Of a stretch of 64,000 nucleotides of DNA, positions 1-64,000 are shown piece by piece. The notes under the pieces were generated by a model. It did not search any database and was not told the DNA's origin. It saw only the letters and a program-made list of their open reading frames with translations. The stretch's first letter is position 1. Every line of letters starts with the position of its first letter. The DNA lies in assembly GCF_003129605.1 (NCBI RefSeq), contig NZ_QBDX01000001.1, positions 124,001 through 188,000 of the forward strand, read 5' to 3'. The position numbers and the translations under genes are program-made. This DNA comes from Hyphobacterium indicum. Its GTDB lineage: Bacteria; Pseudomonadota; Alphaproteobacteria; Caulobacterales; Maricaulaceae.

Positions 1-453
1 TGGCACCTTGCGCAGAACCCGGACGTGCTGGCCGAGCTCAAGGCCGACCCGGACGCAATGGCCCCAAAGATTGTCGAGGAATCGATCCGCCTGGCCTCAC
101 CCGTGCGGCATTTCCTGCGCACGGCGACCGAAGACATCAGGATTGGCGGCCATCAATTCCATGCAGGCGATACGCTGATGCTGTGGTTCCCGTCCGGCAG
201 CCGCGACGAGGCTGTCTTCGAGGACCCTGATGTCTTCAACCCGCATCGCGACATGTCGACCCGCCACGCCTCTTTCGGGCATGGTGCGCATATCTGCCTC
301 GGCATGCATCTCGCCCGGCAGGAAAATGCCGCCTTCCTCAAACAGCTGGCCACCCGTGTAAAATCTATTGAGCTGACCGGTGAGCCGGAATTCAATCATT
401 CCCATTTTGTCGGGGGCATCAAACATCTGCCGGTGAAGATGGAGCTGGAATAA
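1..453 (+). CDS. Cytochrome P450, C-terminal part (5' end outside window)
   Basis: The reading frame is open from the first base, so this is the last ~150 residues of a P450, normally about 400-450 aa. The K-helix ExxR motif is seen as EESIR. The heme-binding loop FGHGAHICLGMHLAR carries the axial cysteine and is followed by the L-helix. P450s are heme monooxygenases using electrons from a ferredoxin or flavoprotein; a ferredoxin-NADP reductase lies at 12378-13196 but is not adjacent. The substrate cannot be inferred from this fragment. It converges with the peptide-binding lipoprotein gene with 16 bp between stop codons. Confidence 0.93.
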   Translation, partial: WHLAQNPDVLAELKADPDAMAPKIVEESIRLASPVRHFLRTATEDIRIGGHQFHAGDTLMLWFPSGSRDEAVFEDPDVFNPHRDMSTRHASFGHGAHICLGMHLARQENAAFLKQLATRVKSIELTGEPEFNHSHFVGGIKHLPVKMELE

Positions 454-469
454 CGCCGGAGCGGCGGCG

Positions 470-2077
470 CTACTCGGCCGCCTGGCTGATTGGCTCCAGT
501 CCCTCGCGGCACAGCCAGCGGGACCGGTTCTGAAGTGCCGGATTGGCATTCCAGCCGGTAATGTCCGGGCGCACCAGGTCAAAATTGACGGGCACAAGCA
601 AAGGCGCATGAGGCACTTCCGCCAGCAGGATTTCCTCTGCTGCCCCAAACAGGCGTTGCCTTTCGGCGACGTCGCTTGTGGACAGGCCAGCTTCGATCAG
701 GGCGTCATAATCGGCATGGGTCCAGCGGCTGTAATTGATCTCGCCCGCCCGGCTCTCCCACATCAGAAGCGAGGCATAGGGATCGCCATACTCCGGCGTC
801 CAGCCATTATTGCCGAAAGAGAAATCACCGGCCCGCATGGCCGCAAAGTGAAATTGCACATCGCCTACGCTGATATCGACAGACACCCATGGGGCGATCA
901 AGGCCCAGTCCTGCTGGAGCACTGGCGCGATCCGCTGTTGGTACGGCGTGTGCTGATAGACCACGTCCAGCGGGTTTTCGGGCCCGTACCCGGCATCGAT
1001 CAGCAGCGCTCTGGCCTGTTCCCGCCGTGTTTCCATGTCATCGTCGGCATAGGACAATCGCAAGCCCGGCGCCGCATTCGGCACCGCTTCCGAAATCATC
1101 CGGAAGCTCGGGCCGGAGGCACCGTTCAGGATTTCATTGGCGATGAAACGCCGGTCAATCGCCATCGAAAAGGCCTGCCGCACGCGTACATCCGTAAACG
1201 GGCCAGCCGCCGTGTTGAAAAGAATATCTTCGGCGGTATAGCTTGCGGATTCCCGGAGCAGCCCGCCATGCTGATCGCGCAGCATGTTGATATTCGATCC
1301 CTCAATAACGGTGTGCAGGTCGAGCGCGCCGGTCCGGACCATCCGTTCGCCAGTGACGCGGTCGGACACAGGATAATAATAAACCGTATCAAAACAGATC
1401 TGACCGGCTTCAAAGAATTCCGGATTGGCGGTCAGCTCGATAAAGTTGGAGGTACGCCATTGTGACAGAACATAGGGACCATTCGTGACGATATTCTCCG
1501 GCTGGATCCAGGCATCGCCATGGATGTCGTGAACATGCCGGGGCAGCGGGTAGCTGTTATTGACGAGAAAACCTTCCAGATACGGCATCGGATAGGCCAG
1601 CCGTATCTCCAGCGTCAGATCGTCCAGTGCCTCGACGCCCAGCGCCTCCGGCGGCAAATTTCCGGCAATCACATCGGCACCATTTTCGAAGATAAAAAAT
1701 TTGGAGCTGTTTTCGTTTAGCGTCGCCGGATTGGCGGCGCGTTGTATACCGGCTGCCACATCATGGGCCGTCACCGGAATGCCGTCGGACCAGCGGCTTT
1801 CGCGTAAGGTAAATCGCCAGACCAGTCCATCGTCCGAAGTCTCGGCACCCGCCACCAGCCCTGGAATTGTGTCGCCGTTTTCATTCGCGACATAGAGCCC
1901 GGTAAACATGTCCATGATGATCGCAAATTCGATATTCAGAACCGTCTTTTGTGGATCCAGCGTGAGGGGTTCGCCGTCACTGCCCCGATGGAGCGTGCGA
2001 GTGTCGTCCGCGCCGCCACTGCATGCGGCCAGAAAACCTGCCGTAAAAACGCCTGCAAATCCAAGATTTTTCATCAT
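470..2077 (-). CDS. Peptide/oligopeptide ABC transporter substrate-binding lipoprotein (SBP_bac_5, OppA-like)
   Basis: About 535 residues, the usual length of OppA/DppA-type solute receptors. The N-terminus is a short hydrophobic lipoprotein signal with lipobox LAAC, followed by a family-typical segment with GEPLTLDP. The chosen ATG (2077, with a second ATG at 2074) follows a purine-rich GGGGGG run; an upstream ATG at 2125 would put 16 unlikely residues before the signal peptide. The product should be anchored in the periplasm and capture peptides. No permease or ATPase genes are adjacent, so it must use components encoded elsewhere or act alone. Confidence 0.88.
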   Translation of the reverse strand: MMKNLGFAGVFTAGFLAACSGGADDTRTLHRGSDGEPLTLDPQKTVLNIEFAIIMDMFTGLYVANENGDTIPGLVAGAETSDDGLVWRFTLRESRWSDGIPVTAHDVAAGIQRAANPATLNENSSKFFIFENGADVIAGNLPPEALGVEALDDLTLEIRLAYPMPYLEGFLVNNSYPLPRHVHDIHGDAWIQPENIVTNGPYVLSQWRTSNFIELTANPEFFEAGQICFDTVYYYPVSDRVTGERMVRTGALDLHTVIEGSNINMLRDQHGGLLRESASYTAEDILFNTAAGPFTDVRVRQAFSMAIDRRFIANEILNGASGPSFRMISEAVPNAAPGLRLSYADDDMETRREQARALLIDAGYGPENPLDVVYQHTPYQQRIAPVLQQDWALIAPWVSVDISVGDVQFHFAAMRAGDFSFGNNGWTPEYGDPYASLLMWESRAGEINYSRWTHADYDALIEAGLSTSDVAERQRLFGAAEEILLAEVPHAPLLVPVNFDLVRPDITGWNANPALQNRSRWLCREGLEPISQAAE

Positions 2078-2146
2078 GATCTGGCCCCCCGCATTCACCT
2101 TGATCAGGATGCCGGGCAGGGTCAAGCGAAAGCCGGGCGGGTGCCG

Positions 2147-3076
2147 TTATGCCGATTCGCCGGCCAATACCCTGTCCAGCCAGGCACGGGCGCGCCGGTT
2201 GGCGGTCCGGCCTTCCGGCAAGAGGGGCTGGAACAGCGGAAAAACGTGCCAGAGCCCGTCCCAGAGCTCGCAGGTGACGTCCACACCTGTCTGTTCCATC
2301 CGCCCGGCCAGCCGTATCGTATCATCGAGCAGGACTTCATCCGTACCGGTTTGAATGAGCGTCGGTGGAAATCCGGTGAAGTCGGCAAAGAGCGGTGAAC
2401 ACAGAGGGTGGTCCAGGCTCAGCTCCGCGCCGTAGAGGTCCGCGGCTTCGCTCAGCCAGTGTGCCCGCAGAAGCGGATCGACCGCATCCTTCGCCGCGAC
2501 ATTCTCGCCGCTGACCGTCAGATCGGCCCACGGCGAATAGAGGACCAGCCCATCGGGCAGGCCCTCGCCCAATTCCTTCAGCCGCAGCGTCAGCGCCAGT
2601 GCCAACCCGCCGCCCGCCGAATCGCCCGCAACGATGACCGGGCCATCCATGCCCTTGCGCATGTCACGATAGGCGGCGAGCGCATCCTCCACAGCCGCCG
2701 GGCAGGGATGTTCCGGTGCCAGCCGGTAGTCCGGTGCGCGGGTTTTCATGTTCAGCGCGGCGGCCAGCCGCGAAATGAAAGGCCGGTGACTATAGGCCGA
2801 CCCGCGGCAATAGCCGCCGCCATGAAGATAGAGGAGTTGACCCTCGCGCGGCGCTTTCGGCCCGAAGACCAGCGTTCTGAGTCCCGCCAGCTGGACGTCG
2901 GCATAGACCACCGATCTGTCCATCGGAATGCGGTCGCCGGCGGAATCCAAGATTTTGCGTCCGGCGGCCATTTCCACATCGGGGCTGAGCCCCAGCGAGG
3001 CCTTGCGTGCCATGCGGCGGGCCAGCCGGGTGCGGAACCGGAATCCGCGGCGCGGAGGAATCTGCTCGAAGGTCAT
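2147..3076 (-). CDS. Alpha/beta hydrolase, hormone-sensitive-lipase (HSL, family IV) type esterase
   Basis: About 309 aa from the start at 3076. The oxyanion-hole motif HGGG (residues 85-88) and nucleophile motif GDSAGG (Ser153) are diagnostic of the HSL/family IV esterases. The acid and histidine appear late in GTDEVLLDD and GLWHVF. There is no signal peptide, so it is probably cytoplasmic, cleaving short acyl esters. A longer reading to 3145 is open but would leave only 22 bp before the divergent aminopeptidase gene; starting at 3076 leaves 91 bp for the two promoters. The substrate is unknown. Confidence 0.85.
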   Translation of the reverse strand: MTFEQIPPRRGFRFRTRLARRMARKASLGLSPDVEMAAGRKILDSAGDRIPMDRSVVYADVQLAGLRTLVFGPKAPREGQLLYLHGGGYCRGSAYSHRPFISRLAAALNMKTRAPDYRLAPEHPCPAAVEDALAAYRDMRKGMDGPVIVAGDSAGGGLALALTLRLKELGEGLPDGLVLYSPWADLTVSGENVAAKDAVDPLLRAHWLSEAADLYGAELSLDHPLCSPLFADFTGFPPTLIQTGTDEVLLDDTIRLAGRMEQTGVDVTCELWDGLWHVFPLFQPLLPEGRTANRRARAWLDRVLAGESA

Positions 3077-3167
3077 CGTCTCTGCCGGCTTTCTTTCGGA
3101 TTTGTCACTTGCCGGACTGTAGGCTGCTCCTAACTTCCTTCGCAATGAAGACTTTGGGGAGGTTCAC

Positions 3168-4685
3168 ATGCTTGTTCGCTTGATTGCGGGTTTTGCCGCA
3201 TCCCTTTCGCTCGGCGCTGCCAGCCAGGCCGCGGATATTGTATTTCAGTCAGCCGATCTGCCGGAGGCCGGAATCCTCGTGATTCCGGTTGGCAGTGATC
3301 TGGACATTCCGGAATCGGGCCTGGCGCCGGATGATGCTGCCTACATGTCCCGGGCCCTCGCGGCCGCGGAGTTTAACGGCGAAGCCGGGGCCATGACGAC
3401 GCTCTATGCGGTCGGCCCGTTCGACCGGATTATTGCCGTTGGCACGGACGGTCTCGACCGCGCCGCCGCCGAGACCCTCGGCGGAGACCTCATCAATCTC
3501 TCCCGCAGCGGGGAAACCGCCCTGTCCGTGATCTGGCCGGAAACACTGGGCGAACCGGTGGCCCTCAGCATCGCACTCGGGGCGGGGCTCGGCGGATACC
3601 GGTTCGACCGCTATCTGTCGGACGCCCCGGACTATGAGCCGGTATTGAATTTTCATGTCACCGACCCGGACGGTATGAGGGCGGCCTTCGAGGCCAGTCA
3701 TGCGCCGATCATCGAGGCGACCGCCTTTGCCCGGGACATGATCAACGCACCGGGAAATGAGGTCTATCCGGAAGTTTTCGTCGAACGCACCCGTTCAGCC
3801 TTTGCCGGCGAGCGCAATGTCAACATCCGCGTGCTCGATGTTGAGGATATGGAGGCGCTTGGCATGGGTGCCATTCTCGGTGTTGGGCAAGGGTCTGCAC
3901 GGCCACCCCGCCTGTTGATCGTCGAATATACCGGCGGTGACAGCGGCACCGCGCCGATCGCTTTCGTTGGCAAGGGCGTCACCTTCGATACGGGCGGCAT
4001 CTCGATCAAGGGCAATGACGGCATGTGGCGCATGAAATATGATCTTGCCGGCGCCTCAGCCTCGGTGGCCGCCGTGCTCGCATTGGCCCGCCGTGATGCC
4101 GGCGTCAACGCCATTGCCGTCGCGCCGCTGGTCGAGAACATGCCCTCGGGCACGGCTCAGCGGCCCGGCGATATCGTCACAACCATCTCGGGCCAGACCA
4201 TCGAGATCTTCTCCACCGATGCCGAAGGCCGTCTGATCCTTGCGGACGCGGTTCGCTACACCCAGGACCAGTACAATCCCTCCCTGATGATCGACATCGC
4301 CACACTGACCGGCTCCGTGCGGGTGGCGCTGGGGCAGGAATATGCCGGCCTGTTCTCGCGCCATGATGATGTGGCGCAGCAAGTCCTTGAGGCGGGTGAC
4401 TCCGTGGGTGAGGGGCTCTGGCGCCTGCCTTTGCATCCTTCCTACGCGGAGGATATCCGGTCGCCGGTCGCAGACATCCGAAATACCGGCGGCGACGGCG
4501 CCGGGGCCGGTATCGGCGCACAGGTCATCGGAACATTCGTCGATGAAACAACACGATGGGCGCATATCGACATGGCAAGCGTCGGCTGGGCGTTTTCCGC
4601 GACACCGACCACACCCGAGGGCGGCATTGGATGGGGCGTTCGCCTGTTCGATGCCATCGCCCGTCAGGAAGAAGCCCGCGACTAG
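3168..4685 (+). CDS. Secreted leucyl aminopeptidase, peptidase family M17
   Basis: 505 aa with an N-terminal signal peptide, probable cleavage after ASQA, so the enzyme is probably periplasmic, unlike the cytoplasmic PepA of most bacteria. The C-terminal catalytic half carries the M17 dizinc ligands in GKGVTFDTGG (Lys, Asp), KYDLAGA (Asp) and TDAEGR (Asp, Glu), plus the conserved Arg. The family signature NTDAEGRL reads STDAEGRL here, a conservative first-position change. It releases N-terminal residues from peptides, which fits the peptide-binding lipoprotein and other secreted peptidases in the window. A strong GGGGAGG ribosome-binding site precedes the ATG, and a hairpin terminator follows the stop. 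Confidence 0.92.
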   Translation: MLVRLIAGFAASLSLGAASQAADIVFQSADLPEAGILVIPVGSDLDIPESGLAPDDAAYMSRALAAAEFNGEAGAMTTLYAVGPFDRIIAVGTDGLDRAAAETLGGDLINLSRSGETALSVIWPETLGEPVALSIALGAGLGGYRFDRYLSDAPDYEPVLNFHVTDPDGMRAAFEASHAPIIEATAFARDMINAPGNEVYPEVFVERTRSAFAGERNVNIRVLDVEDMEALGMGAILGVGQGSARPPRLLIVEYTGGDSGTAPIAFVGKGVTFDTGGISIKGNDGMWRMKYDLAGASASVAAVLALARRDAGVNAIAVAPLVENMPSGTAQRPGDIVTTISGQTIEIFSTDAEGRLILADAVRYTQDQYNPSLMIDIATLTGSVRVALGQEYAGLFSRHDDVAQQVLEAGDSVGEGLWRLPLHPSYAEDIRSPVADIRNTGGDGAGAGIGAQVIGTFVDETTRWAHIDMASVGWAFSATPTTPEGGIGWGVRLFDAIARQEEARD

Positions 4686-4714
4686 TATTCGCGGCCAAAA
4701 CTTCCTAAATCGGC

Positions 4715-4741
4715 AAGCCGCGCTGTACAGCAGCGCGGCTT
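4715..4741 (+). terminator. Rho-independent-like terminator after the M17 aminopeptidase gene
   Basis: A perfect 11-bp stem (AAGCCGCGCTG pairing with CAGCGCGGCTT) around a 5-nt loop, 30 bp after the stop, followed by a T-rich but interrupted tract (TGTTCTCG). It separates the aminopeptidase unit from ileS. Confidence 0.75.
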
Positions 4742-4801
4742 GTTCTCGTCTGCAAAGAGTGGAATCAAGCCCGCTTCAGCCCTTACCCAACGGTATTCAC
4801 C

Positions 4802-7800
4802 ATGACACAGAAATTTCCCCCGCTTCCATCGCCTCTGTCCCTGCCGGCGATTGACAGGGAAATTCTGGGTTTCTGGGATGAAGACCGGACCTTTGAAGCC
4901 TCGGTTGAAAGCCGGCCGGAAAACGACCAGTTCGTCTTCTATGACGGCCCGCCCTTTGCCAACGGCCTGCCCCACTACGGCCACTTGCTGACCGGCTTCG
5001 TGAAGGATGTCATCCCGCGCTACCAGACCATGAAGGGCAAGCGCGTCGAGCGCCGCTTCGGCTGGGATACGCATGGCCTGCCGGCGGAACTGGCCGCGGA
5101 AAAGGAAATCGGCGTCTCCGGCCGCAAGGCGGTGCTGGATCTCGGCATCGACAAGTTCAACTCCGCCTGCCGGACGGCGGTCCTGCGCTATACCGAGGAC
5201 TGGGAAGAATATATCCGCCGGTCCGCCCGCTGGGTGGACACGGAAAACGCCTACAAGACGCTTGATGTCTCTTTCATGGAAAGCTGCATCTGGGCGTTCA
5301 AGCAGCTCTACGACAAGGGGCTGGTCTACAAGGATTACCGCGTCGTGCCCTATAGCTGGGCGGTGGAATCCCCGCTCTCGAATTTCGAGACGCGGCTGGA
5401 CAATTCCTATCGCATGCGCACCGACCCTGCGGTCACGGTGGCGTTTGCGCTCACCGATGGCACCGGCTTGCTGGACGGCGCGCGCGTTCTGATCTGGACA
5501 ACGACGCCCTGGACCCTGCCCTCCAACCTCGCCATCGCGGTCGGCGAGGACATCACCTACGCGGTGATGGGCAAGGGCTCGGACAAGCTCGTCCTGTCCG
5601 CCAATGGCCTGGAAAAATACAAGAAGGAGCTCGACGGCTATGAAAAGCTGGGCGAGGTCAGGGGCGCTGAGCTGAAAGGGCTGCACTATACGCCGCCCTT
5701 CGATTATTTCATCAATCAGGAAAACGCCTTCCAGGTGCTGTCGGGCGATTTCGTCGTCGATGAGGATGGCACCGGCATTGTCCACATGGCGCCCGGCTTT
5801 GGCGAGGATGACCTCAAGGCCTGCAAGGCGGCCGGGATCGGCGTTGTCGTGCCGGTCGATCACACGGGGAAATACACCAGCGCCATCCCCGACTATGAAG
5901 GCATGCTGGTCTTTGATGCCAACAAGCCGATCACCCAGCGCCTCAAGGATGAGGGCAAGCTCATCCGCCATGACACGATCGACCACAATTACCCGCATTG
6001 CTGGCGCACCGACGAGCCGCTGATCTACAAGGCGGTCGAGTCCTGGTATCTGGAAGTTTCCAGCTTCCGTGAACGCATGGTCGAGCTGAACCAGCAGATC
6101 GACTGGACACCGCCGCATGTGAAGGATGGCCTGTTCGGCAACTGGCTCGCCAATGCGCAGGACTGGAACATCTCGCGCTCGCGTTTCTGGGGTACGCCGA
6201 TCCCGGTCTGGGTCTCGGACAATCCGAATTATCCGCGCGTCGATGTCTATGGCTCGATCGCGGAATTGCAGGCTGATTTCGGCACCGAAGTGACCGATCT
6301 TCACCGGCCCTATGTCGATGATCTGGTGCGGCCCAACCCGGATGATCCGTCCGGCAAATCCATGATGCGCCGCGTCGAGGATGTCTTCGATTGCTGGTTT
6401 GAATCCGGCTCCATGCCCTATGCCGCCGTGCATTACCCGTTCGAGAACAAGGACTGGTTCGAGGCCAATTTCCCGGCCGATTTCATCGTTGAATATGTCG
6501 CCCAGACGCGCGGCTGGTTCTACACGCTGATGGTGCTGGGCACGATGCTGTTCGATAGCCCGCCCTTCAAATCGGCCATCTGTCACGGCGTTGTACTAGA
6601 CGAGAACCGCCAGAAACTCTCCAAACGCCTGCGCAATTATCCCGATCCGCTCGAATTCTTCGATGAATACGGCTCGGACGTGATGCGCTGGTTCCTGATC
6701 TCCTCGCCGGTTCTGACCGGTGGTGATCTTCTGGTGCCCAAGGAAGGCCGTGAAGTAGCCGCGGTCCAGCGCGAAGCCATCGCGCCGCTGCTCAACGCCT
6801 ATGCCTTCTTTTCGCTCTATGCGAATCTGGAGGAGCGCACCCCGCAGCTCGTAACCGGAGCTGACGATGCGCTCGACAAATACATCCTCACCAAGACGGG
6901 CGAGCTGGCCGCGGTCGTGGCCGAGCGCCTGGATGCCTATGATGTACCCGGCGCCTGCCGCGAGACCAAGGCGTTCACCGATGCACTGACAAACTGGTAT
7001 ATCCGCCGCTCCCGCGCCCGCTTCTGGGGCAGCGAGGATGCGCAGGCCCAGGCCGCCGCCTTTGACACGCTTTATACCGTGCTGGTGCGGGTCTCGCAGA
7101 TCGTGGCGCCGCTGATGCCGATCGTCGCCGAGAAGCTCTACAAGAGCCTGACCGGCGAGCGCTCCGTGCATCTGACCGGCTGGCCGGCCACCGGCCTCTT
7201 TCCCCAGGACCATGATCTGGTCGCGGCGATGGACCGTGTCCGCGAAGCCTGTTCGGCAGCCCTGGCCGTGCGCGAACGCTTCCGTCTGCGCGTGCGCCTG
7301 CCGCTCAAATCGCTGGTCATCGCTCACCCCGAGGCGGGAAGTCTTGAAATCTTCAAGGACCTGATCGCCGAAGAGGTGAATGTCCGCGAGGTCATCTTTG
7401 CCGAAGATCTGTCGAAATATGGCGAGCTGCAGATGAAGGTGAACCCGGTCATCGGCCGCCGCCTCGGCGCGAAGATGAAAGACGTCATGACGGCTGCCCG
7501 CCAGGGCGAATTCACGCTCAATGAGGATGGCACCGCCGTGGTCGCAGGCGAGACGCTGGGCGAGGACGATTTCGAGATGCGTCTGGAAAGTGCCGAAGGA
7601 ACGGCCGCTGAACCCTTCGACAAGATCGGCGCGGCCGTGCTCGATGTCTCGGTGGATGCGGATCAGGAAAGTGAAGGCCTCGCCCGCGATCTCATCCGCG
7701 CCGTCCAGACCGCGCGCAAGGAAGCCGCTCTGGATGTCTCCGACCGGATCAGTCTGGGCGTGGATGGCGATGACGATGTTTTGTCTGCCATGGCCGCACA

Positions 7801-7924
7801 TGGCGAGATGATCAAATCGGAAACGCTGGCGATGGCGTTGAACAATTCGCTCGGCGATGGCTTCACCACTGACGCCAAGCTGACGGGCAAGACGGTGAAG
7901 CTGTCGGTGAAGAAGGCCGGCTAA
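4802..7924 (+). CDS. ileS: Isoleucyl-tRNA synthetase, probably the IleRS2 (eukaryote-like) type
   Basis: 1040 aa class I synthetase charging tRNA-Ile. The first signature is HYGH (residues 58-61, in GLPHYGHLL) and the second is KLSKR (605-609, followed by RNYPDP). The HYGH / K-SKR-x-RNYPDP combination and the length over 1000 aa match the IleRS2 branch shared by eukaryotes and some bacteria, rather than the ~930-aa IleRS1 of E. coli. A CP1 editing domain lies between the motifs, and the anticodon-binding region with a long C-terminal extension follows KLSKR. IleRS2 enzymes are generally much less sensitive to mupirocin. The gene appears monocistronic, bounded by hairpins on both sides. Subtype assignment is by motif only. 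Confidence 0.95.
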   Translation: MTQKFPPLPSPLSLPAIDREILGFWDEDRTFEASVESRPENDQFVFYDGPPFANGLPHYGHLLTGFVKDVIPRYQTMKGKRVERRFGWDTHGLPAELAAEKEIGVSGRKAVLDLGIDKFNSACRTAVLRYTEDWEEYIRRSARWVDTENAYKTLDVSFMESCIWAFKQLYDKGLVYKDYRVVPYSWAVESPLSNFETRLDNSYRMRTDPAVTVAFALTDGTGLLDGARVLIWTTTPWTLPSNLAIAVGEDITYAVMGKGSDKLVLSANGLEKYKKELDGYEKLGEVRGAELKGLHYTPPFDYFINQENAFQVLSGDFVVDEDGTGIVHMAPGFGEDDLKACKAAGIGVVVPVDHTGKYTSAIPDYEGMLVFDANKPITQRLKDEGKLIRHDTIDHNYPHCWRTDEPLIYKAVESWYLEVSSFRERMVELNQQIDWTPPHVKDGLFGNWLANAQDWNISRSRFWGTPIPVWVSDNPNYPRVDVYGSIAELQADFGTEVTDLHRPYVDDLVRPNPDDPSGKSMMRRVEDVFDCWFESGSMPYAAVHYPFENKDWFEANFPADFIVEYVAQTRGWFYTLMVLGTMLFDSPPFKSAICHGVVLDENRQKLSKRLRNYPDPLEFFDEYGSDVMRWFLISSPVLTGGDLLVPKEGREVAAVQREAIAPLLNAYAFFSLYANLEERTPQLVTGADDALDKYILTKTGELAAVVAERLDAYDVPGACRETKAFTDALTNWYIRRSRARFWGSEDAQAQAAAFDTLYTVLVRVSQIVAPLMPIVAEKLYKSLTGERSVHLTGWPATGLFPQDHDLVAAMDRVREACSAALAVRERFRLRVRLPLKSLVIAHPEAGSLEIFKDLIAEEVNVREVIFAEDLSKYGELQMKVNPVIGRRLGAKMKDVMTAARQGEFTLNEDGTAVVAGETLGEDDFEMRLESAEGTAAEPFDKIGAAVLDVSVDADQESEGLARDLIRAVQTARKEAALDVSDRISLGVDGDDDVLSAMAAHGEMIKSETLAMALNNSLGDGFTTDAKLTGKTVKLSVKKAG

Positions 7925-7949
7925 CACCTCGTCCAGACGGCGCGTGTTT

Positions 7950-8012
7950 CCCCTCCCCCAATGTGGGGAGAGGGCAGAGAAACCGGATCATTGATCCGGT
8001 TTCGAGGGTGAG
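7950..8012. repeat. Palindromic intergenic repeat after ileS
   Basis: A perfect 12-bp inverted repeat at 7979-8003 (GAAACCGGATCA / TGATCCGGTTTC, one-base centre) is embedded in C-rich/G-rich flanks: CCCTCCCCCAATGTGGGGAGAGGG upstream, itself partly self-complementary, and GGGTGAGGGGCGG downstream. This style of sequence commonly appears as dispersed intergenic repeats in alphaproteobacteria, and it may also serve as a terminator for ileS and hisS-DUF2520, which converge here. A second copy was not seen in this window. Confidence 0.6.
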
Positions 8013-8036
8013 GGGCGGTCGGACGCGTTTTTCCCT

Positions 8037-8141
8037 CGTCATTCCGGGGCGCTTCGAAGAAGCGAACGCGGAAACCACTCCGTGATGTCCATGTTCCGGC
8101 ATGGGTCACGGATCAGGCTGACGCCTGTCCGGGATGACGGG
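8037..8141. repeat. REP-like extragenic palindrome
   Basis: Imperfect terminal inverted repeats CGTCATTCCGG (8037 on) and CCGGGATGACGG (ending about 8141) enclose smaller hairpins such as CGCTTCGAAGAAGCG. No reading frame with family resemblance is seen. The architecture resembles repetitive extragenic palindromes that start and end with GTCAT-CCGG in high-GC alphaproteobacterial genomes. It fills the gap between the convergent ileS and DUF2520 genes, up to the DUF2520 stop codon. Confidence 0.55.
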
Positions 8142-9011
8142 TTAGTCGGCTTTGGGTGCCGTCAATTCCCGTATCGCCAGCAGGCCCTCCACAGAGGCTT
8201 CACCCTTTTCCGCCGACAGGTCGGCAGTGGCGCGGGCCAGCGCGGCATAAAGCGAGGCGAGTTCCGTGTCGGCCTGACCCAGTTTTTCCAGATGCCGCGC
8301 AATCATGGCCGCATCGCCGCGCGCCACCGGGCCGGTCAGGGCCGCCGCCGGGCCACGCTCCAGCACAGCCTCCAGCGTGTCGCGAAGGATGGGCCCGGTA
8401 ATCGCCAGCCCGTCCGCTCCGGATATTCCGGCCCGCGCGAACGTCTCCAGCCCGGCCTGTACGAGCGTCGGCAGATGATTGGCCATGAAGACAATGGCGG
8501 CGTGATAGAGCGTGCGGTCCGTCCCGTCCGGCAGATCAAGTGTCTGCCCGCCAATGGCCTGAAACGCCTCCGCCAGCGCGGCCCGCGCGCCGGCTTCCCC
8601 CTGCAGCGTCGTCATTGTCCCGGCGAAGGTCGCGACAGACCGCGCGGGGTCGGAGAAGGCTTTGACCGGATGGGCACAGACCATGCGGGCACCGGAATCC
8701 GCCAGTGGCGCAAACAGCTCCGGCCCCAACGCCCCGGACGTATGCGCGATAATCGCGCCGGGCTTGAAGGGAGTGCCGGCCAGTCCGGCAATCATACTTT
8801 CCAGCGCCGGATCGGGGACAGAGACGAGGATGATATCGGCCGCATCCAGCCCCCCTCCGGGCTCGCCCGCACCGATGAATGCCGCAGCTTGCCGCGCCGT
8901 TTCATCCTGACGGGCCACCAGCGCGCCGATCTCGAACACGCCGGCCGTATGAAAGAGGCGGGCCAGCGTGCGGCCGACCCGGCCCGGTCCGATGACGGCG
9001 AGGCGTTTCAT
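8142..9011 (-). CDS. Rossmann-fold oxidoreductase with DUF2520 domain
   Basis: 289 aa. The N-terminus begins MKRLAVIGPGRVGRTLA, a GxGxxG nucleotide-binding loop of the NADP-dependent dehydrogenase (ProC/ketopantoate-reductase-like) fold. The C-terminal half is the helical DUF2520 region containing ADGLAITGPILRDT. The substrate of this family is not established. Its ATG overlaps the hisS stop codon (TGATG), so it is translationally coupled to hisS and in the same transcript. A link to histidine or tRNA metabolism is possible from context only. Confidence 0.82.
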   Translation of the reverse strand: MKRLAVIGPGRVGRTLARLFHTAGVFEIGALVARQDETARQAAAFIGAGEPGGGLDAADIILVSVPDPALESMIAGLAGTPFKPGAIIAHTSGALGPELFAPLADSGARMVCAHPVKAFSDPARSVATFAGTMTTLQGEAGARAALAEAFQAIGGQTLDLPDGTDRTLYHAAIVFMANHLPTLVQAGLETFARAGISGADGLAITGPILRDTLEAVLERGPAAALTGPVARGDAAMIARHLEKLGQADTELASLYAALARATADLSAEKGEASVEGLLAIRELTAPKAD

Positions 9012-10348
9012 CAGCCCTTGAACCGGGCGGGCAGCCAGGTCGCCGGATCGGCTGCTGCCTGTTCACCGGCACCGAGATCCTTCACCTCATGCATATCCCC
9101 GGCAAACCAGAGATAGGGGATGGCCTTGCGTTCGGCATAGCGGAACTGGTTCTTCAGCTTCGCCGCCTCGTAATAGACTTCGACATTGACGCCGCGCGCC
9201 CGCAGCGTATTGGCGATCCCGTCCAGCTCCAGCACATCATCGTCCGGAAAGCGGGCAATCAGCACATCGGTCGGCGAGGCTCGCTCACCGGTAATCACGC
9301 CTTCCTTCACCAGCTTGGCAAACAGCCGGGTCAGCCCGATGGAAATTCCCACGCCCGGCAGGTCGCGATTGATATAGGCACCGACGAGATCGGCATAGCG
9401 TCCGCCCGCGCAAATCGTCGAATACTCCGGATAATCAATCAGCTGCGCCTCATAGACAACGCCGGTATAATAATCGAGCCCGCGCGCAATCCCCAGATTG
9501 GCCTCGGCCACACACGCGCCTTTATCAGCGGCATTCAGCCGGTTCATGACCGTGGTCAGTTCGGCCAGGCCTTCTTCAAATAGCGCGTTTTCAACCCCCA
9601 GCTTGCGCGCCTCGGCGGCAAAGCCATTATCCGTCGACCGGATCTGCGCCAGCGCCAGACAGGCCTTCGCGGTATCCGCGGACAGGCCGTTCTCCTCTAT
9701 CAGTATTCGTTCGATCTCGGCCGCGGCCAGCTTGTCGATCTTGTCGACCACGCGGATCACATCCGCGGCGTTCTCGATCCCCAGGCCCTGATAGAACCCG
9801 ACCAGGATTTTCCGGTTGTTCAGCATGAAGCGGATCGGACCGGCGCCAATGGCATTGAGCGTTTGCATGGCGATCAGCGGAATTTCGGCATCGAAATCAT
9901 GGCTGATTTCGTCCTGGTCAATGACATCGACATCACATTGCAGGAATTCCCGGAAACGGCCTTCCTGCGGGCGTTCGCCGCGCCAGACGCGCTGGATCTG
10001 ATAGCGTTTGAACGGGAAGGTGAGAGCGCTGAAATGCTGGGCGACATAGCGGGCGGTCGGCACTGTCAGGTCAAAGTGCAGGGCCAGACGCGGGCCTCCC
10101 GGTTTTCTATCGTCCTCGTCCTCGGCATTCAGGCGTTGCAGCCCGTAGATTTCTTTGTCGACATCGCCGCCCTTGGCCGCCAGCGTCTCGACCTCCTCAA
10201 CCGAGGGGGTTTCGATATTGATATAGCCATAGCGTTCGAAGGTTTCGCGGATCTTATCGATCCAGCGCATTTCCACGCGGCGGATCTCTGGTGTGTATTC
10301 CGGAAATCCGCTAATAGGCCTGGGCTTCAGGATTTTTCGCTTTTGCAT
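9011..10348 (-). CDS. hisS: Histidyl-tRNA synthetase
   Basis: 445 aa class II synthetase charging tRNA-His. Motif 2 is seen around VWRGERPQEGRFREF (residues 121-135). The histidine-A motif ARGLDYYTG (Arg289) and motif-like AGGRYADLVG follow, then a C-terminal anticodon-binding domain. The N-terminal GFPEYTPEI, HFDLTVPTARYV and RYQIQRVWRGERPQ strings look closer to a HisRS subtype I associate with bifidobacteria and relatives than to E. coli HisS; that is recollection, not a search. It is divergent from the tRNA-His gene at 10476, placing enzyme and substrate tRNA side by side. The downstream DUF2520 gene overlaps by one base. Confidence 0.95.
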   Translation of the reverse strand: MQKRKILKPRPISGFPEYTPEIRRVEMRWIDKIRETFERYGYINIETPSVEEVETLAAKGGDVDKEIYGLQRLNAEDEDDRKPGGPRLALHFDLTVPTARYVAQHFSALTFPFKRYQIQRVWRGERPQEGRFREFLQCDVDVIDQDEISHDFDAEIPLIAMQTLNAIGAGPIRFMLNNRKILVGFYQGLGIENAADVIRVVDKIDKLAAAEIERILIEENGLSADTAKACLALAQIRSTDNGFAAEARKLGVENALFEEGLAELTTVMNRLNAADKGACVAEANLGIARGLDYYTGVVYEAQLIDYPEYSTICAGGRYADLVGAYINRDLPGVGISIGLTRLFAKLVKEGVITGERASPTDVLIARFPDDDVLELDGIANTLRARGVNVEVYYEAAKLKNQFRYAERKAIPYLWFAGDMHEVKDLGAGEQAAADPATWLPARFKG

Positions 10349-10429
10349 TTTAAACGTCGCTTACCCATTTAATATATTTCAAGGCGGCGATAGCCTTGGA
10401 AGGGTCTGTCTGTCCACTCCTTGGCATGC

Positions 10430-10457
10430 TTGACGCGGAATACAGGCCTTCTATAAC
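10430..10457 (+). promoter_or_regulatory. Sigma-70-type promoter of the tRNA-His gene
   Basis: TTGACG (10430-10435) and TATAAC (10452-10457) are separated by 16 bp and lie 18 bp before the mature tRNA 5' end, the position expected for a tRNA promoter in an alphaproteobacterium. Confidence 0.75.
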
Positions 10458-10475
10458 GCGCCTCCTTGCCTTTGT

Positions 10476-10552
10476 GGCGGCTGTAGCTCAGCTGGTAGAG
10501 CACTCGGTTGTGATCCGAGCGGTCGCGGGTTCAAGCCCCGTCAGTCGCCCCA
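10476..10552 (+). tRNA. tRNA-His (anticodon GTG)
   Basis: A complete cloverleaf. The acceptor strand GCGGCTG pairs with CAGTCGC (one G-T pair). The D-arm starts TAGCTCAGCTGG. The anticodon stem CTCGG/CCGAG encloses loop TTGTGAT with anticodon GTG at 10510-10512, and the T-arm contains GGTTCAAGCC. The gene encodes an extra 5' G (position -1, 10476) opposite C73 (10549), the classical histidine identity pair, and a templated CCA end (10550-10552). It ends 7 bp before the stop of the convergent uup gene. Confidence 0.97.
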
Positions 10553-10559
10553 TTTCCCT

Positions 10560-12371
10560 TTATGCGGAATCATTCTCGATCTCCTCGCGCAGGGCTTCCA
10601 GCTCCAGCCATTGTGTTTCCTTGGCATCAAGCATGGCCTGCGCGTCCGCGAGCTGTTTCGATGCGGCAGCAAAGCGTTCCGGGTTTTTTGTAAACAGCTC
10701 CGGTGCCGCCAGCTCGGCCTCCAGCGCGGCAATGGTCTGGTTCAACCGGTCGATCTCGCCCGGCAGTTTTTCCAGAGCATAGCGGTCCTTGTTGGCCATT
10801 TTGCGTTTCTCCGCTTTCGGAGCGGCCGTGCCGGAGGATTTGCCGGATGCAACGGGCTTCACGGCCTTGCGCGCGGCCACATCCGCGCCGCGCTGCGCCA
10901 TCATGTCGGAATAGCCGCCCGCATAGATCTGCCATTTGCCGCCGCCTTCCGGCGCAATCACGCGCTGGGCAATGCGGTCGAGGAAATCCCGGTCGTGGGT
11001 GATCAGAAGGACGGTGCCGTCATATCCGGCGATGAAGTCTTCCAGCAGATCCAGGGTTTCCAGATCGAGATCATTGGTCGGTTCATCCAGCACCAGAAGA
11101 TTCGAGGGCCGCGCCAGCGCCCGCGCCAGCAGCAGCCGTGCCTTTTCGCCGCCGGACAGCGTCCGCACCGGCGTGCCCGCCTGTTCCGGCCGGAACAGGA
11201 AATCCTTCATATAGGCCATGACATGCTTGGTCTGGCCACCGACCTCGATCATGTCCCCGCCGGGTGAAAGCGCCTCTTTCACCGTCCAGTCCGGATTCAG
11301 GGCCGCGCGATGCTGGTCCAGCGTTGCGAGTTCCAGATTCGTGCCCAGCCTGATCTCGCCCACATCGGGTTCCAGCTTGCCGGTCAGCAGGTTGAGGAGG
11401 GTGGTCTTGCCCGCACCATTCGGGCCGATCAGGCCGATGCGCTCGCCGCGGTCAATCCGGATAGAAAAATCACGGACAATCGGCGTCTTGTCCCAGCTCT
11501 TGGCGAGCCCGGTGGCTTCCACCACGCGCTTGCCGGATTTTCCGGCCTCGGTCTGCTCGATCGACGCCAGGCCCGTGCTTTTCTCGTAATTGCGGCGCTT
11601 GTCCTTCAGATCGCCCAGCTCGCGCATGCGGCGTACATTGCGCTTGCGCCGCGCGGTCACGCCATAGCGCACCCAGTGTTCCTCACGCGCAATCTCGCGC
11701 GAGAGCTTGTGCTGTTCCTCGGCTTCCTTCTCGAGAAGGTCGTCGCGCCAGTCCTCGAAGGCGGCAAAGCCCTTGTTCAATTCCTGCGTGGTGCCGCGGT
11801 CCAGCCACACCGTCCGGCGCGACAGATTGGAGAGAAAGCGCCGGTCGTGGCTGATCAGGACGAAGGCGGAGCTGCCCGATTTCAGCTCGTCCTCCAGCCA
11901 CTCGATCGCCGGCAGATCGAGATGATTGGTCGGCTCGTCCAGCAAGAGTAGATCGGGAGCCGGGGCCAGCGCGCGGGCCAGTGCGGCGCGGCGGCGCTCT
12001 CCGCCTGACAGGGTGGCGGTGCGCTCATCGCCGGTCAGGCCCAGCGAATTGAGATAATAGAGCGCGCGGTGTTCATCATCGCCGGGCGCCAGGCCGGCGC
12101 GGACATAATCGAACACGGTGGACCAGGCCGAAAGGTCCGGATCCTGTTCCAGATAGCGCACGGTGGCGCCCGGATGCAGGAAACGCTCGCCGCTATCGGC
12201 TTCGGCGAGGCCGGCCGCGATTTTCAGGAAGGTCGACTTGCCGGACCCGTTCCGGCCGACCAGACAGATCCGGTCGCCGGTGGACACGGTAAGGCCCGCC
12301 TCACGCAGGAGCGGCGTGACGCCAAAGGTCAGCGAGATATTCTGCAAGGTCAGGAGCGGCGGATTGGCCAT
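10560..12371 (-). CDS. uup: ABC-F family ATPase, Uup-like
   Basis: 603 aa with two ABC ATPase domains and no membrane segments. The first has Walker A GRNGSGKST (39-47), signature LSGGERRR and DEPTNHLDL. The second has GPNGAGKTT, LSGGEKARLL and DEPTNDLDL. The charged linker between them and a C-terminal coiled-coil of ~70 residues match Uup rather than EttA. ABC-F proteins bind ribosomes or nucleic acid; Uup affects transposon excision and ribosome function in E. coli. It lies 6 bp downstream of the ferredoxin-NADP reductase stop and is probably cotranscribed with it. Confidence 0.9.
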   Translation of the reverse strand: MANPPLLTLQNISLTFGVTPLLREAGLTVSTGDRICLVGRNGSGKSTFLKIAAGLAEADSGERFLHPGATVRYLEQDPDLSAWSTVFDYVRAGLAPGDDEHRALYYLNSLGLTGDERTATLSGGERRRAALARALAPAPDLLLLDEPTNHLDLPAIEWLEDELKSGSSAFVLISHDRRFLSNLSRRTVWLDRGTTQELNKGFAAFEDWRDDLLEKEAEEQHKLSREIAREEHWVRYGVTARRKRNVRRMRELGDLKDKRRNYEKSTGLASIEQTEAGKSGKRVVEATGLAKSWDKTPIVRDFSIRIDRGERIGLIGPNGAGKTTLLNLLTGKLEPDVGEIRLGTNLELATLDQHRAALNPDWTVKEALSPGGDMIEVGGQTKHVMAYMKDFLFRPEQAGTPVRTLSGGEKARLLLARALARPSNLLVLDEPTNDLDLETLDLLEDFIAGYDGTVLLITHDRDFLDRIAQRVIAPEGGGKWQIYAGGYSDMMAQRGADVAARKAVKPVASGKSSGTAAPKAEKRKMANKDRYALEKLPGEIDRLNQTIAALEAELAAPELFTKNPERFAAASKQLADAQAMLDAKETQWLELEALREEIENDSA

Positions 12372-12377
12372 GGGCGG

Positions 12378-13196
12378 TCAGACGCCCTCCCCGGCAAAGG
12401 CCTTCTCGATGACAAATTGTGCCGGCGCGGCATTCGAGCCCTCGGTAAAACCCTTGTCCAGCATGATCTGTTTCAGGTCCCGGAGCATCGCATCCGAGCC
12501 ACAGATCATCACCCGGTCTGTAGCGGGTTGCAGGATCGGGCGGCCGATGGCCTCGAACAATTCGCCATTGAGAATGAGGTCGGTGATGCGCCCGCGCTGA
12601 TCCTGCGTTTCATCCCGCGTTGTCGAGGTGAAATGGATCAGCCGGTCCCCCACCAGCTCCCCGACCAGCGGGTCCTTGCGGAGGTCCGCGACGAGTTGCT
12701 TGCCATAGTCCAGTTCGGCACCGGTCCGGCAGGTGTGGGTCAGGATGACTTCCTTGAACTTGTCATAGGTTTCCGGCTCCCGGATGATGCTGGCAAAGGG
12801 GGCAATGCCGGTGCCGGTCGAAAACAGGTAGAGGTGGTCGCCCGGGATCAGGGCGTCATGCACCAGCGTCCCGGTCGGCTTCGTGCCGAGCAGAACACCG
12901 TCGCCTATCTCGATGTGCTGCAACTCGGTGGTCAGCTTTCCGCCCGGTGCCTTGATGGAATAGAATTCCAGCTCTTCATCCCAGGTCGGGCTGCAGATCG
13001 AATAGGCGCGCAGGACGGGTTTCCCCTCGATCATCAGCCCGATCATGACAAATTCACCGGCGCGGAAGCGGAAGGCCGCCGGCCGCGTGATCCGGAAGGA
13101 AAACAGCGTGTCCGTCCAGTGTTTGACGGCGGTAACGCGTTCGACCGTGCAGGTCTTCGGCGGGGTGAAATCGTCGGTCAGTATATTGTCGAACAT
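12378..13196 (-). CDS. fpr: Ferredoxin-NADP(+) reductase
   Basis: 272 aa, the size of bacterial Fpr enzymes. The FAD-binding RAYSICSP motif and the NADP-binding GTGIAPF motif are both present, and the C-terminal part ends in the typical aromatic-poor bacterial form. It moves electrons between NADPH and ferredoxin or flavodoxin and could feed redox partners such as the P450 at the window edge; this link is inference only. No strong Shine-Dalgarno sequence is seen before the ATG. uup follows after 6 bp. Confidence 0.9.
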   Translation of the reverse strand: MFDNILTDDFTPPKTCTVERVTAVKHWTDTLFSFRITRPAAFRFRAGEFVMIGLMIEGKPVLRAYSICSPTWDEELEFYSIKAPGGKLTTELQHIEIGDGVLLGTKPTGTLVHDALIPGDHLYLFSTGTGIAPFASIIREPETYDKFKEVILTHTCRTGAELDYGKQLVADLRKDPLVGELVGDRLIHFTSTTRDETQDQRGRITDLILNGELFEAIGRPILQPATDRVMICGSDAMLRDLKQIMLDKGFTEGSNAAPAQFVIEKAFAGEGV

Positions 13197-13441
13197 GGGG
13201 AGGTCCGGGCGGGTCTGTTGAACGTGCCGGTCTCATAGCCCGCCTTGCGCTCAATTGCACGGGGACGCGCTGTCACAGGCTTTCGCAGGCACATCAGCGT
13301 CGAGGGGGGATAAGAGAAAAGATCATCCCTCTTTTATCCAAACCTGTCCGCGTCTTCATTTGCGCTCATAACGGGCAAGGCCCTATGGTCGGTTGAATCG
13401 GGACAGGCGAGGGACACGGCGGCAAGTGCCGTGCAGACATC
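13197..13441. other. Divergent intergenic region fpr / ABC ATPase
   Basis: 245 bp without a credible gene. It must hold both divergent promoters. The only marked structure is an imperfect inverted repeat near 13309-13341 (GGATAAGAGAAAA opposite CTCTTTTATCC), a candidate operator or hairpin with no identified regulator. Confidence 0.4.
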
Positions 13442-14329
13442 ATGCTGGAAATCAAGAATCTTTCAAAAACCTATGGCAATGGCGTGCGCGCGCTGGATGA
13501 CGTGTCGCTGTCCATTCCCAAGGGCATGTATGGCCTGCTCGGGCCGAACGGAGCGGGCAAATCCACCCTGATGCGGACCATCGCCACCCTGCAGAATGCG
13601 GACCGGGGCTCGATTGATTTCAACGGGATTGATGTCCTGAAGGAACCCGCAAAATTGCGCGCCCGGCTGGGCTATCTGCCGCAGGATTTCGGCGTTTATC
13701 CGCGCATGTCGGCGCGCGCGCTTCTGGACCATCTCGCCATTCTGAAAGGCATATCCGACAACAGGGAACGCAAGCGCGTGGTCGAGGGCCTGCTTGAGCA
13801 GACCAATCTCGCCAAGGTCGCGAAGAAATCCGTGGCCTCCTATTCCGGCGGCATGCGCCAGCGTTTCGGCATTGCCCAGGCCCTGATCGGCGATCCGCAG
13901 CTGATCATCGTCGACGAACCCACAGCCGGCCTGGACCCGGAAGAGCGCAACCGTTTCCACAATCTGCTTTCCGAAATCGGCGAGAATGTTGTCGTCATCC
14001 TCTCCACCCATATCGTCGAGGATGTCGCCGACCTCTGCCCGCAAATGGCGATCCTCAACCAGGGCCGGATCGTCGCCGAGGGTGCCCCTTCAGACCTCAT
14101 CAGCCAGCTGGACGGCAAGGTCTGGAAGAAGCGGATCGCCAAGGCGGAGCTGCCGGAACACCGCACCCGCCATAACGTCATCTCCACCCGCCTGACCCAG
14201 GGTGAAGTGCTGATCCATGTCGAGGCCGATGCCAGCCCGGGCGAGGGGTTCGAAGCGGTCGCACCCGATCTCGAGGACGTCTACTTCGCCACGATTACGG
14301 CCAGCCAGGCTGCGCCGGCTGCGGCCTAG
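13442..14329 (+). CDS. ABC transporter ATP-binding protein partner of the permease-M1 fusion
   Basis: 295 aa single ABC ATPase domain: Walker A GPNGAGKST (about 34-42), signature YSGGMRQR, Walker B LIIVDEPTAGLDPEE and switch histidine LSTHIVEDV, then a ~70-residue C-terminal extension. This is the DrrA/NatA-like class that works with ABC-2 permeases. The next gene starts 22 bp downstream and encodes a matching permease fused to an aminopeptidase, so the two form one transporter-protease complex. The exported or regulated substrate is unknown. Confidence 0.92.
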   Translation: MLEIKNLSKTYGNGVRALDDVSLSIPKGMYGLLGPNGAGKSTLMRTIATLQNADRGSIDFNGIDVLKEPAKLRARLGYLPQDFGVYPRMSARALLDHLAILKGISDNRERKRVVEGLLEQTNLAKVAKKSVASYSGGMRQRFGIAQALIGDPQLIIVDEPTAGLDPEERNRFHNLLSEIGENVVVILSTHIVEDVADLCPQMAILNQGRIVAEGAPSDLISQLDGKVWKKRIAKAELPEHRTRHNVISTRLTQGEVLIHVEADASPGEGFEAVAPDLEDVYFATITASQAAPAAA

Positions 14330-14351
14330 ACCGGGGCGGAGGACAGACATC

Positions 14352-17300
14352 ATGCTCGGTAAAATCGCCAGTTTCGAATTCCGCTATCACTTGCTGTCGC
14401 CAGCCGCGATTGCCATTTTCTTGATCTTTTTTCTGTTTGTTTTCGGGGCGGCTGCGTCCGATCAGGTGTCGCTGGGTGACACCAATCAGGTTCATGTGAA
14501 TTCGCCCTTTGCGATCAGCTTTGCCATGCTGATTTTTTCTTTCTTCGGCATGGTCATTCCGACGGTGTTTCTGGCCAGCGGCATTCTCCGCGACCGCAGC
14601 TACAAGACCCAGGAATTATTCTACACTACACCGGTGAAGGAGCGCGATTATCTGCTCGGCCGCTTCATTGGCGGCTTCGCCATTACCTGCCTCGTTTTTC
14701 TGAGCGTGCCACTGGGCAATCTCGTGGGCGCGCTGATGCCATGGGTGGACCCGGAAACGCTGGGGCCCTTCCGGTTTGAATACTATGCCCAGCCCTTCCT
14801 GCTGCTGGGCGTCGCCAACATGCTGATCATCGGCATGATCGTGTTTACCGCCGCCAATCTCAGCCGCTCCCTGATGGTGACCTGGGTGACGCTGGTCGGC
14901 CTGTTCATTTTCAACACGGCAGGCGGGTTCCTGACGACGCAACCGGAATGGCGCGATTTTGCCGCCCTCACCGATCCGTTCGGTGGCAATGCCTTCAGCG
15001 AAGTTGTGCGCAACTGGACGCCGGCAGAACAGAACAGCCAGCTCATCCCGCTGGAAGGCCTTTTCCTTCAGAATCGCCTGATCTGGCTGGGCATTGCGGT
15101 CGTGCTGTTCATTTTCAACCTCGTCGTATTTTCCTTCCGGCTGAGCAATTCGGCCGGGAGCCGGAAAAAGGCGCAGCGTGCCGAAGCCCCTTTCATACCG
15201 GCCAGCATTGAATTGCCGATTTCCACGCCAACGCCCGCGCGCGCCATCTGGCAGCAATTCCGGGCCCGCGTCGCCTTCGAGGTGAAGGGTATCGTCTTCA
15301 ACATTGCCTTCTGGATATTGCTCGTTTTCGGCATGCTTCTGACCGGGTTTGCGGTCTTCCTGATCCAGCCCTTCTACGGCACACCGAATTATCCGCTGAC
15401 GCAGATCATGATCAATTCGATGATCGGCGGCTTCATCCTCGTGCCGCTGGTTGTCGTGATCTATTACGCGTCCGAGCTGATCTGGCGCGAACGCAATGTG
15501 AATTTCTCCGACATTGTCGATGCCACGCCTGCTCCGAGCTGGGTGTTTCTCACCGCCAAGCTGGCGGGAATGATTGTGGTGGTCACAGGGCTGTTGTCCG
15601 TCGCCCTGCTGATCACCATCGCGTCGCAGGCCATCCGCGGCTATTTCAATTTCGAGCTCGGGCAATATGCCGTGCGGACGGTCTTTGATCTGATCATTCC
15701 GCTGACCATGCTGTCCATGCTTGCCATCTTCCTGCAGGTGCTGGCCAACAATAAATGGCTCGGCATTATCGCCATCGGCGCGGTGTTCATCATCACCGCC
15801 TTTGTGCTCGACAATATCGGCCTTTCGCACAACCTCTACCAATTCCCTTTCGTGTCCCTCACACCCTATTCCGACATGAACGGCTATGGCCATTTCATGG
15901 GCATTCAGGCCTGGTATCACCTCTATTGGGGCGGGGTGACGCTGTTTCTCTTCGTGCTGGCCAGCCTGCTCTGGAATCGCGGCGCGTTGATGCCCATTCG
16001 GCAACGCCTGATCCGCCTGCCGCAGGCCTTCACGCCGGCGGCCGCAGGACTTGCGGGCGTGTCTCTTCTCACCGCCATCGGCGCCGGGGGCTGGATTTTC
16101 TATAACACCACCGTGTTGAACGATTACACGCCCAACACCGAGGCCGAGCGGCTTCAGGCCGCCTTCGAACGTGAATGGCGGGAGCAGCTGGAGGGCCTGC
16201 CCCAGCCCACGATCACCGCCGTGGAATTCAATGTCGACATCTTTCCGCGGGACCGCCGCTACACGGTCACAGGCACATACGAAATCGAGAACCAGACTGG
16301 CACGGACATTCCTGTGGTCTGGGTGTTCTATGGTACCGATGAAATCAATGCCCAGGACATTGATGGCCAGACGGCAGAGCTCCGCGATGACTATGCCAAT
16401 CTCTATGCCTTCGAGCTGGACCGCCCGATGCAGCCGGGTGAGCGCCGGACCCTGTCATTCGACGTCGCGGTGACCAATCCGGGTTTTCGCAATTCGGGCA
16501 ATGTCTCGTCCGTCATCTACAATGGCAGCTTCTTCAATAATGGCGAGTTTGCCCCCGCCATCGGCTTCTCCCGGGCGATGCTGATCCAGAATCCGGCCGT
16601 CCGCCGGCGGCAGGACCTGCCCGAGCTGGAGCGCGCCTTTGCGTTGGAGGACGAGAGCCGCTGGAATGAAAATTCCATTCGCCAGGATGCCGACTTTGTC
16701 GATTTCCGCACGATTGTCTCGACCAGCGGGGACCAGATCGCTGTCGCGCCGGGCTATCTCGAACGCGAATGGACGGAGAATGGCCGCCGCTATTTCGAAT
16801 ATGTGATGGATGTGCCGATCCTGAACTTTTTCAACTTCATGTCAGCCGATTACACGCTGCTGGAAGAGGAGCAGGACGGCATTCTCTACCAGGTCTTCTA
16901 TCACGCGGATCATGACTGGAATGTCGCGCGCATGATGGAGGCGGCCCAGGATTCGATTGCCTATTTCTCGGACGCCTTCAGCCCCTATCAGTACCGGCAA
17001 TACCGGATGTTCGAATTTCCGGCCTATGCCTCCTTTGCGCAATCCTTCCCCAACACGATTGCCTATTCGGAATCCATCGGGTTTACCGCCGATCTCCGTG
17101 ATCCGGACAATATCGACTATGTCTATTACGTCACCGCGCACGAGGCCGCGCACCAGTGGTGGGCGCATCAGGTGATGAGCGCCAATGTCCAGGGCGGCAC
17201 AATGCTGGTGGAGACCTTTGCCCAGTATTCTGCGCTGATGGTGATGGAGCAGGAATATGGCGAAGACCATATGCGCCGCTTCCTCAAATACGAACTGGAC

Positions 17301-17978
17301 AATTACCTGTCCGCGCGCAGCACGGAATCACGTGAGGAATTGCCGCTCTACCGCGTCGAGAACCAGCAATACATTCATTACCGCAAGGGCGCGCTCATCA
17401 TGTATGCGCTGCAGGATTATCTCGGTGAGGACGTCGTCAACCGCGCACTGGCGCGCCTCATTGACGAGTTCCAGTATGCCAGTGCGCCCTATGCCCGCTC
17501 GGCCGATTTCCTCCGCATCCTGCGCGAGGAAGCCGGACCGGAATACGAACTGATCATCCACGATTTCTTCGAGCGGATCGTCTTGTTCGATCTGTCAGTC
17601 ACCGAGGCCGAAACCCGCGAGCGGGAAGATGGCCGGTTCGAAACAACGCTGCAGATCGAAGCGCGCAAATTTGCGGCCGATGGCGAGGGCAATGAGACCG
17701 AGGAGCCGATTGACTATCTGATTGATATCGGTCTCTTCACCCGCAGCCTCGATCAGGCGCTGGAGGGCAATGATCACATTCTGCATTTCGGCCGGGAGCG
17801 GATCAATGAAACACAGATGAGCTTCACCTTCATCACCGATGAGCGGCCGATCTGGGTCGGCATCGACCCCTACAGCAAGCTGATTGACCGCGATACCGAC
17901 GACAATCTGATCACGCCGGATTTCATTCCGCTGGAGGATGAAGCCGATCTGGAAGACACCGCCCTGCTTATGGAATAG
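14352..17978 (+). CDS. ABC-2 type permease fused to an M1-family metallo-aminopeptidase
   Basis: 1208 aa from the ATG at 14352; the frame is open further upstream but would overlap the ATPase gene with low-quality sequence. The first ~600 residues contain two sets of hydrophobic segments typical of ABC-2 permeases, including GMVIPTVFLASGILRDRSYK. The C-terminal half is an M1 peptidase with zinc motif HEAAH (930-934) and a glutamate about 20 residues on (Glu954, in VETFAQYSAL), so both catalytic elements are intact. The peptidase half should face the periplasm. Similar fusions occur in several bacterial phyla without an assigned substrate. The last 11 bp overlap the convergent Lrp gene. Confidence 0.93.
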   Translation: MLGKIASFEFRYHLLSPAAIAIFLIFFLFVFGAAASDQVSLGDTNQVHVNSPFAISFAMLIFSFFGMVIPTVFLASGILRDRSYKTQELFYTTPVKERDYLLGRFIGGFAITCLVFLSVPLGNLVGALMPWVDPETLGPFRFEYYAQPFLLLGVANMLIIGMIVFTAANLSRSLMVTWVTLVGLFIFNTAGGFLTTQPEWRDFAALTDPFGGNAFSEVVRNWTPAEQNSQLIPLEGLFLQNRLIWLGIAVVLFIFNLVVFSFRLSNSAGSRKKAQRAEAPFIPASIELPISTPTPARAIWQQFRARVAFEVKGIVFNIAFWILLVFGMLLTGFAVFLIQPFYGTPNYPLTQIMINSMIGGFILVPLVVVIYYASELIWRERNVNFSDIVDATPAPSWVFLTAKLAGMIVVVTGLLSVALLITIASQAIRGYFNFELGQYAVRTVFDLIIPLTMLSMLAIFLQVLANNKWLGIIAIGAVFIITAFVLDNIGLSHNLYQFPFVSLTPYSDMNGYGHFMGIQAWYHLYWGGVTLFLFVLASLLWNRGALMPIRQRLIRLPQAFTPAAAGLAGVSLLTAIGAGGWIFYNTTVLNDYTPNTEAERLQAAFEREWREQLEGLPQPTITAVEFNVDIFPRDRRYTVTGTYEIENQTGTDIPVVWVFYGTDEINAQDIDGQTAELRDDYANLYAFELDRPMQPGERRTLSFDVAVTNPGFRNSGNVSSVIYNGSFFNNGEFAPAIGFSRAMLIQNPAVRRRQDLPELERAFALEDESRWNENSIRQDADFVDFRTIVSTSGDQIAVAPGYLEREWTENGRRYFEYVMDVPILNFFNFMSADYTLLEEEQDGILYQVFYHADHDWNVARMMEAAQDSIAYFSDAFSPYQYRQYRMFEFPAYASFAQSFPNTIAYSESIGFTADLRDPDNIDYVYYVTAHEAAHQWWAHQVMSANVQGGTMLVETFAQYSALMVMEQEYGEDHMRRFLKYELDNYLSARSTESREELPLYRVENQQYIHYRKGALIMYALQDYLGEDVVNRALARLIDEFQYASAPYARSADFLRILREEAGPEYELIIHDFFERIVLFDLSVTEAETREREDGRFETTLQIEARKFAADGEGNETEEPIDYLIDIGLFTRSLDQALEGNDHILHFGRERINETQMSFTFITDERPIWVGIDPYSKLIDRDTDDNLITPDFIPLEDEADLEDTALLME

Positions 17979-18432
17979 GGCAGGGTGAGCGATGCTTGAT
18001 GGCGCTGATCGAGAAATTGGTCTCGATCGCGCCAATGCCCGGCACGCCATGAAGCTGCTCGCGCATGAAGCGTTCATAGCCGTCATGGCCGGCGACCACG
18101 ACTTCGAGCAGATAATCCTCCCCGCCGGACATGAGATGGCATTCAATCACCTCATCTATGGCGGCAATTTTCTGCTCGAACAGGGCGACGGTGGCCGTTG
18201 AATGATCTTTCAGGCGGATCCGGACAAAGGCGGTGACAGACAGGCCGCATGCCTTGCGGTCCAGTTCGGCTGTATAGGCGCGGATATATCCGGCCTCTTC
18301 GAGTGATCGTACCCGTTTCAGGCAGGGCGAGGGGGACAGCCCGACCAGATCGGCCAGCGCCTGATTGGTCAGGCGGCCATCGGCCTGCAATGCCATCAGG
18401 ATTTTCCTGTCGATCTGGTCAAGGGCTTTCAT
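17968..18432 (-). CDS. mdeR: Lrp/AsnC family regulator, likely activator of methionine gamma-lyase (MdeR-like)
   Basis: 154 aa. The N-terminal winged helix-turn-helix contains LDQIDRKIL and LVGLSPSPCLKRVRSLEEAG; the C-terminal ligand-sensing RAM domain contains CHLMSGGEDYLLEV. It is divergent from a methionine gamma-lyase gene with a 94-bp gap, the arrangement known for mdeR-mdeA of Pseudomonas putida, where MdeR is an Lrp-type regulator. Control of the neighbouring gene in response to methionine is inferred from this parallel. The 3' end overlaps the permease-peptidase gene by 11 bp. Confidence 0.87.
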   Translation of the reverse strand: MKALDQIDRKILMALQADGRLTNQALADLVGLSPSPCLKRVRSLEEAGYIRAYTAELDRKACGLSVTAFVRIRLKDHSTATVALFEQKIAAIDEVIECHLMSGGEDYLLEVVVAGHDGYERFMREQLHGVPGIGAIETNFSISAIKHRSPCPIP

Positions 18433-18454
18433 GGCAGAAAATGCTCCATTCAGG

Positions 18455-18492
18455 CATTATGGAAACAGAATACGGCAGCACATGTCATAATG
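18455..18492. promoter_or_regulatory. Candidate Lrp-type operator between mdeR-like and mdeA-like genes
   Basis: Two inverted heptamers, CATTATG (18455-18461) and CATAATG (18486-18492), lie with centres 31 bp apart, about three helical turns. They sit in an AT-richer stretch of the 94-bp divergent gap, suited to an Lrp oligomer. No experimental support. Confidence 0.4.
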
Positions 18493-18526
18493 AAAGCGGT
18501 AATCTGACTTCAAATGGGAGGTCAGT

Positions 18527-19726
18527 ATGGACGGTTCAGGTCAGATCGAGTGCCCGAAAGGATTTTCCACACGTGCGATTCACGAGGGCTATCATCCGGC
18601 GGATGCGGGCGGCGCCCTTACACCGCCCGTGCATTTCACCTCGACCTTCACCTTCCCGGATGTGGAATCCGCGGGTGCCGCGTTTTCCGGAGAGCAGCCC
18701 GCACACATCTATTCGCGCATCTCGAATCCGACTGTGGACCTGCTCGAGCGCCGCATGGCCTCGCTCGAGGGTGCAGAAGCTGCTGTCGCATTCGGCTCGG
18801 GCATGGGGGCCATTACAGCGGTTTTCTGGAGCTTGGTGGCGCCCGGTGACGAGATACTGGTCGACAAGACGCTTTATGGCTGTACCTACGCCTTCTTCAA
18901 CCATGGACTCGCCAAGTTCGGGGTCCGCGTCAGCCATGTCGACATGACGGACCCGGATGCCGTCGAAGCCGCTCTGAAATCAAGACCCGGAATCGTCTAT
19001 TTCGAGACGCCGGCCAATCCGAACATGCGCCTGATCGACATCGAGGACATCGCATTAAAAGCCCATGCCGCCGGCGCGCGCGTTATCGTCGACAACACCT
19101 ATGCCAGCCCCTATCTGACCCGTCCGCTCGAACTGGGCGCAGATATCACCGTGCATTCGGCGACCAAATATCTTGGCGGGCATGGAGATCTGATTGGCGG
19201 AATTGCTTGCGGCACGCAGGAGATCATGGACGAAGTTCGTGGTTGCGGGCTGAAGGACATGACCGGTGCCGCGCTGGCCCCCTTCAATGCCATGCTGATC
19301 CTGCGCGGCCTGAAAACGCTGGGCCTGCGCATGCGCGAACATTCCGCCAGTGCGGGCGAAGTGGCCCGCTTTCTGGAGCGCCATCCCGAAGTCAGCAGCG
19401 TTGCCTGGCCGGGATTGCAAAGTTTTCCGCAAGCCGCCCTTGCGGCCCGCCAGATGCGGTTGCCCGGTGGCATGATCGCGTTTGAGCTCGACGGTGGGAA
19501 AGCCGCCGCCATCGCATTCATGAACCGGTTGAACCTGATCCAGCGTGCTGTCAGCCTTGGCGATGCGGAAAGCCTGATCCAGCATCCCGCCAGCATGACC
19601 CACTCGACCTATACGCCCGAGGAACAGGCCGCGCATGGCATCGCCCCCGGACTCATCCGCCTGTCGGTCGGTCTGGAGGACGTGGAGGATATTCTGGCGG
19701 ACCTGGCGCAAGCCTTCCGATCCTGA
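18527..19726 (+). CDS. mdeA: Methionine gamma-lyase (PLP-dependent)
   Basis: 399 aa Cys/Met-metabolism PLP enzyme. The PLP lysine is in HSATKYLGGHGD (Lys214). The tyrosine and cysteine characteristic of methionine gamma-lyases are in TLYGCTYAFFNHG (Cys119), which separates it from cystathionine gamma-synthases and O-acetylhomoserine sulfhydrylases that usually lack this cysteine. Phosphate-binding YSRISNPT and SGMGAI motifs are present. It splits methionine to methanethiol, ammonia and 2-oxobutyrate. A GGGAGG ribosome-binding site precedes the ATG. Transcribed away from the Lrp gene. Cystathionine gamma-lyase activity is the main alternative. Confidence 0.88.
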   Translation: MDGSGQIECPKGFSTRAIHEGYHPADAGGALTPPVHFTSTFTFPDVESAGAAFSGEQPAHIYSRISNPTVDLLERRMASLEGAEAAVAFGSGMGAITAVFWSLVAPGDEILVDKTLYGCTYAFFNHGLAKFGVRVSHVDMTDPDAVEAALKSRPGIVYFETPANPNMRLIDIEDIALKAHAAGARVIVDNTYASPYLTRPLELGADITVHSATKYLGGHGDLIGGIACGTQEIMDEVRGCGLKDMTGAALAPFNAMLILRGLKTLGLRMREHSASAGEVARFLERHPEVSSVAWPGLQSFPQAALAARQMRLPGGMIAFELDGGKAAAIAFMNRLNLIQRAVSLGDAESLIQHPASMTHSTYTPEEQAAHGIAPGLIRLSVGLEDVEDILADLAQAFRS

Positions 19727-19805
19727 CAGTCCTGTCACTTGCCGGTCATCCGGGCGCGCACTACTGTCCGCGGCATCAATCCAGCAGATGACCCGGGGAG
19801 GCATC

Positions 19806-22800
19806 ATGTTCCGTACGATCGCAGCGCTGACCGCCAGCGCGCTCGCTTTTTCCCTTGCCTATGCGCAAGATGCTGCCACCAGCACAGAGACCGGCGCCGA
19901 TGAGGAGGGCCCGTGGGACGTGGCCGCGCCGCCCCTGCCGACGCGCTTCATCCCGATACGGGTCGAGGAAGGCACATGGATGAGCCTGGATGTCAGCCCG
20001 GACGGACAGACCATTGCTTTCGATCTTCTTGGCGACATTTACACCCTGCCAATCTCCGGCGGGCTGGCGACCAATATCAGCGCGGGCCTGCCCTGGGAAA
20101 TCCAGCCGCGCTTTTCCCCGGACGGCTCTTTGATCGCCTTCACCTCTGACCGCGCCGGCGGAGACAATATCTGGATCATGAATTCCGATGGTTCCGACCG
20201 CCGCCAGGTCACCGATGAGAGCTTCCGCCTGTTGAACAATCCGACCTGGCACCCGTCTGGCGACTTTATTGCCGCCCGCAAGCACTACACGACGTCGCGC
20301 TCTGCCGGGGCCGGTGAAATCTGGATGTACCACCTTTCCGGCGGCAGCGGCGTTCAGCTCGTCGAACGTCCCAATGAAGCTTTCCAGAAAGAGCTCGGCG
20401 AACCGATCTTCTCGCCCGATGGCCGGTATGTGTACTACACGCAGAACATCACCTCCGGTAACACCTTCATCTATGCGCAGGACTCCAATACCGACCTGTT
20501 CAACATTCTCCGCTACGAGCTCGAGACCGGGGAAATCACCACCGCCGTATCCGGCGCCGGCGGCTCGGTCCGCCCGGCCCCGTCCCCGGACGGAAATTTC
20601 ATGGCCTTTGTCCGCCGTGACCGTCTCCAGTCGCAACTCTGGATCAAGGATCTCCGCTCCGGCGAAGAGCGTATGATCTATGACGATCTCGACCGGGACA
20701 ATCAGGAAACCTGGGGCGTCTACGGCATGTACCCCAATATGGACTGGACGCCGGACGGCAATTCCATTGTTTTCTGGTCGGGCGGCCGGATCAACCGCAT
20801 CGATGTCGCCAGCGGTGAAACACAGATCATCCCCTTCCAGGTCGATGACAGCCGCGAAGTCATCGATCCGCCGCGGCCGCAGACGGAAGTGGCACCGGCC
20901 ACGTTTGAAACGCAGATGCCGCGGTTTGCCACGGTGTCGCCCGATGGGTCTCAGGTCGTCTTCGAATCGCTGGGCCGCCTCTATATTGCCGGCACATCCA
21001 GCGGCGATCCGCGTCCGCTGACCCGCAATGATGGCAGCTATCGTGAATTCTTCCCGTCCTGGTCGCGCGATGGCCGCTCCATCGTTTTTGTGACCTGGGA
21101 TGACGAAGATCTGGGATCAATCCGCGTCGTCAACGCCAATGGCCGCGGCGAACGGACGGTGACGTCCGAACCCGGACATTACCGCCGCCCGGTGTTTTCG
21201 CCGGATGGCCGCACCATCGTCTTTGAAAAGGGCTCGGGCGGCTTCCTGACGGCCCGCGAATGGTCGGAAACGACCGGCATCTTTGCCGTTCCCGCTTCCG
21301 GTGGGGAGATGCGCCGCATCACGGCTTCCGGCTCCGAACCGCATTTCGGCGCATCGAATGACCGCCTCTTCCTGTCGGTCTCGGAAAGCGGGCAGAACCG
21401 TCTGGTCAGTGTTGACCTGAACGGGCAGGACCGCCGTGTTCATGCCCAGTCCGACATGATTGCCGATTACCGCGTCTCGCCGGATGGCCGCTATCTCGCT
21501 TTCCGGGAAAACTATGACGCCTATGTCATGCCCATGCCGCCGGGGCCGCAGGAAGTCTCGGCCGGCATGTCGGCCTCGGCGCTTCCGGTGGTCGAGGTGT
21601 CCCTCAACGGAGCCACCTATCTGTCCTGGTCGGGTGGCAGCGACAGCCTGCACTGGACCATGGGCCCGGTGCTGTATTCCGCTTCGATCAGTGAGGTGAT
21701 CCCGCACCGGCCGGCAGGGGAAGAGGAAGAGCGCGAGCCCTTCTCCCCGCCGGAAACGGGACGCTCTCTCGCCATCACGGTCAATTCCGACGTGCCCGCC
21801 ACGACGCTCGCTCTCACTGGTGCCCGTATCGTCACCATGGCAGCGGAAGACGGCGGCATCATCGAAAATGGTGTCATTGTCGTTCAGGGCAACCGCATCG
21901 CAGCCATTGGTGCGGCCGATGAAGTCGAAATCCCGGCCGGCGCGCAAACGGTTGATGTGACCGGCCGCACCATCATTCCGGGCCTGATCGATGCTCACGC
22001 ACATGGCCCGCAGGGCACGGACGGCATCATTCCGCAGGAAAACTGGTCGACGCTCGCTCACCTCGCCTTCGGCGTGACCACGATCTTCGACCCGTCCAGC
22101 TCTGCCAGCCACATCTTCGTGGCCGGGGAATATCAGCGCGCCGGCCTGCAATTGCAGCCGCGCACCTATTCCACGGGAGAAGTCGTCTATGGCGCGCGTG
22201 CGCCGGGCTTCTTTGCCCGCATTGACGATGCCTCGGACGCCGATGAGCACGTCTTCCGCCTCGCGGCACAGGGCGCGCATGGCATCAAGAACTACAACCA
22301 GCCCCGCCGCGATCAACGGCAGCAGGTTGTGGCCGCCTCGCACGAAGCCGGTGTGATCGTCGTGGCCGAGGGCGGGTCCAATTATCACATGGACATGTCG
22401 CTCGTCGCGGACGGCAATACCTCGCTCGAGCACAACCTGCCGGTCGAGATGGTCTATGAGGACGTCCTCCAGATGTTCTCGCAGACTCAAGTCGCCTACA
22501 ATCCGACCATTGTCGTCACCTATGGCGGTCTGGCCGGCGATCCCTACTGGCGTTCCCGCACCAATATCTGGGAGCATCCCATCCTGTCGCGTCATGCGCC
22601 GCCGAACTATCTGCGCGGCTCCATCCGCAACACCTATGCGCCGGAACACGACTATGTCGATGATGACAGCGCGGTCACAGCCCTGATGCTGGCCGATCGT
22701 GGTGTCACCATGGCGATTGGCGCGCATGGGCAGCAGGAAGGCCTCGCCGCACACTGGGAAATGTGGTCGCTGGGCCGTGGCGGAGCCACCCCGGTCCAGG

Positions 22801-23036
22801 CCTTGCGGGCCGCCACCATCGATCCGGCCATCCATCTCGGCTTCGACGCGGATCTCGGCTCCATCGAAACCGGAAAGCTGGCCGACCTCGTCATTCTCGA
22901 GGGCGATATTCTCGCCGACATCGAGAATTCCGACGAGATCGGCATGATCATGCTCAATGGCCGTCTCTATGATGCGGAAACCATGAACGAGACCGTCACC
23001 GGTGATCGTGTCCGGGGGGCCTACTTCTGGGAGTAA
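19806..23036 (+). CDS. Secreted amidohydrolase with N-terminal TolB-like beta-propeller
   Basis: 1076 aa from the ATG at 19806, which follows a GGGGAGG site and begins a clear signal peptide ending near LAYAQDA. Residues ~60-650 consist of PD40/TolB-type propeller blades with repeated SPDG motifs. The C-terminal ~400 residues are a metal-dependent amidohydrolase with GLIDAHAH (His731, His733) and the terminal GKLADLVIL segment. The product is periplasmic and is probably a peptidase or imidase-like hydrolase; the substrate is unknown. A strong terminator for this gene lies inside the end of the convergent hydrolase gene. Confidence 0.9.
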   Translation: MFRTIAALTASALAFSLAYAQDAATSTETGADEEGPWDVAAPPLPTRFIPIRVEEGTWMSLDVSPDGQTIAFDLLGDIYTLPISGGLATNISAGLPWEIQPRFSPDGSLIAFTSDRAGGDNIWIMNSDGSDRRQVTDESFRLLNNPTWHPSGDFIAARKHYTTSRSAGAGEIWMYHLSGGSGVQLVERPNEAFQKELGEPIFSPDGRYVYYTQNITSGNTFIYAQDSNTDLFNILRYELETGEITTAVSGAGGSVRPAPSPDGNFMAFVRRDRLQSQLWIKDLRSGEERMIYDDLDRDNQETWGVYGMYPNMDWTPDGNSIVFWSGGRINRIDVASGETQIIPFQVDDSREVIDPPRPQTEVAPATFETQMPRFATVSPDGSQVVFESLGRLYIAGTSSGDPRPLTRNDGSYREFFPSWSRDGRSIVFVTWDDEDLGSIRVVNANGRGERTVTSEPGHYRRPVFSPDGRTIVFEKGSGGFLTAREWSETTGIFAVPASGGEMRRITASGSEPHFGASNDRLFLSVSESGQNRLVSVDLNGQDRRVHAQSDMIADYRVSPDGRYLAFRENYDAYVMPMPPGPQEVSAGMSASALPVVEVSLNGATYLSWSGGSDSLHWTMGPVLYSASISEVIPHRPAGEEEEREPFSPPETGRSLAITVNSDVPATTLALTGARIVTMAAEDGGIIENGVIVVQGNRIAAIGAADEVEIPAGAQTVDVTGRTIIPGLIDAHAHGPQGTDGIIPQENWSTLAHLAFGVTTIFDPSSSASHIFVAGEYQRAGLQLQPRTYSTGEVVYGARAPGFFARIDDASDADEHVFRLAAQGAHGIKNYNQPRRDQRQQVVAASHEAGVIVVAEGGSNYHMDMSLVADGNTSLEHNLPVEMVYEDVLQMFSQTQVAYNPTIVVTYGGLAGDPYWRSRTNIWEHPILSRHAPPNYLRGSIRNTYAPEHDYVDDDSAVTALMLADRGVTMAIGAHGQQEGLAAHWEMWSLGRGGATPVQALRAATIDPAIHLGFDADLGSIETGKLADLVILEGDILADIENSDEIGMIMLNGRLYDAETMNETVTGDRVRGAYFWE

Positions 23037-23046
23037 TTCCCTTGTA

Positions 23047-23964
23047 CTAGCCGATCCTTGAAAGCCAGGCCGCGAAGCGTTCCATCACCGCTTCGCGGCC
23101 TTTTTCATTGATCGTCTCGTGACGGAAATCCTCGAGGATCTCCTGCGTGGCCCCATAACCGGCCTTGCGCAGGCGCATGCCGAGTTGCGCGATGGCCTTG
23201 GCATTATTCGTTGCCGGATCATCCGTTCCGCCGACCAGGTGGAAGGGCAGGGATTTGGGGATGGCACTCAGATTTTTATCGTCCGCCGCATAGGCAATGC
23301 CACCGGCAAAATCCCGCCACAAGGACCAGCTCGCCGTCCAGCCGCACAAGGGGTCGGCAACATATTTGTCCACCTCGTCAAGATCGCGGGACAACCAGCC
23401 CGATTCCGGACGGTCCTCCCGGAAGCGCTTGTCCCAGGCCTTGAAGGTCAGGGCATCGATCAGCCCGGCCGGGTTTTCAGGCTTGTAAAACATCAGGCCC
23501 AGCCCGGTGACAAATCTGATCAGCCCTGCTGCGCCCTTGTCGATATTGGCATTCCAGACCGCACAGCCGGCAATCGTTTCCGGATAGCGCATCGCATAAT
23601 TGAGCGAGACCACTCCGCCCATGGAATGCCCGAACACCACGACCGGCACGCCGGGATGTTTTTCCCGCGCCTCGGCATTCACCGCGGCGGCGTCTTCCAT
23701 CAGCTGGTCCCAGCCATGCTCATAGGCGAACAGGCGCGGCGCACCATCCGGAGCCACTGTCAGACCGTGGCCGCGGTGATCCTGTGCGATCACCGCCCAC
23801 CCGGCCTGCGCCAGCGCTTCGGCAAACCGCTCATAGCGGGCGGCATGTTCGGCCAGGCCGTGATTGATATGCAAAACGCCGCGGGTTTCGCCATCGGCGG
23901 CCGATTCATAAAGCGCCAGCTGGGCGCCGGTCGGGCTTCCCAGTATCCGCCGGGTAAAGGCCAT
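23047..23964 (-). CDS. Alpha/beta hydrolase, lysophospholipase/monoacylglycerol-lipase-like
   Basis: 305 aa. The nucleophile elbow GHSMGG, an NHGLAEH oxyanion-region motif and a catalytic His in DFRHETINE match the Hydrolase_4 (PldB/MGL-like) group. The start at 23964 is chosen because AAGGAG precedes it at good distance; a longer frame to 23988 has no such site. No signal peptide. It probably releases fatty acids from lysolipids or monoacylglycerols. It is divergent from glpK across 92 bp, so glycerol released from glycerides could be phosphorylated by its neighbour, a contextual inference. Confidence 0.87.
   Translation of the reverse strand: MAFTRRILGSPTGAQLALYESAADGETRGVLHINHGLAEHAARYERFAEALAQAGWAVIAQDHRGHGLTVAPDGAPRLFAYEHGWDQLMEDAAAVNAEAREKHPGVPVVVFGHSMGGVVSLNYAMRYPETIAGCAVWNANIDKGAAGLIRFVTGLGLMFYKPENPAGLIDALTFKAWDKRFREDRPESGWLSRDLDEVDKYVADPLCGWTASWSLWRDFAGGIAYAADDKNLSAIPKSLPFHLVGGTDDPATNNAKAIAQLGMRLRKAGYGATQEILEDFRHETINEKGREAVMERFAAWLSRIG
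23068..23105 (+). terminator. Rho-independent terminator of the amidohydrolase gene
   Basis: A perfect 12-bp stem (GGCCGCGAAGCG / CGCTTCGCGGCC), a 9-nt loop and five T residues directly after. It lies 31 bp past the amidohydrolase stop but inside the last codons of the convergent hydrolase gene, so the coding sequence there doubles as a terminator. Confidence 0.85.
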
Positions 23965-24056
23965 GATCCGTCTCTCCTTGTGCGCCACGCTAACGCGCCC
24001 TGTTCGCGCGCGCCAGCCAAGTTATAGTCATCTGAAGCAGGATTCGGGGAGGGGTG

Positions 24057-25550
24057 ATGTTCAGGGACAAGACGGCCATTCTGGCCATTGATCAGGGCAC
24101 GACCTCGTCGCGGGCCATTGTGTTCTCGAAAAAAGGCGAGGTGATCGCCCTCGCCCAGCAGGAATTTGCCCAGATCTATCCCCGGCCCGGCGAGGTCGAA
24201 CATGACCCGGAAGTGATCTGGGCCACGGTGATAGGCACTGCGCGCAAGGCCCTGAAAGAGGCGAGGGCCAAAGGCTGGAAGACCGCCTGTCTGGGCATCA
24301 CCAATCAGCGCGAAACAGCCATTATCTGGGACCGGAAGACGGGCGACCCCATTCATAACGCCATTGTCTGGCAGGACCGCCGCACCGCGAAAACCTGCCA
24401 GCAACTGGCCGCTGACGGCCATGAGGGCGTCATAAGGGAAAAAACCGGCCTCGTCCTCGATCCCTATTTCTCCGCCACCAAATTCGCCTGGATTCTCGAT
24501 GCCGTGGACGGGGCGCGTGAGCGCGCGGCGAGGGACGAGCTCGCCTTTGGAACGGTGGACAGCTTCCTGCTCTGGCGGCTGACAGGCGGGGCCTCCCACA
24601 AGACCGATGCCAGCAATGCCAGCCGCACATCGCTCTTTGATCTCAAGGCGGGCCGGTGGGATGACGGCCTGTGCGAGCTCTTCAACGTGCCAGTGTCCGG
24701 CCTGCCGGAGGTCTGTGACAATGCCGCGGACTTTGGCACCAGCCTGACGGCCGCGATTGGCGAGGCCTTGCCCGTGACCGGCATGGCCGGGGACCAGCAG
24801 GCCGCCGCTATCGGCCAGGCCTGTTTCAAACCCGGTGAGGTCAAATCGACCTATGGCACGGGGGCCTTCCTGATCATGAATACAGGCCCCGAAATGGCGG
24901 TCTCGCAAAACCGCCTGCTGTCCACGATTGGCTGGCGGATCGATGGTCAGACCACTTTCGCGCTGGAAGGCTCCATTCTGTCCGCTGGCGCCACCGTCCA
25001 ATGGCTGCGCGACGGGCTGGGCCTGTTTTCAAAAGCTTCCGAGATCGAGGCGCTGGCCGCTTCGGCCGACCCCGATTGCGGCGTCTATCTGGTCCCGGCC
25101 TTTGCCGGGCTGGGCGCGCCCCACTGGGCCGCCGATGCGCGCGGGACCATTGTCGGGCTGACACGCGGGGCCGGGCGGGCGGAAATCGCGCAGGCGGCGC
25201 TGGATGCCGCGGCCCATCAGACCGCCGACCTCCTCGAAGCCATGGCGCGCGACGGTGTCCCGACGGCCAGGCTGAAGGTCGATGGCGGTATGGCAAACAA
25301 TAACCGTTTTCTCTCCCGGCTGGCTGATTTCTGCGACGTGCCGGTGGTCCGCCCGGTCAATACCGAAACCACCGCCTGGGGCGCGGCCTTCCTCGCCGGC
25401 ATGGGCGCAGGCCTGTTTGGCGGGCTCGAGGAAGGGCGCAAGCTCTGGCACGCGGATCAGAAATTTGAACCGCAAATCCGGCCGGCTGTCCGGGACGCGC
25501 ATCGCGCCGGCTGGCAGACCGCTGTCCGGCAAACGCTCGCCGGAATTTGA
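24057..25550 (+). CDS. glpK: Glycerol kinase
   Basis: 497 aa FGGY-family kinase. The N-terminal ATP-binding loop is DQGTTSSRAIVF; the glycerol-contact segment GITNQRET, WQDRRT and the second FGGY signature region around KVDGGMANN are present. It makes glycerol-3-phosphate from glycerol and ATP. The ATG at 24057 follows GGGGAGGGG; a GTG at 24054 is the alternative. No glycerol-3-phosphate dehydrogenase or facilitator is adjacent. It follows the divergent lysophospholipase-like gene, which could supply glycerol. Confidence 0.96.
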   Translation: MFRDKTAILAIDQGTTSSRAIVFSKKGEVIALAQQEFAQIYPRPGEVEHDPEVIWATVIGTARKALKEARAKGWKTACLGITNQRETAIIWDRKTGDPIHNAIVWQDRRTAKTCQQLAADGHEGVIREKTGLVLDPYFSATKFAWILDAVDGARERAARDELAFGTVDSFLLWRLTGGASHKTDASNASRTSLFDLKAGRWDDGLCELFNVPVSGLPEVCDNAADFGTSLTAAIGEALPVTGMAGDQQAAAIGQACFKPGEVKSTYGTGAFLIMNTGPEMAVSQNRLLSTIGWRIDGQTTFALEGSILSAGATVQWLRDGLGLFSKASEIEALAASADPDCGVYLVPAFAGLGAPHWAADARGTIVGLTRGAGRAEIAQAALDAAAHQTADLLEAMARDGVPTARLKVDGGMANNNRFLSRLADFCDVPVVRPVNTETTAWGAAFLAGMGAGLFGGLEEGRKLWHADQKFEPQIRPAVRDAHRAGWQTAVRQTLAGI

Positions 25551-25604
25551 CGCGCGGTAGATTCGTGCCACATCTGGCAAGGTAATGGAGCGGGGGAGAA
25601 TTCC

Positions 25605-27263
25605 ATGCGAGTAGCCATTCTCGGACTGGCCATGATTCTGGCGGCCTGTTCATCGCGCGAACCGGTCATTGAATCCGACCCGGAAACGCGCCTGTCCACG
25701 CCGCAAGGCAATATCGTCGGCTATATCGCGGAGAGCGGTGCCCATGTCTGGCGGGCGATCCCGTTTGCGCTGCCGCCGGTTGGCGAATTGCGCTGGCAAC
25801 CGGCTGTGCCGGCAGGAGTCTGGGACGGCGAACGCGAAGCCATCACCGCGCCCGTGCCCTGTCCGCAAATGGCCAATGGCCTCAGCGCCGATCTGCTGGG
25901 CGTGGAGGCCGGGCAGCTCGCCGGCGCCGAAGACTGCCTCTATCTCGACGTCTACGCGCCGCCGAATGCGGAAAACCTGCCGGTCATGGTCTGGATCCAT
26001 GGCGGCAGCAATACCTGGGGCTGGGCCGATCAGTATGATGGCGCACAGCTGGCCATGGACCAGAATGTGATTGTCGTCGTGCTCCAGTACCGTCTGGGGC
26101 CGCTCGGCTTCTTCTCCCACCCGGCATTGCGGGAGGCTGGTTCGGGCATTGCCAATTTTGCGCTGACCGATCATCTCGCGGCGCTCAACTGGGTGCAGGA
26201 CAACATCATCAGCTATGGCGGCGATCCGGACACGGTCACGATTTTCGGGGAAAGCGCGGGCGGCACGAATGTCGCGGCGCTGATGGCCTCTCCCCTGGCC
26301 GGGGGGCTGTTTCACCGCGCCATCATGCAATCCGGTTCCGCCAGCTCGGTGCCGCTAGCCGAGGCCGAAGGCACGGAAGGCGAAGAGGCCAACCCCTCGA
26401 TCGAAACCGCCCGCCGTTTTGTGGCGGGTGAGGTGACGGCCGATGCGCTGCGGGAGGTCCCGCTCGCGGATATCTTTGCCGCTTATTCGGCCGGTGGCGG
26501 CCGCGTCGAGCTGCCGACCGTCATCGCCGACGGCGTCTCCCTTCCGGCCGGGGGCGTGATGCAGGCCTTTGCCAGTCCGGACTCCTTCAATGCCGTGCCG
26601 CTCATTACCGGCACAAATCGCGACGAGGTGAAGCTTTATAACGGCCTTAATGACGAGCTGGTGGCGCGCCGCCTGGGGGTCTTCTTCCGCATCCGCGATG
26701 AAGCCCTGTATGAGGCGGTGTCCGAATATCAAAGCCGCATCTGGGCCATTAATGCGGTGGACGAGATTGCGGCCACCATGACGGCCGGCGGCCATGACGC
26801 GGTCTGGGCTTACCGCTTTGACTGGGATGAGGGCGGCGCCAACATCTTCCTCGATTCCGCGGCAATATTCGGGGCCATGCACTCCATGGAAATTCCTTTT
26901 GTCTTCAACCGGTTCGAATTCTTCGGGTCGCGGCTCGATCCCATCGTCTTCAATGAAAGCAATGAAGCCGGCCGTATCGCGCTCGCCCGCGAAATGGGCA
27001 GCTACTGGGCGCGTTTTGCCCGCCAGGGGGATCCCGGCGGCGAATGGACAAGCTGGAGCGAACGCCCGGCGCGTATGCGCTTTGATACCGCGGCCGATGG
27101 CGGGTCGGGCATGCTGGCGGGCGAGTTGACGATTGAGGGGCTGGCCCGCGATATCCGCTCAGATGACCGCCTTGAGGAAAACCGGAGATGCGAGCTCGTG
27201 GCTTCCATGGAGGGCCGCTATTTCGATGACAGGCGGGAATTGCGACCGCTGACACGTTGTTGA
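25605..27263 (+). CDS. Carboxylesterase type B lipoprotein (para-nitrobenzyl esterase family)
   Basis: 552 aa. The N-terminus is a lipoprotein signal with lipobox LAAC (MRVAILGLAMILAACSS), so the enzyme is membrane-anchored in the periplasm or outer membrane. Family signatures include AEDCLYLDVYAP, the oxyanion WIHGG and the nucleophile FGESAGG (Ser about residue 217). The catalytic Glu in GTNRDE and His in AMHSMEIPFVF are visible. It hydrolyses carboxylic esters; the natural substrate is unknown. It lies 54 bp after glpK on the same strand with its own GGAG-type site. Confidence 0.9.
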   Translation: MRVAILGLAMILAACSSREPVIESDPETRLSTPQGNIVGYIAESGAHVWRAIPFALPPVGELRWQPAVPAGVWDGEREAITAPVPCPQMANGLSADLLGVEAGQLAGAEDCLYLDVYAPPNAENLPVMVWIHGGSNTWGWADQYDGAQLAMDQNVIVVVLQYRLGPLGFFSHPALREAGSGIANFALTDHLAALNWVQDNIISYGGDPDTVTIFGESAGGTNVAALMASPLAGGLFHRAIMQSGSASSVPLAEAEGTEGEEANPSIETARRFVAGEVTADALREVPLADIFAAYSAGGGRVELPTVIADGVSLPAGGVMQAFASPDSFNAVPLITGTNRDEVKLYNGLNDELVARRLGVFFRIRDEALYEAVSEYQSRIWAINAVDEIAATMTAGGHDAVWAYRFDWDEGGANIFLDSAAIFGAMHSMEIPFVFNRFEFFGSRLDPIVFNESNEAGRIALAREMGSYWARFARQGDPGGEWTSWSERPARMRFDTAADGGSGMLAGELTIEGLARDIRSDDRLEENRRCELVASMEGRYFDDRRELRPLTRC

Positions 27264-27299
27264 ACGCGCCACTTTCCACCTGCAGAACCGGGCCGGCAT

Positions 27300-27337
27300 A
27301 TTCTATCAATAAATTCTATAATTGAATCGGATAGAAT
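27300..27337. promoter_or_regulatory. AT-rich repeats upstream of katG (candidate operator)
   Basis: ATTCTATC (27300-27307), ATTCTAT (27313-27319) and the inverse GATAGAAT (27330-27337) lie 90-127 bp before the katG start in a very AT-rich patch. Spaced CTAT/ATAG elements resemble, but do not match exactly, OxyR-type operators. Confidence 0.4.
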
Positions 27338-27348
27338 TGATTGGCTAA

Positions 27349-29619
<2,271 letters not shown>

Positions 29620-29664
29620 CAGGGAATCATCCACGCTCAGAAGGGGCAGGCTAGAGGTCCGCCC

Positions 29665-31086
29665 CTAGATATGCTCGTCGCTGGCATAGGGCCCGGCCGC
29701 CTGACGCCAGGGATTGATATTCATCTCCTTTTGCATGGACGGAAAAGCCCGGTGGGCGCAGGCCTCGCGTTCACACAGCCGGCAGGTCAGGCCGACCGGG
29801 GTCGGCGGCACATGCGATAAGGCGTCCGCATAGACGGTTTCGCTGGCCCGCGGCCACTCACACCCGACCGCGACGACATGCCGGACCGGCGGTTCATGAT
29901 CCGCGCCCGGCCGGAAAACCGCGCGCGCAATCGACAGGTATTCCGACCCGTCAGGCAAGGCGAAGCGCTGTGTGATCAAGCTCTCCGGGGCCCGGAATGC
30001 ATCCGAAAGCGTCCATTTCGGGCACGATCCGCCCGAGCGGGCAAAGGGCAGGACAGCGCCGCCGAATCTTTTGGAAACATTTCCCGCCGGATCCATCCGC
30101 ACCATGAAGAAGGGGACGCCGCTGGCCTCCCGCCTGTGCAGCGTTGTCAGGCGGTGACAGACCGCTTCGAAGCCGAGTCCGAACCGCCTTTGCAGCCGGT
30201 CAATGTCATAGCGGCTCTTTTCCGCCAGTGTCAGGAACGCTTCATAGGGTGCCAGCAAGGCGCCGGCGAAATAGCGCGCCAGCCCGGACCGGTAGAGCGC
30301 ATCCTCCGTCTTTGCGCCAAGTCCGGCTTCGGCCACTTCGGCATCCAGAAGGTCGCCGAATTCCAGCAGCGCCAGCGTCGTCGCCATCTGCATCGGACGC
30401 GCATTGGCCGACAGCCGGTCCGACAACATCAGCCGGCGTGTATGAAAATCCATCCGCTGACGGGCGCCGCCCATCACATCATCCTCGAATGTACGGACGA
30501 TGATGCCGTGCGCGTCTTTCAACCGCTCCTCTAGCGCCGTACTGCGATTGTCCGGCGTCAGTTTCAGCTCACTGCCAAAGGTTTCAGCCGCGGCTTCCAG
30601 CTTCGGGAAGTAGTTGTGCCGCTTGTCGATCGCATTGCGGACGGCCTCGGTCGGGCTCAGCTGCCCGGCCCGGTCGCCGCCCTCGAGTTGAGCGGCGAGA
30701 TCCGCTGAGGAGTCAGCGGCATTGCGGTAGGCCTGATGCAACAGGGTGAGGGCCTCGGCGGCGCGTGGCTGGCTTTCGGCAAGCTCGGTCAGCTCGGTGC
30801 GGTCGAGTCCGAGAACGGCCAGGGCCGGGTCGGCTGCAGCCGCTTCCAGATCGGTCACCAATTGCCGGTCCGAGCCTTCGGCGAGACTGCGGACATCAAT
30901 GTCGAAGGCCGCGGCGACGGCGAGCAGCACACGCGCGGTCAGCGGGCGCTGATTGCGTTCCAGAAGATTGAGATAGCTGGGCGACAGGCCCAGCATGTCA
31001 GCCGCATCGGCCTGGGTCAGGCTCCGCTCCCGGCGCAAGCGCCGCAGCCGTGCGCCGGCAAAAATCTTCTCGTTCTGCAAATCCAT
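29665..31086 (-). CDS. XRE-family regulator of the ScfR/RamB (short-chain acyl) type
   Basis: 473 aa from the ATG at 31086. The N-terminal helix-turn-helix (about residues 10-65) contains LRRERSLTQADAADMLGLS and YLNLLERNQRPL. The middle has an IrrE/M78-like region and the C-terminus is a DUF2083 domain with a cysteine cluster, CRLCEREACAHRAFP. Such proteins control acetate, propionate and glyoxylate-cycle genes; RamB represses aceA/aceB in Corynebacterium. Here it is divergent from aceA-aceB across 155 bp, so control of the glyoxylate bypass is likely. Upstream frame extension to 31251 would overlap the operator region and is rejected. Confidence 0.88.
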   Translation of the reverse strand: MDLQNEKIFAGARLRRLRRERSLTQADAADMLGLSPSYLNLLERNQRPLTARVLLAVAAAFDIDVRSLAEGSDRQLVTDLEAAAADPALAVLGLDRTELTELAESQPRAAEALTLLHQAYRNAADSSADLAAQLEGGDRAGQLSPTEAVRNAIDKRHNYFPKLEAAAETFGSELKLTPDNRSTALEERLKDAHGIIVRTFEDDVMGGARQRMDFHTRRLMLSDRLSANARPMQMATTLALLEFGDLLDAEVAEAGLGAKTEDALYRSGLARYFAGALLAPYEAFLTLAEKSRYDIDRLQRRFGLGFEAVCHRLTTLHRREASGVPFFMVRMDPAGNVSKRFGGAVLPFARSGGSCPKWTLSDAFRAPESLITQRFALPDGSEYLSIARAVFRPGADHEPPVRHVVAVGCEWPRASETVYADALSHVPPTPVGLTCRLCEREACAHRAFPSMQKEMNINPWRQAAGPYASDEHI

Positions 31087-31114
31087 ATTGTCAATAATAC
31101 ACAAAAACACAAAA
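31086..31114. promoter_or_regulatory. Candidate operator for the ScfR/RamB-like regulator
   Basis: The palindrome TATTGTCAATA (31086-31096) abuts the regulator start and is followed by a perfect tandem octamer ACACAAAA twice (31099-31114). Both lie in the divergent gap to aceA, suited to autoregulation plus control of aceA. Confidence 0.4.
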
Positions 31115-31241
31115 TGACAAGTCACTATTGAATACATCATGGCTTCTTTCAGCTTTCTGTTGTGTAGACAGGAAAACTCATCGCCGTCAGGTTTGCCTCC
31201 AGAACCGCCGCTTGTCCGGCTTTCAAATTGGGGATTGCAAA

Positions 31242-32525
31242 ATGACGACATTCAACGACCTTGTGCCCGCCGCCACGCCGGACCGCTTTGCCGGCATTGA
31301 CCGGGATTATTCTGCCGAAGACGTGCTGAAGCTTCGCGGCTCGGTCCATGTCCAGCACACGCTTGCCGAGCGCGGCGCGGTGAAGCTCTGGACGCTGCTG
31401 AAAACCGAGCCCTATATCAATGCGCTGGGCGCGCTCACCGGAGGCCAGGCCATGCAGATGGTCCGCGCCGGTCTGAAAGCCATCTACTTGTCAGGCTGGC
31501 AGGTTGCGGCCGACGCCAATGAAGCCGGGGCCATGTATCCGGACCAGTCGCTCTATCCGGCCGATTCCGGCCCCGAACTGGCCAAGAAGATCAATCGCAC
31601 GCTCCAGCGGGCCGACCAGATCGAGGTCTCCGAGGGCAATCTGACGCGTGACTGGTTTGCGCCGATCGTGGCGGATGCCGAGGCCGGCTTTGGCGGCCCG
31701 CTCAATTGTTATGAAATCATGCGCGCCTATATAGAGGCCGGTGCCGCCGGTGTGCATTTCGAGGACCAGGTCGCCGCTGAAAAGAAGTGCGGTCATCTGG
31801 GCGGCAAGGTGCTGATCCCGACGAAGGCGCATCAGCGCAATCTCAATGCCGCACGCCTGGCCGCCGATGTTCTGGGTGTTCCCACGCTGACCGTCGCGCG
31901 CACCGATGCCGAATCCGCCACCCTGATCAATTCGGATATCGACGAGCGCGATCATGAATTCATCGATTATGATGCGGGCCGGACGGCGGAAGGTTTCTAT
32001 CGCCTGAAGAAGGGCAGGGGCGTCGATCACTGCATCAAGCGCGGTCTGGCCTATGCCAAATACGCCGACCTCCTCTGGTGGGAGACCTCCAAGCCCAATC
32101 TCGACGAGGCCCGCCGTTTTGCGGAAGCCATACAGAAGGAATTCCCCGGCAAGATGATGGCGTATAATTGCTCGCCCTCTTTCAACTGGGAAGCCAATCT
32201 CGACAAGGCCACCATCGAGACCTATCAGCGCGAACTGGGCGCGATGGGTTATAAATTCCAGTTCGTCACTCTCGCCGGCTTCCACCAGCTCAATTACGGC
32301 ATGTTCAGCCTCGCCAGCGGCTATCGCGATCGCGGCATGGGCGCCTATTCCGAGCTCCAGCAGGCCGAGTTCGCGGCCGAGAAGGACGGTTACACCGCCA
32401 CCCGTCACCAGCGCGAAGTCGGCACCGGCTATTTCGATCTCGTCAACCAGACCCTGTCGGGCGGTCAGTCCTCCACTACAGCCATGGGCGAATCCACGGA
32501 ATCCGCCCAGTTCGCGGCGGAATAA
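31242..32525 (+). CDS. aceA: Isocitrate lyase
   Basis: 427 aa, the E. coli-like length. The catalytic loop KKCGHLGGK has Cys183, and the substrate region [22 protein letters not shown] is typical. It splits isocitrate into glyoxylate and succinate. The ATG at 31242 follows GGGGATTG; upstream codons to 31128 are not credible. It is the first gene of an aceA-aceB operon with a 21-bp gap before malate synthase, opposite the ScfR/RamB-like regulator. The pair lets the cell grow on acetate or fatty acids. Confidence 0.97.
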
Positions 32526-32546
32526 GTGGGCATCGGGAGCAAGACC

Positions 32547-34178
32547 ATGAACAAGGCCACCCCCAATGGCGTCGATCTGCTCGGGCCGATGGAGCCCGGC
32601 TACCGCGCCATCCTCGCCCCGCATGCGCTGTCATTCCTGATCGGCCTGCATCGCCGCTTTGATGGCCGCCGCAAGGCCCTGCTCGAAGACCGTCAGAAAC
32701 GCCAGGCCGAATTCGACGCCGGCAGCTTGCCTGATTTCCCGGAAGAGACCGCAGACATCCGGGCCTCGGAATGGACCGTGCGGCCCGCCCCGGCCGATCT
32801 CAGGGACCGCCGTGTCGAGATCACCGGCCCGGTCGACCGCAAGATGGTGGTGAATGCCCTCAATTCCGGCGCCCGCTGCTTCATGGCGGATTTCGAGGAT
32901 GCCTCCTCGCCGAAATGGACCAATATGGTCGATGGCCAGATCAATCTGCGCGAAGCCATCCGCCGGCAGATCGATTTCACCGACGAGAAAAACGGAAAGC
33001 GCTACCGGGTCTCCTCGGATGCCGCGACGCTGATCATCCGCCCGCGCGGCCTGCATCTCGATGAACGTCACATGCAGGTCAACGGGCAGGCCATCTCCGC
33101 CTCGCTCTTCGATTTCGGCCTCTATCTCTATCACAACCATGATGCGTTGAATGTGCGCGGCACGGGGCCATATTTTTATCTGCCGAAGCTCGAAAGCCGG
33201 TTTGAAGCGCGCTTCTGGGCGCTCGTGTTCAGCCATGCGGAAGAAGTCTTGGGGCTCGAACGCGGCACGATCCGCTGTACCGTCCTGATCGAGACCCTGC
33301 CGGCGACATTCGAGCTCGATGAAATCCTCTACGAATTGCGCGATTATTGCGTCGGCCTCAATTGCGGCCGCTGGGACTATATCTTCTCCTACATCAAGCG
33401 CCTGCGTGGTCATGCGGACCGCGTTCTGCCGGACCGCTCGCAAATCACCATGGCGACGCCCTTCATGCACGCCTATTCGAAACGCGTGATTGCCGTCTGT
33501 CACCGGCGTGGCGCTCATGCCATGGGGGGCATGTCGGCTTTCATCCCGGTCAAGGGCGATGAAGCGGCCAATGCCCTCGCTTTCGAACAGGTCAAGGCCG
33601 ACAAGACGCGCGAAGCCACAGACGGTCATGACGGCTGCTGGGTGGCGCATCCCGATCTCGTCCCCGTGGCCAAGGCGGCTTTTGACGATGTCATGCCCGG
33701 CCCCAATCAGATCGACCGCAAATTCGCCATCACCGGCTCGGCCGCCGATCTGGTGGCCGCCCCGGAAGGCACGATCACGGAGGCCGGGGCCCGCGAGAAT
33801 GTCGATGTCGCCATTCGCTATATCGCGGGCTGGCTGGCCGGGCGGGGCGCCGCACCGATCCGCAATATGATGGAAGACGCGGCCACCGCCGAAATCGCCC
33901 GCGCCCAGCTCTGGCAATGGCGGGTGTCCGGCGCAAAGGCTGAAAACGGGACGCTTCTGGATGCCGGCTGGATGGAAGAAGCCATCCATATCGCCGAGGC
34001 CGAAATCCTCGAGGATGCGGGCTATCGCCTGTCCGGGCCGAATGAGGTGAAAGCCGCAGCAAGTCTGCTGCGCGAGCTCGTTCTGTCAGACGATTTCGAC
34101 GAATTCCTGACGCTGAAAGCCTATGACCAACTGACAAAAGGTCTGCAGGTCTCTATGCGGCTGACCGAATTCGACTAG
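32547..34178 (+). CDS. aceB: Malate synthase A
   Basis: 543 aa, the length of the A isoform (the G isoform is over 700 aa). The family signature AHAMGGMSAFIPVKGD and acetyl-CoA/glyoxylate site segments ADFEDASSPKW and GLNCGRWDY are present. It condenses glyoxylate with acetyl-CoA to malate, completing the glyoxylate bypass started by aceA directly upstream. An upstream GTG at 32526 immediately after the aceA stop is a weaker start. A strong terminator follows. Confidence 0.96.
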   Translation: MNKATPNGVDLLGPMEPGYRAILAPHALSFLIGLHRRFDGRRKALLEDRQKRQAEFDAGSLPDFPEETADIRASEWTVRPAPADLRDRRVEITGPVDRKMVVNALNSGARCFMADFEDASSPKWTNMVDGQINLREAIRRQIDFTDEKNGKRYRVSSDAATLIIRPRGLHLDERHMQVNGQAISASLFDFGLYLYHNHDALNVRGTGPYFYLPKLESRFEARFWALVFSHAEEVLGLERGTIRCTVLIETLPATFELDEILYELRDYCVGLNCGRWDYIFSYIKRLRGHADRVLPDRSQITMATPFMHAYSKRVIAVCHRRGAHAMGGMSAFIPVKGDEAANALAFEQVKADKTREATDGHDGCWVAHPDLVPVAKAAFDDVMPGPNQIDRKFAITGSAADLVAAPEGTITEAGARENVDVAIRYIAGWLAGRGAAPIRNMMEDAATAEIARAQLWQWRVSGAKAENGTLLDAGWMEEAIHIAEAEILEDAGYRLSGPNEVKAAASLLRELVLSDDFDEFLTLKAYDQLTKGLQVSMRLTEFD

Positions 34179-34215
34179 ATCACACTTGGATGCCCACCGG
34201 CGGGACCGGGAGGCA

Positions 34216-34261
34216 GGCGCGGCAGACCCCTTGCAATCCGGGTCTGCCGCGCCACTTTTTT
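34216..34261 (+). terminator. Rho-independent terminator of aceA-aceB
   Basis: A perfect 14-bp stem (GGCGCGGCAGACCC / GGGTCTGCCGCGCC), a 10-nt loop, then AC and six T residues. The T tract runs into the stop codon of the convergent amt gene. Confidence 0.9.
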
Positions 34262-35543
34262 ATCCGGTGTAGAAATCCGGATAGGCTTCCATACCCAGTT
34301 CGGATTTATCCAGCCCGGCCACTTCCTCATCCAGCGTCGGACGCAAGCCGATCGTGTGCTTGAGTGCCAGCCATGTGCCCGCACTCAACGCCGCAACGAA
34401 CGCACCGATGGCGAGAATTCCCACAGTCTGGACGCCCAGCTGGGTCAGCACATTCAGTCCTTCAGCCTGTGTCGTGAGGGCCGCGACCAGCGTCCCCCAG
34501 ATGCCGCAGACCAGGTGTGCCGGTATGGCGCCGACGACGTCATCAATCCTGAGCTTGTCGAGCAGGGGAACGGTCACAACGACGAGGATCCCGCCGACGG
34601 CCCCGATGATCATGGCCTGCCACAAGGCCGGGTCCAGCGGACCGGCAGTGATCGCGACCAGCCCGCCAATCGCCCCATTGAGCACCAGTGTCAGGTCCGG
34701 CTTTTTGAACACGAGATAGGCCGTGGCGAACGCCCCCAGCACGCCGGCCGCCGCAGCGGTATTTGTGTTGGCAAGAATTTTCCCGACTGCGCTGACATCC
34801 TCGATCGTGCCCGCCGCCAGCTGAGAGCCGCCATTGAAGCCGAACCAGCCGAACCACAGGATAAATGTCCCCAGCGCTGCGAGCGGCAGGTTGGAGCCCG
34901 GCATCGGTTTCTGAATCCGCCCGTCCGGCGCATATTTTCCATATCGGGGCCCGAGGATGAGAGCACCTGTCAGCGCCGCCCAGCCACCGACGGAATGGAC
35001 CAGCGTCGATCCCGCGAAATCCTGAAAGCCCATCACATGCAGCCAGCCCTCGCCCCACTTCCAGGCCCCGGCAACGGGATAGATCAGCGCCGTCAACACC
35101 ACGATGAAAAGGAGGAAGGGGCCCAGCTTGATCCGCTCGGCGAGCGTGCCCGAGACAATCGATGCCGCCGTGGCCACAAAGGCCATCTGGAAAAACCAGT
35201 CGGCTGATGAGGCTATGGACCCGGATGGCTCATCCAGTGCATCGGGTGACCAGACCCCCAGCGTACCGATCAGACCGCCGTCGACCCCGTCATACATCAG
35301 CCTGTAGCCGACGAGATAATAGGTCAGCCCGGCAATGGAAAAGAGCGTGATATTCTTGAGCGATATGGTGGCGGCATTCTTCGCCCGCACCAGCCCGGTT
35401 TCCAGCATGCAGAATCCGGCGGCCATGAAGACGACGACCATGCCGGAAATCATCAACAACATCGTGTCGGCCACAAAGGCCATGACGTCCGGCTCGGAAG
35501 GAGCAGTGATCGCCCCCGCGATTTGTGCTGCTAGTGCGAACAT
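34260..35543 (-). CDS. amt: Ammonium transporter (Amt family)
   Basis: 427 aa, about 11 membrane segments. The family signature DFAGSTLVHSVGGW contains the first pore histidine (His183) and IPAHLVCGIWG the second. The C-terminal tail with LDEEVAGLDKSELG is typical of Amt proteins controlled by GlnK. The usual partner gene glnK is not adjacent. The N-terminus MFALAAQIAGA may be a weak signal sequence or the first membrane helix. Probably expressed under nitrogen limitation; no NtrC or sigma-54 site was identified with confidence. Confidence 0.94.
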   Translation of the reverse strand: MFALAAQIAGAITAPSEPDVMAFVADTMLLMISGMVVVFMAAGFCMLETGLVRAKNAATISLKNITLFSIAGLTYYLVGYRLMYDGVDGGLIGTLGVWSPDALDEPSGSIASSADWFFQMAFVATAASIVSGTLAERIKLGPFLLFIVVLTALIYPVAGAWKWGEGWLHVMGFQDFAGSTLVHSVGGWAALTGALILGPRYGKYAPDGRIQKPMPGSNLPLAALGTFILWFGWFGFNGGSQLAAGTIEDVSAVGKILANTNTAAAAGVLGAFATAYLVFKKPDLTLVLNGAIGGLVAITAGPLDPALWQAMIIGAVGGILVVVTVPLLDKLRIDDVVGAIPAHLVCGIWGTLVAALTTQAEGLNVLTQLGVQTVGILAIGAFVAALSAGTWLALKHTIGLRPTLDEEVAGLDKSELGMEAYPDFYTG

Positions 35544-35774
35544 TTTCTCCCCCCATCATGTTGCGCTGCAGCATGATGGCCAGACTTTCAGCCGCTGTAA
35601 AGAGATCAGCGGGCGGATAATTCGAAGAATTCCGTTGTGCTGCGGGTAACCCTGCCGCGACAGGACAGCCGATCCGTCAAATTTGAACAATGCGTTTAAA
35701 CGGCCCTTATGGGGAGATGTGGTGGATTTCCTCAAGACAGCCGGAAAACCGGCGTGGATGGTATGAGGGTGAGT

Positions 35775-36725
35775 ATGGCGAACCGGGCGAATGTCGTCGT
35801 TTTCGCGTCGCAAAAGGGCGGGTCAGGCAAGACCACCCTCTCCGGACATATTGCGGTCGAGGCCGAGCGGGCCGGAGATGGTCCGGTTGCCCTGATCGAC
35901 ACAGACCCTCAAGGCTCGCTCGCCAAATGGTGGAACGCCCGCACCAGCGCGACGCCGGCCTATGCACGGGTTTCCATCGGTGAACTGGAAGCCGGTATCA
36001 GGCATCTCGAGAAATCCGGCTTCAAACTGATTGTCATCGACACCCCTCCGGCCGTGACCGAGTCGATTGCCGGTGTGGTCCGCCACGCGGACCTGGTTGT
36101 GGTGCCGACCCGGCCGAGCCCGCATGATCTGCGCGCCGTCGGACCGACGGTCGATATTGTCGAGAGCTTTTCCAAACCGCTCGTCTTTGTCGTCAACTCG
36201 GCCACGGCGCGGGCCCGGATTACCGGTGAAACCGCAGTTGCGCTGTCACAGCATGGCGTTGTCGCGCCGGTGACCATTCATCACCGCACGGATTTTGCAG
36301 CGTCCATGATTGATGGCCGCACAGTGGGTGAGATCAATGAGGACTCGAAATCAGCCGATGAGGTTTCGAAGCTCTGGCGCTATCTGCGCGCCCGTTTCGT
36401 GCGCAATGGCATACCGCTCAATGGTCAGGATGCGGTCGGCGATCTTGCCATTGCGGCGTTGACGCCGGGCGGCGGCAGTGCGGATATTTTTGGCGACGAT
36501 GACGAGGACGATAATGTTCCCGGCCTCGGCGAACTTGTGCTGCCGGGATGGAATGAAGACGAACTCCCCCGCCCGGAAGCCGGCACTCAGTCCGGATGGG
36601 ATGGCGTGGACCGCCGCAAGGGCGACAATGGTCCGCCCAAGGGGGTTCCGGACCGCCGCCAGCCACCGCGGGCGGTGTTTGGCCGCCGCACGGCCTTTGT
36701 CCACCGTGTCGCGGGGGAGGGCTGA
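35775..36725 (+). CDS. ParA/MinD-like ATPase (orphan, with disordered C-terminal tail)
   Basis: 316 aa. The deviant Walker A KGGSGKTT, switch IDTDPQGSLAKWW and Walker B LIVIDTPP are intact, so it should dimerise with ATP. Residues after ~215 form an acidic, Gly/Pro-rich tail ending in repeated basic motifs (DRRK, PDRR, FGRR). No ParB gene or parS site is nearby, so it is not the chromosome-segregation ParA. Similar orphan ParA proteins with FASQKGGSGKTTLSGH occur in Caulobacter relatives, role unassigned to my knowledge. The start at 35775 follows GAGGGTGAG; 35763 is possible. The next gene starts 2 bp after its stop. Confidence 0.85.
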   Translation: MANRANVVVFASQKGGSGKTTLSGHIAVEAERAGDGPVALIDTDPQGSLAKWWNARTSATPAYARVSIGELEAGIRHLEKSGFKLIVIDTPPAVTESIAGVVRHADLVVVPTRPSPHDLRAVGPTVDIVESFSKPLVFVVNSATARARITGETAVALSQHGVVAPVTIHHRTDFAASMIDGRTVGEINEDSKSADEVSKLWRYLRARFVRNGIPLNGQDAVGDLAIAALTPGGGSADIFGDDDEDDNVPGLGELVLPGWNEDELPRPEAGTQSGWDGVDRRKGDNGPPKGVPDRRQPPRAVFGRRTAFVHRVAGEG

Positions 36726-36727
36726 AA

Positions 36728-37120
36728 ATGAATTCATCGCCATTTGCGTCGCTGCATTCCGGCCTGCTCGTCCGCAAGGGGGCCGCCGTGCCGTCCCCCG
36801 CGGGAACACGAACGGCACCGGAACCCGTCTTTGACCCTTTTTCAATCGCCCGCCGCGATGCCTCGGATGCGGACAACGCCCCTCCACCCCAGCCGCATCC
36901 GGGGCCCTGCGACGCGCACCATGCCTCTGCCGCGCAAGATGAGGAGTCCGGTTTCGAATTGAGTGATCAGCAGGACCGGCGCCTGCGGCTCGCCGCGGCG
37001 AAACTCGATACAACACGCGGACAATTATTGTCGGAAGCGGTCGATAATCTGCTCAAACACCTCGCCGAGACAGAGCTGGCATCGTGTTCCTGCTACCGGG
37101 CGCTCGCTGACAGCAGCTAG
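36728..37120 (+). CDS. Small protein with C-terminal helical (ribbon-helix-helix-like) segment, partner of the ParA-like ATPase
   Basis: 130 aa. The start at 36728 lies 2 bp after the ParA stop and overlaps the end of its reading frame in another phase if extended upstream, so 36728 is preferred. The N-terminus FASLHSGLLVRKGAAVP looks like a conserved peptide; the middle is Pro/Ala/His-rich and probably disordered; residues ~85-125 (LSDQQDRRLRLAAAKLD then RGQLLSEAVDNLLKHLAE) resemble a small DNA-binding or dimerisation helix bundle. No database family is recognised. By position it is the likely cargo adaptor or regulator of the ParA-like protein. Confidence 0.7.
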   Translation: MNSSPFASLHSGLLVRKGAAVPSPAGTRTAPEPVFDPFSIARRDASDADNAPPPQPHPGPCDAHHASAAQDEESGFELSDQQDRRLRLAAAKLDTTRGQLLSEAVDNLLKHLAETELASCSCYRALADSS

Positions 37121-37183
37121 GGCCTGTATTCATAAAGGTTTCGCGCATATCACGCTCCAAACCCTTTATAAGCACGGGGCCTA
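37118..37183. repeat. Imperfect inverted repeat spanning two convergent stop codons
   Basis: TAGGGCCTGTATTCATAAAGG (from 37118; here split as TAGGGCC and ATAAAGG) is matched in inverse orientation by CCTTTAT and GGGGCCTA ending at 37183, with about three quarters of positions pairing. The outer bases supply the TAG stop of the upstream gene and the stop of the convergent cytochrome gene. It could be a bidirectional terminator or a small MITE-like insertion. Confidence 0.5.
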
Positions 37184-38296
37184 GAAGCAGCTGCCATCCA
37201 TTTCGGCGATCCAGGCCCGGACAAGCTCGACGCCGTCCTCGTGGATCAGCGAGCGGCCCAGTTCCGGCATCATGATATCACCCTGCCTGGAATCCATGCG
37301 GTAGATGAAAATCGACTCCTCAGGCGCACCGGGAACAATATCGAAGCGATGCCCGCCCGACCCGGGACCGGCCGCAATCGGGGGCTTGCAGACACCGAGA
37401 TTGGGGCCTTCAGGCGCGTCGAAATTGAGGTGCAGGCCGGACGTGTCGGCGGCCCCCACCGGATTGTGGCAATGGGCGCAATTGATATCGAGATAGGCGC
37501 GCGCCCGGGCCGCAAGCGGCGTATCGGGATCATTCCAGATCGGGGCCCGCGGCGCCAGCTCCGGTGACGCAGCGCCGGACAGATAGCCTTCGGCGATGAA
37601 ATGGGCGAGCTGGTTTTGCGGGCCTTCCGCATAGGCGAAATCGCGATTGAGATGGCGGGCGGCCGGCCCGATAGGCTGTATTTCACGGGTCGTATTATTG
37701 GTGGCGTGGCATCCGGCGCACTGATTCACATTCGGCACCAGATAATTGATGGCCCGCAATCGGCCATCCGCCTCCGCAAGGGTGAGCGCCTCGGAATAGC
37801 CTGCCCGCATCAGCCGGGCATCGCTTTCATCTTCATCCCAGACATAGGGCAGAGCCACCCAGCCGGCCTCACGGCGGATCAGCAGACGGGTTTCAATCAG
37901 GCGGACACGGTCGAGGTCCAGCGTCTCCGGGGTGCTGGAAACCTGCAGCCCGGCATCACCGCGCAGGACATTCCCCGCATCATCGACCGGATAGTAGAAG
38001 GTCTTGGTGATGACGGTGCCGACCGGAAAATCGAGCACCTCGCCTTCGCGATAGGCCGCCGAAACGCCCTCCGGCATCCAGATCGTCCGCAGCTTCCCCG
38101 CATGATCGGTGAACAGCGCCGTGTTGAGATCATAGGGCTCGACGCGGTCCGACAGCACCAGATGCCCGTCTGAAACCGTCACCATACCCCATTCCGACAG
38201 CATCGCCGGCCGGCCCTCCGCATGAAAGACAGGTGTCGCGGTCTCGCTGCCACAGGCGGCGAGTATCAGGGCGAGGGCAGGAAGCAGTGCACGCAT
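37181..38296 (-). CDS. Diheme c-type cytochrome lipoprotein (SO2930/HNE_0200-type family)
   Basis: 371 aa. Lipoprotein signal with lipobox LAAC at the N-terminus. Two CxxCH heme sites are visible: CAGCH (193-197) and CAHCH (273-277). Its ATG overlaps the stop of the upstream beta-helix gene by one base (TGATG), so the two are translated together. A paired occurrence of this cytochrome type with a parallel beta-helix lipoprotein is known in marine bacteria, function unassigned. It probably carries electrons on the periplasmic face of a membrane, acting with the beta-helix partner. Confidence 0.87.
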   Translation of the reverse strand: MRALLPALALILAACGSETATPVFHAEGRPAMLSEWGMVTVSDGHLVLSDRVEPYDLNTALFTDHAGKLRTIWMPEGVSAAYREGEVLDFPVGTVITKTFYYPVDDAGNVLRGDAGLQVSSTPETLDLDRVRLIETRLLIRREAGWVALPYVWDEDESDARLMRAGYSEALTLAEADGRLRAINYLVPNVNQCAGCHATNNTTREIQPIGPAARHLNRDFAYAEGPQNQLAHFIAEGYLSGAASPELAPRAPIWNDPDTPLAARARAYLDINCAHCHNPVGAADTSGLHLNFDAPEGPNLGVCKPPIAAGPGSGGHRFDIVPGAPEESIFIYRMDSRQGDIMMPELGRSLIHEDGVELVRAWIAEMDGSCF

Positions 38297-39525
38297 CAGA
38301 AGGGCAGGACGATCTCCGGCAGGCGCTCATGCAGGCAGGCCGTATCCTCGACAATATGCGGATCGGCATATCCGTTCGGCCCGTCGGCATTCAGCATTTG
38401 CGCATCCCCGTTATCGAGGCAGATCCGGTATTGATCCGGCATTTCGCCTCCGGTCAGAAGATCCGGGTTGGCAAAACCGTCCCACAGCACATCCGGGATA
38501 TTTCCGGTCAGTCCGAACATCATCACCCGCAAGGCCTGCAGTTCGACATTGTCCGGATTGCCGCCGCCCTCACCCAGCGTATTGCCGGAAATCCAGATGC
38601 TCTCGGGATAGGGATCGAAATTCTCCTGCGCGCCGATATCCGAGAAGCCGGTCGAATAGACCGAGGAAATGATGATATTGGCTGTGCGGTGATCGCGGAT
38701 CTCATTGCTGAAAATCTCCACCTGGTCATTGGAATTGATCACGATGCCGGACCCGGCCGGAACACTCGCGACGGGCGTGCCGGGATGACCGAAATTGCGG
38801 GTATTGTTCTCGAAAACCTGGTTGTCATAGACGCGCGTGCCATAGCCGGGCTGAGGCAGGTTCGGCATGTTGAAGACCAGAATGCCGCCCGTATTGTTGG
38901 TCGCCACATTGTTGTAGACGTCCGCGCCGATCGTGTTCTCGATCTCGATTCCGGCGACATTGAATTCCGCCCGGCTGTCGCGGACAATCACATTACGCGA
39001 CTGGCCGACATAGATGCCGGCATCCGATGCGCCGATGGCCACCACGCCTTCAACCAGCGTGTTCGTGGTCTGCACGGGGTAAATGCCATACGCGCCATTG
39101 TCCGTATCGGGGCCATTGGTCCATTCCGTGCGCACCCGGCGGATGATGATGTTTTCACCCTCATTCACCTTCAGCGCATCGCCGCGCGTATCCTCGATGG
39201 CCAGGTCCTCGATGGTGAAATCGCTGGCCGTGACCAGCAGGCCTTCTGCGCCGGAGGTCTGGTTGGCAAAGGACAGAATGGTTTCGTCCATACCGGCCCC
39301 GCGAATGGTGACACCATCCACGGTCAGGGACAGCGACCGGTCGAAGGAAAAGACGCCGGCCGGAATTTCGATCACATCGCCCGGCTGCGCGTCGATCAAT
39401 TGCTCCATCAGCGTGGTCTGGAAGTCGGTGTCCGCGCCGGACAGATCGCGACCGTCATTGCCACCGCCACACGCGGCGAGCGTCAGTAAAAGTGCAAGAC
39501 TGCTTCCGATGGCCAAAAGACGCAT
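38296..39525 (-). CDS. Parallel beta-helix repeat lipoprotein
   Basis: 409 aa from the ATG at 39525, which is preceded by GGGGGG; an ATG at 39549 lacks such a site. Lipoprotein signal with lipobox LAAC. The body is a chain of short beta-strand repeats typical of right-handed beta-helices (Asn/Ile-rich turns such as NNVATNNTGGILVFN), the fold of pectate lyases and C5-epimerases. No catalytic residues are assigned. Directly coupled to the diheme cytochrome gene. A polysaccharide-binding or lyase role is possible from the fold but unproven. Confidence 0.88.
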   Translation of the reverse strand: MRLLAIGSSLALLLTLAACGGGNDGRDLSGADTDFQTTLMEQLIDAQPGDVIEIPAGVFSFDRSLSLTVDGVTIRGAGMDETILSFANQTSGAEGLLVTASDFTIEDLAIEDTRGDALKVNEGENIIIRRVRTEWTNGPDTDNGAYGIYPVQTTNTLVEGVVAIGASDAGIYVGQSRNVIVRDSRAEFNVAGIEIENTIGADVYNNVATNNTGGILVFNMPNLPQPGYGTRVYDNQVFENNTRNFGHPGTPVASVPAGSGIVINSNDQVEIFSNEIRDHRTANIIISSVYSTGFSDIGAQENFDPYPESIWISGNTLGEGGGNPDNVELQALRVMMFGLTGNIPDVLWDGFANPDLLTGGEMPDQYRICLDNGDAQMLNADGPNGYADPHIVEDTACLHERLPEIVLPF

Positions 39526-39607
39526 GGCATCCCCCCTTCTGTATCCCAAGATGAACGCTGTTCACTGCCGCAACACTAGGATGCCTGATGCGTCAATGTC
39601 GAGTATT

Positions 39608-40066
39608 TTAGGACGATGACAGGGCTGCGCTGACGCGCTTCTCGAGCGCATCGACGGGTTCATTGACCACATCCAGATTGAATTCGCCGCGAATCCGCTT
39701 CTGCAGCGCTTCGTGATATTTCGGCCGGAGGAAGCCCAAGGACCGGCTGGCGGCATAGATCAGGATTTCGTCAAATTCGTGGTTCAAGGCGGCCTTGTTC
39801 AGAAAGCCGGCAATGTCTTCGGCAAAGCGCTTTTCCTGCTCGTCGTGCGCATCGCCTTCATCAAGCGCGCTGCGCTGTCCGCCCTGTCCGTCAAACTTGC
39901 GGCCGGGCCGGTCGGTCATGATGTCACGGCTCTGCGGCACATCCTGCTTGTCGATCTCCACAGGCTTGAGGACCGGATATTCGGCATCTCCCTCATTCCG
40001 GTATATCAGCCCCTTCGAACCGTCGATTGCTGCGACCCAGAGCGTCTTCTGCGGACCGTGTGACAT
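39608..40066 (-). CDS. Host attachment protein family (baeRF-like)
   Basis: 152 aa. The start at 40066 is fixed by AGGAG six bases upstream; the much longer upstream frame is not credible. The N-terminal KTLWVAAIDGSKGLIYRN and the middle RFAEDIAGFLNKA, then LIYAASRSLGFLRP, resemble the pfam Host_attach group, which is related to archaeal-eukaryotic release factor domains. The family name comes from plant-associated bacteria; the biochemical role is not known. It is divergent from the BASS transporter gene. Confidence 0.75.
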   Translation of the reverse strand: MSHGPQKTLWVAAIDGSKGLIYRNEGDAEYPVLKPVEIDKQDVPQSRDIMTDRPGRKFDGQGGQRSALDEGDAHDEQEKRFAEDIAGFLNKAALNHEFDEILIYAASRSLGFLRPKYHEALQKRIRGEFNLDVVNEPVDALEKRVSAALSSS

Positions 40067-40192
40067 GCATATCTCCTGTGCTTTCAGCTTTGTATACAGG
40101 AAGTGGTGGGCGGCGGCGAGACGTTCAAGCCGGGTTGCAACACAGCAGAATAGCTGGATGATCCCGCTTCGGGATTGCCGGGGGGATTGAAC

Positions 40193-41113
40193 ATGGACGC
40201 GGTTGCGCTCGACGCTATTCGCGTCTCCGTCAACGAGGAAACCCGTATCGGGCTGACCCTCAGCCTGGCGATCATGATGTTTTCTGTGGCGCTGACGCTG
40301 AAGCCGCAGGATTTCATTTTTCTCGGCCGCAATCCGAAAATGTTCTTCGGCGGCGTTGCGACCCAGATCCTGCTGCTGCCGCTGATGTCGGTCGGCCTGG
40401 CGCATCTGATCGCCCCGACGCCCTCGCTCGCCTTCGGTATGATCGTCGTGGCCTGTTGTCCCGGGGGCAATGTGTCCAATCTGATGGTGCTGATGGCCCG
40501 CGGGAATGCCGCCTATTCCGTCTCGCTCACGGCCGCATCAAGCGCGCTGGCTTTCATCATCACGCCTGTGGCCATTCTCTTCTGGGCCGGGCTCTATCCG
40601 CCGACTGCCGAGCTCATCCGGTCCATCGAGATCGACACGCTTTCCTTCATCCTGCAAACGGCCTTCGCATTGGGCGTGCCGCTGGCCATCGGCATGTTGC
40701 TGGCGACGTTCCAGCCGCGGATCGCACAGCGCATCCAGCCGGTCGTCTATGCCATGGCGATCGGCATCCTGATCTTGCTGGTCGTGGCGGGCATTGCCAG
40801 TAATTGGGAGATCATATTTTCCAGCGGCTTTATCATCGCGCCGGTGGCAATCATCCACAATGCGGCCGCCTTTGCGCTGGGCGCGCTGATGGGGCGGATT
40901 CTGCAGATCGCGGCGGCCTCACGAAGGGCTCTGACATTCGAAATCGGCATTCAGAATGCCGGTCTGGGTCTCGTCATACTCCTGACCCAGTTTCCCGCGC
41001 TCGGCGGTGCGGCCGCCGTCACGGGTTTCTGGTCGCTCTGGCATCTGTTTGCCGGCCTGGGTCTGGCCGCCGGCTTCCGCCTCTGGGACCGCTATTCCTC
41101 CATGCGGGTATAG
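40193..41113 (+). CDS. BASS-family transporter (bile acid:sodium symporter-like)
   Basis: 306 aa, mostly hydrophobic with ~10 predicted membrane segments. The conserved ACCPGGNVSNL motif between helices is the BASS/SBF family mark. The start at 40193 follows GGGGGGATTG. Members import organic acids, such as pyruvate, pantothenate or sterol-like acids, with sodium. The substrate cannot be read from sequence. The 3' end overlaps the convergent secreted-protein gene by 22 bp. Confidence 0.88.
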   Translation: MDAVALDAIRVSVNEETRIGLTLSLAIMMFSVALTLKPQDFIFLGRNPKMFFGGVATQILLLPLMSVGLAHLIAPTPSLAFGMIVVACCPGGNVSNLMVLMARGNAAYSVSLTAASSALAFIITPVAILFWAGLYPPTAELIRSIEIDTLSFILQTAFALGVPLAIGMLLATFQPRIAQRIQPVVYAMAIGILILLVVAGIASNWEIIFSSGFIIAPVAIIHNAAAFALGALMGRILQIAAASRRALTFEIGIQNAGLGLVILLTQFPALGGAAAVTGFWSLWHLFAGLGLAAGFRLWDRYSSMRV

Positions 41114-41637
41114 CGGATCACCCAGCGGTCCGACCACGCTTCCTCCTCGGACGCCCGGCCTTGCCAGCGCCATGTAAAGCTGTCTTCGGTCACATCCTGC
41201 CAGATCATGCGACGGTGCGGAGCCGAGTCGGTCAGCCGCGTATTGACGAGAACAAAGTCAAACTCGTCCGATGCGTCCGGCCCGCCGAAGAGCGAATAAA
41301 ATCCACCCTGGTCATCCACCCAGGCCTGACGCCATAGGCCCAAGGGCGCGAAATAGGTTGAGACCGACATGCCATTCAGCCCGGCACCGGAAAAGCGTTC
41401 ATAAATCACGCAATCGCCGAATTCATCGCGGGTGATATGGTTTTCGCCAGTCCCGGTCGTGCCGTCGGGATTATCCCATTCCGCGTGCCAGTCGCCGACC
41501 CAGAAATCGAGCTGGCGGTATTCCTCGCTTGAGCACGGCGTTGGGGGCGCCGGCGTGGTGCTTTGGCTGTAGGCTGCCGCGCTCAAGCTGGTCCCGGCCA
41601 CTGATGCAGCCAGAATCATGAAAGTGTTCAATGTCAT
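41092..41637 (-). CDS. Secreted protein of unknown function (DUF1579-like calycin fold?)
   Basis: 181 aa with a signal peptide (MTLNTFMILAASVAGTSLSAAAYSQ). The mature part begins with a Cys and the motif RQLDFWVGDWHAEWDNPDG, which resembles lipocalin-like DUF1579 proteins, and ends with WQDVTEDSFTWRWQGR. Periplasmic location expected; ligand unknown. It overlaps the BASS transporter gene tail to tail and is divergent from the PAS-AraC regulator. Confidence 0.7.
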   Translation of the reverse strand: MTLNTFMILAASVAGTSLSAAAYSQSTTPAPPTPCSSEEYRQLDFWVGDWHAEWDNPDGTTGTGENHITRDEFGDCVIYERFSGAGLNGMSVSTYFAPLGLWRQAWVDDQGGFYSLFGGPDASDEFDFVLVNTRLTDSAPHRRMIWQDVTEDSFTWRWQGRASEEEAWSDRWVIRYTRMEE

Positions 41638-41736
41638 AACCGTTGTCCTCCAACAGTGTCATTCACGCAGAAGTTAGAACGGCACACGCACCAGCGTCTT
41701 GACCCGACTGCGCAGGCTGCAGAAGGTGCCGGCAAG

Positions 41737-42438
41737 ATGACCGCAACCGCTTTCGACCCTCTGGCCCTGTCGGCGAATTTCCGCCGCAGCGATGCCTGCA
41801 TCCACTTCGTCAAGGATGCTGACCGGCGCTATGTGGCAGCCAATCAGCGGCTTGCTGCCTTTTTCGGCGCACAGAGCCCACAGGACGTCATCGGCGCTCG
41901 GACATCGGACTTTTTCGATGAAGCGATTGTCGAGCGCTATGACCAGCTGGACCAGGCGATTTCCAGCGGCGCAACCCTGATTGATCGCTTCGATTTCACC
42001 TATGACCATTCCGGACAAGCGCGTTGGTATCTGTATTCCCGCAGCCGCCATCACGATCCCGCCCGGCCTTGCGTCAGGGGTATCTCTTATCCATTGCCGG
42101 TCTATACCCATTCCGGCCGCGTTTACCGCAGGCTGGCGCTGGCAACTGATGTAATTGCCGCCTCGCTTGATGAACCGGTCAGCCTGCCGGAGCTGGCAGA
42201 CCGCGCTGGATGTTCTGTCGCGCAGATCGAGCGCGATTTTGCCCGCGTCCTTCAGGAAAGCCCGAAGCAATACCGGTCGCGCCTGCGGATCCAGCGCGCC
42301 ATGGATGGTATCCGCAAAGGGCGGAGCCTGACGCGCATTGCGCATGAGTGCGGATATTCCGAGCACAGTGCTCTCAGCCGCGCATTCAAGGCAGCCACCG
42401 GCTTAACGCCGAAGCAATTTCGCGCCACACTCTCCTGA
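41737..42438 (+). CDS. AraC-family regulator with N-terminal PAS domain
   Basis: 233 aa. The first ~130 residues are a PAS-fold sensor (IHFVKDADRRYVAANQRLA). The C-terminal AraC helix-turn-helix pair is seen in LADRAGCSVAQIERDF and IAHECGYSEHSALSRAFKAATG. It lies 23 bp upstream of the D-aminoacylase-type gene and is probably its activator, sensing a ligand or redox state through PAS. The frame is open to 41656, giving a possible longer N-terminus; the ATG at 41737 is favoured by domain limits. Confidence 0.82.
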   Translation: MTATAFDPLALSANFRRSDACIHFVKDADRRYVAANQRLAAFFGAQSPQDVIGARTSDFFDEAIVERYDQLDQAISSGATLIDRFDFTYDHSGQARWYLYSRSRHHDPARPCVRGISYPLPVYTHSGRVYRRLALATDVIAASLDEPVSLPELADRAGCSVAQIERDFARVLQESPKQYRSRLRIQRAMDGIRKGRSLTRIAHECGYSEHSALSRAFKAATGLTPKQFRATLS

Positions 42439-42461
42439 AAGACGTCATCGGGGGAGACATT

Positions 42462-44222
42462 ATGAGCTATGATATCAAGATCACGGGCGGCACCGTTTAT
42501 GACGGATCCGGCGCGCCCGGCCGCAAGGCAGACATCGCCATTTCTGCAGGCCGCATCGCCGCCGTGGGCGATTGTCCGGGGGCGGCGGCACGCGAGATTG
42601 ACGCCTCCGGCTGCATCGTCACGCCGGGCTTTCTCGATTTGCACTCCCATTATGATGGCCAGGCGACATGGGACGACACGCTCGAACCCTCCTCCCGCCA
42701 CGGTGTGACCACCACCATTATGGGCAATTGCGGGGTCGGTTTTGCCCCGGTGAAATCCACAGACCATGAGCGTCTGATCAAGCTGATGGAGGGGGTGGAG
42801 GATATACCGGGCACGGCGCTGGCCGAAGGCCTGAAATGGAATTGGGAAAGCTTTCCCGATTACATGAATGCCCTGGAAGCGCAGAACCGGACCATCGATA
42901 TCGCGGTGCATATCGGCCACGACCCGTTACGCGTTTATGTCATGGGTGACCGCGCCATCGCCGATGAGGAAGCCAGCGACGGCGACATTGCCGCCATGCG
43001 CAGTATCGTGCGTGAGGCGATGGAGGCCGGGGCCATCGGCTTTTCGACCGGACGCTCGGATGTTCACAAGACCGCCGATGGTGACTGGACACCCTCGTCC
43101 GAGGCCACATCCCGCGAGCTCGCGGGCATCGCAGAGGCATTCGAAGGTCTCGATTATGGTGTCGTCCAGGCCGTGTCCGATTTTGACCTCGAGCGCGAAG
43201 GTGACCGCTTTGAAGCCGAATGGGCCGTACTGGAGGCCTATGCCAAAGCCGCTGGCGGACGGCCTTTCTCCATGTCCCTGATGCAGCGCGATTTCGCCCC
43301 GGACCAGTGGACCCGCATTCTGGAAAAAGCCGAAAAGATGAAGGCGGAAGGCGTGGATATGCGGGTCCAGACCGCCCCGCGCGGCATTGGCGTTTTCCTC
43401 GGCCTGCAATGCACCTTCCACTTCTTCATGGGGTATCCCAGCTACAAGAAGATTGCCCATCTGCCCTTCGAGGAGCGCGTGGCGATCATGAAAACGCCGG
43501 ACTTCCGCGCGCAGATCCTCAGCGAGACCACCGACAAGCTGTCCGGTCCGGGCTCCTCCATTCCCCCTCTGGCCGATATGCTGATGGAACATATCGATTT
43601 TGTCGCCACCAAGCTGTTCCAGCTCGGCGATCCGCCCGACTATGAACAGCCGCCGGAAAATGCGCTCGCGGCCCAGGCCGAACGCGAAGGCATTCCGCTC
43701 ATGGAAAAGCTCTACGACACCGTGCTGGAGCGCGATGGCAAGGAGCTGATCTACTTCCCGATCTACAATTATACCGAGGGCGACTATAACAACGTCATGA
43801 AGATGATGACCCACCCCCAGGCGCTGCAGGGGCTGGGCGATGGCGGCGCGCATGTCGGCACGATCTGCGATGCCTCCATGCCGACCTATCTGCTCTCACA
43901 CTGGACAAGGGACCGCACGCGCGGGCCGAAACTCCCCGTCGAGCGCGCCGTGCAGATGATGACGGGCGATATCGCCGATTTCCTGTCCCTGAAGGATCGC
44001 GGGCTTATCCGCGAGGGCATGAAAGCCGATCTCAACATCATTGATTATGACGCCCTTCAGCTCGAGCCTCCGCACATGGTGAAGGATCTGCCCGCGGGCG
44101 GTCAGCGCCTCCTGCAGGGCGCACGCGGCTATCGCGCCACGATTGTCAGTGGCGTGCCGGTTGTGCTGGACGACACATTCACCGGCGAGAAGCCGGGACG
44201 GCTGGTGCGGGCGGGGAGGTAA
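42462..44222 (+). CDS. N-acyl-D-amino-acid deacylase/D-aminoacylase-type amidohydrolase
   Basis: 586 aa metal-dependent amidohydrolase. N-terminal beta-domain motif [13 protein letters not shown], metal HxH in [14 protein letters not shown] and the conserved GNCGVGFAP and GFSTGR segments are typical of the D-aminoacylase group. It lacks a signal peptide. The usual reaction is hydrolysis of N-acyl-D-amino acids; other cyclic amides are possible. GGGGGAG precedes the ATG. It follows the PAS-AraC gene and precedes a TTG-start gene and a VOC gene in the same direction, probably one operon. Confidence 0.88.
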
Positions 44223-44224
44223 TT

Positions 44225-44722
44225 TTGTCGATAACTTTTGCCGACGACGGCCCGCTTTGGCTTGAACTAATACGGCTATTCCTCGCGCCGACGACGATTG
44301 CCGCTATAGCTTCAAGCATTGCGGCTGTCGTTGGTGTCTATGTCGCTTGGCGGCAATACAAGATCGATCAGAAGAATTATGCGCGCTTGTTGTTGCCTGA
44401 TCGAATTGAAATCATTGATGCGGTCCAACAATTTATCGGCGCCGTTTTTCGCGATGGCCATGGCCGACAGGCTGATGAGAAACCGTTCTTGGATGCGAAG
44501 GATCGTGCTCAACTCATTTTCAGCGAAGACGTGGTTGCCGACTTAAATGAGGTTTATCGGCTGGTTTTGAATTTGAATGCTGCCGAAGCAATTGTGCAGA
44601 ATCCAGACCACACCGGCTACGATGATGCAGTCGAGCGTTCGTACCAGACGTCCAAAATCCTCATTCAGAAGGCCGGCGAGGTCACAACAAAAATGCGAGA
44701 AGAAGCCAACGTGGCGGGCTGA
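44225..44722 (+). CDS. Small membrane-anchored protein of unknown function, unusual low GC
   Basis: 165 aa with a TTG start 2 bp after the previous stop and preceded by GGGGAGG. Residues ~12-42 form one hydrophobic helix (LIRLFLAPTTIAAIASSIAA), followed by a charged cytoplasmic region with no recognised domain. The first ~60 bases match neighbours, then the gene runs at about 45-48% GC by direct count of several lines, against about 60-65% around it. It may be acquired DNA that has kept an operon position. Confidence 0.72.
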   Translation: MSITFADDGPLWLELIRLFLAPTTIAAIASSIAAVVGVYVAWRQYKIDQKNYARLLLPDRIEIIDAVQQFIGAVFRDGHGRQADEKPFLDAKDRAQLIFSEDVVADLNEVYRLVLNLNAAEAIVQNPDHTGYDDAVERSYQTSKILIQKAGEVTTKMREEANVAG

Positions 44723-44727
44723 ATGAA

Positions 44728-45090
44728 ATGAAACTCTCCCAGAAAACCAAGATATCGACGCCCCGCCTCGCCGAGGTCCAGGCTTGGTATCAGCGGCTCT
44801 TCGGAATGGTCGTGGTCGAGGAATGGGACGACGCGGGCGACAAGGGCGTGATTCTCGCCTTCAAGGACGGCCACAACGAGGCCCTGTTGGAAATCTACGA
44901 CACGGACGTCGAGCACGACTTTTCCGGTCTCAGCCTGCAATACAGGGCCGAGCCGCTGGACGATTTCATCAAATCCCTGCCAGCCGATATCAAACCGGAA
45001 GACCTCAAAGACCGGCCTTGGGGCGCGCGCTATCTTTATCTGCGCGACCCGCTGGGCATCCAGGTCATCGTCTATGAAGGCTGTTGGTAG
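44728..45090 (+). CDS. VOC/glyoxalase-fold protein
   Basis: 120 aa, one vicinal-oxygen-chelate domain: N-terminal TPRLAEVQAWYQRLFGM, a middle NEALLEIYD and the C-terminal YLYLRDPLGIQVIVYEG typical of glyoxalase/dioxygenase-like proteins. The first metal ligand position is unclear. It starts 5 bp after the low-GC gene and overlaps the convergent sterol-desaturase-type gene by 19 bp. Reaction unknown; the operon suggests a role with the D-aminoacylase. Confidence 0.8.
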   Translation: MKLSQKTKISTPRLAEVQAWYQRLFGMVVVEEWDDAGDKGVILAFKDGHNEALLEIYDTDVEHDFSGLSLQYRAEPLDDFIKSLPADIKPEDLKDRPWGARYLYLRDPLGIQVIVYEGCW

Positions 45091-45875
45091 CCGGCCTCTT
45101 TCGCGGGCACATACCGCACCGCCTTCGCAAACCGTTCCGCATAGTCCGGATGCTCCGTCCCCATTACCCTGTCCCAGAAAGTGAAGTAGAGCCCGAAATT
45201 CCAGCCCGCCTGCGCGTGATGCAGGTCGTGATGCGTCACGGTCGTCAGCCAGCCGAAAAGCGGTTTGCCGCGCCACGCGGGGAACAATTCGTACCCGCAA
45301 TGGCCGACCGCATTGCGCAGCATCATGTGGCTGGTGAAGATCAGCATCGCCAGAGGCGAAACCGGCAGGATCAGCACGATCAGCGGCAGATAGGCCGCAT
45401 TCACCACCGCCTCGGCCACATCGAAGGAATAGGATGTGAAAGGCGAGGGATTGTTCGAGCGGTGATGCCTCCGGTGCACGCGCCGGAATAGGCGCGGATG
45501 ATGGATCAGCCGGTGCGTCCAGTAAAACCAGGCATCGTGCGCCACGATCAGGACCACGACGCTCGCCCAGAAATACAGCCATCCACGTTCCGTCGGGTCC
45601 ATATAGAGATCGATCCAGCCCGCAGCGACACCCGCCGCGATCAACAATCCGCCGGCGGTTGCAAAGATGAAGACTGTCCGAAGCGAAACGAAAAACTCGG
45701 TCAGCATCTGTTGGGCGGGTGGCGAGTCGGGCCGGATCTTTCGTCCGGCGAGCAGACCCGCCAACGCCAGATTGATGAGCAGGAATACCCCGAGGGCGCC
45801 TACCAGATATCGAGCGAGGTCGGTCGCCGCAATGCCGGCCCAGATCAACGGAAGGGAGGAAAGAAAGTCGGACAT
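45072..45875 (-). CDS. Fatty acid hydroxylase/sterol desaturase-superfamily membrane enzyme
   Basis: 267 aa from the ATG at 45875, which is preceded by CGAGG. Hydrophobic, with histidine boxes HRLIHH, HRRHH and HHDLHH that bind the diiron centre. Members hydroxylate or desaturate lipids, sterols, carotenoids or hopanoids. The substrate is unknown here. An open upstream extension to 45923 is not supported by a ribosome-binding site. Confidence 0.87.
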   Translation of the reverse strand: MSDFLSSLPLIWAGIAATDLARYLVGALGVFLLINLALAGLLAGRKIRPDSPPAQQMLTEFFVSLRTVFIFATAGGLLIAAGVAAGWIDLYMDPTERGWLYFWASVVVLIVAHDAWFYWTHRLIHHPRLFRRVHRRHHRSNNPSPFTSYSFDVAEAVVNAAYLPLIVLILPVSPLAMLIFTSHMMLRNAVGHCGYELFPAWRGKPLFGWLTTVTHHDLHHAQAGWNFGLYFTFWDRVMGTEHPDYAERFAKAVRYVPAKEAGYQQPS

Positions 45876-45969
45876 GTCAGCCTCGTTTGAAATTGAGGCC
45901 TTGTCCTGACTGATCTTGCTCACGCGCGCTCGCCGGATTCAAAACCCGGCAGCCACTTTGCGAAATCAG

Positions 45970-46989
45970 TCAGTCTTTTCCGGAATCAGTCAGCGCCGCG
46001 CGGCGGTATTCGGTTGGCGTCTGGCCTGTGACCTCCTTGAAGGCGCGGTTGAAAGGTCCCAGCGAAGCATAGCCAAGATCATAGGCCAGCCCCGAAACAG
46101 GCGTGAGACCATTTTCCGGATTCTCCAGCCACGCCTTGGCTTCGCCAATCCGCCGCTCATTCAGGAATGAGGAGAAATTCCGGTAACCAAGGCCCTGATT
46201 GATGATCTTTCTCAGACGGTGTTCGGGCACGCCCACATGCTCCGCCAGTTTCGCAACGGTCAGACCTTCCTCGCGATAGATCCCCTGATTCATCAGCGCC
46301 GTCAGCTTGTCGAGAAAGTGAGTGTCTTCCGGCATCATACGGCGCCGGGCTTCCTGTTGCGGCAGAACTGGTCGTGGCGCCAGCAAGTCCCGCCGCAAAG
46401 TCAGGAAGACCCCGCCAAACAGGGTGGTGATCAACAACAGCGCGCCGCCCTGTTGCGCGACCTGGCCGGTGACCCACTCATTGATCATCAGGAAGATGCC
46501 CAGCGCGCCAGCCGCGAGCGAGAAAATGGCACGTAGGGCGCGCCGGCGCTCGATCAGGTCTTCAGCCCGGTCTTGCAGGGGCAGCCAGATAACCAGGGCA
46601 AAGGTCGCCACGGACAGAAACACGTGTATGCCCATTTGGATCGGATTTGCGTCCCAGACGGCATAATTGGTCAGCAAAAGGCCGGCCGGAATCAATCGCC
46701 AACCAAGAATTGGAAACCGGTCCTTGAACAGCGCGCCGGTAAACCACCATTGGAAAACAGGATTCAGAATCGTGAAGGGGATAATGACTGCGCTGAGCCA
46801 TTCCGGCTGAATGGGGCCGATAGTGGGAGAAGAGTTGATCGCGTAGCAGGCAATTCCGAATGCGAGCAAAGCGCCGCGCCGCGCCGCATCAAACCCGCGG
46901 CCAATCAATCCGAACAGAAAGATGTAAAGCGCGAGGAGCCCCAGAAGGGCGCCGCGAACCAGAAGGTCGATGAGGACCGCGGCATCCAT
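45970..46989 (-). CDS. Membrane-bound AraC-family regulator
   Basis: 339 aa. The N-terminal ~210 residues are hydrophobic with six to seven membrane segments. The C-terminal ~110 residues are an AraC helix-turn-helix domain (LAEHVGVPEHRLRKIINQG and LAYDLGYASLGPFNRAF). Membrane-embedded AraC regulators of this shape sense envelope or lipid signals. It starts 11 bp after pntB and may be cotranscribed with the transhydrogenase. The sterol desaturase-type gene follows in the same direction and may be a target. Confidence 0.85.
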   Translation of the reverse strand: MDAAVLIDLLVRGALLGLLALYIFLFGLIGRGFDAARRGALLAFGIACYAINSSPTIGPIQPEWLSAVIIPFTILNPVFQWWFTGALFKDRFPILGWRLIPAGLLLTNYAVWDANPIQMGIHVFLSVATFALVIWLPLQDRAEDLIERRRALRAIFSLAAGALGIFLMINEWVTGQVAQQGGALLLITTLFGGVFLTLRRDLLAPRPVLPQQEARRRMMPEDTHFLDKLTALMNQGIYREEGLTVAKLAEHVGVPEHRLRKIINQGLGYRNFSSFLNERRIGEAKAWLENPENGLTPVSGLAYDLGYASLGPFNRAFKEVTGQTPTEYRRAALTDSGKD

Positions 46990-47000
46990 CGCGCCGCCGG

Positions 47001-48401
47001 TCAGTCCATCGCCTTGACGATGGACTCCGTCATCTTCTTGGCATCGCCCAGCAGCATCATTGTGTTGTCACGGAAGAAGAGCGGGTTTTCCACCCCGGCA
47101 TAGCCCGAGCCGAGCGAGCGCTTGATGAAGAAGACGGTGCCCGCCTTCCACACCTGCAGCACCGGCATGCCATAGATCGGCGAGGACGGATCATCTTCCG
47201 CCGCCGGATTGGTGACATCATTGGCACCGATCACGAAGGCCACATCGGCATTGGAAAATTCCGAATTGATGTCTTCCAGCTCGAACACCTCGTCATAGGG
47301 CACATTGGCTTCCGCCAGCAGCACATTCATATGCCCGGGCATGCGGCCCGCGACGGGATGGATAGCATAGGCAACATCAACGCCCTCATGCTTCAGCGTG
47401 TCCGCCATTTCCTTCAGCGCGTGCTGCGCCTGTGCGACGGCCATGCCATAGCCCGGCACAATGATGACCTTGCGGGCATTCTTCAGCACAAAGGCGGCGT
47501 CATCCGCCGAGCCCTGCTTGACCGTACCGCCCGGACCTTCGCCGGTCGGGCCGGCCGCTTCGCCGCCAAATCCGCCGAGAATGACCGAGATGAAGGAGCG
47601 GTTCATGCCCTTGCACATGATGTAGGACAGGATGGCCCCCGACGAGCCGACCAGCGCACCGGTCACGATCAATGCGGTATTTTCCAGTGTGAAGCCGAGC
47701 GCTGCTGCTGCCCAGCCGGAATAGGAGTTGAGCATCGACACAACGACCGGCATGTCGGCGCCGCCAATCGGGATGATCAGGGTCACGCCGAGGACGAAGG
47801 CAACAATCGTCAGCGCCCAGAAGGCGAAGGTCAGCTGACCGCCTGAAGCGACCAGGAAGATAATCATCAGGGCAATAAATCCGCCCATCGCCAGATTCAC
47901 CCAGTGCTGGCCCTTGAAGATGACCGGTGCGCCGGAGACGAGGCCCTGCAGTTTCATGAATGCGATCACAGAGCCGGAAAAGGTGATGGCCCCGATGGCC
48001 GAGCCCAGCGACAATTCAACCAGGCTGATCTGCTTGATGTCCCCGGCGACACCGATGTGAAAGACATCCGGCCGGTAAAAGGCCGCCAGCGCCACCAGCA
48101 CGGCCGACATGCCGACCAGGGAGTGAAAGGCCGCGACCAGCTGCGGCATCGCTGTCATCGGGATCCGCTTGGCCACGATGGCACCGGCACCGCCCCCAAC
48201 GGCCATCAGGCCGGCAATGACCAGGAAGCTGCCGAAACCCACACCGGCGGCCAGCAGCGATGTGATGATCGCCACGGCCATGCCGGCCATGCCGAAATAA
48301 TTGCCCCGCCGGGCGGTTTCCGGATGCGACAGGCCGCGCAGGGCCAGAATGAACAGCACGCCCGAGACGAGATAGAGAATGGCAGCAAGATCAGCGTTCA
48401 T
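47001..48401 (-). CDS. pntB: NAD(P) transhydrogenase subunit beta
   Basis: 466 aa. About nine membrane segments are followed by the NADP-binding Rossmann domain (PGYGMAVAQAQ). It is the proton-channel and NADPH-binding subunit of the proton-pumping transhydrogenase that makes NADPH from NADH. In this window its operon partners pntAA and pntAB lie upstream, but three unrelated genes intervene (48423-49640). Confidence 0.96.
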   Translation of the reverse strand: MNADLAAILYLVSGVLFILALRGLSHPETARRGNYFGMAGMAVAIITSLLAAGVGFGSFLVIAGLMAVGGGAGAIVAKRIPMTAMPQLVAAFHSLVGMSAVLVALAAFYRPDVFHIGVAGDIKQISLVELSLGSAIGAITFSGSVIAFMKLQGLVSGAPVIFKGQHWVNLAMGGFIALMIIFLVASGGQLTFAFWALTIVAFVLGVTLIIPIGGADMPVVVSMLNSYSGWAAAALGFTLENTALIVTGALVGSSGAILSYIMCKGMNRSFISVILGGFGGEAAGPTGEGPGGTVKQGSADDAAFVLKNARKVIIVPGYGMAVAQAQHALKEMADTLKHEGVDVAYAIHPVAGRMPGHMNVLLAEANVPYDEVFELEDINSEFSNADVAFVIGANDVTNPAAEDDPSSPIYGMPVLQVWKAGTVFFIKRSLGSGYAGVENPLFFRDNTMMLLGDAKKMTESIVKAMD

Positions 48402-48422
48402 GTTTGTCCCCGGGATGGCCCC

Positions 48423-48947
48423 TTATTCCTCATACTGGATTTCGTAAGTGTTGATATACGTCTCGCCATTCGACGATTCGCTGACCCGCATGGCGAGCGA
48501 CGCGCCCGGCGTTTCCATGATGTGATAGACGGATTGCAGGAACTCGCTGGCAAACCATCTCCGGACCTGCGCGCGCGCTTCGACATCGTCATAACCAGCG
48601 ATGCGCAGGGTATAATTGGAATTGCCGTGGCGATCGCTATCATAACAGCGCAGGCGGATCATGACCTCCAGCATCGAGACGGAGCGGATATCCGGGCAGC
48701 TCACGAAATAATTGCTGGCGAGGCCGCGTTCCCGGCCCGGCCGATCGCTGTCCTCCGCCTCGTCCGCCTGTGTCGCCAGATCCAGCACACGGCGCGAGAT
48801 TGTCGGCGTATCGTCATTCTGCTCCAGCCGCTGTGCCGGTGCGGTCTGGATCTGCTGCGATTCAACCCGCCTTTCCTGGGCCAGCGAGGGGCTGGCCAGC
48901 AGGCATGCCGTGGCGGCAGTCCAGATTAGACAGGCAGAGGCTCTCAC
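48423..48947 (-). CDS. Secreted protein of unknown function inside the pnt operon (gene 3 of 3)
   Basis: 174 aa from a GTG at 48947, chosen because AGGAG lies about 7 bases upstream and the GTGA overlaps the stop of the preceding gene. Signal peptide with probable cleavage after SLAQ. The mature region is rich in Arg/Asp/Glu and contains CPDIRSVSMLEVMIRLRCYD, a pair of cysteines that could form a disulfide. No family recognised. Placed between pntAB and pntB. Confidence 0.7.
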   Translation of the reverse strand: MRASACLIWTAATACLLASPSLAQERRVESQQIQTAPAQRLEQNDDTPTISRRVLDLATQADEAEDSDRPGRERGLASNYFVSCPDIRSVSMLEVMIRLRCYDSDRHGNSNYTLRIAGYDDVEARAQVRRWFASEFLQSVYHIMETPGASLAMRVSESSNGETYINTYEIQYEE

Positions 48948-49228
48948 AACAAATCTCCTGCTCGTGGCTTGGTTATAGACATTTCGGACATCCATGATTC
49001 GTCCCGCTCGGCCCGCCAGCGCCGGTTTTCATAGTCCAGCTCGATTTCCATCACATCGTGTAGGTTCGGAGTTTCAAAACTGCCGCAGTCGCACGTGATT
49101 TGAAGGGCTACCTCCGTCAGCATGGCCTGATCGACGATGCAGCGTGTCACGACGCCCTCGCCCATATCAGGTGCCTGCGCCACGGCGGCACCTGTCATTA
49201 GGAAAAAGAGAGCGAGCAAAACGCGCAT
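48944..49228 (-). CDS. Small secreted cysteine-containing protein inside the pnt operon (gene 2 of 3)
   Basis: 94 aa from the ATG at 49228, one base after the previous gene's stop. Signal peptide MRVLLALFFLMTGAAVAQ. The mature part has three clustered cysteines in TRCIVDQAMLTEVALQI and the following TCDCG, suggesting a disulfide or metal site. Unknown family. It overlaps the next gene by 4 bp (GTGA). Confidence 0.68.
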   Translation of the reverse strand: MRVLLALFFLMTGAAVAQAPDMGEGVVTRCIVDQAMLTEVALQITCDCGSFETPNLHDVMEIELDYENRRWRAERDESWMSEMSITKPRAGDLL

Positions 49229-49229
49229 C

Positions 49230-49640
49230 CTAGTCCACGATCGCCAGGATGCGATAGCAGGTGATGGCCGAACGGGCGCTGGCGCCACGAAGCCTCGAGG
49301 CGTCGCAGATTTCCTGCGTCGCACTGTCGGCGGCCTCGTAATTGACCGTGATCGTATTGCGGGCTGAACCGCTCTGGCGGGATTCCAGCAGCCAGCTCAT
49401 GAAAGCGGAAATACCGCCGGGGCGCGTCCCCCCGTCGGTGGCCATCAGAGCGCGGCCGTCCGATCCCATATCGCAGACGAAACCGGCCCCGCCACGGGCA
49501 AAGACAAGCTCCGCCACCCGGCACTGGGCAGCCCCCGGTCCAGGTCGCGCGTCCTGACTGGTCAGGCGCGCGCGCTGCTGGGCATCGGCCAGCCCGGAGA
49601 AAGCGAAGGCAAGCAGGATGATGAAGAAGAGACGCATCAT
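49230..49640 (-). CDS. Small secreted protein inside the pnt operon (gene 1 of 3)
   Basis: 136 aa with signal peptide [21 protein letters not shown]. Four cysteines in the mature part (CRVAEL, CDMG, CDASRL, CYRIL) could make two disulfides. Its ATG overlaps the pntAB stop (ATGA) behind a GGAGG site, so it is translated with the transhydrogenase. Family unknown. Confidence 0.72.
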
Positions 49641-49981
49641 GATTTGCCTCCATCGCCTGCCGCCGGCTTTTCCTTTTTCTTGTACATGGCCAGCATGCGC
49701 TGGGTGACGAGGAAGCCGCCGAAGATATTCACACTGGCGAGGATCACCGCGATCGCACCGGACACATTGGCAAAGCTGGAGGCGCCGGAGGTCTCGCCGG
49801 TCAGCGCCGGGGCCGCTGCCGCCAGCAATGCGCCGACAATGATCACCGAGGAAATGGCATTGGTCACCGCCATCAGCGGGGTGTGCAGCGCCGGGGTCAC
49901 CGACCAGACCACATAATAGCCGACGAATATCGCCATCACGAAAATGGCGAGGCGGAGGGTAATCGGATCAACAGCGTCCAT
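49637..49981 (-). CDS. pntAB: NAD(P) transhydrogenase subunit alpha part 2 (membrane piece)
   Basis: 114 aa with three to four membrane helices ([33 protein letters not shown]), the membrane segment that in E. coli is fused to PntA. Split pntAA/pntAB is usual in alphaproteobacteria. It starts 14 bp after pntAA. Confidence 0.94.
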
Positions 49982-49995
49982 GAGAGCGTTCCGTT

Positions 49996-51117
49996 CTATT
50001 TCAGCGTTTCGTGCACGACCTTGCCGTCGCGCGTCAGTGTCATGCCGATAATGATTTCATCATCCCAGTGCGGGGCCAGCGCGCCATCCTCGCCCACGAG
50101 GAGCGGCGTCAGATTGACGAGATTGCGCGCATAGAGGCTGGAAGCATCGGCTGCGAGCCGTCCCGGCAGATTCGAGAAACCGGCGATCGACACACCCTTG
50201 TGCTCGACGATTTCGTCGGCTTTCGTCAGTTCGCAATTCCCGCCCATCGGGGCGGCCAGATCGACAATCACCGAGCCCGGCTTCATCGCCTCGACCATGG
50301 CTTTTGTGATCAGTTTCGGCGCCGGGCGTCCGGGAATGAGCGCCGTCGTCACTACTACGTCCTGCCTGGCGATATGGCTGGCGACCAGCTCGGCCTGCTT
50401 GGCCTGGTATTCCTTGCTCATTTCCTTGGCATAGCCGCCGGCGGTTTCCGCCGCCTTGAATTCCTCATCCTCGACCGCAACGAATTTCGCGCCCAGCGAG
50501 GCCACCTGTTCCTTGGCCGCGGGACGGACATCAGTGGCGGTCACGACCGCGCCCAGGCGGCGGGCCGTGGCAATCGCCTGCAGACCGGCGACACCGGCCC
50601 CCATGACGAAGACTTTTGCAGCGGCAATCGTGCCGGCGGCGGTCATCATCATCGGAAAGGCCCGGCGATAGATTTGCGACGCCTCGATCACGGCGCGATA
50701 GCCGGCAAGATTGGATTGCGAGGACAACGCGTCCATCGCTTGCGCCCGCGTGATCCGGGGCGTGAATTCCATGGCCAGCGCATTGACCCCGGCTTCGGCG
50801 AAAGCCTTCGCCCGGGCCTTGTCCCCATGCGGTTCCAGCTGCCCGACCAGCAGGCAGCCCTTCGGCAGTTTGGCCAGTGTTTCAGCATCCGGTGCCCGCA
50901 CAGCAAATACGGCATCGGCGCCTTTCAGCGTTGCGGCAAGCGTGCCCAATTTCGCGCCCACCGCCTCATACTGGCTGTCGGGCATGCTGGCCGAAGCGCC
51001 CGCGTCTTTCTCGATCTGGATATCATGTCCGGCCGCAATCAGCTTCTTGACGGACTCAGGCGTAGCGGCAACCCGGGTTTCCCCGTCTCGGCGCTCTTTC
51101 AGAATGGCAATTTTCAT
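49996..51117 (-). CDS. pntAA: NAD(P) transhydrogenase subunit alpha part 1 (NAD-binding)
   Basis: 373 aa from the ATG at 51117. Alanine-dehydrogenase-like fold with N-terminal [14 protein letters not shown], the ligand loop [12 protein letters not shown] and the NAD-binding [17 protein letters not shown]. It binds NAD(H) on the cytoplasmic side. A GTG at 51138 is an alternative start. The upstream gene encodes the aa3-oxidase subunit IV, a common neighbour in alphaproteobacteria. Confidence 0.95.
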
Positions 51118-51209
51118 CGGGTCAGGAATACCTGTCACAATTGGCTGACGCCACCTTGTCGGATTCCCGGAGAAATTAAAAGGGCAATAAACCTGCTTGG
51201 GTCAGGACC

Positions 51210-51506
51210 CTAGAGCAGGCTGCCGACGAGCCCGGCAATGATGGCGGCAAAGAAGCTGACCGCTGCAAATCCGATGACGGTGGCATACCAGTTGGCCTTG
51301 AGCCCCAGGGCAAGGCCGAGAACAAGACCCACAACGGTTGTGATGATCAGCGACACCATCCAGCTGACATGAGCCGCAAAGGTCAGGCTCAGGAAAAGGA
51401 TGGTCAGAACCGTCAGCCCGCCAAACCAGACCGACAGGCTGATAAAGCTCGAAAAGGTACGGGCCTGTTCTGTGACTTCCATCGAGCCGCGTTGATACTC
51501 AGCCAT
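51210..51506 (-). CDS. aa3-type cytochrome c oxidase subunit IV (bacterial COX4 type)
   Basis: 98 aa. The N-terminal EYQRGSMEVTEQARTFSSF is the hallmark of the alphaproteobacterial subunit IV family, followed by hydrophobic segments (two to three helices, more than the single helix of the Paracoccus subunit). It stabilises the aa3 oxidase. No other oxidase genes are nearby. Upstream of and same strand as pntAA, as in many alphaproteobacteria. Confidence 0.83.
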   Translation of the reverse strand: MAEYQRGSMEVTEQARTFSSFISLSVWFGGLTVLTILFLSLTFAAHVSWMVSLIITTVVGLVLGLALGLKANWYATVIGFAAVSFFAAIIAGLVGSLL

Positions 51507-51594
51507 TCTTAAAACCCCCTGCAGGTCTGAACCGGATTGATGTGCGGATTATCACGCAGATTCGCGTCCGCCAAGTCTTAAGCGGTGCGGCGTG

Positions 51595-52533
51595 TCAGCG
51601 CTGGCCCCAGCCCGACTGCATCAGCGTTTCCAGAGCCGCCGCGACGGCCAGCGGTTGATCCAGAATCAGATGGTGCTGGGCGTCGGGAATCGAGATCATC
51701 GGCGTCTCCGGTCCGAACGTCTCCGCCATGAAGGCCCAGATCTCGTCGGTGACCAGAGACGTGTCCGCACCACGGAAAAAGGCCAGCGGACACCGGGCCT
51801 TGTCCCGTAACACTTCCGGATCACGGCGTTGATACTCCAGCTTGGCCCAGAGATTGGGATCGAATTTCCAGCTCCACCCGCCCTCCACCTGTTTCAGCGA
51901 ATTGCGGGCAATATGGTCCACGACATGGACGGTCTCGCAGGTCTGCGGTGGCAGCAGGCGGAAGCGCGCGACCGCGGTTTCCAGCTTCTCATAGGTCTTG
52001 CCGCCCCGCTGCGGAGGGGACGAGGAGCGCTGTTCCTCGGCCGGGCGCACGGGCGAATCAAGAATGATGGCCCCGGCCAGAGCCTCACCGAAAGCCATGG
52101 CCGACATCATGGTTACGAAGCCGCCAAAGGAATGGCCGGCGACAAAGGGCTTTCCGGCCTCGAAAAGACCGGCATCCTCCGCAACCGCTCGGACCTCGTC
52201 GGCATAAAGCGGCATGCGATAGACCTCGCGATGGCCGCTATCTCCCATGCCGGACAGGTCGATGGCGGCCACACGCCGCCCCGCGCTGATGAAGGGCGCA
52301 ATGGCATCCCACCATTGCTTGTGCGCGACCCCGCCGTGAACGAGAATGACGCCCGGCTGACCGCGCTGCCCCCAGGCTTTCCAGACAATGTCCACGCCTT
52401 CCACGGCGACCCGGCCGCTCTCGGTGGGGGCCGCCAGGGCTTTTGCAAACCAGGCAGGGTGAGGCGGCGCTTTTCCCTCGAAGTTTTCAAGCGGCGGGCG
52501 GATATCGCGGAGGGCATTGGAGGCAGTACTCAT
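51595..52533 (-). CDS. Alpha/beta hydrolase
   Basis: 312 aa. Oxyanion region LVHGGVAHKQWW, nucleophile GHSFGG and catalytic His in DAQHHLILDQP. It belongs to the Abhydrolase_6 group. No signal peptide. Substrate unknown. It lies 88 bp upstream of the oxidase subunit IV gene and may be separately transcribed. Confidence 0.87.
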   Translation of the reverse strand: MSTASNALRDIRPPLENFEGKAPPHPAWFAKALAAPTESGRVAVEGVDIVWKAWGQRGQPGVILVHGGVAHKQWWDAIAPFISAGRRVAAIDLSGMGDSGHREVYRMPLYADEVRAVAEDAGLFEAGKPFVAGHSFGGFVTMMSAMAFGEALAGAIILDSPVRPAEEQRSSSPPQRGGKTYEKLETAVARFRLLPPQTCETVHVVDHIARNSLKQVEGGWSWKFDPNLWAKLEYQRRDPEVLRDKARCPLAFFRGADTSLVTDEIWAFMAETFGPETPMISIPDAQHHLILDQPLAVAAALETLMQSGWGQR

Positions 52534-52593
52534 GCCTATCGGCTAGCCCCGATTGTGCAGTGCGTCAATTCGCTTTTGCCCTTGACGTAAACG

Positions 52594-53376
52594 TCAAAAA
52601 GACAGTGAGGCAACGAGATTATTGACGAAATGCAGGACGATCGGAGCCCATAACCGGCCGGTCAGCCGCCGCGCCAGACCGGCGAATACGCCCAGAACCG
52701 TGGCGTAGATCATCGTCGGGACATCGACGAGAATGTGCATCAGCCCGAATCCGCCGGCCGACAGGAGGATCGGCCAGATCCACCCGCCCATCCGCGCGGC
52801 CAGCTTGGGCAGCAGCCATCCGCGCATGATGATTTCTTCCACCAGCGGCGCGAAAATGATCACTGAGGCGGCCACCAGCAATGTGCCGGTCAATCCGCCG
52901 CCATTGAACCGGTCAGGCGTTGGCACGTCGGGAACCGGCAGCAGGGGAAGCAGCATATCCACGGCGGCAATCGCAAAAATGAAGCTCATACCGAAGAGCA
53001 CCAGCCCGTATCCGGTCTCGATGCCGAAACGGGCCGGGCGGATATCGAAGACGGCGGCCGCCAGCTGCCGGGATTTCAGCCAGCTGGCAAACCACCAGAG
53101 AAATCCGATCTCGCTCGCCATCAGCAGCGCATAATAGGACCGGAAGACGGCGTCATGATTGATCTCTTCGGGCGCCAGACCGAACGCATTCAGCGTTGTG
53201 GCGAAATACAGCGCCGTCATGCCGGTCAAGAGAGACAGTGCGGGCCAGAAAAACACCCAGAACAACCGCGAGTCCCGCAGCGCCTCCGGCGCGACGTCGA
53301 ACATCACATCATGCGGCTCGAACGGCCATATGGGTGAGGGCACCTTGCGGTAACCGGGCGGCGGCGGCGTGCTCAT
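52594..53376 (-). CDS. CPBP-family intramembrane metalloprotease
   Basis: 260 aa, about 7-8 membrane helices. The three family motifs are visible: EEIIMRG (EExxxR), FGLMHILVD (FxxxH) and HFVNN. These place it in the CAAX protease/bacteriocin-processing family, which cleaves or processes membrane substrates. It lies 60 bp upstream of the alpha/beta hydrolase gene. Substrate unknown. Confidence 0.86.
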   Translation of the reverse strand: MSTPPPPGYRKVPSPIWPFEPHDVMFDVAPEALRDSRLFWVFFWPALSLLTGMTALYFATTLNAFGLAPEEINHDAVFRSYYALLMASEIGFLWWFASWLKSRQLAAAVFDIRPARFGIETGYGLVLFGMSFIFAIAAVDMLLPLLPVPDVPTPDRFNGGGLTGTLLVAASVIIFAPLVEEIIMRGWLLPKLAARMGGWIWPILLSAGGFGLMHILVDVPTMIYATVLGVFAGLARRLTGRLWAPIVLHFVNNLVASLSF

Positions 53377-53582
53377 CGCCGGACAATTCCGGCCCGGTGC
53401 ACCCGGGTCAAGTGGCGTTTATGCTTAACGCTTGGTCACCGGCGTATACACGTGAATTTTACTACCCGTGTCCCATAACGGCACCCGGATGGATTGCCCC
53501 CTCGACCGGAGAAAACTCCGGGGAGGGCGAGGCCAAAGGCCCGGCAATTGAATTATTGGGTAGCCGAAAGGGCTTGGGTGAG

Positions 53583-55034
53583 ATGGCTAAGACGGTGCTG
53601 ATCGTCGATGACGATCCGACGCAACGCCGCCTGTTGCAGGCGGTTCTTGAAAAGCAGGGTTTTGAAGTCGCCTCCGCCGACAGTGGCGAAGCCGCGATGG
53701 ACATGCTGGCGCGCGGGGGTGTGGACGTCATGCTCCTCGATCTCGTCATGCCGGGCATGGACGGGATGGATGTGCTCGAAGCGGTCCAGCGCAAGGGCAT
53801 TGAAACGCCGGTCATCGTGCTGACCGCGCATGGCGGAATCGAGACCGTCGTCGCGGCCATGCGCTCCGGCGCCGCCGATTTCTTCATCAAGCCCGCCAGC
53901 CCGGAACGGATCACGGTCTCGGTGCGCAATGCGCTGAAGATGCAGACCCTCACCGGCGAGGTGAAACGGCTGAAGAAAACCGCCGGCGGCTCGCTCGGCT
54001 TTGAAGACATGATTGCCGGGGCCCCCGCCATGCGCCAGGTGGTACGGCTGGGCCAGCGCGCCGCAGCCTCCTCCATTCCGATCCTGATCACCGGGGAAAG
54101 CGGTGTCGGCAAGGAGTTGGTAGCCGGCGCGATCCGCGCCGCCTCCGAGCGCGCCGACAAGCCCTTTGTGGCGGTCAATTGCGGGGCCATTCCGGCCAAT
54201 CTGGTGGAATCCACCCTTTTCGGTCACGAGAAGGGCTCCTTCACCGGTGCCACCGGCAAGCATATGGGCAAATTCCAGGAGGCCGATGGCGGCACGCTTT
54301 TCCTCGACGAGATCGGCGAATTGCCGCTCGACATGCAGGTCAAGCTGCTGCGCGCCCTTCAGGAAGGCGAAGTGGATCCGGTCGGCTCCAACCGTCCGGT
54401 CAAGGTCGATGTCCGCATCATTTCCGCAACCAATCGCGATCTGACACAGGAAGTCGCGGCCGGCCGTTTCCGTGAGGACCTGTTCTACCGGCTCAATGTC
54501 TTCCCCATCGAAGTGCCCTCTCTGCGCTCGCGCAAGGAAGACGTGCCGGCGCTCGTCCGCCACTTCATCACCCGCTTCAATGCACAGGAGAACCGGTCGG
54601 TTGTCGATGCCGCATCGGAAACCATGGCCATGCTCACCGCTTTCGACTGGCCGGGCAATGTCCGCCAGCTGGAAAACACGGTCTTCCGCGCCGTGGTGCT
54701 GTGTGAAGGCGATTATCTCAGCCCCGGCGATTTCCCCCAGATCTCCGGCGTCATGCCCGATCTTGCAGACCTGCCGCCGCCGCCCCTGACCGGGAATACG
54801 ATGGCATTCGAGCATGGCGGTGAAACCTCCGGCCTGCCACCTGTGCCGATCATGGATGAGGGCGGGCATTTGCGGCCGCTGGAATCCATCGAGCGGGACC
54901 TGATCGAGTTTGCCATCGAGACCTATGCAGGACGCATGGCGGAAGTGGCCCGCCGTCTCGGCCTCGGCCGCTCGACACTCTATCGCAAGGTGCGGGAATA
55001 CGATCTCGACGTCGATCAGGCGCGCACGGCGTAA
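53583..55034 (+). CDS. tacA: Sigma-54-dependent response regulator, TacA-like
   Basis: 483 aa NtrC-type activator. Receiver domain: Asp10, Asp11, phosphoacceptor Asp53 ([11 protein letters not shown]) and Lys in FFIKPAS. AAA+ domain: Walker A GESGVGKE (about residue 171), the sigma-54 contact loop as GSFTGA instead of GAFTGA, and FLDEIGELP. The C-terminal Fis-type helix-turn-helix ends VDQARTA. The N-terminus and overall length resemble Caulobacter TacA, the stalk-gene activator of the ShkA-ShpA phosphorelay; a generic NtrC-like regulator is the alternative. The last 54 bp recur at 58123-58176. Confidence 0.85.
54968..55021. repeat. 54-bp direct repeat, copy 1 (3' end of the tacA-like gene)
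   Basis: Positions 54968-55021 are identical to 58123-58176. After the repeat both copies still encode Gln-Ala-Arg-Thr-Ala-stop, but with different synonymous codons (stop TAA here, TGA in the other copy), so the identity ends abruptly. Confidence 0.9.
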
Positions 55035-55056
55035 GCATAGAATTTGGTGCGACTTG

Positions 55057-55087
55057 ACCCCCGGGCTCCGTCCGGGGGTTTTCTTTT
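55057..55087 (+). terminator. Rho-independent terminator of the tacA-like gene
   Basis: Stem ACCCCCGG / CCGGGGGT with a 7-nt loop, followed by a T-rich tract (TTTTCTTTT). It lies 23 bp after the stop codon. Confidence 0.85.
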
Positions 55088-55127
55088 GAGCGCCTCCGCA
55101 ATTGGGCGGGGGCGCTTGACTATAATT

Positions 55128-56693
55128 CTAGCCCGGATTGACCAGAACACTGAGCGCATTATCGGCCAAAACAAGTTGCCGTTGCGCTTCGATCTCGCGC
55201 TCGATTCGCTGCAGCAATATCTGTCCTCCTTGCGTGTCCGCCAGACGGCCAAGAAACGGCGATTCCGAAATTTCATGCCAGTCCCGCCAACCCAGATCGA
55301 TCGCCCGCGCGAGATAACGCAGCGCCCTTTCGTCCTCACCCAGTGCGGCCATGAGTTCAGCCATCCGCAAGGCGCTTTCCGGCCAAGTGTCAAATTCGAG
55401 ACCCGGCTGATCTGTGCGTCCCGCCAGCTCTAGGGCGGCTTCCACATCGCCCTCGAGCGCACGAACGGCTGCCAGCAGGATAATTCCGCGCTCGCCCGCG
55501 GCATTGAAAGCCTGAAGCGCTGCCTCATGATCGCCAAGCTGCAAAAGGGCGCGGCCGCGGATCACGGCAAGTCTTTCTGTATTATGTTCGGCATTGTCTT
55601 GTTCGAGTATCGCCAGAGCGCCACGGGCATTCCCCTGGCGGATGGCGGCATCGGCGCGCGCGCCCAGAACAACAGATTGTCCGGGATTGGCACGCTCCGC
55701 CCGATCCATCCAATCGCTAGCAGCCGCGAAACCCATCAGGTCCAGCGCCAGAGCAATCTGTATCTCGGCATATCGGGACCGGAAGCCGCTGTTGATAGCT
55801 GCCAGCTCCTGCGACAGTCCGCTGTGAAAACGTCCAGATATAATGTCGAGATACGCTGCGCTCGACCCGGCCGCCATTTCCCGTGGATCCAGAGCATAGG
55901 ATTGTTCATAGGCTGCAATTGCTTCACCAACCCGGCCCTGGCTATCCAGCGCATAGCCCAATGCATGCCATGCAGACGCAGACTGATCATCCATTGCGAT
56001 AGCGGTTCGGGCCAGTATTTCTGCCCGTAGGGAATCGCTTTCCGCAGGTGTGAATTTTGTCGTCCTTGTTGATAGGGCGAAACTGAGACCTGTTATCGCC
56101 TCGAAAGAATCCGGCGCAATAAGCAACGCTTCCTCGAACAGCCTGACAGCCCGGCTTGTTTCTTCGGCCTGTTGGACGGCGAGCTGTTCACGAGCCCGGA
56201 TCAGCAATGGAGCCAGCTGGTCATTCACGGCAATTGCTGTCGGTTGAGCGGTTGGCGCCTCATTGCCGACTCCTCCGAATGCCATCCAGCCTGCCGATAA
56301 TAACAGGATGGCGAAAACGGCAGCGGCTCCCAGATTCCAGAGCGATAGGTGAGACCGCGAAGCTATCCAGCAATATCCCTTGCCGCGAATAGTCCGGATA
56401 AAGGCCGGGTGCGCCGGGTCATCGCCGAGTGCTTTCCGCAACAGAGCAATACGCTGGGCGATGACCTCCTCGGCCACATGATTCTGTTCCCAGACTTCGC
56501 GCGCCAACTCGTCGCGGCTGACAGAAGCAGGGGCGGCTTTGATCAGACACAACATCACCCGCAAACTGAGATCCGGCAGTTTGATCGTTTTTTCATGTCG
56601 CCGGACAACGCCCTTGTGCACGTCAATCAAAAGGTCGCCGTGTTGGAGCTGGTTGCGGAAAAAAAGGTTATCCATGAAAGACGGCTTCATCAT
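55128..56693 (-). CDS. Membrane-bound transcriptional regulator with winged helix and TPR repeats (CadC-like)
   Basis: 521 aa. Residues ~10-110 are an OmpR/CadC-type winged helix (LPDLSLRVMLCLIKAAPASVSRDEL; see RTIRGKGYCWI at its end). One membrane helix follows (about 118-140), then a large periplasmic region of TPR-like repeats. It is divergent from a serine hydrolase gene across 76 bp and probably senses an envelope signal and controls that gene. A start at 56675 is also possible. The gene lies between the two 54-bp repeats and has a lower GC than flanking core genes (about 55% in sampled lines). Confidence 0.82.
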   Translation of the reverse strand: MMKPSFMDNLFFRNQLQHGDLLIDVHKGVVRRHEKTIKLPDLSLRVMLCLIKAAPASVSRDELAREVWEQNHVAEEVIAQRIALLRKALGDDPAHPAFIRTIRGKGYCWIASRSHLSLWNLGAAAVFAILLLSAGWMAFGGVGNEAPTAQPTAIAVNDQLAPLLIRAREQLAVQQAEETSRAVRLFEEALLIAPDSFEAITGLSFALSTRTTKFTPAESDSLRAEILARTAIAMDDQSASAWHALGYALDSQGRVGEAIAAYEQSYALDPREMAAGSSAAYLDIISGRFHSGLSQELAAINSGFRSRYAEIQIALALDLMGFAAASDWMDRAERANPGQSVVLGARADAAIRQGNARGALAILEQDNAEHNTERLAVIRGRALLQLGDHEAALQAFNAAGERGIILLAAVRALEGDVEAALELAGRTDQPGLEFDTWPESALRMAELMAALGEDERALRYLARAIDLGWRDWHEISESPFLGRLADTQGGQILLQRIEREIEAQRQLVLADNALSVLVNPG

Positions 56694-56769
56694 TCTTCAG
56701 AAAAATTTAGCTGACCCGATACCGGCATGCGAGTCCACTTAATGCTCCTCAAACCATCAGGAGTTTCTC

Positions 56770-57825
56770 GTGAAACGATTTCTCGCTTTGGCCGCTGCAT
56801 TCTCGGTCAGCCCCTTGGCTCAGGCTCAGGATTTTTCAGACCAGCAAGTTTCGGATCATATCAGGGAAGGTCGCTATGGATCTGTAACCAGCCTTCTGAT
56901 CCTTCATGGTGGCAATATCACCTATGAAGGCTATTTTCGCGGAACGGATTCAGCCACACGGCATGATACGCGGTCAGTCACCAAGACCATCACTGGCATG
57001 GCAGCGGGGTTGGCCATCGCAGATGGCGCAATCGAGCTGGAGACGCCGATAGCACAGATCTTTACCGATGCGATGCCCTTCGAAGACGACGACCCGAGGA
57101 AGCACGCCATCACGGTCTTCGACCTTCTCACCATGACCGGGCCGATGGAATGCAATGACTGGGAGCATTTCAGCCGCGGCAATGAAGAACGTATGTATAT
57201 GGTCGATGACTGGATTTCCTTCTATTGGGATCTGCCGATCCGGGCGGACCGGCCTTGGGAGACGCCTGCGTCCGACCGTCCGCATGGCAGAGCGTTTTCC
57301 TATTGCACAACCGGCGTTCAGGTGCTCTCGGAAGCCATTGCCCGCGGGGTCGGGATGCCTTTGGACGACTATTTGCAGGAGCGCCTTTTCGATCCCCTGG
57401 AAATCGAACAACCCGAATGGCAAAGGCTCGCCGGACGTGATGCCTTCGCCGGAGGCGGAATGCGTCTGACCACGCGGGAGTTGGCGCGGCTGGCGGAACT
57501 CTACCGCGCTGGGGGCGTGCAGAATGGCCAACATCTTTTGCCCGAAGACTGGATCGACAGGTCACTTGCGGAATACGCTGTCATCCCCGATCGCGAAAAT
57601 ACGGGATACGGATTTCTCTGGCGGCGGCGGGAGTATGAATCCGGCGGACAGAGTTTCTTGTCCTGGGAAATGGCCGGGAATGGCGGCAACCGCGTCCTGA
57701 TAATACCCGCGCTGGATGTTGTTGCCGTTATTACCAAAACCGATTTCAATACACCCGGAATGCACGAGGCCACCGACTCTCTTATCGAGGCCGAAATCGT
57801 CGGCCATTTTGCATCAGCTCACTAG
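56770..57825 (+). CDS. Secreted serine hydrolase of the class C beta-lactamase/penicillin-binding type
   Basis: 351 aa with signal peptide ending near AQAQD. Catalytic SxxK is SVTK (Ser69-Lys72). The usual YxN is YCT (Tyr178). The third motif is in the GNGGN segment. The family includes esterases, D-aminopeptidases and beta-lactamases; antibiotic hydrolysis should not be assumed. Divergent from and probably regulated by the CadC-like gene. Located between the 54-bp repeats. Confidence 0.85.
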   Translation: MKRFLALAAAFSVSPLAQAQDFSDQQVSDHIREGRYGSVTSLLILHGGNITYEGYFRGTDSATRHDTRSVTKTITGMAAGLAIADGAIELETPIAQIFTDAMPFEDDDPRKHAITVFDLLTMTGPMECNDWEHFSRGNEERMYMVDDWISFYWDLPIRADRPWETPASDRPHGRAFSYCTTGVQVLSEAIARGVGMPLDDYLQERLFDPLEIEQPEWQRLAGRDAFAGGGMRLTTRELARLAELYRAGGVQNGQHLLPEDWIDRSLAEYAVIPDRENTGYGFLWRRREYESGGQSFLSWEMAGNGGNRVLIIPALDVVAVITKTDFNTPGMHEATDSLIEAEIVGHFASAH

Positions 57826-57831
57826 CTGGGT

Positions 57832-57895
57832 GTCCAGGCCAGCTCGAACCGCTCGAATCAGGCGGGACGGTCCTCGGAAAACGCAAATCCTTCCC
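57832..57895 (-). pseudogene. Remnant of an ASCH-domain gene (3' part)
   Basis: 64 bp with five mismatches to 60033-60096, inside the 3' part of the intact ASCH gene on the same strand. It encodes the shared EGFAFSED and FERFEL peptides, but the frame carries a stop (TGA at the position of the Cys codon) and nothing of the 5' part remains. Confidence 0.85.
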
Positions 57896-57900
57896 ATTTC

Positions 57901-58122
57901 ATTTTCCTATGCGTCGGTTCGCCAGAGCAGGAAATGATCGCCAAAGCCTGTCTCGACCGGGGTGATTGCAAGGGCATCGGCCTGTGTGTCGGCGCCTCGC
58001 TGGACTTCCTTGGCGGCGCGGCCGAACGCACGCCGGTCTGGATGCGGAAAGCGAGTCTGGAATGGCTGCACCGTCTGGCGCAGGAACCACAGCGCATGTG
58101 GAAACGCTATCTGGTGGACGGA
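57901..58122 (+). pseudogene. Remnant of a WecG/TagA/CpsF-family glycosyltransferase (C-terminal ~74 codons)
   Basis: An open frame encodes LCVGSPEQE, then GIGLCVGASLDFLGGAAERTPVW split from WMRKASLEWLHRLAQEPQRMW and KRYLVDGP. These are the last conserved blocks of WecG/TagA enzymes, which add ManNAc-type sugars to lipid-linked carriers. The N-terminal two thirds are missing and the frame runs directly into the tacA-derived sequence at 58123. It is a dead fragment of a surface-polysaccharide gene. Confidence 0.85.
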
Positions 58123-58189
58123 CCGCTCGACACTCTATCGCAAGGTGCGGGAATACGATCTCGACGTCGATCAGGCCCGGACCGCCTGA
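58123..58189 (+). pseudogene. Duplicated 3' end of the tacA-like gene (direct repeat, copy 2)
   Basis: 58123-58176 is identical to 54968-55021, and the following codons still read Ala-Arg-Thr-Ala-stop with synonymous differences. Only the last helix of the Fis-type DNA-binding domain is encoded. It is in a different frame from the WecG fragment joined to it and is followed by its own terminator. Confidence 0.92.
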
Positions 58190-58201
58190 GTCAGGAAATA
58201 C

Positions 58202-58233
58202 GGGGCCGGAAGCCATACGCTTCCGGCCCCTTT
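58202..58233 (+). terminator. Rho-independent terminator after the tacA fragment
   Basis: A perfect 12-bp stem (GGGGCCGGAAGC / GCTTCCGGCCCC), 5-nt loop and TTTATATA. It is unlike the terminator of the intact tacA-like gene, so the fragment came with its own downstream DNA. Confidence 0.85.
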
Positions 58234-58250
58234 ATATAACGCTCCAAAAA

Positions 58251-59792
58251 CTATTCACCGTCCCGGACAAAAAGGCGGCTGAAAAAGGCCAATTCATTTA
58301 CCTCCCCGTCTTCCGGCCGGAAAAAGACCACCATTCCCTCGCCGTCATAAAACTCGACCCGCATCCAGTCCTCGCGTTCTCGATCGGATCCCATTCCGGT
58401 CAGGGGGGCGGACAACTGCCCCATTGTCGCGACCAGCTCACCATTATCCATGGCGATATCGATTGTCCCGTACTCCGCATTGATATAGCGGCCGGCATAG
58501 GACTCGATGGGCAGGGAAAGCTGGATATCCCGCCGTGGCGGCAGCAATTCCTGCAGTCTCAAAGCCCGGGTCTCACGGCGTAGCTGGGCAGATGCCTCGT
58601 TCAGGCGCTCCACGCCACGGGTCCATGCTTCTTCCGGAGCGCGATACCAGTCAAAGACAAACTCGGTGATGATATCGGCAGCGACCGCACCCACGCTGTC
58701 CTCATTTGTCATTACGGCGACGCCGACCTCACGTTCGGGCATAAATGCAAACAGCGCGGCATATCCGGTAAAGCCGCCGCCATGATAGATAACCGGGTCG
58801 GGACCCGCATGCCCGAGAAACCATCCCAGACCATAATGCTCGCGTGTCAAAAACGAGGGATGGTCCCCATTGATGCCGGCATGAGGCCGATGTGTGGTCT
58901 CGACAATTTCGGTGTCTATAACCTGACTGCCATCAAGACGACCGTCATTCATCTGGAAGATGAGCCAGCGCGCTGCATCATTGGCTGTCATGATGTGACC
59001 ACCGGCAGACTGCATCGTGACGTCGGACTTCAGAAGTTCGGCTGGCGTGGACCCGGAGGCCGAGCCGCCGGCGACATAGGCCGTTGCCAACTGTCCGGAG
59101 CGGCGAGCATCGTCTAAGCGGGTTGCGGTTTGTGACAAGCCCAGCGGAGCGTGCACATAGGTTTCGACAATGTCCTGCCAGCTCAACCCGAGCTCATGCT
59201 GGGCAATGGTCGTGACAATATTGTATCCGGAGTTGGTGTAATTGAACTCGCCGGGTCCGGCGTCCTCCTGAGGCCGCAAATAACGCAACATCTCCCAGGC
59301 AATTTCGGGGGTCCACTCCCCAGAGCGGGTTTGCCGGAAAGACAAGCCATCAGAATGGATGCCGCCGGTATGATAAAGCATCTGGCGCAAGGTGACCTCG
59401 CCGGCCGGCAAGTCCTCGCGAAAGTCCACGTCCGGCGCGGCCTCGGCCAGGGTGCGATCCAGTTCGAAAACGCCCTCCCGGTCAAGAATTTCAAGGGCAA
59501 GGGCTACAAATGACTTTGTGACAGACCCGATGTAGAAAGAGGTCTCTGCGGAGACGGGCCGGTTATGCTCGATATCGGCCAGGCCGAAGCCGCCCGCAAA
59601 TTCAGTCTCATCGCCGCGTACGACCGCGACCGAGATACCCGGAACGCGGTCGAGCCGGTCCAGCGTGTACTCGGTGAAAGCTGCGAGGTCGGTTGCGAAA
59701 TCCTGTCCGCGATCGGCCATATCGGGTGGAGCAGAGCAGCCTGTGATCCAAAAGCAAATTATCGGCAACAACGCAATTCTGAATTTACGCAT
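58251..59792 (-). CDS. Serine hydrolase lipoprotein (beta-lactamase family)
   Basis: 513 aa from the ATG at 59792, preceded by AGGA. Lipoprotein signal ending ITGC. Catalytic SxxK is SVTK (Ser90-Lys93), YxN is YTN (in FNYTNSGYN), and the C-terminal ~130 residues form the extra domain often found in this family. Likely an esterase or peptidase at the envelope. It is the second serine hydrolase of the tacA-ASCH interval and is not closely similar in sequence to the first. Confidence 0.86.
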   Translation of the reverse strand: MRKFRIALLPIICFWITGCSAPPDMADRGQDFATDLAAFTEYTLDRLDRVPGISVAVVRGDETEFAGGFGLADIEHNRPVSAETSFYIGSVTKSFVALALEILDREGVFELDRTLAEAAPDVDFREDLPAGEVTLRQMLYHTGGIHSDGLSFRQTRSGEWTPEIAWEMLRYLRPQEDAGPGEFNYTNSGYNIVTTIAQHELGLSWQDIVETYVHAPLGLSQTATRLDDARRSGQLATAYVAGGSASGSTPAELLKSDVTMQSAGGHIMTANDAARWLIFQMNDGRLDGSQVIDTEIVETTHRPHAGINGDHPSFLTREHYGLGWFLGHAGPDPVIYHGGGFTGYAALFAFMPEREVGVAVMTNEDSVGAVAADIITEFVFDWYRAPEEAWTRGVERLNEASAQLRRETRALRLQELLPPRRDIQLSLPIESYAGRYINAEYGTIDIAMDNGELVATMGQLSAPLTGMGSDREREDWMRVEFYDGEGMVVFFRPEDGEVNELAFFSRLFVRDGE

Positions 59793-59953
59793 AGGCAGGT
59801 CCTCATTCGAGATTGACGGTCGCAATGACAAGTCTGATCCCTCTGGGCACTGCAGTCTTGAAAGATTTTAACCTTCATTGTGTCGATCATATCTGGACGT
59901 TGCAGCAATGGATCATCGCAGGCGGGGCCCTTCGCTGCGTGCCTTGACAACCT

Positions 59954-60484
59954 CTAATCCTGGCGCGCCATCGGGTGGCGTCGAGGGAGGCAATTTCCCT
60001 TCGGCTTCACTAGGCGAAAATCATCACCCCCCGTCCAGACCAGCTCGAACCGCTCGAAACAGGCGGGAAGGTCCTCGGAAAACGCGAAACCTTCCCGCTC
60101 GGCTTCCCGCATCCAGTAGGCCAGATGCTCGCGCCACCAGTATTCGAAGGACCGGTCGCCTTCGCCTTCATCCCACGCAAATTGCGCATCGGCCTCGCGC
60201 ACCGGCTTGATCTCGACAGATGTCGTCCGGATCACGCAGGCGGGTTTTCCGCGTCCATCAAGTATGATCGACAGATCGCCGGACTCGGGAAATCGTGCGC
60301 CTGGCTGCTCATACCAGCGGGCCAGCGCACAGGTCGCCCGCTTCTGTCCGATCAGGACGAGGCCGAGCAATTCATCCGCCAGAGCCTCGCTGTCGCCGAA
60401 CTGATCGACATCAAACGGTTCGCCGGAATGTCCGGTTTCTGCGCAGAAACGGTCCCAGAAGGCGCGTTGATCAGGCGTCATCAT
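59954..60484 (-). CDS. ASCH-domain protein
   Basis: 176 aa. The conserved pattern of an ASCH (ASC-1 homology, PUA-like) domain is seen in LGLVLIGQKRATCALARWYE, GRGKPACVIRTTSVEI and the DRSFEYWWREH region. ASCH proteins bind RNA or modified nucleotides; some hydrolyse N4-acetylcytidine. Its start overlaps the end of the upstream basic-protein gene by 14 bp, so it belongs to the gapR operon. A 64-bp piece of its 3' part is duplicated at 57832-57895. Confidence 0.85.
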   Translation of the reverse strand: MMTPDQRAFWDRFCAETGHSGEPFDVDQFGDSEALADELLGLVLIGQKRATCALARWYEQPGARFPESGDLSIILDGRGKPACVIRTTSVEIKPVREADAQFAWDEGEGDRSFEYWWREHLAYWMREAEREGFAFSEDLPACFERFELVWTGGDDFRLVKPKGNCLPRRHPMARQD

Positions 60485-60920
60485 CTCCACCCTTGATCAC
60501 CCGCAGCTTCGGCGGGCCGGTCGGGCGGGACGGTGAAAGCGGTTCCGCCGCCTCACCGCTTTCCAGATCCTCATTGATGTCCCGCACCCGCGGACCAGGC
60601 GATTTCGCTTTCGGCTTGAAGCCGGATTGCCGGAAACCCTTGCCGCGTGACATCGGCTTGCGGCCCTTGCCGTCCGCCTTCTTCTCGATTTCGCGCAACT
60701 TGGCTGTCTGCAGGCCGGAGAGGGCCTCATCCAGCTTGCCCTTGTCGGGATCATTGAAGGCCGAACCATAGGTTTCCAGCCGGTCACCGACCGAGGTGAT
60801 GAATTCGTCTTCCCATTCGGACAGCGTGTCCTCGCCCTGCTTTTCGGCGATCTTGCGGCGTGTGCGTTCGAGGCGGCGCAGCGCCTTGCGGGTCTTTTTG
60901 GGGTCGACCTCGCGCGGCAA
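60471..60920 (-). CDS. Basic protein of unknown function downstream of gapR
   Basis: 149 aa from a TTG at 60920, 7 bp after the gapR stop, with GAGG about 12 bases upstream. A longer frame to 61061 would overlap gapR by 134 bp and looks like out-of-frame gapR. The sequence is charged: an N-terminal helical region (KKTRKALRRLERTRRKIAEK) and a Lys/Arg/Pro-rich, probably disordered tail ending KLRVIKGGDDD. No family recognised. Cotranscription with gapR suggests a nucleic-acid-related role. Confidence 0.68.
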   Translation of the reverse strand: MPREVDPKKTRKALRRLERTRRKIAEKQGEDTLSEWEDEFITSVGDRLETYGSAFNDPDKGKLDEALSGLQTAKLREIEKKADGKGRKPMSRGKGFRQSGFKPKAKSPGPRVRDINEDLESGEAAEPLSPSRPTGPPKLRVIKGGDDDA

Positions 60921-60927
60921 GCCGGGC

Positions 60928-61206
60928 TCAGTCCTCGACCGCGCCCAGATAGAGCTCGAGCAGGGCTTCGGTTTCCTGCCGCTCATTGCGGTCGATCTTG
61001 CGCAGGGCGATGACGCGGCGGAGGATTTTGGTGTCATAGCCCATGGATTTCGCCTCGGCATAGACTTCCTTCATGTCGTCCATCACCTGCTTCTTGTCTT
61101 CCTCCAGACGTTCGATCCGGGCGACGAAGGCCTTCAATTGCTCGCGCGCGGCCTGGCCGATCGTGTGGGTGTTGTCGGAAACGGCAGATGGGGATGCATC
61201 ATCCAT
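60928..61206 (-). CDS. gapR: GapR family nucleoid-associated protein (DUF2312)
   Basis: 92 aa. The DUF2312 core is seen as [35 protein letters not shown] and [19 protein letters not shown]. In Caulobacter, GapR is a tetramer that clamps overtwisted DNA ahead of polymerases and is essential for normal growth. Two genes follow closely (basic protein, ASCH protein) and are likely cotranscribed. Confidence 0.92.
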
Positions 61207-61294
61207 GGCGCGGCCTCTGGTCAGTCAGGTTGAATTGAAGGGCGCAGGCTAGGGGCCGTCAACCGATTCCTCAAGCACGCGATCAGCGGCCGGA

Positions 61295-62206
61295 TCAGTT
61301 ATCCCCGGCCCGGTGCAGGCGGCGCACGGCATTGGCGACCACATCCGGTGCCGTATGATGCAGCATATGCCCCCAGTCCGCGCGGACAATCAGCTCGGCA
61401 TCCGGCAGGCTGGCCGCGACCGGAACCGAATGGCGGTTTGTGAACACCACCTGATCGGCTTCCCCGGCCAGAAAAACCACCGGGAGGCTCACGCCGGAGT
61501 AAAGCGCTTCCTGCCGCGCGAGATGGTCATTCACCTGTGCCATGTCCTCGGCATTGGCCTTGAAGATGTCCGCGCGGAAGAGGCGATTGACTTGCACGGT
61601 CTCCGCATAACCGTCCGGCACCGGTTGCGGATGGAAGGTGTCTTCGAGACCCGCATCGATCCGCCGCGGCCCCACCAGTGGAATGATCAGGCGGGTGATA
61701 ACCGGACCGATACCGAAAAGCCGCGAGGCGCGATTATACCAGGCCGCATCGCCGACACCGGAATGCAGAGGGGCGCCGATCAGCACGATGCCCGACAAGA
61801 CCTCGCCATGATCAATCGCCATGCGCATGGTGATCGCCCCGCCCCAGGAATGGCCGACGACGACCGGGCGCTCCATGTCCAGGCGCGTCGCCAGTTCGGC
61901 GAGCAGCGCAGCTTCCCGCTCCGGCGTTCAGCGCCCGTCCGGCCGCTCGCTCCAGCCAAGCCCGGGACGGTCGACATAAACAGCACGGAATCCGTCCAGA
62001 TGGTCGCCAAGCGCCAGCCGCATGTCCTCGGCATTGGACGACGCGCCATGCAGGATCAGCACGGCCGGGCCGGTGCCCTCCTCGACATAGCGGATGCGGG
62101 CATTGTCGATCTCGATGAAGTGTCCGGCAGGAGGCATATCGTCAGCCAGGGCTTGAGGAGTAAACAGCAGGCACAGGGCCAGAAAAAGGGGCCCGCGAAA
62201 GATCAA
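61295..62206 (-). pseudogene. Alpha/beta hydrolase split by one in-frame stop codon
   Basis: Read from a TTG at 62206, the N-terminal part has a signal peptide (LALCLLFTPQALA) and the start of an alpha/beta hydrolase fold (VLILHGASSNAEDM, VDRPGLGWSERPDGR). A TGA at 61930-61928 interrupts; the same frame continues TPEREAALLAEL and, from Met at 61876, VVVGHSWGGAITMRM and the rest of the domain with the final His in DWGHMLHHT. No frameshift is needed: one codon change restores a ~303-aa enzyme. The first codons overlap the TPR gene stop by 4 bp. Sequencing error is an alternative. Confidence 0.82.
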
Positions 62207-62733
62207 AGCGACCGGCCCGTCAATTGGGCCCGCATGCGCGCCGCACCGCGCCCGGCAAGCTCATAGGCGGGATAGATGGTCAGCGCTTCCTGATAGGCTT
62301 CCAGCGCCGCTTCCGGCCGCTCGGCCGCTTCCAGCGTCGAGCCCAGAAGATAATAGGCATCGAAACGGCGCGGCTCCAGCGCCAGCGTCCGGTTCAGGGC
62401 TTCCAGCGCGTAAGTGTAATCCTGCTGTTCGAAAGCCACCTGCGCGGCCCGCAACCAGCCTTCGGCATAATCAGGTTCCAGCCGGGTGACATGATCGAAC
62501 ATGCGCGCGGCAATATCGGCATTATCGGCCGCCATGGCGGTTTCCCCGCGGTCCATCAGAAGGTCGATCGTGTCGCTGCCAGAGGTCGCCCAGAGCGCGA
62601 GGATCTCGTCCACCAGAGGCGCGGCGTTTTCCGGCGTGGCGGTTTGCAGATGGTCCAGCCTTTCGGTCAGACGTTCCTGCGGCGTCTGGAAGGGCAGGGC
62701 CTGGAGGAGAAGGGCAAGGATGAGGCTTTTCAT
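62203..62733 (-). CDS. TPR-repeat protein with signal sequence
   Basis: 176 aa from the ATG at 62733. N-terminal hydrophobic signal (MKSLILALLLQALPFQ), then three to four TPR motifs including YAEGWLRAAQVAFEQQDYTYA, split here from LEALNRTLALEPRRFDAYYL. Periplasmic scaffold, partner unknown. Its stop overlaps the start of the broken hydrolase gene (TTGA), so the two were an operon. Start choice: earlier codons to 62778 are possible. Confidence 0.8.
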   Translation of the reverse strand: MKSLILALLLQALPFQTPQERLTERLDHLQTATPENAAPLVDEILALWATSGSDTIDLLMDRGETAMAADNADIAARMFDHVTRLEPDYAEGWLRAAQVAFEQQDYTYALEALNRTLALEPRRFDAYYLLGSTLEAAERPEAALEAYQEALTIYPAYELAGRGAARMRAQLTGRSL

Positions 62734-62827
62734 GGCCGCAGAAGATAAGCGGCTTTGCGCCAAGGTCCAGCCGCGCACGCCGTGTCTGACGGAAGTTTAA
62801 CGCGGGCGGCGTGATGGGGGCGGAATC

Positions 62828-62853
62828 AAAAACGCCCCGGCAAGACCGGGGCG
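62828..62853 (-). terminator. Rho-independent terminator of rpmJ
   Basis: On the minus strand, stem CGCCCCGG / CCGGGGCG with a 5-nt loop followed by five T residues, 28 bp after the rpmJ stop. Confidence 0.88.
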
Positions 62854-62880
62854 CATCGCAGTTCAGGGTCTGCAGCCAGA

Positions 62881-63006
62881 CTAGCCGGCGCGGGCCTTGA
62901 AACGCGGGTCTTTCTTGTTGATCACGAAGACACGGCCGCGGCGGCGCACCACCTGACAGGCGGCATGGCGGTTTTTCAGCGATTTGAGCGAGCTGCGAAC
63001 TTTCAT
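62881..63006 (-). CDS. rpmJ: Ribosomal protein L36, type B (cysteine-poor)
   Basis: 41 aa: begins [20 protein letters not shown] and continues [21 protein letters not shown]. The zinc-ribbon cysteines of type A L36 are absent except one, and the protein has the longer C-terminal end typical of the alphaproteobacterial form. Component of the large ribosomal subunit. Monocistronic, with its own terminator. Confidence 0.95.
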
Positions 63007-63170
63007 CGGACCGGCCCCGTGCTTTCAATAAAAACCCGGCGCAAGCCGCCGGAGAGGCGCGGTATCTACGGGGCAGGGGGGGGAATGTCAACCGGAGGCT
63101 TCGGCAAAAATCAGCGCCTTACAAACCCGTTAGTTGCCCTTGCCATCAACCGCCCCTAGCTTCCCGCGCC

Positions 63171-63905
63171 ATGCGTATGATCACAGCTCTTCTGATCGGA
63201 CTGGCCGCTTCTGTCGAGGCAGCGGCTCAGGACATGATCGAGGTCGATCTCGAGCTCGTGCTCGCGGTCGATATTTCCTATTCCGTGGATGAAGACGAGG
63301 CCCGGCGCCAGCGCGAGGGCTATGTCGCCGCACTGGCCCATCCGGATGTCATTTCCGCAATCGAGGGCGGTCCGCTGGGCCGGATTGCCGTGACCTATGT
63401 CGAATGGGCCGATTCGCGTTTCCAGCGCGCCGCTGCCGACTGGACCGTTATCGCTTCGGAAGACGATGCACTGAATTTCGCTGCCATTGTGGCGGCAGCC
63501 CCGCTGGAGCGCGGTCATTATACCGCCATCGGCGCCGCGATCGCGGATTCGGTGCGCCGCATCGAAACCAATCAGTATCAGGGCTATCGCCGTCTGATCG
63601 ATATTTCCGGAGACGGGCCACAGAACCAGGGCATGGACCTCGATGAAGCCCGCGCCATGGCGGACGAGGCCCGCATCATCGTCAATGGCTTGCCGGTTAT
63701 CTCTGACCAGCCGGGCCGCTGGGTGCGCCCGGTCGAGGTCAATCTGGACGCCTATTTCCGGGAGAATGTCGTCACCGGCCCGGGGGCCTTTGTCCTGCCC
63801 GCCCGCACCGCCGACGAATTCCGCACCGCCATTCTGCGCAAGATGACGCTGGAAATCGCCGGCGCCGCGCCCATGCCCTCCGAACTGGTTGGTGCCGCAC
63901 CGTGA
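63171..63905 (+). CDS. Secreted DUF1194 protein with von Willebrand A-like fold
   Basis: 244 aa with a signal peptide (cleavage near AAAQD). A MIDAS-type DxSxS motif is seen as DISYS (Asp34, Ser36, Ser38), plus the DUF1194 segment HYTAIGAAIADSVRRIE and DISGDGPQNQG. It probably binds a divalent metal and a partner protein in the periplasm. Function unknown. The next gene overlaps by 4 bp (GTGA). Confidence 0.88.
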   Translation: MRMITALLIGLAASVEAAAQDMIEVDLELVLAVDISYSVDEDEARRQREGYVAALAHPDVISAIEGGPLGRIAVTYVEWADSRFQRAAADWTVIASEDDALNFAAIVAAAPLERGHYTAIGAAIADSVRRIETNQYQGYRRLIDISGDGPQNQGMDLDEARAMADEARIIVNGLPVISDQPGRWVRPVEVNLDAYFRENVVTGPGAFVLPARTADEFRTAILRKMTLEIAGAAPMPSELVGAAP

Positions 63906-64000
63906 GGTGTCTCGCCGTCCTCGTGTTTGCGTGTCTGGCGGCGATGCCGCCGGCTTTTGCGCAGCATTTTGCGGACCCGTCTGTCTATGCTGGCGATGAC
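63902..64000 (+). CDS. Secreted protein, 5' end only (runs off the window)
   Basis: 33 codons from a GTG that overlaps the DUF1194 stop. A signal peptide (VRCLAVLVFACLAAMPPAFAQ) is followed by HFADPSVYAGDD. The family cannot be judged. Translational coupling suggests a partner of the DUF1194 protein. Confidence 0.7.
   Translation, partial: MRCLAVLVFACLAAMPPAFAQHFADPSVYAGDD

Follow-up and report, generated by a model that had tools for sequence, protein, structure and literature searches.

How did two different serine hydrolase genes, with scraps of three other genes between them, come to lie behind tacA in the marine bacterium Hyphobacterium indicum? The stretch of DNA analysed, hereafter the window, comprises 64,000 nucleotides (G000:C1:124001-188000) of a 2.79-Mb genome (G000) in 4 contigs. 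Between tacA and the conserved gene orf60471, the order is CadC-like regulator, serine hydrolase 1 (SH1), ASCH', wecG', tacA', serine hydrolase 2 (SH2) and ASCH. Repeat comparison and Pfam domains bear out the gene order and the two different hydrolases described in an initial annotation of this DNA, which left a 521-aa CadC/ToxR-like regulator in the first half unnamed. The interval looks like two alternative cassettes set end to end behind tacA, with a scar of neighbouring-gene scraps between them, and relatives look to carry one such cassette or neither. The features are as follows.

53583-55034, plus strand: tacA-type sigma-54 response regulator, left anchor (Response_reg, Sigma54_activat and HTH_8)
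55036-55099, plus strand: native flank 3' of tacA, common to G005, with a hairpin resembling a terminator
55128-56693, minus strand: CadC/ToxR-like regulator, 521 aa (Trans_reg_C, E 9e-15; TPR), divergent to SH1
56770-57825, plus strand: SH1, beta-lactamase fold (PF00144, E 1.6e-27; SVTK at residue 69)
57822-57895, minus strand: ASCH' scrap, 3' end with native stop (WTPS*); degraded, with an internal stop, and meeting the SH1 stop at a shared CTAG
57886-58125, plus strand: wecG' scrap, internal 240 bp of wecG (PF03808, E 1e-22; match to own wecG)
58123-58190, plus strand: tacA' scrap, last tacA codons, a repeat of the own tacA 3' end
58202-58237, plus strand: terminator-like hairpin 3' of tacA', read from the sequence and different from the native tacA terminator
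58251-59792, minus strand: SH2, beta-lactamase fold (PF00144, E 1e-50, and DUF3471; SVTK, YTN and HGG)
59954-60490, minus strand: ASCH gene (PF04266, E 3e-17); homologous part 60033-60490, non-native tail to 59954
60471-60938, minus strand: orf60471, right anchor, a conserved protein with no Pfam match; overlaps the start of ASCH
60928-61206, minus strand: GapR-like DNA-binding protein (PF10073, E 7e-31), right anchor; order conserved

The name tacA comes from Caulobacter, and the domains found here show a sigma-54 response regulator; the regulator at 55128-56693 we take to be of the CadC/ToxR type (membrane one-component type) from its Pfam Trans_reg_C and TPR domains. In 500-base bins, G+C content was 51-61% over 55000-60000, compared with 60-67% on either side of it, measured from 52000 on the left and as far as 63000 on the right.

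Both hydrolase reading frames are open, and both proteins combine PF00144 with an SxxK motif, by which we defined serine hydrolases of the class C beta-lactamase fold. Specifically, SH1 carries the SVTK motif and what looks by eye like a signal peptide, and its nearest solved chain by sequence is 8rlj, a class C beta-lactamase-related serine hydrolase; SH2 has a lipobox-like N-terminus, ITGC (by eye), in addition to its three motifs, and its nearest solved chain by sequence is a Pbp-related beta-lactamase. Because SH2 scored far under the cut-offs of the NCBIfam beta-lactamase models, antibiotic resistance is not to be inferred. The CadC-like protein has a winged helix at its N-terminus, a single hydrophobic stretch (by eye) and a TPR domain, and its gene is divergent to SH1 in 12 of 12 loci examined (the 11 family genomes with SH1 at E<=1e-60 and G043; weaker relatives in G029, G047 and G055 were left out). 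SH1 and SH2 are likely secreted or lipid-anchored hydrolases of the beta-lactamase fold, one of them probably under a membrane CadC-like regulator.

Relatives carry the elements of this arrangement singly. We found tacA in 123 of the 137 genomes of the family (E<=1e-140) and ASCH in 30 (E<=1e-10), and ASCH adjoins tacA in 27 of these 30, the exceptions being G076, G078 and G095, each with tacA and ASCH on separate contigs; tacA-ASCH is a conserved convergent pair. The initial annotation had named two observations as contrary to its reading, the two genes being unlinked elsewhere and only unrelated content lying between them; neither was encountered when we looked for them in relatives. SH1 is present in 11 family genomes and adjoins tacA in five of them (G000, G011, G021, G028 and G115), with the single version tacA-CadC-SH1-ASCH in G011, G028 and G115 and tacA-CadC-SH1 without ASCH in G021. 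SH2 (E<=1e-70) occurs in only two of the 137 genomes, G000 and the metagenome-assembled genome OFTM276 (G023), the two copies being 38% identical. In OFTM276, an SH2-type hydrolase gene lies directly behind tacA and convergent to it, with 18 bases between the stop codons and 70 bases between the tacA and SH2 blast matches (tacA being cut by the contig start), compared with 61 bp between tacA' and SH2 in the window; an AraC-type regulator follows SH2, and no ASCH match was found on the 4.5-kb contig.

The descent of the two halves is less plain than their architecture. Within the family, the closest relative of SH2 is the OFTM276 copy, well ahead of the rest (302 vs 178 bits), and a search for closer ones in 398 genomes of the order (E<=1e-95, at most three candidates scored per genome) yielded only two others, 38 and 39% identical; a close carrier of the donor version, tacA'-SH2, was not present among the genomes compared. 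In the SH2 tree, the OFTM276 copy groups with hydrolases of another family (support 93/90 and 92/88, short of the starred level), and the window SH2 forms a long branch with no supported sister. OFTM276 and the window therefore have the same kind of gene at the same place, which does not prove that the genes share descent there. In the best SH1-CadC tree, the tacA-linked copies, including that of the window, do not form one clade, and a single clade was not rejected (p-AU 0.10). Thus, of the proposed descent from two haplotypes, the architectures stand, each half being seen singly in relatives, but the trees do not place the window SH1-CadC or SH2 as sister to the tacA-linked copies. Nor is it supported that the versions are strain-specific, as had been suggested: the tacA-linked relatives are 46-53% (SH1) and 38% (SH2) identical, and no conspecific strain was among those compared.

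Within the genus, G005, whose tacA protein is 99.6% identical to that of the window, represents an empty site: the alignment stops at 55099 and restarts at 60481, with 25 bp between, and 59 of 59 bases at 55041-55099 are identical. In the flanks, comparison with G005 revealed no sharp step that would mark a recombination tract, identity ranging from about 85 to 99.6% in 250-base bins. Among the other six genomes of the genus, G002, G006 and G007 are without ASCH, and the gaps of G001, G003 and G004 contain ASCH and lack the hydrolases of the window, that of G001 encoding a 370-aa ASCH-methyltransferase fusion. The overlap between the ASCH start and orf60471 is identical in the window and G004, suggesting that this edge is old.

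We surveyed the tacA-orf60471 interval in 65 chosen loci (25 plus 40 added, weighted to near genera) from the 137 family genomes. Both anchors, tacA and the orf60471 protein, were present in 47 of the 65, so that the same genes flank the interval throughout these; the remaining 18 had no match, one of them, L196, having just 27 bases behind tacA. In the 47 loci, the anchors were 42 to 5443 bases apart, with the largest distance in the window, and in 30 loci the distance exceeded 1 kb. Downstream, gaps of more than 1 kb were found in 1 of 46 loci for orf60471-GapR, 3 of 35 for GapR-abhyd and 0 of 35 for abhyd-TPR; TPR-VWA exceeded 1 kb in 4 of 10, with a maximum of 9150 that is greater than that of tacA-orf60471. 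On the other side, hyd-tacA was longer than 1 kb in 20 of 46 loci and AlaDH-hyd in 0 of 11. Of the seven neighbouring intervals measured, and leaving aside tacA-GapR, which contains it, the tacA-orf60471 interval was most often longer than 1 kb, and by this measure its content was unusually variable. It is a local hotspot, in line with the suggestion of the initial annotation, although the opposite side of tacA (hyd-tacA) varies as well. A Pfam scan of 20 of the 60 listed ORFs from these gaps identified two PPK2 kinases, two prolyl oligopeptidases, an HxlR regulator, a GH10 hydrolase and an RlmL-type methyltransferase; nine of the scanned proteins had no Pfam match and three had only matches below the cut-off.

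The scraps between the hydrolases bear on how the window came by both. The tacA 3' end is directly repeated (54968-55035 and 58123-58190; 68 nt, 93%), and the ASCH 3' end recurs at 57832-57895 and 60033-60096 (64 nt, 92%), confirming the five mismatches counted earlier. The scrap matches, of 63, 64 and 240 nt and 92-95% identity, have E values of 5e-22, 5e-20 and 5e-103; such matches to genes in one 18-kb stretch are far beyond chance, and all three scraps have an intact relative in the same genome at most 18 kb from tacA. Of the two 3' ends said to be trapped at the seam, that of ASCH is indeed one, but the WecG piece is internal, matching G000:C1:196331-196570 (240 bp, about 94%) within a gene that continues to 196657. 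This own wecG lies outside the window, about 12 kb beyond ASCH, and the scrap has the same orientation. The seam had been placed at 57896-58122; positions 57886-57895 fall in the wecG match as well as in the ASCH repeat.

The ASCH gene beside SH2, described as intact, lacks its native C-terminus, and the native stop survives in the scrap beside SH1. Specifically, ASCH' ends ...ELAWTPS-stop and the G004 protein ...ELVWRPS-stop, whereas the main copy reads ...ELVWTGGDDFRLV and has 25 further codons after WT (WTGGDDFRLV...). Since the scrap keeps the native end and the main copy does not, it was the main ASCH that lost its end, so the insert lies within ASCH, between the two copies of the 64-base repeat. 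Four of the five differences between ASCH' and ASCH could be polarised with G004, and all four are on the side of the scrap, one of them being a stop. A third joint lies at about 60032/60033, where ASCH passes into the non-native tail; no second parent was found for this joint, and the SH2-ASCH spacer had no homology to the loci compared.

The parent of wecG' is the own wecG. The scrap is 94.2% identical to it, 92.9% to that of G005 and 85% to those of G006 and G007. Taking G005 as the reference, we place ten changes on the wecG' branch (6 non-silent and 4 silent) and 4, none of them non-silent, on that of the own gene, and both copies have an ATT codon where G005, G006 and G007 have ACC. On the strength of this closest identity, the branch changes and the shared codon, the simplest reading is that wecG' was copied in the G000 lineage after the split from G005 and then drifted. 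Two of its ten changes, at columns 78 and 171, also occur in G006 or G007, and tests give weak statistical support to an excess of non-silent changes on the scraps (p 0.07 from wecG by itself, 0.04 when ASCH is included). The tacA' scrap equals the own tacA over its first 54 nt and then has five mismatches in 14 nt, a clustering (5 of 5 in the last 14 of 68 nt) with p 0.0002; three of the five are also found in G006. All are silent, so the tail comes from another working tacA allele. The stretch behind tacA' had no match among the loci compared.

At the ASCH/wecG joint, the parents share CCTTCCCG, an 8-nt microhomology with a random-joint frequency of 0.00026; at the wecG/tacA joint, they share GGCCG, 5 nt, with a frequency of 0.0074. 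Two joints thus show microhomology beyond chance, and the 240 bp of own wecG represent a template from a nearby locus in the same orientation, both being features by which we recognise template switching. A search for a Ku gene (PF02735) gave 0 matches in the genome, the control search being positive in 1 of 14 genomes, B. subtilis, and Ku-dependent end joining was set aside accordingly. The initial annotation had read the locus as a recombinant joining two versions in tandem. The tacA-ASCH linkage and the single versions of each architecture agree with that reading, but a plain homologous crossover leaves wecG', a piece of the same genome with microhomology joints, unexplained; since such an exchange between two versions would not bring wecG along, crossover alone is insufficient.

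We consider it fairly probable that an incoming tacA-SH2 was joined by template switching beside a resident CadC-SH1-ASCH, at an exchange spot with no visible mobile element, leaving two versions in tandem. The lineage would have started with tacA-CadC-SH1-ASCH, between tacA and the next conserved gene, and DNA of a related strain, with a tacA 3' end followed by SH2, would have been joined into the ASCH 3' end. At a collapsed fork or broken end, the template may have switched from ASCH to the own wecG at the 8-base microhomology; after 240 bases of wecG had been copied, a switch at the 5-base microhomology would have led to the tacA 3' end and on into SH2, and re-entry into ASCH behind the point of departure would have duplicated the ASCH 3' end and left the main copy without its native last codons. 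The outcome would be two locus versions in tandem, with the wecG and ASCH scraps later decaying as non-coding DNA. Such a path from ASCH through wecG, the tacA 3' end and SH2 back to ASCH would account for the order and the shared orientation of the pieces, for the microhomologies and for the duplication of the ASCH end. Microhomology joining may have been the route instead; we infer template switching in preference to end joining, a single event and a foreign source of SH2.

Among the alternatives, one that we regard as unlikely is that the resident tacA-CadC-SH1-ASCH was first duplicated in tandem through a template switch to wecG and that SH2 later took the place of the second CadC-SH1 through homologous recombination, with exchanges at the ends of tacA' and of ASCH. 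The derivation of wecG' and ASCH' from the resident lineage is consistent with this, and a tacA' with 54 own nucleotides and a tail from another allele fits a crossover at that point; however, two events are required, and no significant SH1 or CadC remnant was found beside SH2. The SH2-ASCH spacer compared with the SH1 3' end gave p 0.21 by shuffles and 0.03 in a narrower post hoc test, and none of the other remnant comparisons fell below p 0.04 (reached by CadC, opposite strand), so that a remnant next to SH2 is not convincing as proof of a full tandem duplication. It is still less probable that short genomic or foreign patches were added singly to a decaying spacer, with no tandem joining. 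The shortness of every scrap and the microhomology at two joints speak for stepwise insertion, but tacA' leads directly into a hydrolase gene in the same position as in OFTM276, and ASCH' is located where ASCH ends in single versions; separate insertions would not have restored both placements. Integrase-type insertion at the tacA 3' end, with the direct repeats as attachment sites, we judge very improbable: a direct repeat of a gene 3' end does flank the insert, but a Pfam scan of the main interval proteins (small ORFs left out) found no integrase or transposase, the second repeat (ASCH) and the wecG piece would be unexplained, and the repeat tails differ by silent codon changes. An assembly artefact joining reads of two strains is hardly credible either, for although the locus is known from assembled sequence alone, the scraps are 5-8% diverged from their parents, wecG' and ASCH' show decay changes, and the contig is 872 kb long, from a genome in 4 contigs with a rated completeness of 100% and contamination of 0.02%.

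With tandem joining by template switching as the preferred reading, the locus is a readable fossil of accessory genes added beside a resident version rather than replacing it. If confirmed in strains, it would connect, within a natural marine population, hotspots free of mobile elements with template switching driven by microhomology. As a speculation to which we give a low probability, the tacA 3' end might be a preferred landing place for a family-wide exchange, free of mobile elements, of secreted hydrolases of the beta-lactamase fold, whether or not accompanied by a CadC-like regulator, in which template switching may stack versions and so lead to stepwise growth of a gene family.

The locus is a well-preserved example of gene swapping and stacking without a visible mobile element, a kind of system already known. 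No close published parallel was found in the literature searched; short-patch double illegitimate recombination is a possible one. The CadC-like protein resembles regulators of the CadC/ToxR type in its N-terminal winged helix, hydrophobic stretch (by eye) and C-terminal domain, but differs in that this domain is TPR and that the gene is divergent to a beta-lactamase-fold hydrolase gene at all 12 loci; from CadC itself it differs in scoring far under the NCBIfam cut-off. For the joints, one study (PMC3161906) discusses the insertion of sequence from nearby and microhomology of a few bases as marks of such events in human rearrangements, and comparable complexity and microhomology in E. coli. 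The joints studied here share the nearby sequence and few-base microhomology with the template switching discussed there, but here an apparently foreign gene was also brought in, and the event is a fossil, not an experiment. Hotspots of gene transfer between core genes, without mobile elements, are described by Oliveira et al. (2017; PMC5635113). Like those, the tacA-orf60471 interval has variable content between fixed conserved genes, with empty and differently filled versions in relatives and no integrase among the proteins tested; unlike in the hotspots described there, two fillings lie here one behind the other with a scar between them, and neither has replaced the other.

The SH1-type hydrolase (serine hydrolase 1) was found beside a divergently oriented, adjoining gene for a CadC-like winged-helix/TPR regulator at all 12 SH1 loci examined (window positions 55128-57825, L143-L148, L154, L141, L051, L053 and L057), and this pairing held whether tacA was nearby or not. 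The CadC-like regulator and the SH1-type hydrolase seem to be a pair that moves as one unit.

The ASCH gene of G001, a genome of the same genus, is a second case, besides that of the window, in which the native gene end has been lost; in both, incoming sequence has been joined to the gene at one and the same position. In G001, ASCH continues into a methyltransferase domain within a single frame of 370 aa:

L047:5722-6834 (G001), minus strand, ASCH-methyltransferase frame, 370 aa

Left of tacA, window positions 48406-49657 (approximately 1.25 kb, with small ORFs) had no counterpart at the corresponding place in the near relative G005, which has about 10 bases there; this is a further variable stretch close to the tacA-ASCH locus.

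To the right of the locus, two frames at 61295-62206 (minus strand) make up one split alpha/beta hydrolase gene, the counterpart of which is a single open frame of 303 aa in each of G005, G006 and G007; the window's gene has either undergone a frameshift recently or been misread in sequencing. Two tandem genes were also compared:

63171-63905 (window), DUF1194 (VWA-like) gene
L024:4-699, DUF1194 (VWA-like) gene

They share about 55% identity, and their tandem arrangement recurs in several relatives.
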